A program made the position numbers and the translations under genes. The notes under the pieces are model-generated. The model made no database searches and was not told where the DNA came from. It worked only from the letters and a program-made list of their open reading frames with translations. This document shows positions 1 through 64,000 of a stretch of 64,000 bases of DNA, in pieces. This DNA is from an uncultured Roseburia sp. (lineage in GTDB: Bacteria; Bacillota; Clostridia; Lachnospirales; Lachnospiraceae), in the NCBI GenBank assembly GCA_946002055.1, contig CAMFYL010000001.1:62001-126000 (forward strand), in the 5' to 3' direction. Positions within the stretch are counted from its first letter, which is position 1, and every line of letters starts with the position of its first letter.

Positions 1-1
1 A

Positions 2-1561
<1,560 letters not shown>

Positions 1562-1567
1562 AGCAAA

Positions 1568-2497
1568 ATGCCAATTAAGACACAAAGTGATTTGCCGGCA
1601 AAGGCAATCCTTGAACACGAAAATATATTTGTTATGGATGAGGAGAGAGCTCTTCATCAGGACATTCGACCAATTGAGATTGGAATCTTAAACCTGATGC
1701 CCTTAAAGGAGGATACGGAGCTTCAGATGCTTCGTTCCCTTTCTAACACACCATTGCAGGTAAATATTACCTTCATTGCGGTAAAGTCTCATCAGTCAAA
1801 AAACACATCCAAGAGCCACTTGAATCAATTCTATTTGTCCTTTGAGGAAGTGAAAGATAGAAACTTAGACGGTTTGGTTATCACAGGGGCACCGGTAGAG
1901 CTGATGGAATTTGAAGAGGTGGACTACTGGGATGAGCTGGTGGAGATTATGGAGTGGTCAAAGACACATGTCACATGTACCTTCCATCAGTGCTGGGGCG
2001 CTCAGGCCGGTCTCTATTATCACTACGGTATTCAGAAAGAAATATTAGACCATAAGATGTTTGGGGTTTATCAGCACAAGGTGCAGAACCGCAAGATTCC
2101 ACTGGTTCGTGGATTTGATGACTACTTTATGGCACCGCATTCCAGACATACACAGATGGATGCTAAGGCCATCAAAGACAACAAGGAGCTCATTGTGTTG
2201 GCAGAGTCAGATGAAGCCGGCATCTTCCTTGTCCTGTCCCGTGACAACAGTCAAATCTTTTGTATGGGGCATCCGGAGTATGATCGCCTCACCTTGGACA
2301 AAGAATACCGCCGTGACTTGGATAAGGGGATGGATATTCAGATGCCTAAGAACTACTATCCAAATGACGATGTCAACCAGAAGCCATTGTTGCAGTGGCG
2401 CTCTCACGCCAACTGCCTTTACACAAACTTCTTAGATTACTATGTATACCAGATGACACCATACGACCTGCACTGGTTACCTAAGGATAAAAGATAA
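1568..2497 (+). CDS. metA: Homoserine O-acyltransferase (MetA family)
   Basis: MPIKTQSDLPAKAILEHENIFVMDEERA, ITGAPVELMEFEEVDYW, CTFHQCWGAQAGLYYHYG, GHPEYD motifs. Confidence 0.96.
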   Translation: MPIKTQSDLPAKAILEHENIFVMDEERALHQDIRPIEIGILNLMPLKEDTELQMLRSLSNTPLQVNITFIAVKSHQSKNTSKSHLNQFYLSFEEVKDRNLDGLVITGAPVELMEFEEVDYWDELVEIMEWSKTHVTCTFHQCWGAQAGLYYHYGIQKEILDHKMFGVYQHKVQNRKIPLVRGFDDYFMAPHSRHTQMDAKAIKDNKELIVLAESDEAGIFLVLSRDNSQIFCMGHPEYDRLTLDKEYRRDLDKGMDIQMPKNYYPNDDVNQKPLLQWRSHANCLYTNFLDYYVYQMTPYDLHWLPKDKR

Positions 2498-2530
2498 CAC
2501 GTTTATCAGGCGTGGCTTGTAAGTGAAAGG

Positions 2531-2581
2531 CTAATACAGCATCTCTGCAAGGAGGACTTGTGAAAAAGGATGCTGTATTAG
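2531..2581. repeat. Structured repeat copy 1 (13-bp perfect stem ctaatacagcatc / gatgctgtattag)
   Basis: Direct reading of inverted repeat 2531-2543 / 2569-2581; the left half is similar to copy 2. Confidence 0.75.
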
Positions 2582-2594
2582 ATAATACTTATCA

Positions 2595-2679
2595 ACGTAA
2601 GTGCAAGGCTTTTACATTATCTCTGCAAGGACGATTCGCGAAGCGTGTCCTGCAGAGATAATGTAAAAACCTTGCACGT
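2595..2679. repeat. Structured repeat copy 2 (~85-nt, nearly perfect ~33-bp hairpin)
   Basis: acgtaagtgcaaggcttttacattatctctgcaaggac / gtcctgcagagataatgtaaaaaccttgcacgt, with a palindromic ttcgcgaa centre. Confidence 0.8.
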
Positions 2680-2698
2680 AAATAAAAAGGAGAGGGAT

Positions 2699-3469
2699 AT
2701 GCAAATAAAGTGTGAATATTGTGGGGCGTATTTTAGCGATACACAAGAGAAGTGCCCAACTTGCGGTGCACCCAATAACCAGCTGAAGAGGACAGCCAGC
2801 TCGGTGCCCACAACCATAGAAGAACTGAAGGCGTTTATTGCTGAGAAGGGGATTCCGGCAGAAAAGATTCGTTTCTTTATTGGGGTGGATTATAAGGAGC
2901 CAAAGGCCTTTGGTATTTATAAGGATGAGATGACAGGCAATTTTGTTGTCTACAAGAATAAGGCGGATGGAAGTCGTGCTGTGCGCTATGAGGGCAAGGA
3001 TGAAGCCTATGCGGTAAATGAGATTTATCAGAAACTCAGAGATGAAATTAATCGAAACAATGAGCAGCATGGGATGCCAAATGCAAATCATGGTCCGGTA
3101 AATCCTTCGCCTTATCAGCAGAGAAATACATATTCATCAAATGATAATGACCCGGAGAGAAGAAGGAATAATCAAAAGTACAAAATGCTGATGGTTGCCT
3201 TTATTATCATTGTGGCAGTGTCATTGTTTGTATGTATTTCCAATGTGGCTGTAAGGTCTTCCGGTGGACATAACGGAGGATTCTTTGTGAATGGTTCTTC
3301 CGGCTATGAATATAATGTGGATGACGATGATGATGATTCCTATAGCTGGGATAACGACGATGGCTCAAGTAGCTCCTACGATGATAGCTGGGACACGGAT
3401 TGGGATTCCGGAAGTAGCTGGGATTCTGATTGGAATAGCTTTGATTCTGACTGGGGCAGTGATTGGTAA
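2699..3469 (+). CDS. Zinc-ribbon, single-TM protein with Asp/Ser/Trp-rich C-terminal tail
   Basis: MQIKCEYCGAYFSDTQEKCPTCGAP zinc ribbon, one TM helix (MLMVAFIIIVAVSLFVCI), low-complexity tail; RBS aaaaaggagagg upstream of ATG 2699. Confidence 0.8.
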   Translation: MQIKCEYCGAYFSDTQEKCPTCGAPNNQLKRTASSVPTTIEELKAFIAEKGIPAEKIRFFIGVDYKEPKAFGIYKDEMTGNFVVYKNKADGSRAVRYEGKDEAYAVNEIYQKLRDEINRNNEQHGMPNANHGPVNPSPYQQRNTYSSNDNDPERRRNNQKYKMLMVAFIIIVAVSLFVCISNVAVRSSGGHNGGFFVNGSSGYEYNVDDDDDDSYSWDNDDGSSSSYDDSWDTDWDSGSSWDSDWNSFDSDWGSDW

Positions 3470-3541
3470 ACGAAAAAAATGTTTCCCATTTTCGGGGGAT
3501 TTGTTATAATATATCTATATTTTTGTTAGGAGGCTTGAATT

Positions 3542-3919
3542 ATGGCAGAAGATAGAAAGAGTTTTATGATTAATGAAGGTGATAATGGCGTTGTGAATAT
3601 TGCTGATGAGGTGGTGGCAATTATTGCCGGTTTAGCCGCAACTGAGGTTGACGGTGTTGCATCATTAGCCGGCAATCTTACCAGCGAAGTAATCAGTAAG
3701 GCCGGCGCAGGAAAGCTCGCCAAGGGCGTTAAGGTTGTGACAGGAGATGAGAATGATCTTTCTGTTCGTTTGTCTGTGAACATTGCATACGGATATGAGA
3801 TTCCTAAGATTTGTCAGCAGATTCAGGAAAAGGTAAAATCCGCAGTTGAGAATATGACAGGCTTGCAGGTTGTGGCTGTGGATGTTAAAATCGCAGCTGT
3901 TAGTGTTGCAAACGAATAA
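3542..3919 (+). CDS. Asp23/Gls24 family envelope stress protein
   Basis: GVVNIADEVVAIIAGLAATEVDGVASLAG...SVNIAYGYEIPKICQQIQEKVKSAVENMTGLQV typical of the family; RBS taggagg. Confidence 0.92.
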   Translation: MAEDRKSFMINEGDNGVVNIADEVVAIIAGLAATEVDGVASLAGNLTSEVISKAGAGKLAKGVKVVTGDENDLSVRLSVNIAYGYEIPKICQQIQEKVKSAVENMTGLQVVAVDVKIAAVSVANE

Positions 3920-3954
3920 TTCTTTTGTTTTTTGAAGATTTGGGGTATAATGAA

Positions 3955-3980
3955 GGGTGTCTGTATAGACATCCTTTTTT
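3955..3980 (+). terminator. Intrinsic terminator after the Asp23-like gene
   Basis: gggtgtct-gtat-agacatcc-tttttt. Confidence 0.8.
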
Positions 3981-4043
3981 ACAACTTGAGGGATGTTTTT
4001 ACAGCTTGAAACCCAGGAAAATATTAGTTAGGTAGGATGATTC

Positions 4044-4436
4044 ATGACAAGAAGAGAACTTAGAGAAGAGATATTTAAGATTATTTTTCAGACAGATTTT
4101 CATAGCAAGGAAGAACTGGTGGCGCAGGCTACGTTGTTTTTGGAGGACGCTGGATACAGCACAAAGGATCGTGAGGAGATTCTGGCAAAGTGCTCCGAAA
4201 TATTCGATCACGTGGAAGAATTAGATGCTACGATTAATGCTGTTGTGGAAGGATGGAAGACAACCCGAATGAGCAAGGTGGATCTCTCTTTGATTCGTTT
4301 GGCCCTCTATGAAATGAAGTACGATAAAACTCCTAAAGGTGTTGCTATTAACGAGGCTGTAGAATTGGCAAAACAGTATGGAACGGACCATTCATCCGGC
4401 TTTGTAAATGGAGTATTAGCTAAGTTTAATGAGTAG
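4044..4436 (+). CDS. nusB: Transcription antitermination factor NusB
   Basis: Length, position, and [48 protein letters not shown]. Confidence 0.95.
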
Positions 4437-5652
4437 AAATATATATTCAGTTGGACAGGTAAATGCATACATTAAGGATGTTTTTGACGGGGACTATCTT
4501 TTGCGCAATCTCTCTGTGAGAGGGGAGATATCCAACTGCAAGTATCATGGCAGTGGTCATATCTATTTCACATTAAAGGACGAACAGGGTGCCATTTCCG
4601 GCATTATGTTTAAAGGTAATCGCATCAAGGGCCTTACCTTTCCTATGAAAGATGGAGATCAGGTAGTGGTTACCGGCTCTGTCTCCGTTTATGAGAAAGG
4701 CGGAACCTATCAGATATATGCCAGAGAGATTTCCTTGGCAGGGGCCGGGGATTTGTATGTTCGATTTGAACAGCTGAAGCAGGAATTAGAAGAGATGGGG
4801 ATGTTCGCCCCGGAATATAAAAAACCTATCCCAAGATTTGCTAAGCGTGTGGGTATTGTCACAGCACCGACAGGGGCGGCAGTTAGAGATATCATACAGA
4901 TTTCTCGCAGACGCAATCCCTTTGTAGAGCTAATCTTATATCCTGCTCTGGTGCAGGGAGAGGGAGCTGTGGAGAGTATTATCTCCGGTATTATGGCTCT
5001 GGATGATATGAATTTAGATGTGTTGATTGTTGGTCGAGGCGGAGGTTCTATTGAGGACCTTTGGGCCTTCAACGAAGAGGCAGTTGCAAGAGCAATCTTT
5101 TCGTGTAATACCCCGGTAATTTCTGCGGTTGGTCATGAGACGGATACTACCATCAGTGATTATGTGGCGGATCTTCGTGCACCGACACCGTCAGCAGCGG
5201 CGGAACAGGCTGTATTTTCCTATCAGGAATGGCAAAATACCTTGAACAATTACCGCTTACTCTTTGGCAGAGCTATGAGCAAGCGATTGGAAGCTACCGA
5301 GGCCAAAATTACCACCTATGCCAAGCAGTTGGGATATCTTTCGCCAACCAGTCGACTGGACGAAAAGAGACAGTATGCAATTGGTTTGGAGCAGCGTTTA
5401 GAATCAGCTATGAATCGAAGATTAGAAGAACATCGCGGAAAGATAGCACTTTTGGCTGGAAGGTTAGATGGGCTTTCACCGGCAAAGAAGCTGTCTCAGG
5501 GATATTCTTATCTTATGAATTCAGATGGCAAAACCATTTACAGCACTGGACAGGTTTGTGTGGGGGATGAGATGGAAATCTTTGTCAGCGATGGTATTTT
5601 GGACGCCAAGATTAATCAGATTAAAGAGGATGTGTCATGGAAAAAGAATTGA
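4429..5652 (+). CDS. xseA: Exodeoxyribonuclease VII large subunit
   Basis: [68 protein letters not shown]; overlaps nusB by 8 nt. Confidence 0.97.
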
Positions 5653-5852
5653 CAATGGAACAAACCTTTCAGGAAATGGAAGCGTTAATAGAGAAGTTAG
5701 AATCCAAGGAAACAACCCTGGAAGATTCTTTTCTATTATACAAGCAGGGAATGGAGCACCTAAAACACTGTAATGATTTGATGAATCAAGTGGAGAAGAA
5801 GGTGCAGATGTTAAATGCCCAGGGAGACCTGGAGGAATTTGAAGAGGTGTAA
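5637..5852 (+). CDS. xseB: Exodeoxyribonuclease VII small subunit
   Basis: MEQTFQEMEALIEKLESKETTLEDSFLLYKQGMEHLKHCNDLM; overlaps xseA. Confidence 0.93.
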   Translation: MEKELTMEQTFQEMEALIEKLESKETTLEDSFLLYKQGMEHLKHCNDLMNQVEKKVQMLNAQGDLEEFEEV

Positions 5853-5854
5853 GA

Positions 5855-6745
5855 ATGGATATTAACAAAGAAATTGCTTACAAGGCCAGCGAAGCGGACA
5901 GAATGATTTATCAATATTTACCGGCAGAGAAAGGATACCAGAAAACGATTTTTGCGGCTATGAATTATAGTGTCTTAGCCGGAGGAAAGAGAATTCGTCC
6001 AATTCTTATGATAGAGACGTTCAAGCTATTTGGAGGATCCTCTGAGGCGTTGGCACCTTTTGTTGCAGCCATGGAGATGATTCACACATATTCTTTGGTA
6101 CACGATGATTTGCCGGCAATGGACAATGACGAGATCAGAAGAGGTAAGCCCACCACCCACGCCAAATTCGGCGAGGCTATTGGGGTATTGGCAGGAGATG
6201 CCCTCTTAAATTACGCCTTTGAGACAGCACTTGGTGCGCTTACCATAGAACCGGATAATAAGGCGGTCCACCGCGCACTGTTGGTGCTTGCAAGAAAAGC
6301 AGGTGTATACGGCATGATTGGTGGTCAGGTTGTGGATGTGGAGTCAGAAAAGCAGTACGGCATTTCTAAGAACCGTTTGGACTTCATTTACCAGTTAAAG
6401 ACAGGTGCTCTCATTGAGGCGGCTATGATGATTGGCGCCATCCTTGGCGGAGCAACGGATGAGGAAGTGGACAAAATCGAGCAGGTGGCATCCAAGATTG
6501 GCCTGGCATTCCAGATTCAGGATGATGTTTTAGATGTTATCGGCGACCAGGAGACACTGGGTAAGGCCGTGGGTAGCGATGAGAAGAATCAGAAGGCCAC
6601 CTATGTTATTTTTGAAGGTCTGGATAAGGCAAAGCAGGAGGTGGCTGATTTGACCAAGGAAGCCATCGATATTTTACAGGATCTCCCATATGAGAATCCA
6701 TTTTTGACAGAATTATTGCGCTGGATGGTATTGCGCGACAAATAG
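5855..6745 (+). CDS. ispA: Polyprenyl (farnesyl/geranyl) diphosphate synthase
   Basis: GGKRIRPIL, DDLPAMDNDEIRRGKPTTH, QDDVLDVIGD motifs. Confidence 0.95.
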   Translation: MDINKEIAYKASEADRMIYQYLPAEKGYQKTIFAAMNYSVLAGGKRIRPILMIETFKLFGGSSEALAPFVAAMEMIHTYSLVHDDLPAMDNDEIRRGKPTTHAKFGEAIGVLAGDALLNYAFETALGALTIEPDNKAVHRALLVLARKAGVYGMIGGQVVDVESEKQYGISKNRLDFIYQLKTGALIEAAMMIGAILGGATDEEVDKIEQVASKIGLAFQIQDDVLDVIGDQETLGKAVGSDEKNQKATYVIFEGLDKAKQEVADLTKEAIDILQDLPYENPFLTELLRWMVLRDK

Positions 6746-6756
6746 AGGTTATTTCT

Positions 6757-8613
6757 ATGGTATTGGACAAAATACGAAAAGAAAATGACATAAAGAATAT
6801 AAAACCACAGGAATGGAAGCAGCTGTCAGAGGAGATTCGAAACTTTCTTGTGGAGAAGCTCTCCAAGACAGGCGGTCACCTGGCATCCAATCTTGGCGTT
6901 GTGGAGCTTACCATGGCATTGCATCTGGTGTTTGACTTGCCAAAGGACAAAATCATCTGGGATGTGGGACATCAGTCCTATACGCATAAAATTTTGACAG
7001 GTCGCAAGGACTGCTTCGACAATCTGAGAAAATATGGCGGAATCAGCGGTTTTCCCAAACGTTCGGAGAGTGCGTGTGACAGTTTTGATACGGGACACTC
7101 TTCTACTTCTATTTCTGCAGGCTTAGGTATGGCTTGGGCCAGGGAGATGACAGGAGAGAATTATCACGTGGTATCCGTCATTGGAGATGGCTCTATGACA
7201 GGGGGTATGGCCTTTGAGGCTTTGAATAACGCCGCAGCCCTGAAAAAGAACTTTATCATCGTTCTCAATGATAATAATATGTCTATCTCAGAGAATGTGG
7301 GCGGGATGTCAAGACATCTATCCAAGCTTAGAACCAGTGCAAATTATACCGGACTCAAGGAAGGTGTACAAAGTACCCTGGAAAAGATTCCGGTGGCCGG
7401 TGAGCGCATTGTGGCGGGCATTCGAAAAACCAAAAGCAGTATTAAGCAGATGGTAATTCCGGGAATGATGTTTGAAGAGATGGGAATTATGTATTTGGGA
7501 CCGGTGGATGGTCATAACATCAAGGCTATGGTTCGCACCTTTCAGGAAGCATCTCAGGTGCCGGGACCGGTTTTGGTGCACGTATTGACACACAAAGGCA
7601 ACGGTTATGAACCGGCAGAACGTCATCCCTCCAGGTTCCATGGCACAGCGCCATTTGATGTACAGACCGGAATACCAAAGGATAAGAGCAATCCCTCTTA
7701 TACAGATATTTTCTCCACTGTAATGAGAAAGATGGGAGAGAGGGACCCGAAGGTTGTGGCCATAACAGCGGCCATGTCAGACGGAACAGGTCTAAAGAGA
7801 TTCCGAAATATGTTTCCGGAGCGTTTCTTTGATGTGGGAATTGCAGAGGAACACGCAGTGACCTTTGCAGCAGGTTTGGCGGCAGGTGGTATGCGACCAG
7901 TCTTTGCAGTGTACTCATCTTTTTTACAAAGAGCATACGATCAGCTGATTCATGACGTTTGCATGCAGAATCTGCCGGTGGTATTTGCCGTTGACAGGGC
8001 TGGTCTTGTGGGAAGCGATGGGGAGACTCATCAGGGGGTCTTTGATCTTTCTTACCTTACCAGTATGCCAAATATGACGGTGATGGCTCCAAAAAACAAA
8101 TGGGAGCTTTCCGATATGTTAAAATTTGCCATATCCTTTCAAGGACCCATTGCCCTTCGTTACCCAAGGGGAGAGGCGTATGTGGGTTTGGAAGATTACA
8201 GAGAGCCTATTGAACTGGGCAAATGTGAGGAAATATATGCAGGAAGTAAGGTGCTTCTTCTGGCTCTTGGAAGTATGGTTGCAACCGCTGAGAAGGTGCG
8301 GGAAAACCTACTTGCAGAAGGTATAGACGCTGGGCTTGTCAATGTGAGATTCGCAAAGCCATTTGATGAGGAATATTTGCAAAACGCAATGGGGAAATAC
8401 CAGGTAATTGTGACGATGGAAGAGAATGTAGCTCTTGGTGGAATGGGAGAGCATATGGCGTGCTTTTTACGAAGGGAAGGCTTTGAAGGATCCATTTTAC
8501 CGGTGGCAATTCCGGATGAATTTGTGGAACAGGGAAATGTAGACACCCTAAAAGAGATGCTTGGTATAGATGCTTCCACCATCACCAATCGAATTTTAGA
8601 TTTGATCAAATAG
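6757..8613 (+). CDS. dxs: 1-deoxy-D-xylulose-5-phosphate synthase
   Basis: Thiamine-PP motif GDGSMTGGMAFEALNN..NDNNMSIS, DVGIAEEHAVTFAAGLA, transketolase fold; downstream of ispA. Confidence 0.97.
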   Translation: MVLDKIRKENDIKNIKPQEWKQLSEEIRNFLVEKLSKTGGHLASNLGVVELTMALHLVFDLPKDKIIWDVGHQSYTHKILTGRKDCFDNLRKYGGISGFPKRSESACDSFDTGHSSTSISAGLGMAWAREMTGENYHVVSVIGDGSMTGGMAFEALNNAAALKKNFIIVLNDNNMSISENVGGMSRHLSKLRTSANYTGLKEGVQSTLEKIPVAGERIVAGIRKTKSSIKQMVIPGMMFEEMGIMYLGPVDGHNIKAMVRTFQEASQVPGPVLVHVLTHKGNGYEPAERHPSRFHGTAPFDVQTGIPKDKSNPSYTDIFSTVMRKMGERDPKVVAITAAMSDGTGLKRFRNMFPERFFDVGIAEEHAVTFAAGLAAGGMRPVFAVYSSFLQRAYDQLIHDVCMQNLPVVFAVDRAGLVGSDGETHQGVFDLSYLTSMPNMTVMAPKNKWELSDMLKFAISFQGPIALRYPRGEAYVGLEDYREPIELGKCEEIYAGSKVLLLALGSMVATAEKVRENLLAEGIDAGLVNVRFAKPFDEEYLQNAMGKYQVIVTMEENVALGGMGEHMACFLRREGFEGSILPVAIPDEFVEQGNVDTLKEMLGIDASTITNRILDLIK

Positions 8614-8621
8614 GACGAGAT

Positions 8622-9425
8622 ATGAAAGAACGTTTAGATGTACTGCTGGTTCAGCGGGGACTGGCTCCTTCCAGAGAAAAGGCTAAGGCTATGATTATGG
8701 AAGGAAATGTTTTTGTGGACAATGAGAGAGAGGATAAGGCGGGAACCTTCTTTGATGAAAAGGTATCCATTGAGGTGCGGGGCAACACCCTGCGCTATGT
8801 CAGTCGAGGCGGATTGAAGCTTGAGAAGGCAATGGATCATTTTGACCTCTCTTTGGAGGGCAAGGTGTGCATGGATATTGGTGCCTCCACAGGCGGATTT
8901 ACGGATTGTATGTTACAAAACGGTGCCGCAAAGGTTTACGCCGTGGACGTGGGATATGGACAGTTTGCCTGGAAGCTCCGTCAGGATCAGCGCGTAGTTT
9001 GTATGGAAAAGACAAACATCCGCTATGTGACACCGGATGATATTGACGATGCCCTTGATTTTGCGTCTGTTGATGTGTCTTTTATTTCCCTTACCAAGGT
9101 GCTTGGACCGGCAAAGGAGCTTCTTAAGGTTGGCGGCGAGATGGTTTGCCTCATTAAGCCACAGTTTGAAGCCGGCAAGGACAAGGTGGGCAAGAAGGGG
9201 GTTGTCCGAGATGCAGGGGTTCACAAAGAGGTGATTGAGAGCGTAATTTTGTTTGCGAAATCCATTGGATTCGAAATCCTTCATTTGGAGTACTCTCCAA
9301 TCAAGGGACCAGAGGGGAATATAGAATATTTGGTTCACATCAAAAAGACAGATGGAGCCGAAGGAGAGGGAGTGATGGATGTGGATGCTGTTGTTGCAGC
9401 AGCCCATGCATCTTTAGACAAATAA
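8622..9425 (+). CDS. tlyA: TlyA family rRNA 2'-O-methyltransferase (S4 + FtsJ-like)
   Basis: ERLDVLLVQRGLAPSREKAKAMIMEGNVFVD, DIGASTGGFTDCMLQNGAAKVYAVDVGYGQ, LIKPQFEAG. Confidence 0.94.
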   Translation: MKERLDVLLVQRGLAPSREKAKAMIMEGNVFVDNEREDKAGTFFDEKVSIEVRGNTLRYVSRGGLKLEKAMDHFDLSLEGKVCMDIGASTGGFTDCMLQNGAAKVYAVDVGYGQFAWKLRQDQRVVCMEKTNIRYVTPDDIDDALDFASVDVSFISLTKVLGPAKELLKVGGEMVCLIKPQFEAGKDKVGKKGVVRDAGVHKEVIESVILFAKSIGFEILHLEYSPIKGPEGNIEYLVHIKKTDGAEGEGVMDVDAVVAAAHASLDK

Positions 9426-9426
9426 T

Positions 9427-10275
9427 ATGAAACATTTCTTTATCGTTGCAAGAGATGAGAATTCGGAAATCATACATTGGGTGGAGGACATTATGGATTA
9501 CATTGGCCTGCATGGGGGCAAATGCTCTTATGGGGTAAATCCGGATGATTCCTTAGAGGAAGATTTGATTGTTCCCCCGGAGACGGAATGTATTCTCACT
9601 GTAGGTGGAGATGGCACTTTGATTCGCGCCGCTCAAAATATTTTTGGTAAGAATATTCCTATGATTGGTATCAATCGGGGCCATCTGGGGTATCTTTGCG
9701 ACTTGGATGAGGCGTCTGTTTATGAGGGGATTGATATGCTTATGGCAGATGATTTCTCCATTGAAGAGCGTATGATGCTTACCGGTCATTTGGTGGACAG
9801 TGAGGGTAATGTAGGTAAAGACATACAGGCACTCAATGACATTGTGCTTTGCTCTAGTGCCGGACTACAGGTAATTCATGTCACTGTTTATGTTAACGGT
9901 CAGTATTTATATGCTTACAATTGCGATGGTGTGATTTTTTCCACCCCGACAGGTTCCACAGCATACAACCTGTCGGCAAATGGTCCAATTGTGAATCCGA
10001 AAACAAATCTGATTTTACTTACGCCAATCAATCCACACACCTTAAATGCCAGAAGTATTGTGCTGGATGCCTATGATGAACTGGTGCTGGAGATTGCAGC
10101 CAGAAGAGAGGATACGGTAGAAGAGGCGGAAGTCAGCTTTGACGGCAATCACAAGAGACTACTTCATGCAGGAGAGAAGCTGGTGGTACATCGGGCAAAA
10201 GAAACAACCAAGATGATTCACTTAAAGGATACCAGTTTCTATGACCGCATTCGTAACAAGATGCAGGCAGACTAA
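9427..10275 (+). CDS. nadK: NAD kinase
   Basis: LTVGGDGTLIRAA, INRGHLGYLCDL, DGVIFSTPTGSTAYNLSANGPIV. Confidence 0.96.
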   Translation: MKHFFIVARDENSEIIHWVEDIMDYIGLHGGKCSYGVNPDDSLEEDLIVPPETECILTVGGDGTLIRAAQNIFGKNIPMIGINRGHLGYLCDLDEASVYEGIDMLMADDFSIEERMMLTGHLVDSEGNVGKDIQALNDIVLCSSAGLQVIHVTVYVNGQYLYAYNCDGVIFSTPTGSTAYNLSANGPIVNPKTNLILLTPINPHTLNARSIVLDAYDELVLEIAARREDTVEEAEVSFDGNHKRLLHAGEKLVVHRAKETTKMIHLKDTSFYDRIRNKMQAD

Positions 10276-10294
10276 TCTTAGAAAGGGGAAACGT

Positions 10295-10759
10295 ATGAAG
10301 GCAAAACGCCAGGCTAAGATTTTAGATTTAATTGTAAAAAAAGAAATCGGAACCCAGGAAGAACTAACCACTGAGTTAGAGCGCGCCGGTTTTATTGCCA
10401 CGCAGGCTACCGTTTCTAGAGATATCCGTGAGATGAAACTTACAAAGGTTGCTATGAGTGATGGTAAGCTTCGCTATGTGGCTTATCGCAAGACAGACGA
10501 TGATATGTGTGAGAAATACATCCGTATCTTTCGAGACGGATTTGTTTCTATGGATAACGCTCAGAATATTTTAGTGATTCGTACCGTATCAGGTATGGCT
10601 ATGGCTGTGGCAGCAGCCCTGGATCATATGGAGCTTCCGGAAATTGTGGGAAGCATTGCGGGAGACGACACCATTATGTGTGCGGTTCGCAGTATTGATG
10701 ATACCATAGTCATCATGAATAAGCTTCGCAGGATTGTGGAGGATACAAACGTAGATTGA
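10295..10759 (+). CDS. argR: Arginine repressor ArgR
   Basis: KRQAKILDLIVKKEIGTQEELTTELERAGFIATQATVSRDIREMKLTKV; ATG at 10295 follows gaaagggg RBS. Confidence 0.95.
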   Translation: MKAKRQAKILDLIVKKEIGTQEELTTELERAGFIATQATVSRDIREMKLTKVAMSDGKLRYVAYRKTDDDMCEKYIRIFRDGFVSMDNAQNILVIRTVSGMAMAVAAALDHMELPEIVGSIAGDDTIMCAVRSIDDTIVIMNKLRRIVEDTNVD

Positions 10760-10781
10760 GAAGAGAGCGAAAGGAGAAACT

Positions 10782-12458
10782 ATGCTGGAAAACTTACATG
10801 TAAAAAACCTGGCGCTCATTGAAGAAGAGGATATTACATTTCTTGATGGATTACATATTCTATCAGGAGAAACAGGAGCAGGAAAGTCCATTATCCTTGG
10901 TGCTCTTAATATGGCGCTTGGGGCAAAGGTGGACAAAGAAATGCTACGAGACGGCAATCAGGAGGCTTTAGTAGAGGTGGTTTTTCGAATCACCAGAGAC
11001 AGCCAGAAAAAGGCGCTGGAGGACTTGGATGTATCGCTTTACGATGAACAGGTGATTCTCACAAGAAAAATTACTGAGAGCCGAAGCGTAGCAAAAATTA
11101 ACGGAGAGACGGTTCCGGCCCAGAAGATGAAGGAAGTGGGAGACATCTTTCTTGACATTCATGGGCAGCATGAACATCAGTCGCTCTCTAATAAGCGCAA
11201 GCACTTGGAATTGTTGGATGAATATGCAAAGGGAGAGGTGCAGTCCCTGAAGGAAGATGTAAAAAAAGCATATTTCATTTACATCGAAAAGCAGCGTGAG
11301 TGGGAGAGTGCAAAGCTTGATAACACAGATAGAGATCGTGAAATCTCTTTCCTAGAGCATGAGATTGCAGAGATTACAGGCGCAAATTTGCAGCCGGCTG
11401 AGGATGAAGCTTTGGAGCAACAGTATCGTCTTCTCAGCAATAACAAGCGAATTATGGAGTCTCTTGGGAATGCTTATCGAGAGACTGGTGGTGGCGGTGC
11501 CACAGATGAAATCGGGCGTGCAATCCGAGAGTTACATCAGGTGGCAGAATATGATGAGCAGATAGGAAATCTCTTGTCTCAGCTCAATGACGTGGATGGA
11601 CTGTTAAGCGATTTTAATCGGGAACTGTCTCAGTATATGTCGGATGCTGAGTTTGATGGGGAAAGTTTTTCTGCCATCGAAATGCGATTGAATGAAATCA
11701 ATCGCTTGAAGGACAAGTATGGCAGTTCTGTGGAAGAGATTATGAATACCTTAGAGGTAAAACAGCAGCGTCTGGAGCAGCTAAAAGGCTTTGAAGAATA
11801 CTTGGCAAACCTGGAAAGGGAATGTGAACAGGCAAAGGAACGTTTGGATAAGGCTTGTGTGCAGTTGTCCTTTATTCGTCAAAAGAATGCTCAGGATTTG
11901 ACCGTCCGAGTGCAAGAGGCTTTGCAGGATTTGAATTTCTTGGATGTTGTCTTCGAGATGACATTTCGTCGCATGGATGATTACACCCAGAATGGATTTG
12001 ACGATGCAGAGTTTATGATTTGTCTGAATCCCGGGGAACCAATGCGTCCGCTGAAAGACGTAGCTTCCGGCGGTGAAATGTCCAGAATTATGTTGGCGCT
12101 GAAAACGGTATTAGCAGAGAACGATGCCATTGACACATTAATTTTTGATGAGATTGATGCGGGAATCAGCGGTAGAACGGCTCAGGCAGTATCTGAAAAA
12201 CTAAGTGTTGTGGCTAAGAACCATCAAGTGATTTGCATTACACATTTACCACAGATTGCAGCTATGGCAGATCAGCATTACCTAATCCAGAAGGAGGTTA
12301 TCTCCGGCAATACCATTTCATCTATTCAGGCCCTGTCCTATCACGACAGTGTGAAGGAGTTGGCCAGAATGCTTGGAGGCAGTACCATTACACAGGCAGT
12401 GATTGATAATGCCAAGGAGATGAAAGATATGGCAAATAGCTTCAAAAACCATGAGTAA
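10782..12458 (+). CDS. recN: DNA repair protein RecN
   Basis: MLENLHVKNLALIEE..GETGAGKSIILGALNMALG, DIHGQHEHQSL, ASGGEMSRIMLALKTVLAE, FDEIDAGISGRTAQAV. Confidence 0.97.
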   Translation: MLENLHVKNLALIEEEDITFLDGLHILSGETGAGKSIILGALNMALGAKVDKEMLRDGNQEALVEVVFRITRDSQKKALEDLDVSLYDEQVILTRKITESRSVAKINGETVPAQKMKEVGDIFLDIHGQHEHQSLSNKRKHLELLDEYAKGEVQSLKEDVKKAYFIYIEKQREWESAKLDNTDRDREISFLEHEIAEITGANLQPAEDEALEQQYRLLSNNKRIMESLGNAYRETGGGGATDEIGRAIRELHQVAEYDEQIGNLLSQLNDVDGLLSDFNRELSQYMSDAEFDGESFSAIEMRLNEINRLKDKYGSSVEEIMNTLEVKQQRLEQLKGFEEYLANLERECEQAKERLDKACVQLSFIRQKNAQDLTVRVQEALQDLNFLDVVFEMTFRRMDDYTQNGFDDAEFMICLNPGEPMRPLKDVASGGEMSRIMLALKTVLAENDAIDTLIFDEIDAGISGRTAQAVSEKLSVVAKNHQVICITHLPQIAAMADQHYLIQKEVISGNTISSIQALSYHDSVKELARMLGGSTITQAVIDNAKEMKDMANSFKNHE

Positions 12459-12482
12459 AATGGAATTGTATTTTACATACTA

Positions 12483-12512
12483 AAGGAAGGACAAAGGGCC
12501 TTCCTTTTTTTA
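12483..12512 (+). terminator. Intrinsic terminator after recN
   Basis: aaggaagg-acaaaggg-ccttcctttttttt. Confidence 0.8.
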
Positions 12513-12543
12513 TTGGAACGGCGACCTGTGGTGATATGAGGTT

Positions 12544-13761
12544 ATGAAAATGAAATGGTATCAGAGTCATAGAAAAGGTGTAGCAATAGCGTATGGCATT
12601 ACTTATGTGATTGCCTGTTATATGATGCTGCTTTCGTATATTCCGAGAGAAATCAATGTGGAACAAAGCGGAAAGGAGATTTCCCTGGCTGCTCCTGTTA
12701 CGGTGGAGCCTGTGTATGACAGGTATGTGCTTGACGTTGGACAGAAGAAGGGGGCTGTAGGGTCTACCCAGAGATTGCAGTGCAAGCTTTTTGGGGTGAT
12801 ACCTGTGGGAAGCATTGAGGCTACTGTGACAGAGGAACAGATGCTTGATGCCATAGGCAGTCCGGTGGGAATCTATATGAAAATGCAAAATGTGTATGTT
12901 GCCGGCACCAAGGAACTAAGAGATGCCAAAGGAGATCGTGTCAATCCCGGAGCGTATATTGTGAAAGAAGGGGATTACATTGTAAAAGTCAATGGACAAA
13001 CCTTAGAGACAAAAGAACAGCTGCAGTGTCTGGTAAAGGAGAGTGGAGGGGAGTCTATGGTGCTAACTCTGCTTCGGAAGAATGAATATATGGATGTTCG
13101 CATTACACCTGCAATGACCGAGGCAGGAGAATACAAACTTGGTCTTTGGGTGAAGGACGATACTGCAGGTGTGGGGACCATTACTTATATCGATGACGAC
13201 GGCAGGTATGGGGCACTGGGACATGGTATTAGCAACACGGGAACAGAGAGTCTTCTAATGATGGATCGGGGGTACTTGTATCACGCCAGTATTACAAGAA
13301 TTACCCCAAGTAGTGTTGGTGCCCCCGGAGAGATTACAGGCTTGATTTCCTATGGTAAGAATTCCCAGTACGGAAGCGTGGCCACAAATAGCAATGTTGG
13401 TATTTTTGGAAATATCACAGCAACAGGGGATGCATCCTTGAAGCGACAAAGCTATATGGTAGGTCGTAAACAGGATATGAAAAGAGACGTAGCTACTATG
13501 CTATTTGGAATGGAGGGGCAGGTGAAAGCCTATCAGATTTTTATAGATCAGATTGACTACAGTGCAAAGGAGAAAAACAAATCCTTTGTTTTCCATATTA
13601 CGGAACCCGGGCTCATAGAGCAGACAGGGGGAATCGTACAGGGCATGAGTGGTTCTCCTATTATTCAGGACGGGAAAATTGTTGGGGCAATCACCCATGT
13701 GTTTATCAATGACCCTACAAAAGGCTATGGAATTTTTATTGAGGATATGCTAGAGCATTGA
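12544..13761 (+). CDS. spoIVB: SpoIVB peptidase (S55 family, PDZ)
   Basis: GVGTITYIDDDGRYGALGHGISNTGT..., GMSGSPIIQDGKIVGAITHVFINDPTKGYGIFIE; upstream of spo0A as usual. Confidence 0.95.
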   Translation: MKMKWYQSHRKGVAIAYGITYVIACYMMLLSYIPREINVEQSGKEISLAAPVTVEPVYDRYVLDVGQKKGAVGSTQRLQCKLFGVIPVGSIEATVTEEQMLDAIGSPVGIYMKMQNVYVAGTKELRDAKGDRVNPGAYIVKEGDYIVKVNGQTLETKEQLQCLVKESGGESMVLTLLRKNEYMDVRITPAMTEAGEYKLGLWVKDDTAGVGTITYIDDDGRYGALGHGISNTGTESLLMMDRGYLYHASITRITPSSVGAPGEITGLISYGKNSQYGSVATNSNVGIFGNITATGDASLKRQSYMVGRKQDMKRDVATMLFGMEGQVKAYQIFIDQIDYSAKEKNKSFVFHITEPGLIEQTGGIVQGMSGSPIIQDGKIVGAITHVFINDPTKGYGIFIEDMLEH

Positions 13762-13858
13762 CTTCTTTCGACAGAATGCTTACTGCGCTTTATAAATAAT
13801 GTGTGAGGAGCACGAAAAATGTGTCTTCATAGAATGTTTTATAAGGTGGGAGAATGGT

Positions 13859-14653
13859 ATGGAAAAAGTAAGTGTTGTTATCGCAGATGATGACGAATTG
13901 ATGGCAGAAATGCTAGGTGCCATTGTACAGTCAGATGAAGAGCTATCCGTTGTGGGAGTTGCAAAAGATGGGGAGGAAGCCTTTCAGATGATAAAGGAAA
14001 AAGAACCGGATGTGATGCTGCTTGATGTGGTGATGCCAAAGCTGGATGGCCTTGGGGTTTTGGAGAATGTGAATCGTGATACATCTATTCGCAAGGTCCC
14101 CAATTTCATCATGATCAGTGCTGTGGGAAGACAGGAAGTGACAGAGGACGCGTTTGCCCTTGGAGCCGACTACTTTATTATGAAACCCTTTGACAGCAAT
14201 GCTATTATACAAAGAATAAAGAGAACCAGAAAGCCACAGGGACCAAAGAGTGTGATTTCTTATAAGAATCCAAATATGATAAGCAAGGACAAAAGTGATG
14301 TTGCGCTGGAAGCAGATGTGACAAATATTATTCATGAGATTGGGGTTCCGGCACATATCAAAGGGTATCAGTACTTAAGGGATGCCATTGTAATGTCAGT
14401 CAATGATATGGAAATGTTAAATTCCATTACAAAGGTGTTATATCCAACCATAGCAAAAAAGTACGACACCACAACCAGTCGCGTGGAACGAGCCATTCGT
14501 CATGCTATCGAAGTGGCTTGGAGCAGGGGGAAAATGGATACCATTGATGCATTGTTTGGATACACCATCAATCATGGAAAAGGAAAGCCCACAAACTCGG
14601 AGTTTATTGCACTTATTACAGATAAGATTCGACTGGATTATAAGATGAGATAG
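13859..14653 (+). CDS. spo0A: Sporulation transcription factor Spo0A
   Basis: Receiver domain ([30 protein letters not shown]) plus Spo0A DNA-binding domain ([34 protein letters not shown]). Confidence 0.96.
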
Positions 14654-14656
14654 TAT

Positions 14657-14688
14657 AAAACCCGCCTTCTATGATGAAGGCGGGTTTT
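14657..14688. terminator. Bidirectional terminator between convergent spo0A and the DUF5688-like gene
   Basis: aaaacccgccttc-tatgat-gaaggcgggtttt. Confidence 0.9.
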
Positions 14689-14690
14689 GT

Positions 14691-15608
14691 CTAGAATACA
14701 AAGGCTTGTTTTTCTGCGTCATACAAATACACATGGTCAGACAATACTTCATCTACAGCCACGTGATAGTGATTCACTTCGCGAACCATTTCATTTAGCA
14801 TCTCTATATCATAGTCGGAGGAGAGAGGAAGTACAATCACCTCGTGGACGCTACTTGGAATCATGTAGAACTGCTCCCCCAGCATAGCTACACACTGGGC
14901 AAGAATGTCCTTGTATAGCATAACACCGGCGCCGAAGAATCGCTGGTTGTTGGTAAGTACATATAGGGGGATTTGATCTGCTATTTCATCAAGGGGAATG
15001 CCCAGGTCTTTGGGACTTTCACATATTTTTGTGAGAAGCTGGGGGAGGTGATGCACGGTAGCAGGCAGCAGTTCAGGCGCATTTTCCATGGCAAGGGCGA
15101 GAAGCTGTTTGGGAGTGGTATCCCAATAAGTAAGATGTTCGTTGCGAATTAAGATGGTGGCATTGGTGTCATTGGGGGCAACCATATTCTCGTCAAAGGT
15201 CATGTAATAGCAGAACACAATGGATAAATCATAGTAAGGAATACTGGGGATTTGTTCCAGTAGTTCCTGATTGGATTGGGTGTGAATCAGTTTGAAAATA
15301 ATGTTGTTTTTCACCCGGGTAAAATCCGTGAAAAACGAGATGTCAATACTGTCCGAAAGCCGATGCTGTTCATAGCATGCAACAAGTTTATCACAAATCT
15401 GTGAAATAGGTTCGCCGCCTACATAGTCGTCATAAAAATGAGATAAGTAAATAGTAGGGGAAATGTTTACGGCAGGGTCCGATATGACCAGTCCGTCCAA
15501 GGATAGGTTGTTGTTTTTTAAGATGCGCTTTACGTGAAAGGTGGTATCCTCAGAAAAGCGCAAAGTTAGATGAGCGATAAGCTCCTGAATAAAGTTTTCG
15601 TATGTCAT
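14691..15608 (-). CDS. DUF5688-like hypothetical protein
   Basis: MTYENFIQELIAHLTLRF...NNNLSLDGLVISDPAVNISPTIYL resembles a family common in Lachnospiraceae (from memory); start chosen at ATG 15608 because the longer ORF runs into the tRNA. Confidence 0.7.
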   Translation of the reverse strand: MTYENFIQELIAHLTLRFSEDTTFHVKRILKNNNLSLDGLVISDPAVNISPTIYLSHFYDDYVGGEPISQICDKLVACYEQHRLSDSIDISFFTDFTRVKNNIIFKLIHTQSNQELLEQIPSIPYYDLSIVFCYYMTFDENMVAPNDTNATILIRNEHLTYWDTTPKQLLALAMENAPELLPATVHHLPQLLTKICESPKDLGIPLDEIADQIPLYVLTNNQRFFGAGVMLYKDILAQCVAMLGEQFYMIPSSVHEVIVLPLSSDYDIEMLNEMVREVNHYHVAVDEVLSDHVYLYDAEKQAFVF

Positions 15609-15642
15609 AAATCCTCCGATTCTGACATTGGCAAACGAAAAA

Positions 15643-15715
15643 AGCTCCGAACGTGACTCGAACACGCGACCCCTTCATTACGAGTGAAGTGCTCTACCAA
15701 CTGAGCTATCGAAGC
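15643..15715 (-). tRNA. tRNA-Thr (CGT anticodon)
   Basis: Reverse complement GCTTCGATAGCTCAGTTGGTAGAGCACTTCACTCGTAATGAAGGGGTCGCGTGTTCGAGTCACGTTCGGAGCT folds as a cloverleaf with anticodon loop CTCGTAA; 3' CCA not encoded. Confidence 0.95.
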
Positions 15716-15867
15716 GAATGTCTGATGTAAGAACCAGACAAATTGTATTGTACACTAATGGGTAGAGTAATGTAAATAGATAAATCAAAAAAATACGGAT
15801 TGACGATAAATGTCAACAATCGTATGATGTTTTTGGACATTACGAACATGAGAGTTGAGGATGACAT

Positions 15868-18234
15868 ATGAGAACCATCAAAGATTTACAGATTGGAGAA
15901 TCAGCAGTAATTACCACCGTTGGGGGAGAGGGGGCCTTGCGCCAACACTTCCTTGATATGGGGCTGATTCCGGGAGCAAAAGTGAAACTTGTAAAATATG
16001 CACCCATGGGTGATCCTATGGAGCTGCGTATCCACGGATATGAACTGACCCTTCGAGTGGCGGATGCCGCATCCATTTGTGTGGAAGAGAGAAAGCAGGC
16101 TACGGTGGAGATAGTTGTGGACAACCAGACAGAAAGGAAAGCACTGCGCAAGAGAATTCCCCATCCCGGCTTAGGAGAGGGGGGCAATTATCACGACAAG
16201 AAGCATGAGCATCCTCTTCCGGAGGGAGAGGTGATTACCTTTGCTTTGGTGGGAAATCAGAACTGCGGTAAGACAACCCTATTTAACCGCTTGACGGGAT
16301 CCAATCAACATGTGGGAAATTTTCCCGGTGTTACAGTTGATCGCAAGGATGGTATTATCAAGGGATATGACAACACTTTGATTACAGATTTGCCCGGTAT
16401 CTATTCCATGTCTCCCTACAGCAACGAGGAGCTGGTGACCAGAGCATTTATCCTAAATGAGAAACCAAAGGGTATTATTAATATTGTAGATGCATCTAAC
16501 ATTCAAAGGAACCTGTATCTGACTATGCAGCTTATGGAGCTGGATATTCCTATGGTGGTTGCTCTGAACATGATGGATGAGGTTCGGGAAAATGGGGGCT
16601 CTGTCCGAATCAATGAGATGGAAGAGCTTTTGGGAGTACCGGTAGTTCCCATTTCCGCCGCCAAGAATGAAGGGATTGATGAGCTGATTGAACACGCTAT
16701 GCACGTGGCAAAGTATCAGGAAAAGCCTGTGAGAAAGGATTTTTGTGATCCGGAGGATGGAGGCAGTGCTCTACATCGCTGTATGCACGGTATTATGCAT
16801 CTCATTGAAGATCACACAAGGGATGCAGATATTCCCATTCGCTTTGCAGCAGCCAAGGTGATTGAGGGAGACGAGCAAATTATAGAACAACTACAGCTGG
16901 ACGACAACGAGAAGGAGATGCTGGGCCATATTATTCTGCAGATGGAAAAGGAGCGAGGCTTGGATTCTGCCGCCGCCATTGCAGATATGCGGTTTCACTA
17001 TATTCAGCAGGTGAGTGATGCCACTGTCGTAGAACCGAAGGAGAGCAAAGAGCATATGCGGAGTCGTCGCATTGATAGTATTCTTACCGGACGCTATACT
17101 GCCATACCATCTTTTATTGTGATTATGGCACTGGTGTTCTGGCTTACCTTTGGGGTGATAGGCGCATGGCTACAGGGTCTGATGGAAGGCCTGATTTCCT
17201 ATCTTACAGATGTCACAGATGTTTTACTCACAGCGGCTAATGTAAATCAAACCCTACATTCTTTGGTGATTGATGGCATCTTTAGCGGCGTGGGCAGTGT
17301 GCTTAGCTTTCTTCCGATTATTGTGACGTTGTTTTTCTTCCTATCCATCTTGGAAGATACGGGATATATGGCCCGTGTGGCCTTTGTGATGGACAAGCTT
17401 CTGCGAAAAATTGGTCTTTCCGGAAGAAGTATCGTACCCATGCTGATTGGATTTGGCTGTACGGTGCCCGGTGTTATGGCAAGCAGAACGCTATCCTCAG
17501 AGAGAGATCGCAAGATGACGATCTTGCTGACACCATCTATGAGTTGCTCTGCCAAGTTACCGGTCTATGCATTTTTTAGTGCAGCCTTTTTCCCGGACCA
17601 TGGAGCACTGGTGATGGTGCTTTTATACTTCGGCGGAATTGCTATGGGAATCCTTGCCGCCCTTGTAATGAAGGGAAGTATTTTCAAAGGAGAACCGGTT
17701 CCCTTTGTTATGGAGCTGCCAAATTATCGCTTGCCGGGCTTTGGCAATGTACTGCAACTGCTTTGGGAAAAGGCAAAGGATTTTTTACAAAAGGCATTTA
17801 CCGTTATCTTTTTGGCAACCATTGTGATTTGGTTCTTGCAGACATTTGATCATCACTTTAACATGGTGTCAGATTCCTCCCAGAGTATGCTTGCCTTTAT
17901 TGCGGGAGGCATCGCACCACTGTTTCGTCCCCTGGGATTTGGAGACTGGCGCATTGTTACGTCCTTGCTTACCGGCTTTATGGCCAAGGAGAGTGTGGTG
18001 GCTACTTTGTCGGTGCTGATACCTTCCACGGAGATGTTAAAGAAGGTGCTGAGTGTTCCTGCAGCAGCAGCTTTGCTGGTGTTTTGCCTGTTGTACACTC
18101 CTTGTGTTGCGGCTGTTACAGCGGTAAAGAGAGAATTAGGAGCCAAGTGGGCAGCGGTGGTGGTTATCTACCAGTGCTTTATTGCATGGGTGATGGCCTT
18201 TTTGGTGAAAATCATTGTTTCTCTATTTTGTTAA
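15868..18234 (+). CDS. feoB: Fused FeoA-FeoB ferrous iron transporter
   Basis: N-terminal FeoA domain (IGESAVITTVGGEGALRQHFLDMGLIPGAKV) followed by G-domain GNQNCGKTTLFNRLTGSNQHVGNFPGVTVD and Gate domains (GFGCTVPGVMASRTL). Confidence 0.95.
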   Translation: MRTIKDLQIGESAVITTVGGEGALRQHFLDMGLIPGAKVKLVKYAPMGDPMELRIHGYELTLRVADAASICVEERKQATVEIVVDNQTERKALRKRIPHPGLGEGGNYHDKKHEHPLPEGEVITFALVGNQNCGKTTLFNRLTGSNQHVGNFPGVTVDRKDGIIKGYDNTLITDLPGIYSMSPYSNEELVTRAFILNEKPKGIINIVDASNIQRNLYLTMQLMELDIPMVVALNMMDEVRENGGSVRINEMEELLGVPVVPISAAKNEGIDELIEHAMHVAKYQEKPVRKDFCDPEDGGSALHRCMHGIMHLIEDHTRDADIPIRFAAAKVIEGDEQIIEQLQLDDNEKEMLGHIILQMEKERGLDSAAAIADMRFHYIQQVSDATVVEPKESKEHMRSRRIDSILTGRYTAIPSFIVIMALVFWLTFGVIGAWLQGLMEGLISYLTDVTDVLLTAANVNQTLHSLVIDGIFSGVGSVLSFLPIIVTLFFFLSILEDTGYMARVAFVMDKLLRKIGLSGRSIVPMLIGFGCTVPGVMASRTLSSERDRKMTILLTPSMSCSAKLPVYAFFSAAFFPDHGALVMVLLYFGGIAMGILAALVMKGSIFKGEPVPFVMELPNYRLPGFGNVLQLLWEKAKDFLQKAFTVIFLATIVIWFLQTFDHHFNMVSDSSQSMLAFIAGGIAPLFRPLGFGDWRIVTSLLTGFMAKESVVATLSVLIPSTEMLKKVLSVPAAAALLVFCLLYTPCVAAVTAVKRELGAKWAAVVVIYQCFIAWVMAFLVKIIVSLFC

Positions 18235-18299
18235 AGGCTGTTGTGAAATGAGCGGGATATTGCTATAATGGGCTAAGTTAGTATTGAGAGGAAGGTAGA

Positions 18300-18617
18300 A
18301 TGATGGAGAAACTGAAGCAGTTGACAAAGAAACCCATAGTGGTTTTAGGTGCGTTTATTGTTGTTGCACTTGCTATGATTTTAATTAGTATTTTGGCACT
18401 GCACTTGCCAATCGTAGGTGTGTGTACCATTGTAATTTTGGAGGCGCTTCTTGCCGCATGTTTGAATCGTATACCGATTTGGATTCACGGCTTGATTATC
18501 ATTGCCCAGATTGTTGCAGGTATCGTGTTTGGTAAAATTGTATTTATGGTGTTGATGGCTGTCTTGTATGTAACAGCAGTAGCACTTTTGTATTTGTGGT
18601 CTCTTAAGGAGAACTAA
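18300..18617 (+). CDS. Small hydrophobic membrane protein
   Basis: 105 aa, several hydrophobic segments, RBS gaggaagg. Confidence 0.75.
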   Translation: MMEKLKQLTKKPIVVLGAFIVVALAMILISILALHLPIVGVCTIVILEALLAACLNRIPIWIHGLIIIAQIVAGIVFGKIVFMVLMAVLYVTAVALLYLWSLKEN

Positions 18618-18623
18618 GATACG

Positions 18624-19259
18624 ATGAAGCAGAATTATCAGTTACTGTTGGATAAGAAGTTGGATGAACTACAAAGACAGGGGAGGGTTCCCAAGTTGCT
18701 TTTGCACAGTTGTTGTGCACCATGCAGCAGTTATGTCTTGGAGTATTTGTCCAACTACTTTTCTATTACGGTATTTTACTACAATCCCAATATTTACCCG
18801 GAAGAAGAGTATGAGAAGCGTGTAAGAGAACAGCAGGAGTTCATAAGAAAGCTTCCTGCCAAGCATCCCATTTCTTTTTGTGAGGGCGCGTTTGATAAGG
18901 AACGCTTCTATGAGGTGACAAAGGGATTGGAACAGGAGCCGGAAGGTGGAATTCGCTGTGAGGCTTGTTTTCGCCTTCGCTTAGAGGAGAGTGCACTGCT
19001 TGCAAAAGAGATGGGGATGGATTATTTTACAACCACATTATCCATCAGTCCCATGAAAAATGCCCGGATACTGAATCAGATTGGATCGGAGATGGGAGAA
19101 AAGCACGGCGTAGAGTACCTTTTCTCAGATTTTAAAAAGAAAAATGGATTCAAGCGGTCGGTGGAGCTTTCTGAGGAGTATGATATGTATCGCCAGGATT
19201 ACTGCGGATGCGTGTATTCCTATCAGGAAAGACAGCGACAGAAGGAAGAGAGGATATAA
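18624..19259 (+). CDS. queH: Epoxyqueuosine reductase QueH
   Basis: LLLHSCCAPCSSYVLEYL, YYNPNIYPEEEYEKR, GGIRCEACFRLRLEESA, RQDYCGCVYS cysteine motifs. Confidence 0.93.
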   Translation: MKQNYQLLLDKKLDELQRQGRVPKLLLHSCCAPCSSYVLEYLSNYFSITVFYYNPNIYPEEEYEKRVREQQEFIRKLPAKHPISFCEGAFDKERFYEVTKGLEQEPEGGIRCEACFRLRLEESALLAKEMGMDYFTTTLSISPMKNARILNQIGSEMGEKHGVEYLFSDFKKKNGFKRSVELSEEYDMYRQDYCGCVYSYQERQRQKEERI

Positions 19260-19261
19260 TT

Positions 19262-20638
19262 ATGGCACAATTATGGGGAGGTCGTTTTACCAAGGCCACA
19301 GATGAATTGGTTTATGATTTTAATGCGTCCATTGGATTTGACCAGAGATTTTTTCAGGAAGATTTGATGGGAAGCAGAGCCCACGTTAAGATGCTTGCAA
19401 AGCAGGGGATTTTAACTGAGCAGGAAAGAGATGAGATTTTAGCAGGACTTGATGGTATCGAAGCTGATGTAAAGGAAGGTAAGCTTGAGATTACCAAGGA
19501 ATATGAGGATATTCACAGCTTTGTGGAGGCTAACTTGATTGATCGTATCGGGGATGCGGGAAAGAAGCTTCACACCGGAAGAAGCCGTAATGATCAGGTG
19601 GCACTTGATATGCGTCTTTATACGAGAAGCCAGGTGCAGCATACAGAAGAATTGTTGCATCATCTCTTGGAAACTATTTTACATATTATGGAAGAGAACA
19701 CAGAGACCATTATGCCGGGATTTACGCATCTGCAGAAGGCGCAGCCCATTACCCTGGCTCATCATATGGGAGCATACTTTGAGATGTTCCGCCGTGATGA
19801 GCTTCGTCTTAAGGATATCTATAAACGAATGAACTATTGTCCGTTGGGCTCCGGAGCTTTGGCAGGTACAACCTATCCTCTTGATCGAGAGTATACAGCG
19901 GAGCTCTTGGATTTCTTTGGCCCCACAGAGAACAGTATGGATGGCGTTTCTGACAGGGATTACTTACTTGAATATCTGTCAGCACTTTCCGTGATTATGA
20001 TGCATCTCAGCAGATTTTCTGAGGAGGTGATTATCTGGAACAGTAATGAGTATCGTTTTATTGAGATTGACGATGCATACAGCACCGGCAGCAGTATTAT
20101 GCCACAGAAGAAGAATCCGGATATTGCAGAACTTGTCCGTGGTAAGACAGGGCGTGTGTACGGGGCACTGATGTCACTGCTTACAACCATGAAGGGAATT
20201 CCTTTGGCATACAATAAGGATATGCAGGAAGACAAGGAGTTATCTTTTGACGCCATGGATACTGCCAATGGATGTATTCAGCTGTTTGATGGTATGCTGT
20301 CAACCATGACCTTCCTGAAGGACAATATGGAAGCCAGCGCCAAGAATGGATTTACCAATGCAACAGATGCAGCAGATTATCTGGTAAATCACGGTGTGCC
20401 ATTTCGGGATGCTCACGGCATTATCGGTCGTGTGGTCCTTTACTGTATCGAGAAGGATATGGCCATTGATGATATGTCATTGGAAGAATTACAGGCAATC
20501 AGCCCTGTGTTTGAAGCGGATATTTACGATGCCATTTCTATGGATACTTGCGTAAATAAGAGATTGACTATCGGTGCTCCCGGTAAGGAAGTGATGGAAA
20601 AAGCCATTGCAAGTTATAAGGCGTATTTGTCCAAGTAA
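19262..20638 (+). CDS. argH: Argininosuccinate lyase
   Basis: LWGGRFTKATDELVYDFNASIGFDQR, TGRSRNDQVALDMRLY, GSSIMPQKKNPDIAELVRGKTGRVYG. Confidence 0.97.
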   Translation: MAQLWGGRFTKATDELVYDFNASIGFDQRFFQEDLMGSRAHVKMLAKQGILTEQERDEILAGLDGIEADVKEGKLEITKEYEDIHSFVEANLIDRIGDAGKKLHTGRSRNDQVALDMRLYTRSQVQHTEELLHHLLETILHIMEENTETIMPGFTHLQKAQPITLAHHMGAYFEMFRRDELRLKDIYKRMNYCPLGSGALAGTTYPLDREYTAELLDFFGPTENSMDGVSDRDYLLEYLSALSVIMMHLSRFSEEVIIWNSNEYRFIEIDDAYSTGSSIMPQKKNPDIAELVRGKTGRVYGALMSLLTTMKGIPLAYNKDMQEDKELSFDAMDTANGCIQLFDGMLSTMTFLKDNMEASAKNGFTNATDAADYLVNHGVPFRDAHGIIGRVVLYCIEKDMAIDDMSLEELQAISPVFEADIYDAISMDTCVNKRLTIGAPGKEVMEKAIASYKAYLSK

Positions 20639-20653
20639 TTGTTTAGATGATGG

Positions 20654-20682
20654 GGGCCAGGCTGTAGAAGTCTGGCCCTTTG
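20654..20682 (+). terminator. Intrinsic terminator after argH
   Basis: gggccag-gctgtagaagt-ctggccc-ttt. Confidence 0.7.
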
Positions 20683-20752
20683 TTCACATCTTACAAAAGA
20701 TGAGTAAAAATACAAAAGCCTTTGTATAAAATGTGGGAAATGGGAAATGTCC

Positions 20753-20781
20753 TTGCATTTTTTCCGAGAATCCCATAATAT
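20753..20781 (+). promoter_or_regulatory. Candidate sigma-A promoter for asd
   Basis: TTGCAT-17 nt-TAATAT. Confidence 0.6.
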
Positions 20782-20833
20782 ATTGTACTAGAACGACAGT
20801 TGTTCGCCAAAGACGGACAGTAAGGAGAAGATA

Positions 20834-21925
20834 ATGAGCGAAAAATTAAAAGTAGGTATTTTAGGTGGAACAGGAATGGTTGGACAGAGATTTATCTCTC
20901 TCTTGGAAAATCATCCATGGTTTGAAGTGACAACAATTGCAGCCAGCCCAAGAAGTGCTGGATTGACATATGAAGAGGCAGTTGGGGGACGCTGGAAAAT
21001 GGACACTCCAATGCCGGAAGCAGTTAAGAACATTGTTGTAAAGAATGTTAACGAAGTTGAGGCAGTTGCTGCTGAGGTTGATTTCGTATTCTCTGCAGTA
21101 GATATGACAAAGGACGAGATTAAGGCTATCGAAGAAGCATACGCTAAGACAGAGACACCGGTTGTTTCTAACAACAGTGCCCACAGATGGACACCGGACG
21201 TTCCTATGGTAGTTCCGGAGATTAATCCGGATCATATGAATGTTATCGAATTTCAGAAGAAGAGACTTGGAACAACAAGAGGTTTCGTTGCAGTTAAGCC
21301 AAACTGTTCCATTCAGTCCTATGCTCCGGTTCTTACAGCATGGAAAGAATTCGAGCCATATGAGGTAGTAGCTACCACATATCAGGCAATCTCCGGAGCC
21401 GGTAAGACCTTTAAGGATTGGCCGGAGATGGAAGGCAACATTATCCCATTCATCGGTGGTGAGGAAGAGAAAAGTGAGAAAGAGCCTCTTCGCATCTGGG
21501 GTCATATTGATGAGGAGAAGGGTGAGATTGTTCCTGCAGAGGGACCGGTGATTACTTGCCAGTGTATCCGTGTACCGGTATTGAATGGCCACACAGCAGC
21601 AGTATTTGTAAAATTTAAGAAGAATCCTACCAAGGAGCAGTTGATTGCAGCGTTAGAGAATTATTCAGGAGTACCACAGGAGTTGAATCTTCCTAGTGCA
21701 CCAAAGCAGTTCATCCGCTACATGGAAGAGGATAACCGTCCACAGGTTTCCTTGGATGTAAACTATGAGAATGGTATGGGCATCAACGTAGGCCGTCTCC
21801 GTGAGGACACCGTATACGATTGGAAGTTTGTGGGTCTTTCCCACAACACTGTAAGAGGTGCAGCCGGTGGGGCGGTTCTCTGCGCCGAACTTTTGAAAGC
21901 TCAGGGATACATTACAAAGAAATAA
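20834..21925 (+). CDS. asd: Aspartate-semialdehyde dehydrogenase
   Basis: VGILGGTGMVGQRFISLLENHPWFEVT, KPNCSIQSYAPVL, GRLREDTVYDWKFVGLSHNTVRGAAGGAVLCAEL. Confidence 0.96.
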   Translation: MSEKLKVGILGGTGMVGQRFISLLENHPWFEVTTIAASPRSAGLTYEEAVGGRWKMDTPMPEAVKNIVVKNVNEVEAVAAEVDFVFSAVDMTKDEIKAIEEAYAKTETPVVSNNSAHRWTPDVPMVVPEINPDHMNVIEFQKKRLGTTRGFVAVKPNCSIQSYAPVLTAWKEFEPYEVVATTYQAISGAGKTFKDWPEMEGNIIPFIGGEEEKSEKEPLRIWGHIDEEKGEIVPAEGPVITCQCIRVPVLNGHTAAVFVKFKKNPTKEQLIAALENYSGVPQELNLPSAPKQFIRYMEEDNRPQVSLDVNYENGMGINVGRLREDTVYDWKFVGLSHNTVRGAAGGAVLCAELLKAQGYITKK

Positions 21926-21935
21926 ACTCTTAAAT

Positions 21936-22016
21936 AAAAAAGAGCCATTGGGGACGGGTACAAATGGCACCAATTCATTGGTTGCCAGAGGTACCTGTCC
22001 CTTCAATGGCTCTTTC
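21936..22016. terminator. Long imperfect inverted repeat (REP-like), likely bidirectional terminator
   Basis: aaaaagagccattggggacgggtacaaatggcaccaatt ... attggttgccagaggtacctgtcccttcaatggctcttt between convergent genes. Confidence 0.8.
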
Positions 22017-22017
22017 T

Positions 22018-22836
22018 CTATGCAGGAATGCATTTGTCTGTCTTTAAGATATGGTTGATGAGCCAACCAAGCAGGAACTCAATCAGGCTCCTGAGATATT
22101 CATCAGGTTGCATACGCAATTGCTCCTCGTTGATTTCATCCAGCTCTGCAATAAAGGCGGCGTGAGCCCGCTGTTGTGCCTCCAAACCTTCATATCCAAT
22201 GCTGCGCATATAGTTTTCTTCGTCGGCAAAATGTTTATGAGTGTAGTCCCTCAACTCGCCCAGAATGCGAAGAATTTCAGGAATGTCCACCTCGGATACG
22301 CCATTTCGAAGCAAATCTACCACTTTACCGGTGATGGCAAAGAGCATTCTATGCTCTTCATCTACAAGAGGAATTCCTGTGAGATATTCCTCTGTAAATT
22401 CGCATGGGTTATCCCGCATCATCCACTCCTCCAGTGGCTCCAACTTGCCTATCATAATATCGCTTCCCAAAATGTGATGGTAAAGCCATTTAGCAAGATA
22501 AGACAGAGTGGTTTCCAACACTTTCTCTTGCTCCTCATTGGTCTCCAGTGCTTTAGAACTCAGTTCCCAAATCATAGAGCGGAATTGATCATGCTGTACC
22601 CGCTGTATAATAATCTCCGGGTCTCGAATGCTTTTCATATATTCTTCTTCCCTACTAAAATGCATATTGGCATAATCCAGCAATTCGTCAAAAAGTTCTT
22701 TGATGGCATCGTATTTGTCCGGCATAAAGTCATTGTTCAAAAGGGTGATACCACGGTTAATCAAATCGAAAAGATGCTGGTGGTCATTGTCAATTGCTTC
22801 TGTGCCAATAAGGCAATCCTTTGTAAATTTAAACAT
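22018..22836 (-). CDS. Two-domain bacteriohemerythrin-like protein
   Basis: Two tandem hemerythrin units: GTEAIDNDHQHLFDLIN..HFSREEEYM..HDQFR..WLYHHI and GIPLVDEEHRMLFAIT..HFADEENYM..HAAF..WLINHI; start ATG 22836 with aggagg RBS. Confidence 0.92.
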   Translation of the reverse strand: MFKFTKDCLIGTEAIDNDHQHLFDLINRGITLLNNDFMPDKYDAIKELFDELLDYANMHFSREEEYMKSIRDPEIIIQRVQHDQFRSMIWELSSKALETNEEQEKVLETTLSYLAKWLYHHILGSDIMIGKLEPLEEWMMRDNPCEFTEEYLTGIPLVDEEHRMLFAITGKVVDLLRNGVSEVDIPEILRILGELRDYTHKHFADEENYMRSIGYEGLEAQQRAHAAFIAELDEINEEQLRMQPDEYLRSLIEFLLGWLINHILKTDKCIPA

Positions 22837-23032
22837 ATTCATCCTCCTGTATACTGGAAAATTCACGTATTATCATTATAGCACAATGGTTGAGATGCGC
22901 AATGATGAGTCGGTGAATATGGAAGGGATGAGTGCCAATGGCTCTTGTGTAATGAACGAAATTTCGTTATAATAAATATTGCTTTTTTTAAATGAAGATT
23001 TAGTAAATGAAAGGTATTCTTGGGGACGAAAC

Positions 23033-24394
23033 ATGATTACAAGAGTGGCAGAGTACAAAAGATTAGAAGAAATGTATCAGGAGAGTGGCAATCAGTTGTA
23101 CATATTATATGGGCGCAATGGATGTGGTATGGACACGCTGATCAAACTGTTTTGTAAGGAGAAGAAGTCCTTCTATTACAAGGCACGCAATGCTTCTCCC
23201 AAGGAGCAGTTGCATCAGATGCAGAGAGAGATTGAGAGGCAGTTTGGCACAACGCTTTCAAAGGATACATATGACGAGTGTTTCAATCGTATTAAGAGTG
23301 GAGACCCCACAAAACTTGTGGTGGTTATCGATGGCTTTGATAAGATTGTAAAGAAGGATGCGTCCTTTTTTGAAAGTATTCTGAAACTGAAGGCGAAGCG
23401 CCTTTATCCGGGACCGGTTATGATTCTATTGTGCAACTCCAGCATTCCATGGACAAAAAAGGATATGGCCGCTTGTCTTGGTGAGGGAATATCAAAGGTC
23501 AACGGCTTGGTGAAGCTTGATGATATGAAATTTCTGGATGTTGTTCGTGCCTTTCCGGAATATTCTGTGGCTCAGTGTGTGGAGACTTATGGCATCATTG
23601 GCGGTGTGCCGGATTATCTCAATCGCTGGAATGGGAAGAAGACGATTAAGGAGAATATATGCAATAACATTTTGCGTCCTCAGGGATATTTGTTTTCTGA
23701 GGCGGAAGATTTTATTCGTGGTGAATTGCGAGAATTATCTGTGTATGACACGATTTTAGCATCCATTGCCGCCGGCAATGAGAAATTAAATGATTTGTTT
23801 GCCGATACGGGATATTCCAGAGCTAAGATTAGTGTATATATGAAGAACTTGGCTGCATTTGACGTTATCGAAAAAATAGTATCCTTTGAGACAGGCGGAT
23901 GGGACAATGCAAAAAAAGGTGTCTATCACATCGGCAATCATTACGTGAATTTCTGGTTCACCTTCTTGTATCCCAATTTGTCTGACCTTTACACCATGAG
24001 CCCGGAGGAGTTTTACGATGCTCACATCAAGGATGATTTAGATGACTATTTGAATCAGTATTTTGTCAGCGTCTGTACGGAATATTTGCAGCTGTTAAAT
24101 CAGGTTGGTCAGGTGCCGATTCGCCTGTCAAAGATGGGAACCTGGGTTGGTAAAATGGGTACCATCGATATCATTGGACAGAATGAACAGCGTGACAATG
24201 TGGTTGGTATTTGCAACTGGAAAGAAAAAAAACTCTCTTATGAGAGTTACCAGCAGCTACTTGCCACCATGAAGAAGGCAAAGATTACGGCAAAGGTTAT
24301 CTATCTGTTCTCAGCAAAGAAATTTGATGATAGATTGGTTGAACTTGCAAAGGACAATCCACAGATTGTTCTGGTAGATATGACGGAATTATAA
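23033..24394 (+). CDS. AAA-type ATPase / DUF234-like protein with degenerate motifs
   Basis: MITRVAEYKRLEEMYQ..LYILYGRNGCGMDTLIKLF, LVVVIDGFDKI, winged-helix region GYSRAKISVYMKNL, C-terminal IDIIGQNEQRDNVVGICNWK. Confidence 0.85.
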   Translation: MITRVAEYKRLEEMYQESGNQLYILYGRNGCGMDTLIKLFCKEKKSFYYKARNASPKEQLHQMQREIERQFGTTLSKDTYDECFNRIKSGDPTKLVVVIDGFDKIVKKDASFFESILKLKAKRLYPGPVMILLCNSSIPWTKKDMAACLGEGISKVNGLVKLDDMKFLDVVRAFPEYSVAQCVETYGIIGGVPDYLNRWNGKKTIKENICNNILRPQGYLFSEAEDFIRGELRELSVYDTILASIAAGNEKLNDLFADTGYSRAKISVYMKNLAAFDVIEKIVSFETGGWDNAKKGVYHIGNHYVNFWFTFLYPNLSDLYTMSPEEFYDAHIKDDLDDYLNQYFVSVCTEYLQLLNQVGQVPIRLSKMGTWVGKMGTIDIIGQNEQRDNVVGICNWKEKKLSYESYQQLLATMKKAKITAKVIYLFSAKKFDDRLVELAKDNPQIVLVDMTEL

Positions 24395-24406
24395 AGGAAG
24401 ACAGAT

Positions 24407-26464
24407 ATGGCAAAATCCCTTTTTATAGCGGAAAAGCCCAGTGTTGCAAGAGAATTTGCAAAGGCTTTAAAGGAAAACATGCAAAACCGTGATGGCTATA
24501 TGGAAAGCGAGAATGCAGTGGTAACGTGGTGCGTGGGTCATCTGGTTACCATGAGCTATCCGGAAGCATACGACGAAAAATATAAAAAATGGCGTCTTGA
24601 CACCTTGCCTTTTTTACCGGAGGAGTTTAAATACGAGGTGATCGAGAGCGCTGCAAAACAATATGGTATTGTAGCAGGTCTTCTCAATCGGGAAGATGTA
24701 ACTACCATTTATGTCTGCACCGACTCGGGACGAGAGGGAGAGTACATTTATCGTCTGGTGGAGCAGATGGCGGGTGTGTCCGGAAAAGAGCGAAAACGCG
24801 TGTGGATTGACTCCCAGACAGAGGAGGAGATTCTTCGTGGCATCAAAGAGGCCAAGGACTTGTCAGAATATGATCATCTCTCGGATGCGGCATATTTACG
24901 GGCCAAGGAAGATTATTTGATGGGTATTAACTTTTCCCGTCTGCTGGCCCTTCGCTACGGTAATTCCATGGCGAACTTTCTGAACGTAAAATATTGCAAA
25001 GTATCTGTAGGCCGCGTAATGACATGCGTTCTCGGCATGGTAGTTCGCAGAGAGCGAGAGATTCGAGATTTTGTGAAGACACCATTTTACCGAGTACTAT
25101 CTCATGTGGAAGTGGGGGCAGCCACCTTACATATGGAATGGAAGGCTGTGGTGGGCTCCAAATATGAGAACTCACCACTCCTCTATAAGGAAAATGGATT
25201 TAAAGAGCGACAGTCTGCGGTGAATCTCATTGAAGAGACTTTGGAAATGGAGTCAGGTGCGGCAAAGTTTGATGATGACAATGTAACAGTCGGACGGCGG
25301 GAGGCTGTCATTGAAAAGATTGAGAAAAAGCCGGAGAAGAAGAATCCGCCAATGCTTTATAATCTGGCCGAGTTGCAAAACGACTGCTCTAAGTTTTTCA
25401 AAATCAGTCCCGATGAGACCCTTGCCATCGTACAGGAACTCTATGAGAAAAAACTGGTGACCTATCCTAGAACGGATGCCAGAGTGCTATCAACAGCAGT
25501 GGCAAAGGAGATAGGGAAAAATATCAGTGGTCTTCAGGCCATTCCCGGTTTGCAACCATTTGTGGCAGAGATTATGTCCGGCGACAGCTATAAGAATATT
25601 GCAAAGACCAAGTACACAAACGACAAGCAGATTACAGACCATTATGCCATTATTCCAACCGGTCAGGGCATCGGTGCCATTAAGGGCCTAAACAGCAGAG
25701 CGGTGCATGTATATGAAGCAATCTGTCGACGATTCCTTGCAATCTTTTTCCCGGCGGCCACTTACGAAAAGTTAAACTTATCAATTAAGGTGGGAACAGA
25801 GTATTTCTTTGCAACGGAGAAATACCTAAAAGAACCGGGATACCTTAAAGCAATGGAATACTCTTTTAAGAAAAAGAAGACGGATGCAGCCGGTGAGACC
25901 ACAGAGAATGATGATGCAGAAGAGGATGACAATGCCAATGTAAATATGGCAGAGATTATTGCCGGTATCAAAAAAGGTGATGTGGTTCCCATAACTGCAA
26001 TGCAGATTAAGGAGGGAGAGACGTCACCGCCAAAACGCTACAATTCCGGAGCTATGATTCTTGCTATGGAAAATGCGGGGCAACTGATTGAGGACGAAGA
26101 GCTTCGTGCTCAAATTAAGGGTAGCGGTATTGGTACTTCTGCCACAAGAGCAGAGATTTTAAAGAAACTGGTGAATAACGAGTATTTGGCTCTGAACAAA
26201 AAAACGCAGATATACACACCAACCCTGCAGGGGGAGATGCTTTATGATGTGGTAAATGCATCCATTCCATCTCTCTTGAATCCGGAGCTTACCGCAAGTT
26301 GGGAAAAGGGACTGACGTATGTGGCAGAGGGTGATATCACAGCCCAGGAATATATGGATAAGCTTGAGACCTTTATCAAGCAAAAAACAGCAAGGGTGCT
26401 GGCTAACAACAACCAGTATCAGATGCGAAATCAATACCAAAACATTGCTAAATTTTATAAATAG
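24407..26464 (+). CDS. topB: DNA topoisomerase III
   Basis: SLFIAEKPSVAREFAKAL toprim, CTDSGREGEYIYRL, catalytic YEKKLVTYPRTDARVLS, TRAEILKKLVNNEYL. Confidence 0.95.
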   Translation: MAKSLFIAEKPSVAREFAKALKENMQNRDGYMESENAVVTWCVGHLVTMSYPEAYDEKYKKWRLDTLPFLPEEFKYEVIESAAKQYGIVAGLLNREDVTTIYVCTDSGREGEYIYRLVEQMAGVSGKERKRVWIDSQTEEEILRGIKEAKDLSEYDHLSDAAYLRAKEDYLMGINFSRLLALRYGNSMANFLNVKYCKVSVGRVMTCVLGMVVRREREIRDFVKTPFYRVLSHVEVGAATLHMEWKAVVGSKYENSPLLYKENGFKERQSAVNLIEETLEMESGAAKFDDDNVTVGRREAVIEKIEKKPEKKNPPMLYNLAELQNDCSKFFKISPDETLAIVQELYEKKLVTYPRTDARVLSTAVAKEIGKNISGLQAIPGLQPFVAEIMSGDSYKNIAKTKYTNDKQITDHYAIIPTGQGIGAIKGLNSRAVHVYEAICRRFLAIFFPAATYEKLNLSIKVGTEYFFATEKYLKEPGYLKAMEYSFKKKKTDAAGETTENDDAEEDDNANVNMAEIIAGIKKGDVVPITAMQIKEGETSPPKRYNSGAMILAMENAGQLIEDEELRAQIKGSGIGTSATRAEILKKLVNNEYLALNKKTQIYTPTLQGEMLYDVVNASIPSLLNPELTASWEKGLTYVAEGDITAQEYMDKLETFIKQKTARVLANNNQYQMRNQYQNIAKFYK

Positions 26465-26477
26465 GGAGGAAGATTCC

Positions 26478-27143
26478 ATGGAACAATGTAAGATTTCCAA
26501 TATGTATGATTTGAACAAAACCATTGCAGCAGATCTTTTTAAAGGAGCTACCTATCCTTGGGAGGTGTTGCCTAAGATTAGTGCATTTATCGTTGCTTTG
26601 GGAGAGACATTAGATGAGGATAAATTTATCAGACGAGGCGAAAACATTTGGGTGGCTAAGTCTGCAAAAGTGGCAACTACCGCCAGCTTGAATGGCCCTT
26701 TGATTATTGACGAGGATGCAGAGATTCGTCATTGCGCCTTTGTCCGTGGCAATGCCATCGTGGGAAAAGGAGCTGTTGTGGGTAATTCTACAGAACTTAA
26801 GAATGTAGTTATTTTTGACGGGGTACAGGTGCCACATTACAACTATGTGGGGGATTCCATCCTAGGCCACAAGTCCCACATGGGAGCAGGAAGTATCACA
26901 TCAAACGTAAAGTCTGACAAGACTTTGGTGGTTGTTAAGAATGGAGAGGAGCATATTGAGACAGGGCTTAAGAAATTTGGCGCTATGCTTGGTGATTTCG
27001 TGGAAGTTGGCTGCAACAGTGTATTGAATCCGGGGACCGTCATTGGACCACACACCAATGTGTATCCATTGTCTTCTGTTCGGGGCGTGGTAAATGCCAA
27101 CAGTATTTACAAGAACCGCAACGAAGTGGTTGCAAAGCAGTAA
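26478..27143 (+). CDS. Left-handed beta-helix (GlmU-C-like) acyltransferase/pyrophosphorylase-like protein
   Basis: Hexapeptide-type repeats IWVAKSAKVATTASLNGPLIIDEDAEIRHCAFVRGNAIVGKGAVVGNSTELKN..HKSHMGAGSITSNVKSD..VGCNSVLNPGTVIGPHTNVYPLSSVRG; ATG 26478 with ggagga RBS. Confidence 0.85.
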   Translation: MEQCKISNMYDLNKTIAADLFKGATYPWEVLPKISAFIVALGETLDEDKFIRRGENIWVAKSAKVATTASLNGPLIIDEDAEIRHCAFVRGNAIVGKGAVVGNSTELKNVVIFDGVQVPHYNYVGDSILGHKSHMGAGSITSNVKSDKTLVVVKNGEEHIETGLKKFGAMLGDFVEVGCNSVLNPGTVIGPHTNVYPLSSVRGVVNANSIYKNRNEVVAKQ

Positions 27144-27252
27144 AAAATATGAGAAAATATTCACAGTGTGTTGGTTAATTTTTTAACTATTCTCAGCGTA
27201 GCTGGAATAAATATACCATACATATCTTATGTATCATGAAAGGAGTCTTAAA

Positions 27253-27945
27253 ATGATTTACACAAAGGAAGTTGAAAACATGTGTCCTGTTGCTAAGGGC
27301 GCAAAGCATGACCCAGCTCCAATTCCTGAAGAAGGAAAATGGGTACACTCTAAGAAGATTGAAGATATCTCCGGTTTTACACATGGTGTAGGCTGGTGTG
27401 CTCCACAGCAGGGTGCATGTAAGTTATCATTGAATGTTAAGAATGGTGTGATTGAAGAAGCATTGGTTGAGACCATCGGATGCTCAGGTATGACACATTC
27501 AGCAGCTATGGCAGCTGAGATTTTGCAGGGAAAGACAATTCTTGAGGCGTTAAATACTGACCTTGTATGTGATGCTATCAATACAGCTATGAGAGAGTTG
27601 TTCTTGCAGATTGTTTACGGACGTACACAGTCAGCATTCTCTGATGATGGACTTGCTATCGGTGCCGGTCTTGAAGATTTAGGTAAGGGACTTCGTTCTC
27701 AGGTTGGTACTATGTACGCAACTAAGGCTAAGGGTGTTCGTTACTTGGAGATGGCTGAAGGTTATGTTACAGGTATCGCTCTTGACGAGGATAACGAAGT
27801 TATCGGATATCAGTTCGTTTCACTTGGCAAGATGACAGACTTCATCAAGAAGGGTGATGATCCTAACACAGCTTGGGAGAAGGCAAAGGGCCAGTATGGT
27901 CGCGTTGATGACGCTGCTAAGATTATCGACCCACGTGTAGAGTAA
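27253..27945 (+). CDS. NifU/IscU-like iron-sulfur scaffold-family protein
   Basis: GWCAPQQGACKLSLNVKNGVIEEALVETIGCSGMTHSAAMAAEILQGKTILEAL. Confidence 0.88.
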   Translation: MIYTKEVENMCPVAKGAKHDPAPIPEEGKWVHSKKIEDISGFTHGVGWCAPQQGACKLSLNVKNGVIEEALVETIGCSGMTHSAAMAAEILQGKTILEALNTDLVCDAINTAMRELFLQIVYGRTQSAFSDDGLAIGAGLEDLGKGLRSQVGTMYATKAKGVRYLEMAEGYVTGIALDEDNEVIGYQFVSLGKMTDFIKKGDDPNTAWEKAKGQYGRVDDAAKIIDPRVE

Positions 27946-27966
27946 GAGAAAGGAGACGAAAAGAAG

Positions 27967-28977
27967 ATGGCTTTATTTGAATCATATGAAAGAAGAATTC
28001 CACAGATTAATGCTGTGTTGAATAGCTATGGTATCAGCTCTATCGAAGAGGCTGAAAAGATTACAAAGGATGCTGGACTTGATGTTTACGATCAGATCAA
28101 GAAAATCCAGCCTATCTGTTTTGAGAATGCTTGCTGGGCTTACATTGTAGGTGCTGCAATTGCAATTAAGAAGGACTGCCGTAGAGCTGCTGATGCTGCA
28201 GCTGCAATCGGTGAAGGTCTTCAGGCTTTCTGTATTCCCGGTTCTGTTGCTGATCACCGTAAGGTTGGTCTTGGACATGGTAACTTAGGAAAGATGTTAT
28301 TAGAGGAAGAGACAGAGTGCTTCTGCTTCTTAGCAGGTCATGAGTCCTTCGCAGCTGCAGAAGGTGCTATCGGTATTGCTGAGAAGGCTAATAAAGTACG
28401 TAAGAAACCTCTTCGCGTTATCTTGAACGGTCTTGGAAAAGACGCTGCTCAGATTATCTCACGTATCAACGGATTTACATATGTTGAGACTAAGTTTGAT
28501 TACACAAAGAACGAAGTTAACGTAGTTTATGAGAAGGCATATTCTGATGGACTTCGTGCAACCGTTAAGTGCTACGGTTCTGATGATGTTCAGGAAGGTG
28601 TTGCAATTATGCATATGGAGAATGTTGGTGTATCTATCACAGGTAACTCAACAAACCCAACACGTTTCCAGCATCCGGTAGCAGGTACATACAAGAAGGA
28701 ATGTATCGAGCAGGGTAAGGAGTACTTCTCAGTAGCATCCGGTGGTGGTACAGGTCGTACACTTCATCCGGATAACATGGCTGCAGGTCCTGCTTCTTAC
28801 GGTATGACAGATACTTTGGGACGTATGCACTCTGATGCACAGTTCGCAGGTTCTTCATCTGTTCCTGCTCACGTAGAGATGATGGGTCTTATCGGTGCAG
28901 GTAACAACCCAATGGTAGGTATGACTGTAGCAGTAGCTGTATCTATCCAGGAAGCAGCAGACGCAGGTAAATTCTAA
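27967..28977 (+). CDS. GGGtGRT family protein
   Basis: Contains the eponymous SGGGTGRTLHPDNMAAGPASYGMTDTLGRMHSDAQFAGSSSVPAHVEMMGLIGAGNNPMVGMTVAVAV; immediately follows the scaffold gene. Confidence 0.93.
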   Translation: MALFESYERRIPQINAVLNSYGISSIEEAEKITKDAGLDVYDQIKKIQPICFENACWAYIVGAAIAIKKDCRRAADAAAAIGEGLQAFCIPGSVADHRKVGLGHGNLGKMLLEEETECFCFLAGHESFAAAEGAIGIAEKANKVRKKPLRVILNGLGKDAAQIISRINGFTYVETKFDYTKNEVNVVYEKAYSDGLRATVKCYGSDDVQEGVAIMHMENVGVSITGNSTNPTRFQHPVAGTYKKECIEQGKEYFSVASGGGTGRTLHPDNMAAGPASYGMTDTLGRMHSDAQFAGSSSVPAHVEMMGLIGAGNNPMVGMTVAVAVSIQEAADAGKF

Positions 28978-29147
28978 GAAGGGCTTTCATGCTGATATAG
29001 GATTCTGATTGAATGTAGAGACTCGGTTTTCCGACAGGCTGATGATTTGGCTTGTGGGAGACTTGCTTGGAGCATGCCCAGAAAATGGGGCTTGGCGTGA
29101 GAGCATACGAATTGGTGCAGATTTAGAAAAATACACGAATACATAGT
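28978..29147 (+). other. Candidate structured 3' UTR or small RNA between the GGGtGRT gene and its terminator
   Basis: About 170 nt without plausible coding capacity, local hairpins (cggttttccg; catgct/agcatg), then a strong terminator. Confidence 0.35.
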
Positions 29148-29180
29148 AAGAGCAGACCTGTAATGGGTCTGCTCTTTTGA
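29148..29180 (+). terminator. Intrinsic terminator
   Basis: aagagcagacc-tgtaatg-ggtctgctctttt. Confidence 0.9.
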
Positions 29181-29203
29181 TGTCATATTTGATACATTTC
29201 TTG

Positions 29204-29232
29204 TTGTGGACAGAAAACCCGTGTGTTATACT
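29204..29232 (+). promoter_or_regulatory. Candidate promoter of toxin mRNA
   Basis: TTGTGG-17 nt-TATACT, ~7 nt before the aggtgctacc left arm. Confidence 0.7.
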
Positions 29233-29345
29233 ACAAACAGGTGCTACCAAAAGCGGTAGGCGGTTACGCCCTCTCATACAGAGGGGCAACCCTCTGGCTT
29301 ATTAGACTCTCAAAGAGAGAATACATAGGAAGGAGGGTGAGGCCA

Positions 29346-29432
29346 ATGGTGAGTTACCCTGATTTGATTCAGTTTGTAATTATGCTAACGGCATTTGCTA
29401 CTTTCATTGTAAAGTTATGCAAAAGAAAATAA
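29346..29432 (+). CDS. Type I toxin-like small hydrophobic peptide (holin-like/TxpA-BsrG-like), 28 aa
   Basis: MVSYPDLIQFVIMLTAFATFIVKLCKRK: short N-terminus, one hydrophobic helix, basic C-terminus; RBS aaggaggg 9 nt upstream. Confidence 0.8.
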   Translation: MVSYPDLIQFVIMLTAFATFIVKLCKRK

Positions 29433-29511
29433 CCGCCCTGTCCCAAACTGTGCGGTTATTTCCAATAACTAATCAATGAGGGCTAACCGTCTATCGGTAG
29501 CACCTTTTTCT
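29425..29511 (-). ncRNA. Putative antisense antitoxin RNA overlapping the 3' end of the toxin mRNA
   Basis: Minus-strand promoter (29518-29546) and minus-strand terminator aaataaccgc..gcggttattttctttt (29461 down to ~29425) define a ~85-90 nt transcript. Confidence 0.7.
29428..29461. terminator. Terminator hairpin, strong on minus strand
   Basis: aaataaccgc-cctgtcccaaactgt-gcggttattt. Confidence 0.8.
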
Positions 29512-29517
29512 ATTAAA

Positions 29518-29546
29518 ATCTTACAATCCTATGTTCTTTTTGTCAA
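29518..29546 (-). promoter_or_regulatory. Candidate promoter of antisense RNA
   Basis: Minus strand TTGACA-17 nt-TAAGAT. Confidence 0.75.
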
Positions 29547-29664
29547 GATACGCATTTTGTATTGATACCATTTAAGACTAATATTAGGACGAAAGAATTG
29601 TGGGAGTTCCCCGTTTTTCATAAGTCTGTTATAATATGAGAAATTGTATCAGAAGGGAGAATGT

Positions 29665-30543
29665 ATGAGTAGAGAAAGATTTGACATAAAAAATTTTATT
29701 GCATTGACGATTGCAGGTATCATAAACGCATTTGGTGTGACCTTCTTTTTATATCCCGTGAACTTATATGACTCTGGGATTTCGGGTACCTCTATGCTGT
29801 TGGCACAGGTGACGCCGGAGCATTTGACACTTTCTATGTTCCTGGTTCTCATCAACTTTCCATTGTTTTTGTATGGTTACAAGAAAATGGGTATTACCTT
29901 TACGGTATACTCCGTATACGCTGTTTTTGTCTATTCTATGGCAGCGTGGCTGATTACCGATGTGTTGCCTGTGGATGTCAGCATTGCTTCTCCTCTGGCG
30001 GAACAAGATTTGCTTTTATGTGCTATCTTTGGCGGTTTGATATCAGGGATTGGAAGTGGCTTGACCATTCGTTTTGGCGGAGCCATAGATGGTGTTGAGA
30101 TTCTTGCTATTTTATTTGCGAAAAGGTTAAATGTCACTGTGGGAATGTTTGTGATGGGATATAACATTGTCCTATATGTAATGGCGGGATTGATACAGTC
30201 CAGTTGGATTCTGCCGTTGTATTCCATTATTACATATGCTGCGGCACTAAAGACAGTAGATTTCATTGCAGAAGGTTTGGATAAGGCAAAGTCGGCGATG
30301 ATTATTACCAATCATCCACAGAATATATGTCAGGCGTTGTCCAGTGAATTTGGAAATGGCATTACCTTGATGGATGCCAAGGGATTTTATTCCGATAAAG
30401 ACAAGACCTTGATTTATTTTGTGGTGAACCGTTTCCAGATTAATAAAGTAAGACAGATTGTGGCGGAAGAAGATCCACACGCTTATGTTACCATAACCGA
30501 GGTATCGGATGTGCTGGGACATGACGCCTACGACGGGAAATAG
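29665..30543 (+). CDS. YitT family membrane protein (DUF2179 C-terminus)
   Basis: IAGIINAFGVTFFLYPVNLYDSGISGTSML..GLTIRFGGAIDGVEILAILFAKR..GNGITLMDAKGFYSDKDKTLIYFVVNRFQINKVRQIV. Confidence 0.92.
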   Translation: MSRERFDIKNFIALTIAGIINAFGVTFFLYPVNLYDSGISGTSMLLAQVTPEHLTLSMFLVLINFPLFLYGYKKMGITFTVYSVYAVFVYSMAAWLITDVLPVDVSIASPLAEQDLLLCAIFGGLISGIGSGLTIRFGGAIDGVEILAILFAKRLNVTVGMFVMGYNIVLYVMAGLIQSSWILPLYSIITYAAALKTVDFIAEGLDKAKSAMIITNHPQNICQALSSEFGNGITLMDAKGFYSDKDKTLIYFVVNRFQINKVRQIVAEEDPHAYVTITEVSDVLGHDAYDGK

Positions 30544-30545
30544 TT

Positions 30546-31550
30546 TTAAAGTTTAATACTAATCTCCCCGGAGTTCACAGTTGTCATCTCGGATGAACCT
30601 GCCAGACGTACCACCAACTGCCCCCGGTCATCTACATCCAAAACCTTGGCCTGAACAGAGGTGCTGTCGGCAGATAGCAGATATACCTCTTTGCCCATGG
30701 CAAGCTGTCTGTCACGATATTCCTTCATATAACCCACATCCGGCAACAGATGATATATCTTATAGAATTCATTCAGAAAGGTGGACGCCATAAGGTTTCT
30801 GGTACCGCTTGGACATTCCTTGTCAAAGAGACTTCCAGCAACGTGAGAGATATTATCCGGCCAACCATCCTTTGGTGGACATAGATTAAATCCGATGCCC
30901 ATAATGGCATAATCTAACTCACCGGTTTCCATAGAAAGAAAGGCTTCTGTTAATATTCCGCTGATTTTCTTTCCATACAAAAATAAGTCATTGACCCATT
31001 TAATCTGAACATCTCCGGAAGAGAGCATATCATTTGCCGCTTCACATGCCTTTGCCCCGGCTACAGCAGCAGCTGTGGTAATCAGGGTGGCATCTTGAAA
31101 AGATAGGCTTGGACGAAGCAAAATACTAAGATATAATCCGGTGGCGTCAGGAGAATAGAAGGCTCGTCCTTTTCGTCCACGGCCCGCAGTCTGTTCTTCT
31201 GCGATAACGCACAGGCCTTCCGCTGTGCCTTGTACCCCCTGTTCTCGAACAGCGTTGTTGGTGGAATCAACGGTTGCCAGACATTGTAGCTGATAAAATG
31301 CGTTTGCCTCCTGAGTTAATCCATTTAAAATGGCATCACTACTTAAGATATCTGTTGTGACGTCCATGGTATAACCCAATTTTGTGGAGCCGGATATGTG
31401 ATATCCCTCTTCACGCAATCCGTTAATTGCTTTCCACACAGCAGTTCTTGATACCGTAAGCTGCTCAGCCAGTTCCTGACCGGAGTAGTAGGTTCCACGG
31501 TGCTCATGAAGAATATGTAATACCTTTTCTTTTACAGATGTCTTCGCCAT
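30546..31550 (-). CDS. birA: Bifunctional biotin--protein ligase / biotin operon repressor
   Basis: N-terminal HTH (YYSGQELAEQLTVSRTAVWKAINGLREEGY) plus ligase motif EEQTAGRGRKGRAFYSP and IKWVNDLFLYGKKISGILTE. Confidence 0.96.
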   Translation of the reverse strand: MAKTSVKEKVLHILHEHRGTYYSGQELAEQLTVSRTAVWKAINGLREEGYHISGSTKLGYTMDVTTDILSSDAILNGLTQEANAFYQLQCLATVDSTNNAVREQGVQGTAEGLCVIAEEQTAGRGRKGRAFYSPDATGLYLSILLRPSLSFQDATLITTAAAVAGAKACEAANDMLSSGDVQIKWVNDLFLYGKKISGILTEAFLSMETGELDYAIMGIGFNLCPPKDGWPDNISHVAGSLFDKECPSGTRNLMASTFLNEFYKIYHLLPDVGYMKEYRDRQLAMGKEVYLLSADSTSVQAKVLDVDDRGQLVVRLAGSSEMTTVNSGEISIKL

Positions 31551-31562
31551 AAGTTCTCCTAA

Positions 31563-32114
31563 TTATTTGTTTTCCGGTAACAAGTTTGCCTTGGTAAGGG
31601 CAACGCGAAGTGCTTTTCCTATGAGAGTAGCTGCCACAATCTTCGCAAAATCTCCCGGAATGAATGGAAATACACACATGGTTAGTGAAGAAACAAGATC
31701 TGTCTTCATTTCAATCATAAACCAAGCAGTGCCGAAAGCATAGAGCACAGCAGTAGCAACAATCATGCCAACAACGGATAAAATGATGTTGGCATTGGAT
31801 TTTTTCACAAACATACTGCAGATAAATGCTAAGAACAGATATCCAACAATGTATCCGCCGGTAGGGCCGGCAAGCTTTGCAAGCCCTCCGGCAGCACCTG
31901 AAAATACAGGCAGTCCGGCGGCACCAAGCAGAATATAGATAAGTACGCTGATGGTACATTCTTTTGGCCCCAACACAAATGCTGCCAAGTAGATGGCAAG
32001 AGTCAAAAGTGAGATTGGGATTGGTCCAATCGGAATGGAAAGTGGTCCCAGTACACACATCAATGCTGCCATAATAGCACAAGTTGCCATAGAATAAATC
32101 GTTAACTTTTTCAT
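31563..32114 (-). CDS. bioY: Biotin transporter BioY (ECF S component)
   Basis: GPLSIPIGPIPISLLTLAIYLAAFVLGPKECTISVLIYILLGAAGLPVFSGAAGGLAKLAGPTGGYIVGYL. Confidence 0.95.
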   Translation of the reverse strand: MKKLTIYSMATCAIMAALMCVLGPLSIPIGPIPISLLTLAIYLAAFVLGPKECTISVLIYILLGAAGLPVFSGAAGGLAKLAGPTGGYIVGYLFLAFICSMFVKKSNANIILSVVGMIVATAVLYAFGTAWFMIEMKTDLVSSLTMCVFPFIPGDFAKIVAATLIGKALRVALTKANLLPENK

Positions 32115-32150
32115 GTTTTTTCTCCCTTGTTCAAAAAATATCTACAAAGG

Positions 32151-32179
32151 AGTCTATCAATGCAATTCATATTTGTCAA
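32151..32179 (-). promoter_or_regulatory. Candidate bioY promoter
   Basis: Minus strand TTGACA (32174-32179)-17 nt-TAGACT (32151-32156). Confidence 0.7.
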
Positions 32180-32203
32180 CCAAAATTTAAATAAAGTTGA
32201 CAA
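32173..32203. promoter_or_regulatory. BirA-type operator
   Basis: TTGTCAAC-N15-GTTGACAA perfect inverted repeat upstream of bioY, overlapping the -35. Confidence 0.85.
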
Positions 32204-32221
32204 TGAAAAAACCGATAACAA

Positions 32222-33157
32222 TCAATCATCCAAGGAGTGGAGTAATTCACCAACCATTCCTTCATATTCTGCAAGCTTCTTGGTTTTTAAGAGCCTCTTT
32301 AGTGTCTTTTCTTCTCCCGGAAAATTATGTATCCAGTAGGTCCAAAGCTCTTTCATTTTAAAGAGCGTTGGAGAAGGCCCAGACATCTCATCGCAATATG
32401 CGGCGTATATCTCATCATGAAATTTTGCAAAGCGAGCCACGTCAAATGTCGCATATTCCGCAGACGCTCCACTGATTGCACCTAGAAGTTCAGGCTTTGC
32501 AATGAGCCCCCGTCCCAGCATCACATCAGCTGGTGCAACTTGTTCCATCACATTTTCATATGATGCCACACTATAGATATCCCCATTGTAGCAAAGTCTT
32601 GTATTCGGCAACATTTCCTTCGCTAATGCAAATGCCTCCAGGTGTGGTGTTCCCTTGTAAAACTCTTTCTGCAGTCTTGGGTGGATAATCAGCTCCTCCA
32701 TGGGAATTTGCTGATAGACCTTTAGAATGGCCTCCCATTCATCTAAAGAAGATAAGCCAATTCTGGTCTTAATGGAGATGTTACATTCACACCCATCGAA
32801 AATCTCATCTAAAAAGCGGTGCAAATCATCCGGCACAGAAAGAAATCCGGAACCCCGTTTCTTCGACACAACAGTGCCGGAGGGACAACCAAGATTCAGA
32901 TTGACTGTCTCATAGCCCAAATCATGTAACCGCTTCGCAATATCTAAAAACTCGTCCACCCGATTGGTTAGAATCTGTGGAACCACAGTAATCTCGCTAT
33001 TGTGTTCCGGCAAGGTATCCATTTGCTCTCGGTGACTCATGGTAGCGCTGGTGATAAACGGAGTGAAGTATTTATCCGCGCCTCCGTAGACGTGATGAAA
33101 TGCATTGCGGTAAATATAAGTGGTAATCCCCTCCAAAGGGGCGAAATATATTGCCAT
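32222..33157 (-). CDS. dus: tRNA-dihydrouridine synthase
   Basis: YFAPLEGITTYIYRNAFHHVYGGADKYFTPFI, LNLGCPSGTVVSKKRGSGFL, CYNGDIYS, VMLGRGLIAKPEL. Confidence 0.94.
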   Translation of the reverse strand: MAIYFAPLEGITTYIYRNAFHHVYGGADKYFTPFITSATMSHREQMDTLPEHNSEITVVPQILTNRVDEFLDIAKRLHDLGYETVNLNLGCPSGTVVSKKRGSGFLSVPDDLHRFLDEIFDGCECNISIKTRIGLSSLDEWEAILKVYQQIPMEELIIHPRLQKEFYKGTPHLEAFALAKEMLPNTRLCYNGDIYSVASYENVMEQVAPADVMLGRGLIAKPELLGAISGASAEYATFDVARFAKFHDEIYAAYCDEMSGPSPTLFKMKELWTYWIHNFPGEEKTLKRLLKTKKLAEYEGMVGELLHSLDD

Positions 33158-33237
33158 AAATTACTCCTTGGAAATTGTGTTTGTTCTATTATATAATTTA
33201 ATGGAGAATAAGAAAATCATTTTTCAAGGTGAACTTT

Positions 33238-34434
33238 ATGAAGACAAAACATAAAAAGAGAAATACTATCATCATTTCCATATGTGTTTTAATAGCAGCA
33301 CTTGCTGTTGGGGGCTTTGCCCTAAGCCGTACCAAGAACCCTAGAATACGTATGTTGCTTTCTATAATACATTTTACAGAATCCACATTGGAAGATCCGG
33401 CGTATCTGCTTTATGATATTGATATCATGGAACTGTGCAGGGAATATCTGAATGCAGATACCCAGATTATCGGTACGGCAGGATTTGATCACATGCAGAA
33501 GGTGAAATCTTCTATCTATATGAATGTGGATGCAACACGTTCCTTTGAACAGAAGAGAGTGGCAGCACATATGAATCTGGACTTTATTGTGATCAATGCA
33601 GGCAAGATGAACCTCTATGGTGAAAAGGAAACGATTTACTTGGACGCTCCACTTTTAGGTGAGAACGTGGGGTATGCTTTCCCCACGGGACTGAATCTTT
33701 TTCCAAGGGCTCCGGATTTAACGTCCGATATTAATCAGACCTGGTTTCGAAAAAATGCTAAGAATATCGTTTCGTTGATGCAAAACATTTCTATGGAAGA
33801 GACGGGAGAGATCCTTCAGGATAAAGACGGTACCATCAGTCAGGAATATATAGTAACTATTCCTAAGGGTGAGGGTGGCTTTGTATGGGATTTATTTGGG
33901 ATGGAAGCACCGGACTATGACGTGGTCAGCTCCATCTATTTGACAAAGGATAACCGCATCCGCCGCGTTTGTATGGATTTGTCCCAAAAGGTGCCGGGGG
34001 CATCCTTTATGCTGGATGGTGTTTCTATGGGAACCTGTTACTTCTATTATGAGTTGCCAGAAAATGAGCGTGTAGAGATGACGATGATTCGCAATCCTAA
34101 GTACAAAAATTGGATGGATTGTAAAATGGTGTACTTTACCAACACTGGAGAAGAATTGACCACAACATCAAATATGACCTGGAATCGTGATGACAAAAGT
34201 TTTTCTTTGAAAGTCAATGACTTGTTGATGACGAAGGGCGATAAGACCATGGCACAGGGCTTTTTCACAGGCGAGGTATCACAGCTTGATAAAAAGCCGG
34301 ATGTGTTCGAAGGCAAGGATGAATACCTCTATGGGCTGGAGGTCTTGGATTGGCGCAAGATTCGCGACGATAGTGAGGCGTTTGTCAATGAAGTTTTGGC
34401 AAAGACTTCTATGTCTGTGCTGATGCAGGAGTGA
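33238..34434 (+). CDS. Membrane-anchored extracellular hypothetical protein
   Basis: Signal-anchor KRNTIIISICVLIAALAVGGFAL and ~370-aa soluble domain; family not recognised. Confidence 0.75.
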   Translation: MKTKHKKRNTIIISICVLIAALAVGGFALSRTKNPRIRMLLSIIHFTESTLEDPAYLLYDIDIMELCREYLNADTQIIGTAGFDHMQKVKSSIYMNVDATRSFEQKRVAAHMNLDFIVINAGKMNLYGEKETIYLDAPLLGENVGYAFPTGLNLFPRAPDLTSDINQTWFRKNAKNIVSLMQNISMEETGEILQDKDGTISQEYIVTIPKGEGGFVWDLFGMEAPDYDVVSSIYLTKDNRIRRVCMDLSQKVPGASFMLDGVSMGTCYFYYELPENERVEMTMIRNPKYKNWMDCKMVYFTNTGEELTTTSNMTWNRDDKSFSLKVNDLLMTKGDKTMAQGFFTGEVSQLDKKPDVFEGKDEYLYGLEVLDWRKIRDDSEAFVNEVLAKTSMSVLMQE

Positions 34435-34492
34435 TAGAACATTTTTTTGATAAACATATTGTAAAATGTGTGTAAATCGTTATATAATTTAT

Positions 34493-34531
34493 AGGCAGTA
34501 GTAAATGTATCGTACTACTGCCTATTTTTTG
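34493..34531 (+). terminator. Intrinsic terminator
   Basis: aggcagtagta-aatgtatcg-tactactgcct-atttttt. Confidence 0.85.
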
Positions 34532-34554
34532 TAGAAGATAAGGAGACAAAAGAT

Positions 34555-36354
34555 ATGGGAATCACAAATATTCTATCATTGCTCAGCGGTGTTGCCCTGT
34601 TTTTGTTTGGTATGTCCCAGATGGGAGATGGTTTGAAAAAAGCTGCCGGAGAGAAGTTAGAGCTTATCTTATATAAGCTTACAAGTACTCCATTAAAGGG
34701 AGTATTGCTCGGAACAGCAGTTACTGCAATCATTCAGTCATCCTCTGCCACATCTGTCATGGTGGTAGGTTTTGTTAATGCCGGAATGATGAAGGTTGCT
34801 CAAGCCATTGGTATTATTATGGGTGCTAATATTGGTACCAGTGTTACAGGGTGGATTCTCTGTCTTTCCTATATTGATGGCAGTAGTGGCGTGGCACAGA
34901 TTCTTTCCACAGCAACCATTTCTGCCGTTGTTGCCATTGTTGGTATTCTGTTTAAAATGGTGGCAAAGAAGGTGAGTATGAAGAATGTGGGCGACATTAT
35001 GCTTGGATTCTCGATTCTGATGGTTGGTATGCAGATGATGAGTGGTGCTATGTCTCCGTTGAAGTCAGACCCTGATTTTATTGAGTTGCTGACCATGTTT
35101 TCCAATCCGTTTGTAGGTATTATTGTTGGTATTTTGTTTACAGCGGTATTGCAGAGCGCTTCTGCATCTATTGGTATTTTACAGGCGTTGTCTGTTATGG
35201 GTGGAATGACATTTGCCTCCGCATTCCCAATTACCATGGGTATCGGCGTAGGCGCAGCGGTTCCTGTGCTTCTTTCCTCCATCGGAACCAATAAGAACGG
35301 TAAGCGTACAGCGTTGATTTATCTGTTAAATGACTTATTTGGTATGGTTTTCTGGTCCATTGCCTTTTATAGTGTTAATGCTTTTGTGCATTTTGATTTC
35401 TTAGATATGGTAATGAGTCCGGTTAGTATTGCTATTTTAAATTCCGTATTTAGAGTAGCCACTGTTGTTATCCTCTTCCCTTTCATTAAGTGGATTGAGA
35501 AACTGGTATTCTTATTGGTGAAAGACGCACCGGAAGAGTTAGAAGATTTTGCGGATTTCGATTTGCTAGAAGAGAGATTCTTGGCCTATCCAGCCCTTGC
35601 TATTGGACAGAGTCATACCGCTATGAACGGTATGGCTAAGAAGGCAAGAAAAAATGTGATTCGCGCCATCAACTTGCTCTCTGAATTCTCTGAGAACAAA
35701 TACCAAAAGGTTCAAGAGAAAGAAAACCTCATTGACAAATATGAGGATCAGTTGGGTACATACTTGATGCAGTTGACGGGACGGGAGATGACGGAGCCAC
35801 AGGCACAGCAGGTGTCCATTCTGCTTCATTCCGTGTCCGATTTTGAACGACTCGGTGATCATGCGGTCAACATTGCAGAGACGGCCAATGAACTTCATGA
35901 AAAGAAAGTATCTTTCTCTGAAGAAGCGAATAAGGAATTAAAGGTGTTGGAGAATGCTGTTCGCGAGATTATTCAGATTACGGTTACATCTTTTGAGCGA
36001 CATGACAATCAACTGGCAATTCAGGTTGAGCCACTTCGTGAGTTGATCATTGCATTGTGTGACGAGTTAAAGTCTCGTCACGTAGCACGACTTCGCAAAG
36101 GAATGTGTGAGTGGAAACAGGGATTTCCGTTTAATAATTTGTTGACGGACTTTGAAAGAATTGCAGCCCACTGCTCGAATATTGCATTGGCAATGATTGA
36201 AGCTGAAACAGCCAGCTTTGATATGCACAAATATGAAAAGAGTATCAGAGAGAAGAGCAACGCTGAGTACGTTCGTCTCTATGAGTCATTTGAAGATAAA
36301 TACAAGTTGCCAAAGGCAACAAAGAAAAAGGATAAGAGCGATAACAAAGAATGA
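34555..36354 (+). CDS. Na/Pi cotransporter family protein with C-terminal PhoU-like domain
   Basis: GVALFLFGMSQMGDGLKKAAGEKLELILYKLTSTPLKGVLLGTAVTAIIQSSSATSVMVVGFVNAG; PhoU-like helical C-terminus. Confidence 0.93.
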   Translation: MGITNILSLLSGVALFLFGMSQMGDGLKKAAGEKLELILYKLTSTPLKGVLLGTAVTAIIQSSSATSVMVVGFVNAGMMKVAQAIGIIMGANIGTSVTGWILCLSYIDGSSGVAQILSTATISAVVAIVGILFKMVAKKVSMKNVGDIMLGFSILMVGMQMMSGAMSPLKSDPDFIELLTMFSNPFVGIIVGILFTAVLQSASASIGILQALSVMGGMTFASAFPITMGIGVGAAVPVLLSSIGTNKNGKRTALIYLLNDLFGMVFWSIAFYSVNAFVHFDFLDMVMSPVSIAILNSVFRVATVVILFPFIKWIEKLVFLLVKDAPEELEDFADFDLLEERFLAYPALAIGQSHTAMNGMAKKARKNVIRAINLLSEFSENKYQKVQEKENLIDKYEDQLGTYLMQLTGREMTEPQAQQVSILLHSVSDFERLGDHAVNIAETANELHEKKVSFSEEANKELKVLENAVREIIQITVTSFERHDNQLAIQVEPLRELIIALCDELKSRHVARLRKGMCEWKQGFPFNNLLTDFERIAAHCSNIALAMIEAETASFDMHKYEKSIREKSNAEYVRLYESFEDKYKLPKATKKKDKSDNKE

Positions 36355-37013
36355 TAATAATCTCTTATGGAAACAATGAGAACATAATACAGCAGCAAGG
36401 GCAGGAGGCTATGTTGGCGATGCTTAGTCAGTGCCGAAAAGATAGAGTCCTGGCCTCGGCTGCACCAGGTGTCAAAGAACAGGCACTGGTATCCAGTTGG
36501 CTTTTGGAGTCCTCTTTGCGAAAGCAAGGCATCCAAGAGCCTTTTGTATATGAGAAATCCCAAAGAGGTAAGCCATATCTGGTATCTCAGGGCGGGGAGG
36601 AAGTACATTTTTCCCTGTCTCACACAAACGAGATGTCAGTGGCCGCTGTATCCAATCACCTTGTGGGGGTAGATGCGGAGCGCCTTGGCAGGGGGAGACA
36701 GACTGTTGTGGAACGATTCTTTGCCAGCGGGGAAAGGAAATACTTGTCGCTGTGCACGGGGGATGAGTGGGATGTTTCTTTTACTCTGTTTTGGACAGTA
36801 AAAGAGGCAATCGCGAAATGTCTGGATGTGAATTTGGCGAAGCTTTGCCAAGAGGTGGATGTCTCCGGATGTGCGAAGGACATATTGCATGAGGCTGTGA
36901 AAATGTATACTCCGGAAATTGGTGACGTTTATGTATGTTCCTTTCAAGTGGATGGACACATCATATCCTGTGCCTCACAATCAGAGGATGATTTTTCTTT
37001 GAAAAGATGTTGA
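36351..37013 (+). CDS. 4'-phosphopantetheinyl transferase (Sfp-type)
   Basis: HFSLSHTNEMSVAAVSNHLVGVDAER...FWTVKEAIAKCL; ATGA overlap with upstream gene. Confidence 0.88.
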   Translation: MIIISYGNNENIIQQQGQEAMLAMLSQCRKDRVLASAAPGVKEQALVSSWLLESSLRKQGIQEPFVYEKSQRGKPYLVSQGGEEVHFSLSHTNEMSVAAVSNHLVGVDAERLGRGRQTVVERFFASGERKYLSLCTGDEWDVSFTLFWTVKEAIAKCLDVNLAKLCQEVDVSGCAKDILHEAVKMYTPEIGDVYVCSFQVDGHIISCASQSEDDFSLKRC

Positions 37014-37037
37014 CAAATACCATTGGTGTGCTAGAAT
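37010..37037 (+). promoter_or_regulatory. Candidate ilvN promoter
   Basis: TTGACA-16 nt-TAGAAT. Confidence 0.6.
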
Positions 37038-37097
37038 TGATTTAGTGCTTTAAAGTGCCACATTGTTTTTGCAATATGAATTTGGAGAGGGAAGACT

Positions 37098-37601
37098 ATG
37101 AGACGACAAGTAATGTCTATTTTAGTAGAGAATACACCGGGACTTTTGAGTCACGTTTCAGGTTTGTTCAGTCGCAGAGGATATAACATTGATAGTTTTT
37201 CGGCAGGTGTGACAGCGGACCCTAGATTTACCAGAGCAACCATTGTTGCCAGCGGAGACGAGTTGATTCTGGAGCAGATAGAAAAGCAACTTGCCAAATT
37301 AGAGGATGTAGTTGATATTAAGATTTTGGAGCCGGGCGCATCTGTGACCAGGGAGATGATGCTGGTTAAGATTGCTGCTACCAAGAAAGACCGCCAGGAT
37401 GTGGATACCTTAACCGGTTTCTTCCACGGTAAAGTGGTGGATGTAACACATGATTCTATGGTTATTGAAATTTCAGGCCATCAGGATAAATTAGAGTCAT
37501 TCTTAGAAGTGATTGCTGACGATTATGAGATATTAGAGTTGGCTAGAACAGGACTTACAGGCCTTACAAGGGGATCTAAGGATGTCGTAATTATTGAGTG
37601 A
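37098..37601 (+). CDS. ilvN: Acetolactate synthase small subunit
   Basis: MRRQVMSILVENTPGLLSHVSGLFSRRGYNIDSFSAGVTADPRFTRATIV. Confidence 0.96.
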   Translation: MRRQVMSILVENTPGLLSHVSGLFSRRGYNIDSFSAGVTADPRFTRATIVASGDELILEQIEKQLAKLEDVVDIKILEPGASVTREMMLVKIAATKKDRQDVDTLTGFFHGKVVDVTHDSMVIEISGHQDKLESFLEVIADDYEILELARTGLTGLTRGSKDVVIIE

Positions 37602-37604
37602 TAA

Positions 37605-38651
<1,047 letters not shown>

Positions 38652-38671
38652 TCCAGTCATACATAAAACAA

Positions 38672-38706
38672 GCCCTGTACCTATTTGGTACAGGGCATTT
38701 TTATTT
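38672..38706 (+). terminator. Intrinsic terminator after ilvC
   Basis: gccctgtacc-tattt-ggtacagggc-atttttatttt. Confidence 0.9.
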
Positions 38707-38794
38707 TCTCTAAAAATATGTCGAAAAAAGATAAAAAGTGTAATATAATAAAGCTAATTGTGAGGAGACAATTGGGCGGTTTAGGAGGTACATC

Positions 38795-40207
38795 ATGAAA
38801 AAAAGTATCAAGGTACGATTGATAGCCTTGCTGTCGGTCATGGGAGTGTTGTTGGTTGCCATAAGCGCAATGAATGTGGGGGCGCTAAAGCTAATTGACG
38901 GACTCAATCAACAAATCTCAGAGCAAATGGAGGACTATCGATTTGGCGTTGACTATGGAGCTATTGAAACAGCAAACCAGGCAAGTGACAATATCGATGA
39001 GGCAATGAGATTGGTAAACATCAGGGTGCAGGGAACCTTCATGTTTGATGTTGCACTTCTGGTTGTTGGCTTTATTGTATTTGTTATTGGTATTGTGATG
39101 GCAAACAAAAACATTGCAAAACCAGCTAAGCAAGCAAGTCAGGAATTGGAAGACATTGTTGGCAAATTGCAGGAGGGAAGAGGCGATTTGACCCAACGTA
39201 TCAATTCAAAATCTCAGGATGAGATTGGGAAGTTGGCAGGGGGTGTGGACAAGTTCATTGATATCCTGCAGGTATTAATGTTGAAGATTCAGAATGCGTC
39301 AGTGCGAATGAAGTCATCTGTTGGAGAGATTTCGGGACAGATTGATGAGTCAAACCGCAGTGCTATGAATGTGTCTGCGGCAACAGAAGAATTGGCAGCT
39401 AGTATGGAAGAAATTAGCGCCACCATTGAACAGATTGCACAGAACAGCTCTGATATCTTGGGGCAGATTCAGGGCATCCGTGACAGGGCCAACCGTGGCG
39501 TGGAAGAGATGAACGGAATCAAGCATCATGCAGAACAGATGTATCGAGAGGCATTGTCGAATAAGCAAACAACGGAAGATGCATTTGTTCAGATGGGAGA
39601 GACCTTGAAAACGGCGGTGGAAGCAAGCCGGAGCGTGGAACAAATCAATGAACTTACCGGAAATATTCTAGACATTGCAAGTCAGACGAACCTGCTTGCA
39701 CTCAATGCGTCCATTGAGGCGGCCAGAGCCGGTGAAGCCGGTAAGGGATTTGCTGTGGTAGCTGATGAAATTCGTCAGCTGGCAGACGACAGTAGAGAGA
39801 CAGCCAATAACATCCAGACCATCAGTGGTATTGTGACAGATGCGGTGACAAGTCTTTCAGAAAATGCAACCGGGATGATTGATTTCGTAAATGATAATAT
39901 TATGAACGATTATGAGAAGTTCGTACAGATTATCAGCCAATACGAAAGTGATACGGTGGAAATGAGCAACACCTTATCAGGATTTGCAGAAGAGACGGTA
40001 GCGATTACAGGGACGATGGACTCTGTCAACACAGGTATCGACGATATTTCAACAACCTTGGAGCAAAGCTCCATGGGTATTACAGAGGTGGCAAATGAAG
40101 CCACACAGCTGGTGAATGCAATTTCTTCTATTTTGGAAGAAACCCAGAATAACAAAGAGATTTCAGAGGAACTTCAAAACGAAGTAAACAACTTTGAAAA
40201 GGTATAA
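38795..40207 (+). CDS. Methyl-accepting chemotaxis protein (copy 1)
   Basis: TM-short extracellular region-TM-HAMP, hairpin tip [44 protein letters not shown]. Confidence 0.95.
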
Positions 40208-40227
40208 TATTACAGAAAACTGATGAG

Positions 40228-40270
40228 AAAAATAACCCTTTTGTCTTTTGTGCAAAAGGGTTATTTTTTT
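40228..40270 (+). terminator. Intrinsic terminator
   Basis: aaaaataacccttttg-tcttttgtg-caaaagggttattttttt. Confidence 0.9.
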
Positions 40271-40355
40271 GGAAACTTGTTGGTTTTTTTGTTTCATTTT
40301 GTCCAAAAAGTGATATAATTTATCTAGTATGGTTTAGTGAAGGAGGAACTTCTTT

Positions 40356-41768
40356 ATGAAGAAAAGTATCAAGGGTAGATTAATAAGTTTATTATCTATT
40401 ATGGGGGTACTTCTAATTGTTATCACTGCCATGAATGTTATGGCACTGAAAACAATTAACGGATATAACGAGGTGATATCCCGGTCAATGGACAGCTATC
40501 GATTCAGTGTTAAGACAGCTGAGGTTGATATGACAAAAACAGCTAGTGCATCCATTGACAGCGCCATGTCCCAGGTGAATGCAAGAGTACAGGGGACATT
40601 TATTTTTGACTTGGCAGTTTTGGGCATTGGGATGCTGGTATTTGTTTTTGGTATTGTTGTTGCCAACAAGAAGATCGCAAGCCCTGCAAAACAGGCAAGT
40701 AAAGAACTAGACGATATTGTTGTGAAGTTACAAGAAGGTCGTGGTGACTTGACACAGAGAATCAATTCCAAGTCCCAGGATGAGATTGGACAGCTGGCCG
40801 GAGGCGTTGATAAGTTTATTGATATTCTTCAAGAGCTTATGCTAAAGATTCAGAATGCTTCCGAACGTATGAAGTCATCTGTTGGAGAAGTTTCGGGGCA
40901 GATTGATGAATCAAACCGCAGTGCTATGAATGTATCTGCAGCAACAGAAGAGTTGGCAGCCAGTATGGAAGAAATTAGTGCCACCATCGATCAGATTGCA
41001 AAGAACAGCTCAGATATTTTAGCAGAAATCCAGGAAATTAGAGATAGAGCTAACGATGGCGTAAATGAGATGAACGACATCAAGCATCGCGCTGAGGCAA
41101 TGCATAGAGATGCACTTTGTAGCAAGCAAACAACAGAAGATACCTTTGCTCAGATGGGTGAGACCCTGAGAACAGCTGTGGAAGCCAGCAAGAGTGTTGA
41201 GCAGATCAATGAACTTACGGGCAACATTTTGGACATTGCAAGTCAGACAAACTTGCTTGCACTCAATGCATCCATTGAGGCGGCAAGAGCCGGTGAAGCA
41301 GGTAAGGGATTTGCCGTTGTAGCTGATGAGATTCGTCAGTTGGCAGATGATAGTAGGGAGACTGCCAATAACATTCAGACCATCAGCGGTATTGTGATGG
41401 ACGCTGTTACAAGCTTGTCAGACAATGCAACCGGAATGATTGACTTTGTGAATGATAACATTATGAATGACTACGAGAAGTTTGTGGAGATTATCAGTCA
41501 GTATGAAAGCGATACTGTTGAGATGAGCAAAACACTTTCCGGTTTTGCTGAAGAGACAGTAGAGATTACAGGAACTATGGATTTTGTTAATACAGGTATT
41601 GACGATATTTCTAATACATTGGAGCAGAGTTCACTTGGTATTTCTGACGTGGCAAACGAGGCAACTCAGCTTGTTATGGCTATCTCATCTATTTTGGAGG
41701 AGACCCAGAATAACAAGAGCATTTCCGAAGAATTGGAGAATGAAGTGAACAACTTCGAAAAAGTATAA
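40356..41768 (+). CDS. Methyl-accepting chemotaxis protein (copy 2, paralogue)
   Basis: Same length (470 aa) and near-identical signalling domain to copy 1, diverged sensor region. Confidence 0.95.
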
Positions 41769-41785
41769 TTCCGATAGGAGATCGA

Positions 41786-41826
41786 TAGCTCTTTTGTCTA
41801 CTTCAGACAAAAGAGCTGTTTTTTAT
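41786..41826 (+). terminator. Intrinsic terminator
   Basis: agctcttttgtct-acttc-agacaaaagagct-gtttttt. Confidence 0.9.
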
Positions 41827-41836
41827 TGGTAAGGGT

Positions 41837-41865
41837 TTGAAATTACTTTAACAGTGTGCTATACT
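41837..41865 (+). promoter_or_regulatory. Candidate leuC promoter
   Basis: TTGAAA-17 nt-TATACT. Confidence 0.6.
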
Positions 41866-41900
41866 AAAGTGCAACGTAAAAGAAAGGATGGAAATAAGTT

Positions 41901-43163
41901 ATGGGAATGACAATGACCCAAAAGATTTTGGCTGCTCACGCAGGTTTAGATTCTGTAGTTGCAGGACAATTGATTGAGGCGGAATTAGATTTGGTGCTGG
42001 GCAATGACATTACATCACCAGTTGCCATTCATGAAATTGAAAAAATGAAAGTAGATGGCGTTTTTCACAAAGACAAGATTGCTCTTGTTATGGACCACTT
42101 TATTCCTAACAAGGATATTAAGTCTGCAGAGCACTGCAAATGTGTTCGTGAATTTGCTTGCAAAAACGAAATAACCAATTACTTTGATGTGGGACAAATG
42201 GGAATTGAGCATGCGCTTTTGCCTGAGAAGGGATTGACGGTTGCAGGTGACGTGATTATTGGAGCAGATTCCCACACATGTACATACGGAGCTTTAGGAG
42301 CCTTTTCGACCGGCGTGGGAAGTACAGACATGGCTGCAGGAATGGCTACCGGCAAAGCTTGGTTTAAGGTGCCATCGGCAATTAAGTTTAACATCGTTGG
42401 AAAGCCACAGGAGTACATCAGTGGTAAGGATTTGATTTTACATATTATTGGTATGATTGGAGTGGATGGTGCTCTTTATAAGTCTATGGAGTTTGTAGGA
42501 GAAGGCATTCAGCATCTTTCTATGGATGATCGCCTCTGCATCTCTAATATGGCTATTGAGGCCGGAGCCAAGAATGGTATCTTTCCGGTAGACGATGTTA
42601 CCATCGCCTATATGAAGGAGCACTCTACAAGAGAGTACAAGATTTTTGAGGCAGATGAAGATGCAGTTTACGATGAGGAATACACCATTGACTTAAGTCA
42701 GCTCACGTCTACCGTTTCTTTCCCACATTTGCCGGAAAATACAAAAACCATTGACGAAGTGGGAGACATTGCAATCGATCAGGTTGTCATTGGATCTTGT
42801 ACCAATGGAAGATTCGAAGATTTGGCAATGGCTGATAAGATTTTGAAGGGCAAGAAGGTGAAGAAGGGGCTTCGTGTCATTATTATCCCCGGAACACAGC
42901 AGATTTATTTGGATGCCATGGAGGCTGGCTTTATCAAAGATTTTATCGAGGCTGGTTGTGTGGTTTCCACACCTACATGCGGACCATGTCTTGGAGGATA
43001 TATGGGAGTTTTGGCTGCAGGAGAGCGTTGTGTTTCAACAACCAACCGCAACTTTGTAGGTCGTATGGGACATGTTGATTCTGAAGTATATTTGGCTTCA
43101 CCGGCAGTTGCAGCTGCCAGCGCATTGACAGGTAAGATTTCCGGACCAAAGGAGGTAATGTAA
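41901..43163 (+). CDS. leuC: 3-isopropylmalate dehydratase large subunit
   Basis: [82 protein letters not shown]. Confidence 0.95.
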
Positions 43164-43651
43164 TGAAAGCAGCACAGGGAAGAGTATTTAAATTTGGAGA
43201 TAATGTAGATACAGACGTGATCATACCGGCTCGTTATCTGAACTCATCAGATCCTAAGGAGTTGGCAACACATTGTATGGAGGATATTGATGCAGATTTC
43301 GTGAATAAAGTTTCTGTTGGAGATATTATGGTGGCCAACAAGAACTTTGGCTGTGGCTCTTCCAGAGAACACGCGCCAATTGCTATTAAGGCATCCGGTG
43401 TCAGCTGTGTTATCGCAGAAACCTTTGCCCGCATTTTTTACCGCAATGCCATCAATATCGGATTGCCTATTATTGAGTGCCCGGAGGCGGCAAAGGCCAT
43501 TAAGGATGGGGATGAAGTAAAAGTGGATTTTGATTCCGGCGTAATTACCGATGTAACCACCGGAGAGGAATTCCAAGGACAGGCATTCCCACCATTTATG
43601 CAAAAGATTATTGCATGCGAAGGTTTGGTGAATTACATTAACCAGAAATAA
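43163..43651 (+). CDS. leuD: 3-isopropylmalate dehydratase small subunit
   Basis: [87 protein letters not shown] overlap. Confidence 0.96.
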
Positions 43652-43656
43652 AGCGT

Positions 43657-44469
43657 CTATGTGGTAGACGAAGATAAGTATGACAGAATGTACGCTTTGT
43701 ACTTGTCCGAGATATGGATACGTGTATAGAGGTCAGCGTACTCCTTTGGGGTCAGTTCTGTCACATAATTTTCGATGAATTTTTTTGAAAGGCCGTGGTC
43801 CCTGGCAAAGTCAACTCCTTTGTTGTAGGCGACTGCGGCTTTTGTTTCTGAGGTGTATTTTCCGATAATAACATCTCCGTTTAAATGGAGCTTTGCCACA
43901 TACCAGGTTTTGTTGTTTTTCACTATCTGGGTAATGCCGTGATATCTGTTATGAATGATGATATTAGAGTAGCGATAGTCAGAGTCATCACCGTTGGCAA
44001 ATTCATAGTCGCGCCCCGCCACAGCATAGTTTTTGATACCATAGCGAGAAGCAATATTGTATTGCATACCGTAGTCGTTTACGAAGAGATGGCCGTTTCT
44101 TTGCATGATTTTATGGCTGGAATAGTAGAATAGGTCATCATTGTCAAATTTTAATGGTTCCGCTTTGGTGAGATAGTACAAAAAGAAACCCTTCTGCAAA
44201 TAGATAGGGGTTTTGATATAGATACCATTATCACGGTAATTGAGAATGCAAACGGCTTTCTCAAAGGAAAGATGAGTGAGATAGGCAGTGAAGTTGGAAA
44301 TCGTGATATTCCCATCGGATGCCATGCGTTGACCCTCTACATACATTTGATGAGCAACATTCTGATCCAAAGAACTGCCGAGACTGATATGTTTGTTTTT
44401 GAATGTGAGGCTGGCACGGTAATAGGTTGTGCCATCTTTTTTCTTGGTTTCGTATACCCCTGGCAGCAT
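43657..44469 (-). CDS. AP2-like DNA-binding protein, possible HNH-AP2 derivative
   Basis: Two AP2-like segments: GVYETKKKDGTTYYRASLTFKNKHISLGSSLDQNVAHQMYVEG and YHGITQIVKNNKTWYVAKLHLNGDVIIGKYTSETKAAVAYNKGVDFA; central FANGDDSDYRYSNIIIHN resembles the HNH NGxxxDNRxxNL stretch. Start chosen after aaggag RBS. Confidence 0.65.
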   Translation of the reverse strand: MLPGVYETKKKDGTTYYRASLTFKNKHISLGSSLDQNVAHQMYVEGQRMASDGNITISNFTAYLTHLSFEKAVCILNYRDNGIYIKTPIYLQKGFFLYYLTKAEPLKFDNDDLFYYSSHKIMQRNGHLFVNDYGMQYNIASRYGIKNYAVAGRDYEFANGDDSDYRYSNIIIHNRYHGITQIVKNNKTWYVAKLHLNGDVIIGKYTSETKAAVAYNKGVDFARDHGLSKKFIENYVTELTPKEYADLYTRIHISDKYKAYILSYLSSSTT

Positions 44470-44558
44470 TTTAATCTCCTTCATCTTACGGTCGAATATT
44501 TGAACAGGTACATTATAACACTTTATTGCGCATATTGTAAAAGAAACCCTGTGCTACA

Positions 44559-44588
44559 TTGACACCACTTTTACAAATACAGTATAAT
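44559..44588 (+). promoter_or_regulatory. Candidate thrC promoter
   Basis: TTGACA-18 nt-TATAAT. Confidence 0.7.
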
Positions 44589-44642
44589 GGTCTCTAGCAA
44601 ATGTCGTATGATAATAGGATAAAGTAAAAAGAGGTAAGACAA

Positions 44643-46127
44643 ATGGAATTACAATACGTAAGCACAAGAGATGCGTCTGAGGTAGTGAGCGCATCACAGG
44701 CAATTTTAAAAGGTTTGGCAAATGGCGGTGGACTCTTTGTTCCAACCAGCATACCAAAGCTTGATGTAAGCCTTCAGGACCTTTCTAAGATGTCATATCA
44801 GGAAGTTGCATATGAAATCTTAAAGTTGTATTTATCAGACTTTACAGAGGAAGAGTTGAAAACCTGTATTGCACGTGCTTATGATGATAAGTTTGATACA
44901 GAGGAGATTGCACCAATGGTATATGCTGATGGAGCATACTACTTGGAACTGTTCCACGGTTCTACCATTGCTTTTAAGGATATGGCGCTTTCTATTTTGC
45001 CACATCTTATGATTACATCTGCCAGAAAGAATAACGTGACAAATGAAATTGTGATTCTGACAGCTACATCCGGTGATACAGGTAAAGCTGCACTGGCTGG
45101 TTTTGCCGGTGTAGAGGGAACCAAGATTATCGTGTTCTATCCTAAGGATGGCGTTAGCCCCATCCAGAAACAGCAGATGGTGACTCAGGTGGGAGATAAT
45201 ACACTTGTTGTTGGTATCAATGGCAACTTCGATCAGGCACAGACTGGTGTGAAGAAGATGTTTGCTGATGAGGCAATGGCAAAAGAGTTGGCAGAGGCCG
45301 GATATCAGTTTTCATCTGCTAATTCCATTAACATTGGCCGTCTTGTTCCGCAGATTGTTTATTATGTTTACGCTTATACACGTCTTCTTGCCAATGAGCG
45401 TATTGAAGAGGGAGAGAAGATCAATGTGGTAGTTCCAACAGGAAACTTTGGAAACATCCTGGCAGCATTCTATGCTAAGAACATGGGACTTCCTATAGAT
45501 AAGTTGATCTGTGCATCCAACGAGAATAAAGTACTTTATGACTTCTTTAAGACAGGTGTTTACGATAAGAACAGAGAATTCGTTCTTACCAACTCGCCAT
45601 CTATGGACATCTTGATTTCAAGTAATTTGGAGCGCCTGATTTACCGCATTGCCGGAGAGGATGCTTCAAAGAACGCTCAGCTAATGAAGCTGCTTACAAC
45701 AGAAGGTAAGTATGAAATCACACCAGAGATGAAAGAAAAACTGGCTGATTTCTACGGAAACTTTACAAGCGAAGCAGAGACGGCAGAGGTGATTCGCAAT
45801 CTCTACGAGAAGACAGGCTATGTTATCGATACACACACAGCTGTAGCAAGTGGTGTGTATGAGCAGTATAAGAAGGATACAGGGGATACAAAGGCAACGG
45901 TTATTGCATCCACAGCTAGTCCGTTCAAGTTTGCCAGAAGTGTAATGGGTGCCATTGATGAGGCATGCCTCGATATGGAGGACTTTGCTTTGGTTGATAA
46001 GTTGAGTGAGATTGCCAACGTAGAAGTGCCAAAGGCAGTGGAGGAGATTCGCTCAGCAGAAGTTCGTCATAAGATGGTTTGTGAAGTGGATGAGATGCCA
46101 CAGGTAGTTCGTGACTTTTTGAAATAA
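44643..46127 (+). CDS. thrC: Threonine synthase
   Basis: YVSTRDASEVVSASQAILKGLANGGGLFVPTSIPKL, FHGSTIAFKDMALSILPHLM, TATSGDTGKAALAGFAG. Confidence 0.96.
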   Translation: MELQYVSTRDASEVVSASQAILKGLANGGGLFVPTSIPKLDVSLQDLSKMSYQEVAYEILKLYLSDFTEEELKTCIARAYDDKFDTEEIAPMVYADGAYYLELFHGSTIAFKDMALSILPHLMITSARKNNVTNEIVILTATSGDTGKAALAGFAGVEGTKIIVFYPKDGVSPIQKQQMVTQVGDNTLVVGINGNFDQAQTGVKKMFADEAMAKELAEAGYQFSSANSINIGRLVPQIVYYVYAYTRLLANERIEEGEKINVVVPTGNFGNILAAFYAKNMGLPIDKLICASNENKVLYDFFKTGVYDKNREFVLTNSPSMDILISSNLERLIYRIAGEDASKNAQLMKLLTTEGKYEITPEMKEKLADFYGNFTSEAETAEVIRNLYEKTGYVIDTHTAVASGVYEQYKKDTGDTKATVIASTASPFKFARSVMGAIDEACLDMEDFALVDKLSEIANVEVPKAVEEIRSAEVRHKMVCEVDEMPQVVRDFLK

Positions 46128-46148
46128 TAGGATTTACCCATAAGAATA

Positions 46149-46180
46149 GGGGATAGACCACTAGGTCTATCCCCTATATT
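46149..46180. terminator. Bidirectional terminator
   Basis: ggggatagacc-acta-ggtctatcccc between convergent genes. Confidence 0.85.
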
Positions 46181-46192
46181 TGTTGTTATGTA

Positions 46193-47089
46193 TTACTCCA
46201 TTTCTCCGTAGAGACTGGTAAGCAAGTGAATGGTTCCAAAAGGATACACAATTGGAATTAAGAAGGACGCTGGTGGCATAGTAAGTACCTCTCCCTCATC
46301 CACACTTGGTGGGTCAAGCAAAAGCTCTGTTGAGTACTGGTTGGACATATTTACAATAAACAAACCATTGTGAAGATTGATGAAGTCTTCGATAGAGGCT
46401 TGTACATACTCATCGAACTCGCTGAAATCTTCCTTTGCATAGCGTGACGCAAATTGAACGGCAACATCCGGTGTCATATCAATGCGGGAAATGCAGTTGA
46501 TTTTACCGTGGAGCGCCTGTGATACACAATAGTTCACAGGGTACTCTGTACATGGTACCGGTGTAAGAGGAGTGAAGTCGTCTCCGATGAAACGAACAAG
46601 GTTGTTAAACATCAACTCCATATACAGAATGCTGTACTCTGTTACAGGTACTTCTGCAATCATAAAGAAACGCTCAATGAGCCTTTTGATTTTGTCCTTA
46701 TTCTCTAAGTTGAGATCCATATCATAGAGTTCATTCTCTGTCTGATAATCAAGCATATGCTGCTGTAAATCTGTATTTGAAATAATGTTTTCGTCCACAA
46801 GGCACTGACCTAAGAGCAGATAATCCGGTGATTGTGAATTTAGCAAATCTCTAACCTGATCATCCGTAAGGTATCCACGTTCAATAGCGATTTCACCAAA
46901 GCGTTTATCTTCTCTGGTCTGTAGGAAACATACTTCGTCTACCTCGGAAGCAGCCATAATACCAGCGTGAATAGCAAGAGTACCAAGCTTAATGCGGGAA
47001 GTAGATACCTTTGTGATTGCATCTGTCAATTGTTCGGGAGTGACAGCTCCCTTGCGGAGTAAATAACTTCCAAAAAGCTGTGAATACAT
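46193..47089 (-). CDS. MshEN-like N-terminus fused to CheX/CheC-like domain
   Basis: Repeated RFGEIAIERGYLTDDQVRDLLNSQ-SPDYL-LLGQCLVDENIISNTDLQQHMLDYQ; C-terminal segment SIEDFINLHNGLFIVNMSN resembles the CheX ExxNxxxG active-site helix; next to cheY-like gene. Confidence 0.6.
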   Translation of the reverse strand: MYSQLFGSYLLRKGAVTPEQLTDAITKVSTSRIKLGTLAIHAGIMAASEVDEVCFLQTREDKRFGEIAIERGYLTDDQVRDLLNSQSPDYLLLGQCLVDENIISNTDLQQHMLDYQTENELYDMDLNLENKDKIKRLIERFFMIAEVPVTEYSILYMELMFNNLVRFIGDDFTPLTPVPCTEYPVNYCVSQALHGKINCISRIDMTPDVAVQFASRYAKEDFSEFDEYVQASIEDFINLHNGLFIVNMSNQYSTELLLDPPSVDEGEVLTMPPASFLIPIVYPFGTIHLLTSLYGEME

Positions 47090-47092
47090 ATC

Positions 47093-47473
47093 TTATTCTC
47101 CCCCTAAATGCGTGTGAATTAAAGTCTTAACCTGAGCCGGATCAATTGGCTTCTGGATGAAGTCCTTAGCACCGGCAGTGATTGCTTTCTTAAGCTGAAG
47201 CTGTGTACCTACAGAAGATACAATCACTATTGTAGCGGACGGATCAAATGCAATAATGTTCTCCACAGCAGTTGTGCCATCCATCTCTGGCATAACGATA
47301 TCCAGTAATACTAGGTCTGGCTTGTGTTCCTTATATACAGAAACAGCTTCCATGCCGTTCTTGCCCTCATAGATGGTGATATTGTCGCACTCTGCAAGGA
47401 TGGTGTCCTTTAATTGCTTTCTAGCTAAAATGGAATCATCACATATAAGAACTGATTTGTTTGAGTAGTCCAT
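47093..47473 (-). CDS. CheY-like single-domain response regulator
   Basis: SVLICDDSILARKQLKDTI..DLVLLDIVMPEMDGTTAVENI..IVIVSSVG..AGAKDFIQKPID. Confidence 0.93.
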   Translation of the reverse strand: MDYSNKSVLICDDSILARKQLKDTILAECDNITIYEGKNGMEAVSVYKEHKPDLVLLDIVMPEMDGTTAVENIIAFDPSATIVIVSSVGTQLQLKKAITAGAKDFIQKPIDPAQVKTLIHTHLGGE

Positions 47474-47561
47474 AATTTGTCACCTCTCATGCTATATAAT
47501 AGGATATTTTACACTATTGATAGGAAATTTTCAAACAATTTCTGACAAGTTGAGATGAAAA

Positions 47562-47588
47562 ATACCCACCTTCTAAAAAGGTGGGTAT
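47562..47588 (-). terminator. Terminator of gltA (minus strand)
   Basis: atacccacctt-ctaaa-aaggtgggtat followed by U-run on minus strand. Confidence 0.8.
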
Positions 47589-47598
47589 GAATGTGTTT

Positions 47599-48972
47599 TT
47601 ATCGCTGGTCAATGGGAGTGAAATCTCTGTGAGGACATACTGTCATATAGGCAGGTCTCATAATTTTGCCCTTGTGGCAAATCTCTTCCATTCGATGTGC
47701 ACTCCATCCGGCAATACGGGCGATTGCGAAAATCGGAGTGTAGAGTTCCATTGGCAGACCAAGCATTTCATAAACAAAACCGCTGTAAAAGTCAACATTA
47801 GGACTAACACCCTTGTAAATCTTTCGCTTATCTGCGATAACCTCCGGAGCCAGTCGCTCTACAAGAGAGTAGAGTGCAAATTCCTTTTGATATCCCTTTT
47901 CCTCAGAGAGAGCCTCTACATATGAGCGGAAGGTGACAGCTCTGGGATCGGATAAGGAGTATACTGCATGTCCCATACCGTAAATCAAACCGGCGTGGTC
48001 GAAAGCTTTCTTGTCAAGGAGAGCCTCTAAGTAGCTGCGCACTTCCTCTTCGTTGGTCCAATCCTTTACGTGTTCCTTCATATCTGCAAACATCTTCACA
48101 ACCTTAATGTTGGCGCCGCCATGCTTAGGACCTTTCAAGGAACCAATGGCTGCTGCGATAGCTGAGTAAGTGTCTGTTCCGGATGAAGAAACAAGGTGCG
48201 TGGTAAATGTGGAATTGTTTCCGCCACCGTGTTCCATATGCAAAATCAGCGCCACATCCAAAAGCTTAGCTTCCAGTGGAGAGAATTTGCTATCATCTCT
48301 TAGGCAGTGAAGAATGTTTTCTGCAGTTGAGAATTCTTTCTTCGGTGGATGGATAATCAAGCTTTCCATATTATAGTAATGACGATATGTCTGATAGCTA
48401 TACACCGAGAGAAGAGGGAACATACTAATCAGCTGTAAACACTGGCGCAGTACGTTGGCCTCTGAGGTGTCGTCGGGCTTCTCGTCGTAAGAATAAAGTG
48501 TTAAGACGCCACGAGCCAGAGCATTCATCATATCCTTGCTTGGTTTTTTCATAATAACGTCCCGGACAAAGTTCTGGGGAAGAGAACGGTATCTTCCCAA
48601 AAGATCACAGAATTCGTCTAACTCCTGTCTTGTGGGAAGTTTTCCAAATAATAATAAATAGGTACATTCCTCAAAACCAAAATGTGAGTCCTTTGGTTGG
48701 TTTTTAATGATTTCCTGTACGTTGTATCCTCGATAGAACAACTGTCCATCACATGGGACAGATTTGCCATCTACAATCTTAGTTGAGTTGACCTCGGAAA
48801 TATCTGTGATACCTACAAGGACACCCTTACCGTTTAAGTCGCGAAGCCCGCGCTTGACGTCGTATTCCTGATACAATTCAGGATCAATGTAAGAAGACTT
48901 CTTTGACATCTCAGACAATTTTACTAACTGAGGAGTAATTTCGCTAAATGTGTGATCCGCCATAGATGACAT
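47599..48972 (-). CDS. gltA: Citrate synthase
   Basis: LHMEHGGGNNSTFTTHLVSSSGTDTYSAIAAAIGSLKGPKHGGAN, GMGHAVYSLSDPRA, ARIAGWSAHRMEE. Confidence 0.95.
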   Translation of the reverse strand: MSSMADHTFSEITPQLVKLSEMSKKSSYIDPELYQEYDVKRGLRDLNGKGVLVGITDISEVNSTKIVDGKSVPCDGQLFYRGYNVQEIIKNQPKDSHFGFEECTYLLLFGKLPTRQELDEFCDLLGRYRSLPQNFVRDVIMKKPSKDMMNALARGVLTLYSYDEKPDDTSEANVLRQCLQLISMFPLLSVYSYQTYRHYYNMESLIIHPPKKEFSTAENILHCLRDDSKFSPLEAKLLDVALILHMEHGGGNNSTFTTHLVSSSGTDTYSAIAAAIGSLKGPKHGGANIKVVKMFADMKEHVKDWTNEEEVRSYLEALLDKKAFDHAGLIYGMGHAVYSLSDPRAVTFRSYVEALSEEKGYQKEFALYSLVERLAPEVIADKRKIYKGVSPNVDFYSGFVYEMLGLPMELYTPIFAIARIAGWSAHRMEEICHKGKIMRPAYMTVCPHRDFTPIDQR

Positions 48973-49052
48973 TACCTCCTTTTTGCATATATAGAGATTA
49001 CTTTACCATTTTTTGAAGATAAAAACAAGTTATGAAAAATATGTGAAAAGGA

Positions 49053-49082
49053 TTGACAAAAAAATAACATTTAGGCTATATT
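49053..49082 (+). promoter_or_regulatory. Candidate pckA promoter
   Basis: TTGACA-18 nt-TATATT. Confidence 0.6.
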
Positions 49083-49142
49083 GTACTTAGCAAAATTTGT
49101 TTTTAATTTTGAACAAAACATGAGTAAAGGAAGGAAAAAGCC

Positions 49143-50750
49143 ATGGCAAAAATTGATTTAACAAAGTATGGTATTACCGGAACGAAAGAAGTTGTTTACA
49201 ATCCATCCTACGATGAGTTGTATAAGGAGGAGATGGATCCTTCATTGGAGGGATATGAGAAAGGTCAGGAGACAGAGCTTGGTGCTGTCAACGTAATGAC
49301 AGGTATCTACACAGGCCGTTCTCCTAAGGATAAATATATCGTTGATGATGCTAACTCTCATGACACAGTTTGGTGGACATCTGATGAGTATGCCAATGAC
49401 AATCATCCAATGAGTGAGGATGTTTGGGCCACTGTTAAGGATATCGCTATCAAAGAGTTAGCTGACAAGAAGCTTTTTGTAGTAGATGCATTCTGTGGTG
49501 CTAATGCAGATACCAGAATGGCAGTACGTTTCATTATGGAAGTAGCTTGGCAGGCGCACTTTGTTGAGAATATGTTTATTATGCCTACAGCAGAAGAGCA
49601 GGAAAACTTTGAGCCTGATTTCATCGTTTACAATGCATCTAAGGCTAAGGTTACTAACTACAAGGAGTTGGGATTAAACTCTGAGACTTGTGTGGCTTTC
49701 AACACAACATCTAAGGAGCAGGTTATCATTAATACATGGTACGGCGGTGAGATGAAGAAGGGTATGTTCTCAATGATGAACTACTACCTTCCACTTCAGG
49801 GTATCGCTTCTATGCACTGCTCAGCAAATACAGATTTAAATGGCGAGAATACTGCTGTCTTCTTCGGTCTTTCAGGAACAGGTAAGACAACACTTTCTAC
49901 CGATCCTAAGCGTCTTTTGATCGGTGATGATGAGCACGGTTGGGATGACAATGGTGTATTCAACTTCGAAGGTGGTTGCTACGCTAAGGTTATCAACCTT
50001 GACAAAGAATCTGAGCCGGATATCTACAATGCGATTAAGAGAAATGCATTGCTTGAGAACGTTACCGTAGACGAGAATGGTAAGATTGACTTTGACGATA
50101 AGAGCGTTACTGAGAACACTCGTGTATCTTACCCAATTGATCACATTGACAATATTGTACGTCCAATTTCTTCTGCTCCTGCAGCTAAGGAGGTTATCTT
50201 CCTTTCAGCAGATGCATTTGGCGTACTTCCTCCAGTGTCTATCTTGACTCCGGAACAGACCAAGTACTACTTCTTGTCCGGATTCACAGCTAAGCTTGCT
50301 GGTACAGAGCGTGGTATCACTGAGCCAACTCCTACCTTCTCAGCTTGCTTTGGACAGGCATTCTTAGAGTTGCATCCTACAAAGTATGCAGAGGAACTTG
50401 TTAAGAGAATGGAGAAGAGTGGTGCTAAGGCTTATCTTGTTAACACAGGATGGAATGGTACCGGTAAGAGAATCTCTATTAAGGATACACGTGGTATCAT
50501 CGATGCTATCCTTGATGGCTCTATTGCTAAGGCTCCTACAAAGAAGATTCCTATGTTCGACTTTGAGGTTCCAACAGAACTTCCGGGCGTAGATCCTGCA
50601 ATTCTTGATCCTAGAGACACTTATGCAGATGCTTCTGAATGGGAAGCAAAGGCTAAGGATTTGGCTAGCCGTTTCGTTAAGAACTTCAAGAAATACGAAG
50701 GAAATGAAGCTGGTAAGGCACTTGTTGCTGCAGGTCCTAAGGCTGAGTAA
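49143..50750 (+). CDS. pckA: Phosphoenolpyruvate carboxykinase (ATP)
   Basis: [79 protein letters not shown]. Confidence 0.97.
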
Positions 50751-50767
50751 TCATACCGGATTTATCA

Positions 50768-50796
50768 GGCGCCACCTTTGGGGTGGCGCTTTTTTG
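50768..50796 (+). terminator. Intrinsic terminator after pckA
   Basis: gcgccacc-tttg-gggtggcgc-tttttt. Confidence 0.9.
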
Positions 50797-50867
50797 ATGA
50801 AAAAGTTTCCAAAATTTGTTTTGAGATAAGTATGGTATTTTTGCTTCGCTTGATATATAATATAGAC

Positions 50868-51120
50868 AAATAAAAACCTGAAATGTACGATTTAACCTGT
50901 TGTTTTGAACCTACATTTACTTTAAACGGGATTCCTATATTGTCTGTTGGATGTCAAGCCTCCGTTTGCAGTGGAAGGCAGAAGCCAGATTGCGGTTACC
51001 CACCTAGCTTTGCTAGGAGTCAAAATATCAGGCCCGGCATTTTGGGGGTTACATAAGAAGAGATATGTAAGATACATAAGCTGGGAAGTTGCCTTGCGGC
51101 AACTTCCTTATTTTGTTTTT
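50868..51120 (+). ncRNA. ssrS: Candidate 6S RNA (ssrS-like) with terminator
   Basis: ~240-nt noncoding block with its own -10-like TATAAT (50856-50861), hairpins gcctcc..ggaaggc and cctagc-ttt-gctagg, and terminal hairpin ggaagttgcc-ttgc-ggcaacttcc; sequence resembles clostridial 6S RNAs from memory. Confidence 0.5.
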
Positions 51121-51157
51121 CTCATTACATCAGTGCGAAATTTTGAAGGAGTTTAAG

Positions 51158-52579
51158 TTGACCAGATATACCATGAAAAAGCCGGAAAAAAGGGTGTTGA
51201 TTTTTCTTATCATACTTTGTGCAGCTTTGTTGTTTTTCATCTTGTATGTACAGGGTGAGATCAATGGTTTGCAAAGGTTTTTACAGAAAAAAGCAGAATC
51301 GGGCAAAGCGAAAATAGAGAAGACGGAGGAAATTGAACAAATGCCATATACCTTGAGCCTGCGTGTTGCCATAACAGGAGCAGATGCAAGTGTATATTGG
51401 AGTGATGTGGCTGTTGCCGGGGAAGATGGCTTGGTGGTTGATGTGAATGGTCAGCAAACAACCATAACTGCAGGAGAGACATATGTATATCCGGGAGAAG
51501 GCAATGTTCGACTTTCGCCCGCCGGACAGGGACAGCTTCACATCGCCGGCAGAGACAATGGTTATGAGGGTGTCCTGGAAATCTGCAAGACCACTGGCGG
51601 CATTATGATTATAAATGAAATTCAAATGGAGTCTTATTTAAAACGAGTGGTTCCAAGTGAGATGCCACGCACCTATGGGGCGGAGGCATTAAAGGCTCAG
51701 GCGGTTTGTGCCAGGACATATGCCTACGCAAACAGTAATACATACGCTTATCCGGAGGCGAGAGCCCATATGGATGATACCGTATCCTTTCAGGTATACA
51801 ATAATGGAAGTGAAACTGCGGAAACAAATGAAGCCATCGCTGCAACAGCAGGTGAAGTGTTGTTAAAGGGAAGTGATGTGCTTCCCACCATGTATTATTC
51901 TACTTCCTGTGGCTATCTTCAGGATGGAACTATGTTTGGCGGCACGTGCGATTTGGATGTTTATGCTTCTGAATACAGCGGTATAGAGGCGCCTGTGGAC
52001 CAATTTGAAACGTATATACGAAAAGGAGATCCTTATGCTTATGAAAGCCAGGAGAGATATTTCCGCTGGCAAGGAAATATATCAGCGGGGGATATGGAGG
52101 CATTGCGCACTGCACTTCGTTCTTTGTTAAAAGATGAGGATGCTCTCTCTTGCAATAAGAAGATGCAGCGTCTGATGACGAGTACGAAGAAGAGTGCAGA
52201 AAAAGCACTTGGAGCATTAGAGGAGATCAAAATCACACAGCGCAATCCGGGTGGAGCTGCAATGGCTATGGAACTTTCCTTTGCCGGTGGCAAAGTTTTG
52301 GTAAATGGGGAATTGCATATCCGTCAGGTTCTTGGTAGTATGGTCAGTGGGTTGACGCTGCAAAATGGTGAGGTGTTATCACAGGTGAGTACATTGCCAA
52401 GCGCAGCGATTGTCGTTGATAAACAATCCGACAACAACTTTGTTGTCTATGGCGGTGGCTTCGGCCATGGCGTGGGTATGAGTCAAAACGGTGCAAAGGC
52501 ACTTTGTGCTATGGGCTATACCTACAAAGATATTTTGCAGTACTACTATAAGAATACACAGTTATCAAAGATAGAATAA
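51158..52579 (+). CDS. SpoIID/LytB domain protein
   Basis: MESYLKRVVPSEMPRTYGAEALKAQAVCARTYAYAN ... GGGFGHGVGMSQNGAKALCAMGYTYKDILQYYYKNTQL; TTG start at 51158 after aaggag RBS (ATG 51173 alternative). Confidence 0.92.
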   Translation: MTRYTMKKPEKRVLIFLIILCAALLFFILYVQGEINGLQRFLQKKAESGKAKIEKTEEIEQMPYTLSLRVAITGADASVYWSDVAVAGEDGLVVDVNGQQTTITAGETYVYPGEGNVRLSPAGQGQLHIAGRDNGYEGVLEICKTTGGIMIINEIQMESYLKRVVPSEMPRTYGAEALKAQAVCARTYAYANSNTYAYPEARAHMDDTVSFQVYNNGSETAETNEAIAATAGEVLLKGSDVLPTMYYSTSCGYLQDGTMFGGTCDLDVYASEYSGIEAPVDQFETYIRKGDPYAYESQERYFRWQGNISAGDMEALRTALRSLLKDEDALSCNKKMQRLMTSTKKSAEKALGALEEIKITQRNPGGAAMAMELSFAGGKVLVNGELHIRQVLGSMVSGLTLQNGEVLSQVSTLPSAAIVVDKQSDNNFVVYGGGFGHGVGMSQNGAKALCAMGYTYKDILQYYYKNTQLSKIE

Positions 52580-52638
52580 GGAATGTCTATTCAGTGTCAG
52601 TTGCCCTTGACAACGGAGGGCTCATATAAGGAGAAAAT

Positions 52639-53505
52639 ATGGTCTGGAAATTGGTGTCAACCATAAAGGAGTATTTGGATAAATGTAAGAGAGATAATAT
52701 CGGAGCTTTTGCAGCACAGGCTGCGTTTTTTATGATTATGTCTGCTATTCCGTTTACCATGGTATTTACATCTTTGTTGCAGTATACACCTATTTCGGAA
52801 GAATACGTGATGACATTGATGTATGATGCTATGCCGGGCTATATTCAGCCATTTATGAGAATGGTATTGAGTGAGGTGTACTCCCGGTCCATAGGGATTA
52901 TTTCACTGTCGGCGGTTGTTGCCCTTTGGGCAGCGGGGAAAGCATTGCAGTATATGGCTTCCGGTTTTAATGTTGTAAACGATATCAATGAGACGAGAAG
53001 TTTTTTTGTGGTTCGTTTTTGGTCTATCGTTTATACACTGGTTTTGATTTTTGCCATTATTATTGTGCTTGGCCTGATGGTGTTTAACGAACATATTAAG
53101 GTACTTCTCAGCAATGCATTGGGTACAACGGGGGTCGTGATTTCTCTGGTGAGTGTGCGACCACTGATACGAGGCGTTTTGGTATTTGCTATCTTAACGG
53201 CGTTGTTTGTGTGGTTTTTTACTGTGCTTCCAAACAAAAAGGTCGGCGTGCTTGCCCAGATACCGGGAGCTGTGATCTGTGCTGCTATTTGGTATGTATT
53301 TTCCATTTTATTGGCATTGTATGTAAGGATTTTTGACAGCTTTTCCATTTATGGCAGTATGTCCACACTGGTTCTCTTGATGTTCTGGCTGTATTCTTGT
53401 ATGTATATTATGTTTATGTGTGCAGAAGCCAATGTGATGTTTCAGAAATTTTTCAAGTCATATTTGGAAAAGAAAAAAGAAAAACTCCTGGCCAAAAAAT
53501 CTTGA
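52639..53505 (+). CDS. YihY/BrkB family inner membrane protein
   Basis: DNIGAFAAQAAFFMIMSAIPFTMVFTSLLQYTP..SVVALWAAGKALQYMASGFNVVND..SMSTLVLLMFWLYSCMYIMFMCAEAN. Confidence 0.92.
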   Translation: MVWKLVSTIKEYLDKCKRDNIGAFAAQAAFFMIMSAIPFTMVFTSLLQYTPISEEYVMTLMYDAMPGYIQPFMRMVLSEVYSRSIGIISLSAVVALWAAGKALQYMASGFNVVNDINETRSFFVVRFWSIVYTLVLIFAIIIVLGLMVFNEHIKVLLSNALGTTGVVISLVSVRPLIRGVLVFAILTALFVWFFTVLPNKKVGVLAQIPGAVICAAIWYVFSILLALYVRIFDSFSIYGSMSTLVLLMFWLYSCMYIMFMCAEANVMFQKFFKSYLEKKKEKLLAKKS

Positions 53506-53530
53506 GTTTTTCTATGTGCTGTGCTAGAAT
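53502..53530 (+). promoter_or_regulatory. Candidate promoter of the pheST T-box leader
   Basis: TTGAGT-17 nt-TAGAAT. Confidence 0.6.
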
Positions 53531-53536
53531 GGCAAA

Positions 53537-53772
53537 TGTTAAAGGCTATGAATGCGTATAGTAGCAGATTATACTATCTACAGAGAGAGACAATCGCTGG
53601 CTGTAAGTTGTCTTAGGGTTAGGTAATGTGTGAATTTCCCGCAGGAGCTGTGCGATTGAAGAAAAGTAGGTTGTACCGTTTAGTGCGCGTTAAGCATATG
53701 AGTGTCAGAGTAATCTGGAATCAGGGTGGTAACGCGGAGTAACTTCGTCCCTTTATGGGATGGAGTTTTTTT
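53537..53772 (+). promoter_or_regulatory. T-box riboswitch leader (Phe specifier UUC) with terminator
   Basis: T-box AGGGTGGTAACGCGG (53723-53737), stem I base caatcgc/gcgattg, specifier region gtgaaTTCccgcagg, terminator with T-run; upstream of pheS. Confidence 0.93.
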
Positions 53773-53805
53773 GTTATCACGAGAACCAAGATAAGGAGAT
53801 AGAAA

Positions 53806-54825
53806 ATGAGAGACAAATTGCAAGAAATCACAAAAAAAGCAATGGAACAGATTGAAGCTGCTCAGGAAATGACAGCCCTCAATGATGTTCGTGTGGCAAT
53901 CCTTGGTAAAAAGGGTGAGCTTACTGCAGTGCTAAAGTCTATGAAGGACGTTAAGCCTGAGGAGCGTCCTATGGTGGGACAGCTTGTCAATGAAGCTAGA
54001 AATGCCATTGAAGAAAAGTTAAACGAGGCTAAGACAAAGCTTGAGGAAGCTGATATGAAGATGAGACTTAAGTCAGAAGTAATCGATGTCACACTTCCGG
54101 CCAAGAAAGCTAAGATTGGTCACAGCCATCCAAATGTAAGTGTATTGGAAGAGGTAGAGAATATCTTTATTGGTATGGGCTATGAAGTGGTAGAAGGTCC
54201 GGAGGTTGAGTATGACTATTACAACTTTGAAGCCTTAAATATTCCTGAGAATCATCCGGCAAAGGATGAACAGGATACCTTCTATATTAACAAGAACATT
54301 TTGCTTCGTACACAGACCTCGCCGGTTCAGGTTCGCGTGATGGAAAAAGGCAAGCTTCCAATACGTATGATTGCGCCGGGACGTGTATTCCGCTCGGATG
54401 AGGTGGATGCAACACACTCACCATCCTTCCATCAGATTGAGGGTATGGTAATTGATAAGAATATTACTTTTGCAGACTTAAAGGGAACTCTTCAGGAGTT
54501 TGTGAAGCAGTTATTTGGACCGGAGACGAAGGTGAAGTTTCGTCCTCACCATTTCCCATTTACAGAGCCAAGTGCTGAGGTGGATGTTTCCTGCTTTAAG
54601 TGTGGCGGCAAAGGCTGTCGCTTCTGTAAGGGCGAAGGCTGGATTGAGATCTTAGGCTGTGGTATGGTGCATCCTAAGGTTCTGAAAATGAGAGGTATTG
54701 ATCCGGATGAGTATCAGGGATTTGCCTTCGGCGTTGGCCTGGAGCGTATTGCTCTGCTGAAATACGAAATCGACGACATGAGACTGTTATATGAAAATGA
54801 TGACCGTTTCTTGAAGCAGTTTTAG
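53806..54825 (+). CDS. pheS: Phenylalanyl-tRNA synthetase alpha subunit
   Basis: GHSHPNVSVLEEVENIFIGMGYEVVEGPEVEYDYYNFEALNIPENHPAKDEQDTFYI; GFAFGVGLERIALLKY. Confidence 0.97.
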   Translation: MRDKLQEITKKAMEQIEAAQEMTALNDVRVAILGKKGELTAVLKSMKDVKPEERPMVGQLVNEARNAIEEKLNEAKTKLEEADMKMRLKSEVIDVTLPAKKAKIGHSHPNVSVLEEVENIFIGMGYEVVEGPEVEYDYYNFEALNIPENHPAKDEQDTFYINKNILLRTQTSPVQVRVMEKGKLPIRMIAPGRVFRSDEVDATHSPSFHQIEGMVIDKNITFADLKGTLQEFVKQLFGPETKVKFRPHHFPFTEPSAEVDVSCFKCGGKGCRFCKGEGWIEILGCGMVHPKVLKMRGIDPDEYQGFAFGVGLERIALLKYEIDDMRLLYENDDRFLKQF

Positions 54826-54845
54826 TTGGTAGGAGGAAGAAATAG

Positions 54846-57263
54846 ATGAAAACATCATTAAAGTGGATAAAAGATTTGGTGCCGGAGTTGGATGTGACAC
54901 CACAGGAATTTATGGATGCTATGACACTGTCCGGCTCTAAGGTTGAATTCTACGAGTGTATGGACGCAGACCTGGATAAGATTGTGGTAGGTCAGATTAA
55001 AGAAATTGCTCCTCATCCGGACGCAGATAAGCTTGTGGTTTGTCAGGTGGATATCGGCGGTGAGGTTACACAGATTGTTACCGGCGCTAAGAACGTATTT
55101 GAAGGGGCAAAGATTCCGGTTGTACTTGACGGCGGTCGAGTGGCTGGTGGTCATGACGGCAGCAAGACTCCCGGTGGCATCAAGATTAAGAAGGGCAAAC
55201 TTCGCGGCGTGGAGTCCAATGGCATGATGTGCTCCATCGAGGAGTTGGGTTCTACCCATGATATGTTCCCGGAGGCGCCTGTGGATGGCATTTACATTTT
55301 CCCGGAGGATACACAGGTGGGTGCCAATGCTGTTGAAGTGTTGGGACTTGATGACACCGTATTTGAGTATGAAATCACCTCTAACCGTGTAGATTGTTTT
55401 GCGGTTTTGGGACTTGCAAGAGAAGCAGCTGCAACCTTTGAAAAAGAGTTCGTTCCTCCTGTTGTAACAAAGACAGGAAATGATGAAGATGTAAACGATT
55501 ACATCAAGGTTTCTGTAGAGGCTACAGACTTGTGTCCTAGATACACAGCCAGAGTGGTGAAAAACATTAAGATTGCTCCATCTCCGGAATGGATGCAGAG
55601 ACGTCTTCGCGCACAGGGAATTCGTCCAATCAACAACTTGGTAGATATTACAAACTATGTAATGGAAGAGTATGGTCAGCCAATGCATGCCTATGATCTT
55701 GATACCATTGAAGGTAAAGAGATTGTAGTAAGACGTGGTAAGGCAGATGAGACCTTTGTGACATTAGATGGACAGGAGCGCAAGGTGGATGAAAGCGTTC
55801 TCATGATTTGCGACGGAAAGAAGGCAGTGGGACTTGCCGGCATTATGGGTGGTGAAAACTCCATGATTACGGACAATGTTACCACTGTGCTCTTTGAGGC
55901 TGCGTGCTTTGATGGTACAAACATCAGACTGTCCTCTAAGAAGGTGGGACTTCGTACGGATGCATCCGGTAAATTTGAAAAGGGCCTGGATCCTAACAAT
56001 GCAATGGAAGCAATGAATCGTGCATGTCAGCTGATTGTAGAGCTGGGCTGTGGTGAAGTGGTAGGTGGTGCTATCGATATTTACCCGGAGAAAAAGGAAG
56101 GAAGAAGACTTCCCTTTGAGCCGGAGAAATACAACCATATGCTTGGAACGGATATTCCAAAGGAAGATATGCTTACTTACTTTGCACGTCTTGATCTGGG
56201 ATATGATAAGGAAACCAATGAGATTGTGATTCCTTCATGGAGACAGGATTTGGAAAGCTATGCTGACTTGGCAGAAGAGGTTGCCAGATTCTTTGGATAC
56301 GATAAGATTCCTACATCCCTTCCTTGTGGCGAGTCAACCACAGGATGCCTTTCTTACAAATTGAAAATAGAAAAGATTGCAAGAACAGTTGCTCAGTTCT
56401 GCGGATTTTCACAGGGGATGACATACTCCTTCGAGAGTCCAAAGGTGTTTGATAAGCTGCTTTTGGATGAGAATGACCCACTTCGTCAGGCAGTGGTAAT
56501 TTCCAATCCCCTCGGAGAAGATTTCAGTATTATGAGAACACTGCCCCTAGATGGTATGCTGACATCTTTGGCAACAAATGCAAACCGTCGTAACAAGAAT
56601 GTACGTCTGTTTGAGATGGGTAACATTTATCTGCCAAAGCAGGTGCCTGTAACAGAACTTCCGGAAGAAAGAATGCAGCTCACTATGGGTATGTATGGTG
56701 AAGGTGATTTCTTCACTATGAAGGGAACCATCGAAGAGATTCTTTCTCAGGTGGGAATGGACCACAAGGTTTCTTATGATCCTAACGCAGGCAAGAACTT
56801 CTTGCACCCGGGCCGTCAGGCAAATGTAGTATACGACGGTGTTGTCATTGGTTACTTAGGTGAGGTTCATCCAAGAGTTACTGCAAATTATGATATGAAA
56901 GAGCGCGTATTTATCGGCGTTTTGGATATGCCTGAAATCGTTGAGAGAGCTACCTTTGATAAGAAGTATGAGGGCGTTGCCAAGTTCCCTGCCGCAACAA
57001 GAGATATCAGTATGGTTGTGCCAAGAGATGTATTGGTAGGACAGATTGAGGAGGTCTTCGATACAAAGGGAGGCGCTTACCTTGAGTCTTATGAATTGTT
57101 TGATATCTATGAAGGCAATCAGATTACGGGTGGATTTAAGTCGGTGGCTTATTCTCTTACCTTCCGTGCCAAGGATAAGAACTTGGAAGAGGATGATATT
57201 ACCACAGCTATGAATCGCATCTTAAAGGCTTTGGATCAGATGGGAATTCAACTTAGAAAGTAA
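54846..57263 (+). CDS. pheT: Phenylalanyl-tRNA synthetase beta subunit
   Basis: tRNA-binding domain, B3/B4, B5 and FDX-ACB domain ([29 protein letters not shown]); follows pheS. Confidence 0.97.
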
Positions 57264-57271
57264 GAGATACT

Positions 57272-58312
57272 ATGGACAAGAAAGATTTTTATTATGATTT
57301 ACCGGAGGAACTGATTGCTCAGGATCCTCTGGAAAAAAGATCAAATTCAAAAATGATGGTCCTTGATAAAAAAAGTGGCGATGTAACTCATCGCCATTTT
57401 TACGATATTAAGGAGTATTTGCACCCGGGAGATTGTCTGGTCATCAACAATACAAAGGTGATACCGGCCAGACTTTTAGGAGAGCGGGAAGGAACCGGTG
57501 CCAAGGTAGAATTGCTTCTTTTGAAGCGCAAAACAGACGATGTTTGGGAAACCTTGGTAAAACCCGGAAAAAAAGCAAGGATAGGAACGAAACTTTCTTT
57601 TGGAAATGGCTTGCTAAAAGCGGAAGTCATTGATATTGTAGAAGAGGGAAATCGCCTGGTTCAGTTCAGCTATGATGGCATATTTGAGGAGATATTAGAT
57701 GAGTTAGGGCAGATGCCATTGCCTCCTTATATCACCCATCAATTGCAGGATAAGAATCGATATCAGACCGTGTATGCTAAGTATGATGGATCTGCAGCAG
57801 CTCCAACAGCGGGGTTGCATTTTACAGAAGAACTCTTGCAGGAGATTCGAGATATGGGAGTGTCCATTGCAGAAGTGACCCTTCACGTAGGACTGGGAAC
57901 CTTTCGGCCTGTGAAGGTGGATAATGTATTAGAACACCATATGCATTCTGAATTTTTTCAAATTACTCAGGAGGCAGCAGATATCATCAATGAGACAAAG
58001 CGAAATGGTCATCGAGTAATTTCCGTGGGTACAACCAGTACCAGAACATTGGAGTCGGCAGCAGAGGAAGACGGTACATTGCAGGAAAAGAGTGGATGGA
58101 CAGATATCTTTATTTATCCCGGCTATAAATTCCGTGTGATTGACGGTTTGATTACCAATTTTCATTTGCCGGAGTCCACATTGGTGATGCTTGTCAGTGC
58201 ATTGGCTGGACGGGAACATGTTTTGGCGGCTTACGAAGAGGCGGTGAAGGAGAAATATCGTTTCTTTAGTTTCGGGGATGCTATGTTGATAGCAGATGTT
58301 AATGAGTCGTAG
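57272..58312 (+). CDS. queA: S-adenosylmethionine:tRNA ribosyltransferase-isomerase
   Basis: [71 protein letters not shown]. Confidence 0.97.
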
Positions 58313-58330
58313 TATAAGGAGAAGGGTTCT

Positions 58331-58405
58331 ATGGATGAAAAGAGAAGAACCGATGTGGATCAATTAAAAATTCAGATTTATGAAATGGTTTCTGAACAGG
58401 CATAA
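58331..58405 (+). CDS. Putative 24-aa small protein
   Basis: MDEKRRTDVDQLKIQIYEMVSEQA with RBS aaggagaaggg; not in the supplied ORF list because of its length. Confidence 0.4.
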   Translation: MDEKRRTDVDQLKIQIYEMVSEQA

Positions 58406-58462
58406 ATCTAAAATATGCTGTGCATACTATGTGTGTCATCAAAATGAAAGGAGCATATAGAT

Positions 58463-58771
58463 ATGACACAGTTAGATTGTAAGGCGACAGAATGTCGTTA
58501 TAATTCAGAGAAGATGTGCTGTAGAGCAGGTATCACAGTAGAGGGTAAGGACGCAAAGAAGTGCGAGGAAACATACTGTGGTAACTATGAGATTGGCAAA
58601 GATGGTTGCGGATGTAACTCGGCCGGTGAGCCGGATGGTGTGACAGAAATCACCTGTGATGCTGTTAATTGCCGCTATAATGTAAGTGGAAAGTGTGATG
58701 CGGGAAGCATTGACATTGCCAACAGTGTTGGCACCGGACAAACAAAATGTGCCAGCTTTTCTATGAGATAG
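58463..58771 (+). CDS. DUF1540-type Cys-rich protein with two repeats
   Basis: LDCKATECRYNSEKMCCRAGITVEG..CEETYCGNY and ITCDAVNCRYNVSGKCDAGSIDI..TKCASF. Confidence 0.88.
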   Translation: MTQLDCKATECRYNSEKMCCRAGITVEGKDAKKCEETYCGNYEIGKDGCGCNSAGEPDGVTEITCDAVNCRYNVSGKCDAGSIDIANSVGTGQTKCASFSMR

Positions 58772-58833
58772 TTTTCTTTGAGATGACAACAGGGCCTGCC
58801 TGATGGGCAGGCCGTTTTATTTGGAGTAAAGAT

Positions 58834-59694
58834 ATGAATACTGATATTAATTTTCCTAATTTACATATATATTTGGAACACGTGGGAAAATCCGTCAATA
58901 TTTTCGGATTTGAGATTGCATACTATGGAATCATAATCGCCGTAGGTATGCTATTGGCGGTTGCGCTGATTATGTACTTGGCCAAGAAGTCAGGAATTAA
59001 CGAAGATTTTTGCATGGATGTGTGTATATACGGCATCCTGTTTGGCGTGATTGGAGCCCGGATTTATTATGTGGTTTTTGCATGGGATATTTATAAGGAT
59101 AATCTGCTTGGGATTTTTAATCTTCGTGAGGGTGGACTTGCCATATATGGTGGTGTGCTTGCCGGTATGGTGAGTTGTATTGTACTTTGCAAAAAGAAAG
59201 GTGTATTCTTTTACAGGCTCGCTGATTGTGTTGTGCCCGGTGTCTTGGTGGGGCAGATTGTAGGGCGCTGGGGAAACTTCTTTAACCGAGAGGTTTTTGG
59301 GCAGTATACAGATAGTCTTTTTGCTATGGAGCTTCCCATCAATGCCATCCGTTCTATGGAGGATGTAACCCGGGAAATGCTTGATCATGCCAGAGTGGTG
59401 GACGGTGTCACCTATATTCAGGTACATCCAACCTTTCTATATGAGTCACTTTGGAATTTGGGGATATTGATTTTTCTGCTTCTATATTTTGGGCGGAAGA
59501 AGTTTGATGGCGAATTGTTTTGCTACTATATGTTTTTCTATGGGGTGGGGCGTTTTGTCATTGAAGGTGTTCGTACCGATCAGTTGAAATTATGGAATAC
59601 AGGTATTCCTGTTTCTCAGGCACTTGCTGTAGTGCTTATGGTGGTATCAGCAGGAATTTACCTTTGGTTAATGAAGAGCAATAAAAAGAAATAA
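58834..59694 (+). CDS. lgt: Prolipoprotein diacylglyceryl transferase
   Basis: GIIIAVGMLLAVALIMYLAKKSG, GARIYYVVF, GGLAIYGGVLAG, VGQIVGRWGNFFNREVFG, HPTFLYESLWN. Confidence 0.96.
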   Translation: MNTDINFPNLHIYLEHVGKSVNIFGFEIAYYGIIIAVGMLLAVALIMYLAKKSGINEDFCMDVCIYGILFGVIGARIYYVVFAWDIYKDNLLGIFNLREGGLAIYGGVLAGMVSCIVLCKKKGVFFYRLADCVVPGVLVGQIVGRWGNFFNREVFGQYTDSLFAMELPINAIRSMEDVTREMLDHARVVDGVTYIQVHPTFLYESLWNLGILIFLLLYFGRKKFDGELFCYYMFFYGVGRFVIEGVRTDQLKLWNTGIPVSQALAVVLMVVSAGIYLWLMKSNKKK

Positions 59695-59714
59695 CGATAT
59701 GTGGGTAGAAAGTG

Positions 59715-59745
59715 GAGTCCAATCTTTTATGGTTGGACTCTTTTT
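59715..59745 (+). terminator. Intrinsic terminator after lgt
   Basis: agtccaatc-ttttat-ggttggact-ctttttt. Confidence 0.9.
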
Positions 59746-59753
59746 TATGTATA

Positions 59754-59787
59754 TTTGCACAAATCATAAAGAAATATTTTGTGCAAA
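59754..59787. promoter_or_regulatory. Inverted repeat TTTGCACAA-N16-TTGTGCAAA (possible operator)
   Basis: Perfect 9-bp half-sites. Confidence 0.45.
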
Positions 59788-59861
59788 AAAATTTTTAAAA
59801 ATACAAAACCACAATTTATAGTGTGTGAAACTGCAAAACCACAACACCTTGTATTGGGATA

Positions 59862-59881
59862 GCCCTCCACCGCCCTCCACC
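59862..59881. repeat. Tandem 10-bp repeat GCCCTCCACC x2
   Basis: gccctccaccgccctccacc read directly. Confidence 0.8.
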
Positions 59882-59954
59882 AGCCTGAAACCCTTGATAT
59901 ATAAGGATTTCAGGCTTGATTTTTACCCGTTTTTACCCTAAAATGTAGTTAAAA

Positions 59955-59989
59955 GTGGAGCGAAGTGGTATCCGGTGTCACAAAGTGGT
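59955..59989 (+). promoter_or_regulatory. Putative MraZ operator: GTG repeats at exact 10-bp period
   Basis: GTG at 59955, 59965, 59975, 59985 in aaaGTGGagcgaaGTGGtatccgGTGtcacaaaGTGGtgg, upstream of mraZ. Confidence 0.7.
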
Positions 59990-60039
59990 GGATAAGTTGA
60001 TAACTTTGTGGATAAAACAAGGAAGGGGGAGCAGCCATT

Positions 60040-60471
60040 ATGTTCATGGGTGAATATAGTCATAGTGTTGACGCAAAAGGCCGTCTGATTGTGCCTGCAA
60101 AGTTCCGTGAACAGCTGGGGGAGCAATTTGTTGTCACCAAAGGTGTAGATGGCTGCCTCTACGTATATTCCAACGAAGAGTGGAATCGTATCGAAGAGAA
60201 ATTTCGTGAAGTGAATTTGACCACCAAGGATGCCCGCAAGTTTATGCGTTTCTTCTTTGCAGGTGCAGCTACCTGTGAAGTGGACAAGCAGGGGCGCATC
60301 TTAATTCCTTCTGTCTTGCGAGAGTTTGCAGGACTGGAAAAAGATGTTGTCCTTGTGGGTGTCTTATCTAAGATTGAGATTTGGGACAAGCAAAGTTATG
60401 AAGATGCCAGCACTTATGACGATATGGATGAGATTGTAGAACATATGGCAGAACTTGGACTTAGCATTTAG
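60040..60471 (+). CDS. mraZ: Transcriptional regulator MraZ
   Basis: [42 protein letters not shown]; precedes rsmH. Confidence 0.97.
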
Positions 60472-60479
60472 GAGCAAGA

Positions 60480-61421
60480 ATGGAATTTAATCATTATTCG
60501 GTTCTCTTACATGAGACCATTGATGAACTAAACATCAAGCCGGACGGCATTTACGTAGATGGCACCACCGGGGGTGGTGGTCATTCCTACGAGATCGCCA
60601 GCAAACTGAAGGATGGCAGACTGATATGCTTCGATCAGGACAAGGATGCGCTGGCTGCAGCGTCTGTGAGGCTAGAAGTCTTTGGGGATAAGATTACGTA
60701 TGTTCACAGCAATTATGAGTCCATGGTATCAGAACTAAAAAAGCTTGGTATTTCATCCGTAGACGGTATTGTACTTGACCTTGGAGTTTCATCCTTTCAG
60801 TTAGATACGCCGGAGAGAGGTTTCTCTTATATGGTGGAAGATGCGCCACTGGATATGCGAATGAATCAGGAAAGTCACAGGACTGCTGCTGATATTGTAA
60901 ATGGCTATTCCGAGGCCGAGTTGTTTCGGATTATCAAGGAATATGGAGAAGACCGATTCGCCAAAAATATTGCCAAAAACATTTGCAAGGCGAGAGAGGA
61001 AGCACCCCTTGAGACAGCCGGTCAATTAAACCGCGTTATCGAAGCTTCTATTCCAAAGAGATTACAAGTGACGGGAGGTCATCCGGCTAAGAGAACTTAT
61101 CAGGCAATTCGCATTGAATTGAATCGGGAGCTGGAAGTGTTAGAAGAGAACTTAAATGATTTTATTTCTCTGTTAAATGACCGGGGAAGGATTTGTATTA
61201 TTACCTTCCATTCATTGGAAGATAGGATTGTAAAGAACAATTTTAAGAGGAATCAGGAGCCTTGCACATGCCCGAAGGATTTTCCGGTATGTGTCTGTGG
61301 ACAAGTGTCAAAGGGTAAGGTTATTACAAGAAAGCCAATCTTACCAAGTGATGAAGAACTAGAAGAGAATTCAAGATCCAGAAGCGCAAAGCTTCGAGTG
61401 TTTGAGAGAAAGATAGTATAG
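60480..61421 (+). CDS. rsmH: 16S rRNA (cytosine1402-N4)-methyltransferase
   Basis: [76 protein letters not shown]. Confidence 0.97.
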
Positions 61422-61456
61422 AAATCGGCTCAGGGAGGGGCAGAAAGGAATGCACT

Positions 61457-61924
61457 ATGGCAGAGGTTAGAACTTTTTATTTCACAGAAGGAAATACCGT
61501 TCGTCAGGTTGAACAACCATTACCGGACAGAAGAGAAATTGAGAGAGAGCGCAGAGAGGAACAGTTAAGAAGACGTAAGAGAGCCCAGAGAAGACATGCA
61601 GCAATGATGCGTCGCAAGAGACTTTATGCAATGTATACGGTTGGTGTTATTGCATCTGCATGTGCATTGTTTGTGGGATATGTAAACCTTACCAATAGCA
61701 TCACCACACATATGGATAACGTGTCAAAATTAGAGTCACAGGTAACGGAGTTAAAGGCTTTAAACAGCGCAACACAGAGCAGAATCGACACATCCACGAA
61801 CTTGGGTGACATCAAAGCAACTGCTATGAATGAATATGGTATGGTCTATGCAAATGCAGACCAAATAGTGTATTATAATATGGAGAACAATGACTATATG
61901 AGTCAGTATCATAAGATTCCATAA
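61457..61924 (+). CDS. FtsL-like cell division protein
   Basis: Basic cytoplasmic N-terminus, single TM, coiled-coil region; dcw position between rsmH and the PBP gene. Confidence 0.75.
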   Translation: MAEVRTFYFTEGNTVRQVEQPLPDRREIERERREEQLRRRKRAQRRHAAMMRRKRLYAMYTVGVIASACALFVGYVNLTNSITTHMDNVSKLESQVTELKALNSATQSRIDTSTNLGDIKATAMNEYGMVYANADQIVYYNMENNDYMSQYHKIP

Positions 61925-61930
61925 TGGCAG

Positions 61931-63874
61931 GTGTTATTTTTGGCAACAGGTAATTCTAGAAAGAAAACAAGAAAACCACAGAAGCGTCTATTGAAAAGAA
62001 TGCAAAACAAGCTCTACTTTGTGTTTGGCTTTATTTGCGTTCTTTTTGTGGTTCTAATTGGACGCTTGATGTATATCGAATATACCAGCGGAGACAAATA
62101 CGAAAAGATTGTTCTTGCGCAACAACAGTATGACAGTACAATCATCCCATATCAGAGAGGGGATATTTTGGACTCTAAGGGTACCATTTTGGCAACTTGT
62201 GTGGATGTGTATAATGTGGTCCTTGACTGTAAAGTGTTAAATGCAAATGAGGACAAGATTGCATCCACTATTTCTTATTTGGAGCTATGTTTTCCGGATA
62301 TTAAGGGTGAGACAGTACGCCAGCAGCTTGCAGACAACCCTAAGGGACAGTATGTTGTCCTTGCAAAGAAAGTTCCATATGAGCAGATGCAGAAATGTCA
62401 GCAGTTTATGGATGACGAAGAGAAGGGCAAGGAGATTGTTGGCATTTGGTTTGAAAAGGAATATATCAGAAAGTATCCTTACAATAGCCTGGCTGCTTCT
62501 GTTTTGGGATTTTCCACATCCACACAGGGCGTGATTGGTCTGGAGAAACAGTATAACAACGAGTTGAACGGTACCAACGGACGAGCATATGGATATCTCA
62601 ATGCAGACAGTAATGTGGAGCAGACAGTGGTGGAACCGGAAAACGGTCATTCCGTTGTGACAACCATCGATGCAAATATTCAAACCATCGTAGAGGAGGC
62701 AATCCTTAAGGCAAATGCGGAGCTTTTGGCTGAGGGGTATACGCCACCGGAGCAGACGGAGAATTCGGAAGGCCAGGAGACAGAAGAAGCAAAGCCAAAG
62801 TTTGAGAATCCGTCTCTGGGAAGTAACAACACGGCAGCTATCGTTATGAACCCGAAGAATGGTGAGATTCTTGCAATGGCAAGCTACCCCGGATTTGATT
62901 TAAACAATCCCAAGGATTTATCAGGACTTTATACAGAAGAACAGCTTGCACAAATGAGTGAGGAGCAGAAGCTGGATATTGTCAATAATATTTGGCAGAA
63001 TTATCCGGTGACCAAAACCTTTGAACCGGGATCTACGTTTAAACCATTTACCGTTGCTATGGGGCTGGACACTGGGACGCTGCAGGGAGAAGAGACATAT
63101 TTCTGTGATGGTGGTGAAGAAGTGGGTGGATGGACCATTGGCTGTGTAAAGCGAGAAGGCCACGGAGAAGAGGATATTCGCTGGGCACTTGCCAATTCAT
63201 GTAACGATGCCTTGATGCAGATGGTTCGCGTCATTGGACCAAGCAATTTTGCGAAGTTTATGTCCGTATATGGCTTCGGACAGAAGACCAATATTGATCT
63301 TCCGGGAGAGGCAAGTACAGCGGGGTTGATTTTTAACGAACAGCAGCTGGCGGAGACAGAGGCAAACCTGGCAACCAACTCCTTTGGACAGAACTTTAAT
63401 GTGACCATGATTCAGTTGGCCACCGGCTTTTGTTCCTTGGTAAATGGTGGTGATATGTACCAGCCACATATTGTGAAAAGAATCGTGGATGAGTCCGGGG
63501 ATACCGTAAAGGAGGTCTCTCCTGTCATTATGAAGCGGACGGTGTCGAAGGATGTAAGTAATATGCTTCTTGACTATATGCTTACCGTTGTTGACGAGGG
63601 AACCGGTAAAAAAGCCGCTGTGGAGGGATACCAGATTGCAGGTAAGACAGGTACTGCAGAAAAGCAACCACGTGAGGAGAATAACTACGTTGTGTCCTTT
63701 ATCGGATGTGCGCCTTATGATGATCCGGAAGTGGTGGTATATGTTGCAATTGATACACCTCATGTGGCAGCACAGGATAAATGTTCTTATTCATCCTATA
63801 TTGCAAAGGATATTTTTGAACAGATTCTGCCATATTTGAATATAAAAAGCATTCCGGTGGAACCGGAAGAATAA
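61931..63874 (+). CDS. Penicillin-binding protein transpeptidase (FtsI/SpoVD-like)
   Basis: PYQRGDILDSKGTILA, FEPGSTFKPFTVAMGLD, NSCNDALMQM, AGKTGTAEK motifs. Confidence 0.93.
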   Translation: MLFLATGNSRKKTRKPQKRLLKRMQNKLYFVFGFICVLFVVLIGRLMYIEYTSGDKYEKIVLAQQQYDSTIIPYQRGDILDSKGTILATCVDVYNVVLDCKVLNANEDKIASTISYLELCFPDIKGETVRQQLADNPKGQYVVLAKKVPYEQMQKCQQFMDDEEKGKEIVGIWFEKEYIRKYPYNSLAASVLGFSTSTQGVIGLEKQYNNELNGTNGRAYGYLNADSNVEQTVVEPENGHSVVTTIDANIQTIVEEAILKANAELLAEGYTPPEQTENSEGQETEEAKPKFENPSLGSNNTAAIVMNPKNGEILAMASYPGFDLNNPKDLSGLYTEEQLAQMSEEQKLDIVNNIWQNYPVTKTFEPGSTFKPFTVAMGLDTGTLQGEETYFCDGGEEVGGWTIGCVKREGHGEEDIRWALANSCNDALMQMVRVIGPSNFAKFMSVYGFGQKTNIDLPGEASTAGLIFNEQQLAETEANLATNSFGQNFNVTMIQLATGFCSLVNGGDMYQPHIVKRIVDESGDTVKEVSPVIMKRTVSKDVSNMLLDYMLTVVDEGTGKKAAVEGYQIAGKTGTAEKQPREENNYVVSFIGCAPYDDPEVVVYVAIDTPHVAAQDKCSYSSYIAKDIFEQILPYLNIKSIPVEPEE

Positions 63875-63904
63875 ACTAATATAAATGTGTCTTTGGGGGT
63901 ATGT

Positions 63905-64000
63905 ATGAATCAGTTAAAGACCTACTCCTATCAAAAGACAAAGATTTTAGGATATCTGTATATTGCAGCCCTTATCTTCCTCTGCTTTCGTGTGGTGTAT
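63905..64000 (+). CDS. N-terminus of a membrane protein (next dcw gene, possibly a second PBP), truncated by window
   Basis: MNQLKTYSYQKTKILGYLYIAALIFLCFRVVY: cytoplasmic tail plus start of TM; RBS ggggg. Confidence 0.5.
   Translation, partial: MNQLKTYSYQKTKILGYLYIAALIFLCFRVVY

Follow-up and report, generated by a model that had tools for sequence, protein, structure and literature searches.

What are the two hairpins that stand side by side between metA and the next gene in an uncultured Roseburia sp. (genome G000), and does the pairing of their arms belong to an RNA or to the DNA itself? The locus was analysed within a stretch of 64,000 nucleotides, referred to here as the window, which also holds a tRNA (15643-15715), a 6S RNA (50872-51052) and a T-box leader (53539-53755). 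A preliminary description had proposed two diverged copies of one hairpin, alignable without gaps over about 46 nt and with compensatory changes in their stems, and had suggested either a small non-autonomous hairpin repeat of the REP or MITE kind or a duplicated structured RNA. Covariation between paired positions is usually taken to prove functional RNA.

The features of the locus are collected in Table 1. The left halves of the two copies do align gap-free (2519-2564 against 2597-2642; 46 nt, 80% identity), and the two copies differ in their inner stem, with the right arm of each complementing its own left arm, so that the compensatory changes first described are real. Copy 2 is indeed a near-perfect hairpin (inverted repeat 2598-2627/2651-2680, 30 nt, 93% complementary; fold z-score -10.9), and copy 1, in which the 13-nt inner inverted repeat is 100% complementary, is missing a right-arm block of 10 nt when aligned with copy 2, as had been suspected; 0 of 200 shuffles folded equally well for either copy. 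The head of copy 2 reads TGCAAGGACGATTCGCGAAGCGTGTCCTGCA on the plus strand, and its minus strand includes GGACACGCTTCGCGAATCGTCC with a CGC-TTC-GCG mini-hairpin. Both copies have their conserved reading strand on the minus strand and run antisense to the genes on either side.

Table 1. Features of the metA spacer and its flanking genes (positions in the window)
Feature	Position	Strand	Basis
metA, homoserine O-succinyltransferase, upstream gene	1568..2497	+	Pfam HTS, E 8e-136
Copy 1, damaged short element	2519..2593	-	direct and inverted repeats, fold z -4.3, 10-nt gap relative to copy 2
Copy 1, outer stem GTAAGTG/TACTTAT			
Copy 1, inner 13-bp stem (inner right-arm block missing)	2531..2543/2569..2581		
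Copy 2, intact short element with arms of about 30 bp	2597..2681	-	inverted repeat, fold z, covariance model R1, long-element profile rank
Conserved head of copy 2	2624..2654	-	matches with copies 3 and 4
Downstream gene, weak zinc-ribbon match	2699..3469	+	Pfam Zn_ribbon_3, E 7e-4, under Pfam's cut-off

Such very stable hairpins adjoin Shine-Dalgarno sites, that of the downstream gene lying directly 3' of copy 2, and the host might therefore have put them to use in its transcripts, as sites for RNase III, as mRNA stabilisers or as terminators; effects of this kind on transcripts are described for Correia and ERIC elements (PMC10969869). No terminator-like site was detected at the two hairpins, however, in line with the earlier view that they are not ordinary terminators: the GC-rich stem followed by a U tract that marks a Rho-independent terminator is absent. 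A role in the transcript would also leave unexplained the conserved unpaired interior and the mixed orientation of the family described below, and we regard it as very improbable.

Two further short copies were found in G000. Copy 3 (G000:C3:23349-23428), which has an alpha-amylase-like gene on one side and a DUF5662 gene on the other, shares 28 of the 31 nt of its head (G000:C3:23373-23403) with copy 2, and its arms, almost wholly unlike those of copy 2, still pair. A covariance model built from copies 2 and 3 (R1) located copy 4 at G000:C1:41898, where G-C replaces A-U and GCAA replaces the GAA loop of the head in the same structure as copy 2; an identical copy is present in the sister genome G003. 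With four short copies in G000, the hairpin is neither a single occurrence nor without homologues, nor, as described below, without covariation. Among 397 Lachnospiraceae genomes R1 gave no match beyond G000; the matches listed did not include G003, which probably lies outside that sample. In G003 metA and the same downstream gene stand about 40 bp apart with a hairpin-free spacer, and in three other members of the genus the next gene of the row comes immediately after metA. An exact-head pattern had no match in 85,462 GTDB genomes. A looser head pattern gave 13 matches, of which only the one in L094 (Lachnospiraceae SUG1237) is a hairpin and the others look like chance; a pattern of TGCAAGGA...TCCTGCA in 200 genomes of the family gave what are apparently chance matches outside G000 (spacers judged by eye), viral matches to the first head pattern came without matching arms, and phage and plasmid records yielded for the short form only one chance-like 33-nt plasmid match. 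We note that about 3 kb around copy 4 (G000:C1:40398-43478, L085/L102) are 99.1% identical to G003:C79 (L083, L094), the two genomes being otherwise about 79-88% identical at the DNA level in the loci compared, which may reflect either a recent transfer or a mis-binned contig.

The short copies do not stand alone. A scan of 856 of the 1,935 kb of G000 for long inverted repeats (span limit 150 bp) ranked copy 4 first, copy 2 second (score 25.0) and copy 3 ninth, against a shuffled maximum of 14.7, and recovered, ranked among the short copies, six palindromes of about 145 bp with an interior common to all (GGGCACGCTTTCGCTACC...GTACCGACCGCGCC.GAAGTACCC, with arms that start GTTGT). This long element is an imperfect palindrome with a conserved terminal arm pair, GTTGTRC...GYACAAC, followed inwards by arms of 20-30 bp whose sequence varies from copy to copy and which match within any one copy; inside these lie the stem GGGCAC/GTACCC, the small hairpin CGCTTTCGC and a single bulged stem that bears conserved unpaired motifs. 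An internal pseudoknot, CGCTACC/GGTAGCG, was considered and set aside, covariation giving better backing to an extended bulged stem. The short form has the arms, a GGRC stem and the mini-hairpin; its minus strand, GC.GGRCACGCTTnCGC then GAAtCgYCC, corresponds to the long form minus the bulged inner stem. When 309 sequences, among them 305 controls (natural hairpins, 105; random palindromes, 200), were scored against the long-form profile, copy 4 came first and copy 2 second, on the minus strand; a search of the window with the long-form covariance model (R2) did not match the short copies. Judged by a short shared motif (the arm ends, GGRCACGCTTNCGC and 3' GAA..CC), the short and long forms are likely homologous, and copies 1 and 2 are probably minus-strand short forms of this family of palindromes.

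The long form is widespread within one bacterial family. R2 matched 19 times in G000, 16 times in G003 and, more weakly, 16 times in G002, with no match in G001 or G004; 130 of 397 sampled Lachnospiraceae genomes (about one third), from 117 of 334 genera, carried matches, and in a sample of the phylum only 4 of 398 genomes did so, all four Lachnospiraceae. Matches in distant genera retain CACGCTYTCGCT, TAGCGGTACATAAG and CTAAGTACC, often with the GTTGT ends, and each genome carries its own subfamily; in several genera an extra outer repeat, TTGCGAAACTC...GAGTTTCGCAA, lies about 17 nt beyond the element. No Rfam 15 family reached its gathering threshold: the long form had no match, and the short form drew matches to eukaryotic miRNA hairpins alone, which scored far below it. 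Neither open-licence papers, searched also with core oligonucleotides, nor phage and plasmid records contained a description or a homologue, respectively, of the long form; four viral-contig matches to the core pattern were rejected, two of them scoring 34 bits against R2 and lacking the outer motifs. The repeat family is thus apparently undescribed and, in these samples, specific to Lachnospiraceae.

With so many copies the nature of the pairing can be addressed. Fitting the alignment of 99 distinct sequences to the structure biases it towards covariation, yet the margin is large: 37 of 39 pairs change on both sides, double-change cells number 952 as compared to 293.5 +/- 17.7 after shuffling, and the covariation score is 0.584 as compared to 0.068-0.093 with the partners slid. 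RNA helices normally change by way of G-U intermediates. Isolated mismatches in the outer arms comprise 36 G-T and 32 A-C, and the core columns alternating between G-C and A-U hold 52 G-T and 104 A-C, of which 49 A-C stem from one column pair; leaving out this loop-mismatch pair gives 52 G-T and 55 A-C, a removal chosen after the counts were known, and retaining the column only strengthens the absence of a wobble preference. Nine tRNAs, as a control in which the finder favours G-U, gave 15 G-T and 0 A-C. Covariance models themselves favour G-U, which makes the lack of a G-U excess the more telling. As G-U is not in excess over A-C, the pairing is most likely maintained or created at the DNA level, and the element probably acts there and not as RNA. 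A multiplied structured RNA, non-coding or cis-regulatory, with its unpaired residues as active or binding site, would account for the strong covariation and the conserved unpaired motifs, and the same-direction spacers in which the elements lie are probably transcribed; such an RNA would lie on the strand carrying GGGCACGC. It is at odds with the absence anywhere of the G-U excess seen in tRNA (15:0), with copies in both orientations, with the many copies whose presence differs between species and with the lack of an Rfam match, and we consider it rather unlikely. The suggestion of a duplicated structured RNA is accordingly disfavoured, G-U not being preferred over A-C on the reading strand.

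The elements are mostly intergenic, most often between genes of the same direction, and lie antisense to genes in 27 cases and sense in 14 (all by a simple ORF call), with an antisense bias in the genus of G000. An element of G003 (L165) has an element-free counterpart site in G000 (L136), at which no clear target-site duplication is seen, the flanks diverging and differing by more than the element, and one G000 copy (L111) has decayed to a remnant. At one orthologous site the interior is alike and the arms are wholly different yet paired, with both partners changed in 16 pairs; two others carry mostly uncompensated arm changes, so that arm renewal, if it occurs, is not continuous. These four sites fit elements that are born with matched arms and decay afterwards. 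Neither a transposase nor an autonomous copy came to light, a point against the mobile reading. That the arms are copied from the target site finds no support at the one element-free site, and the arms have a consensus of their own. Alternatively, an imperfect palindrome might be inherited vertically and be kept paired solely through template switching in replication, with no mobility specific to the element. Template switching can maintain hairpins (PMC8794818), and it would suit both the double changes without wobble intermediates and the same-site copies with different paired arms. The interior and the GTTGT ends are, however, conserved across scattered sites, and subfamilies are specific to genomes, which calls for copying or ectopic conversion; the uncompensated changes in resident orthologous arms also speak against such maintenance, which we hold to be distinctly unlikely as the whole explanation.

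Since sister species differ through the gain, loss or decay of copies, since copies lie in both orientations and since a wobble preference is lacking, we read the element as a dispersed, probably mobile DNA palindrome, and we think it probable that copies 1 and 2 belong, as short members, to a dispersed, non-autonomous palindromic DNA family specific to Lachnospiraceae. Any mechanism beyond this is inference. We propose that the element would act as a cruciform or as one DNA strand in folded form, that a putative trans-acting enzyme would recognise the unpaired motifs of the folded element and mobilise it, that the element would settle in spacers between same-direction genes, and that complementarity would be renewed at the DNA level, one arm templating the other, with no selection on RNA. 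In its most specific form, a single-stranded DNA hairpin with a fixed interior that the enzyme recognises and with arms formed afresh in every mobilisation event by arm-to-arm copying, this proposal is rather unlikely; if it were true, copies would be born perfectly paired and would mimic RNA covariation by a purely DNA-based process. Large and clean covariation without wobble preference looks like a DNA-level signal. If the preferred reading of a mobile palindromic DNA family is right, the family offers a natural test case for distinguishing RNA selection from the maintenance of DNA palindromes, and a dominant gut lineage would harbour repeats that have apparently gone undescribed, along with a mobilising enzyme to be found.

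How does this family compare with known repeats? In layout it is ERIC- and MITE-like: the elements are small and lack an ORF, with terminal inverted repeats and several intergenic copies (80-145 bp; 19 long matches and 4 short), and what is unusual is that the paired arms vary whereas the unpaired interior is conserved. The scan of G000 gave no longer version of the element within its 150-bp limit, which lies below any ORF-bearing copy. ERIC is a single imperfect palindrome, intergenic, dispersed and non-coding, and to our knowledge it has no known mobilising enzyme. The ERIC/IRU elements of Enterobacteriaceae and Vibrionaceae (about 125-145 bp) share with ours all of these traits of layout, and are set apart by description: the hosts are others, as is, as far as known, the sequence, and here the arms vary between copies yet pair around a conserved unpaired interior. 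The terminal repeats of Correia elements are sequence-conserved transposase sites, whereas the arms here are the least conserved part. ERIC copy numbers are given in PMC10969869, as is the description of Correia elements (CREE/NEMIS, Neisseria), which like ours are small and intergenic with long terminal inverted repeats, and whose transcripts fold into hairpins. REP elements, of 20-40 bp (PMC3733652), resemble the family, together with their RAYT (TnpA-REP), as folded single-strand palindromes between genes, sometimes in inverted pairs. The elements here measure 80-240 bp and have a complex interior, unlike REPs. Of the preliminary assignment to a REP- or MITE-like hairpin repeat, the dispersed repeat therefore stands (4 short and about 19 long copies, both orientations, intergenic, variable between sister species), and the strict REP does not, given forms of 80-145 bp with GTTGTRC/GYACAAC ends and no GTAG/CGTC tag seen. 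Integron attC sites keep their structure as arm sequence varies, as here, and work as a folded single DNA strand; the RYYYAAC...GTTRRRY ends of attC are lacking, the ends being GTTGTRC...GYACAAC, and no cassette arrangement was seen.

Several minor observations deserve mention. In other genera (L203, L205, L172) inverted pairs of elements occur about 115-200 bp apart, in a REPIN/BIME-like manner. A separate short palindromic repeat, GGTGCCATTAGGGACTGTCCCTAATGGCACC, is present in many copies in G000 (L100, L101, L109, L110, L126, L128, L129) and looks REP/RAYT-like; the window holds at most one weak match, at position 21944. A variant at L111:19322-19457 has the usually near-invariant CGGTAC/GTACCG stem swapped for CCTCAC/GTGAGG, still paired. 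The sequences on either side of L110:8029-8153 (G000:C2:87237) read like a second element split in two, as though one copy were nested in the other, and L127:8474-8621 is a long-armed palindrome of about 148 bp with a different interior, perhaps of a sister family.
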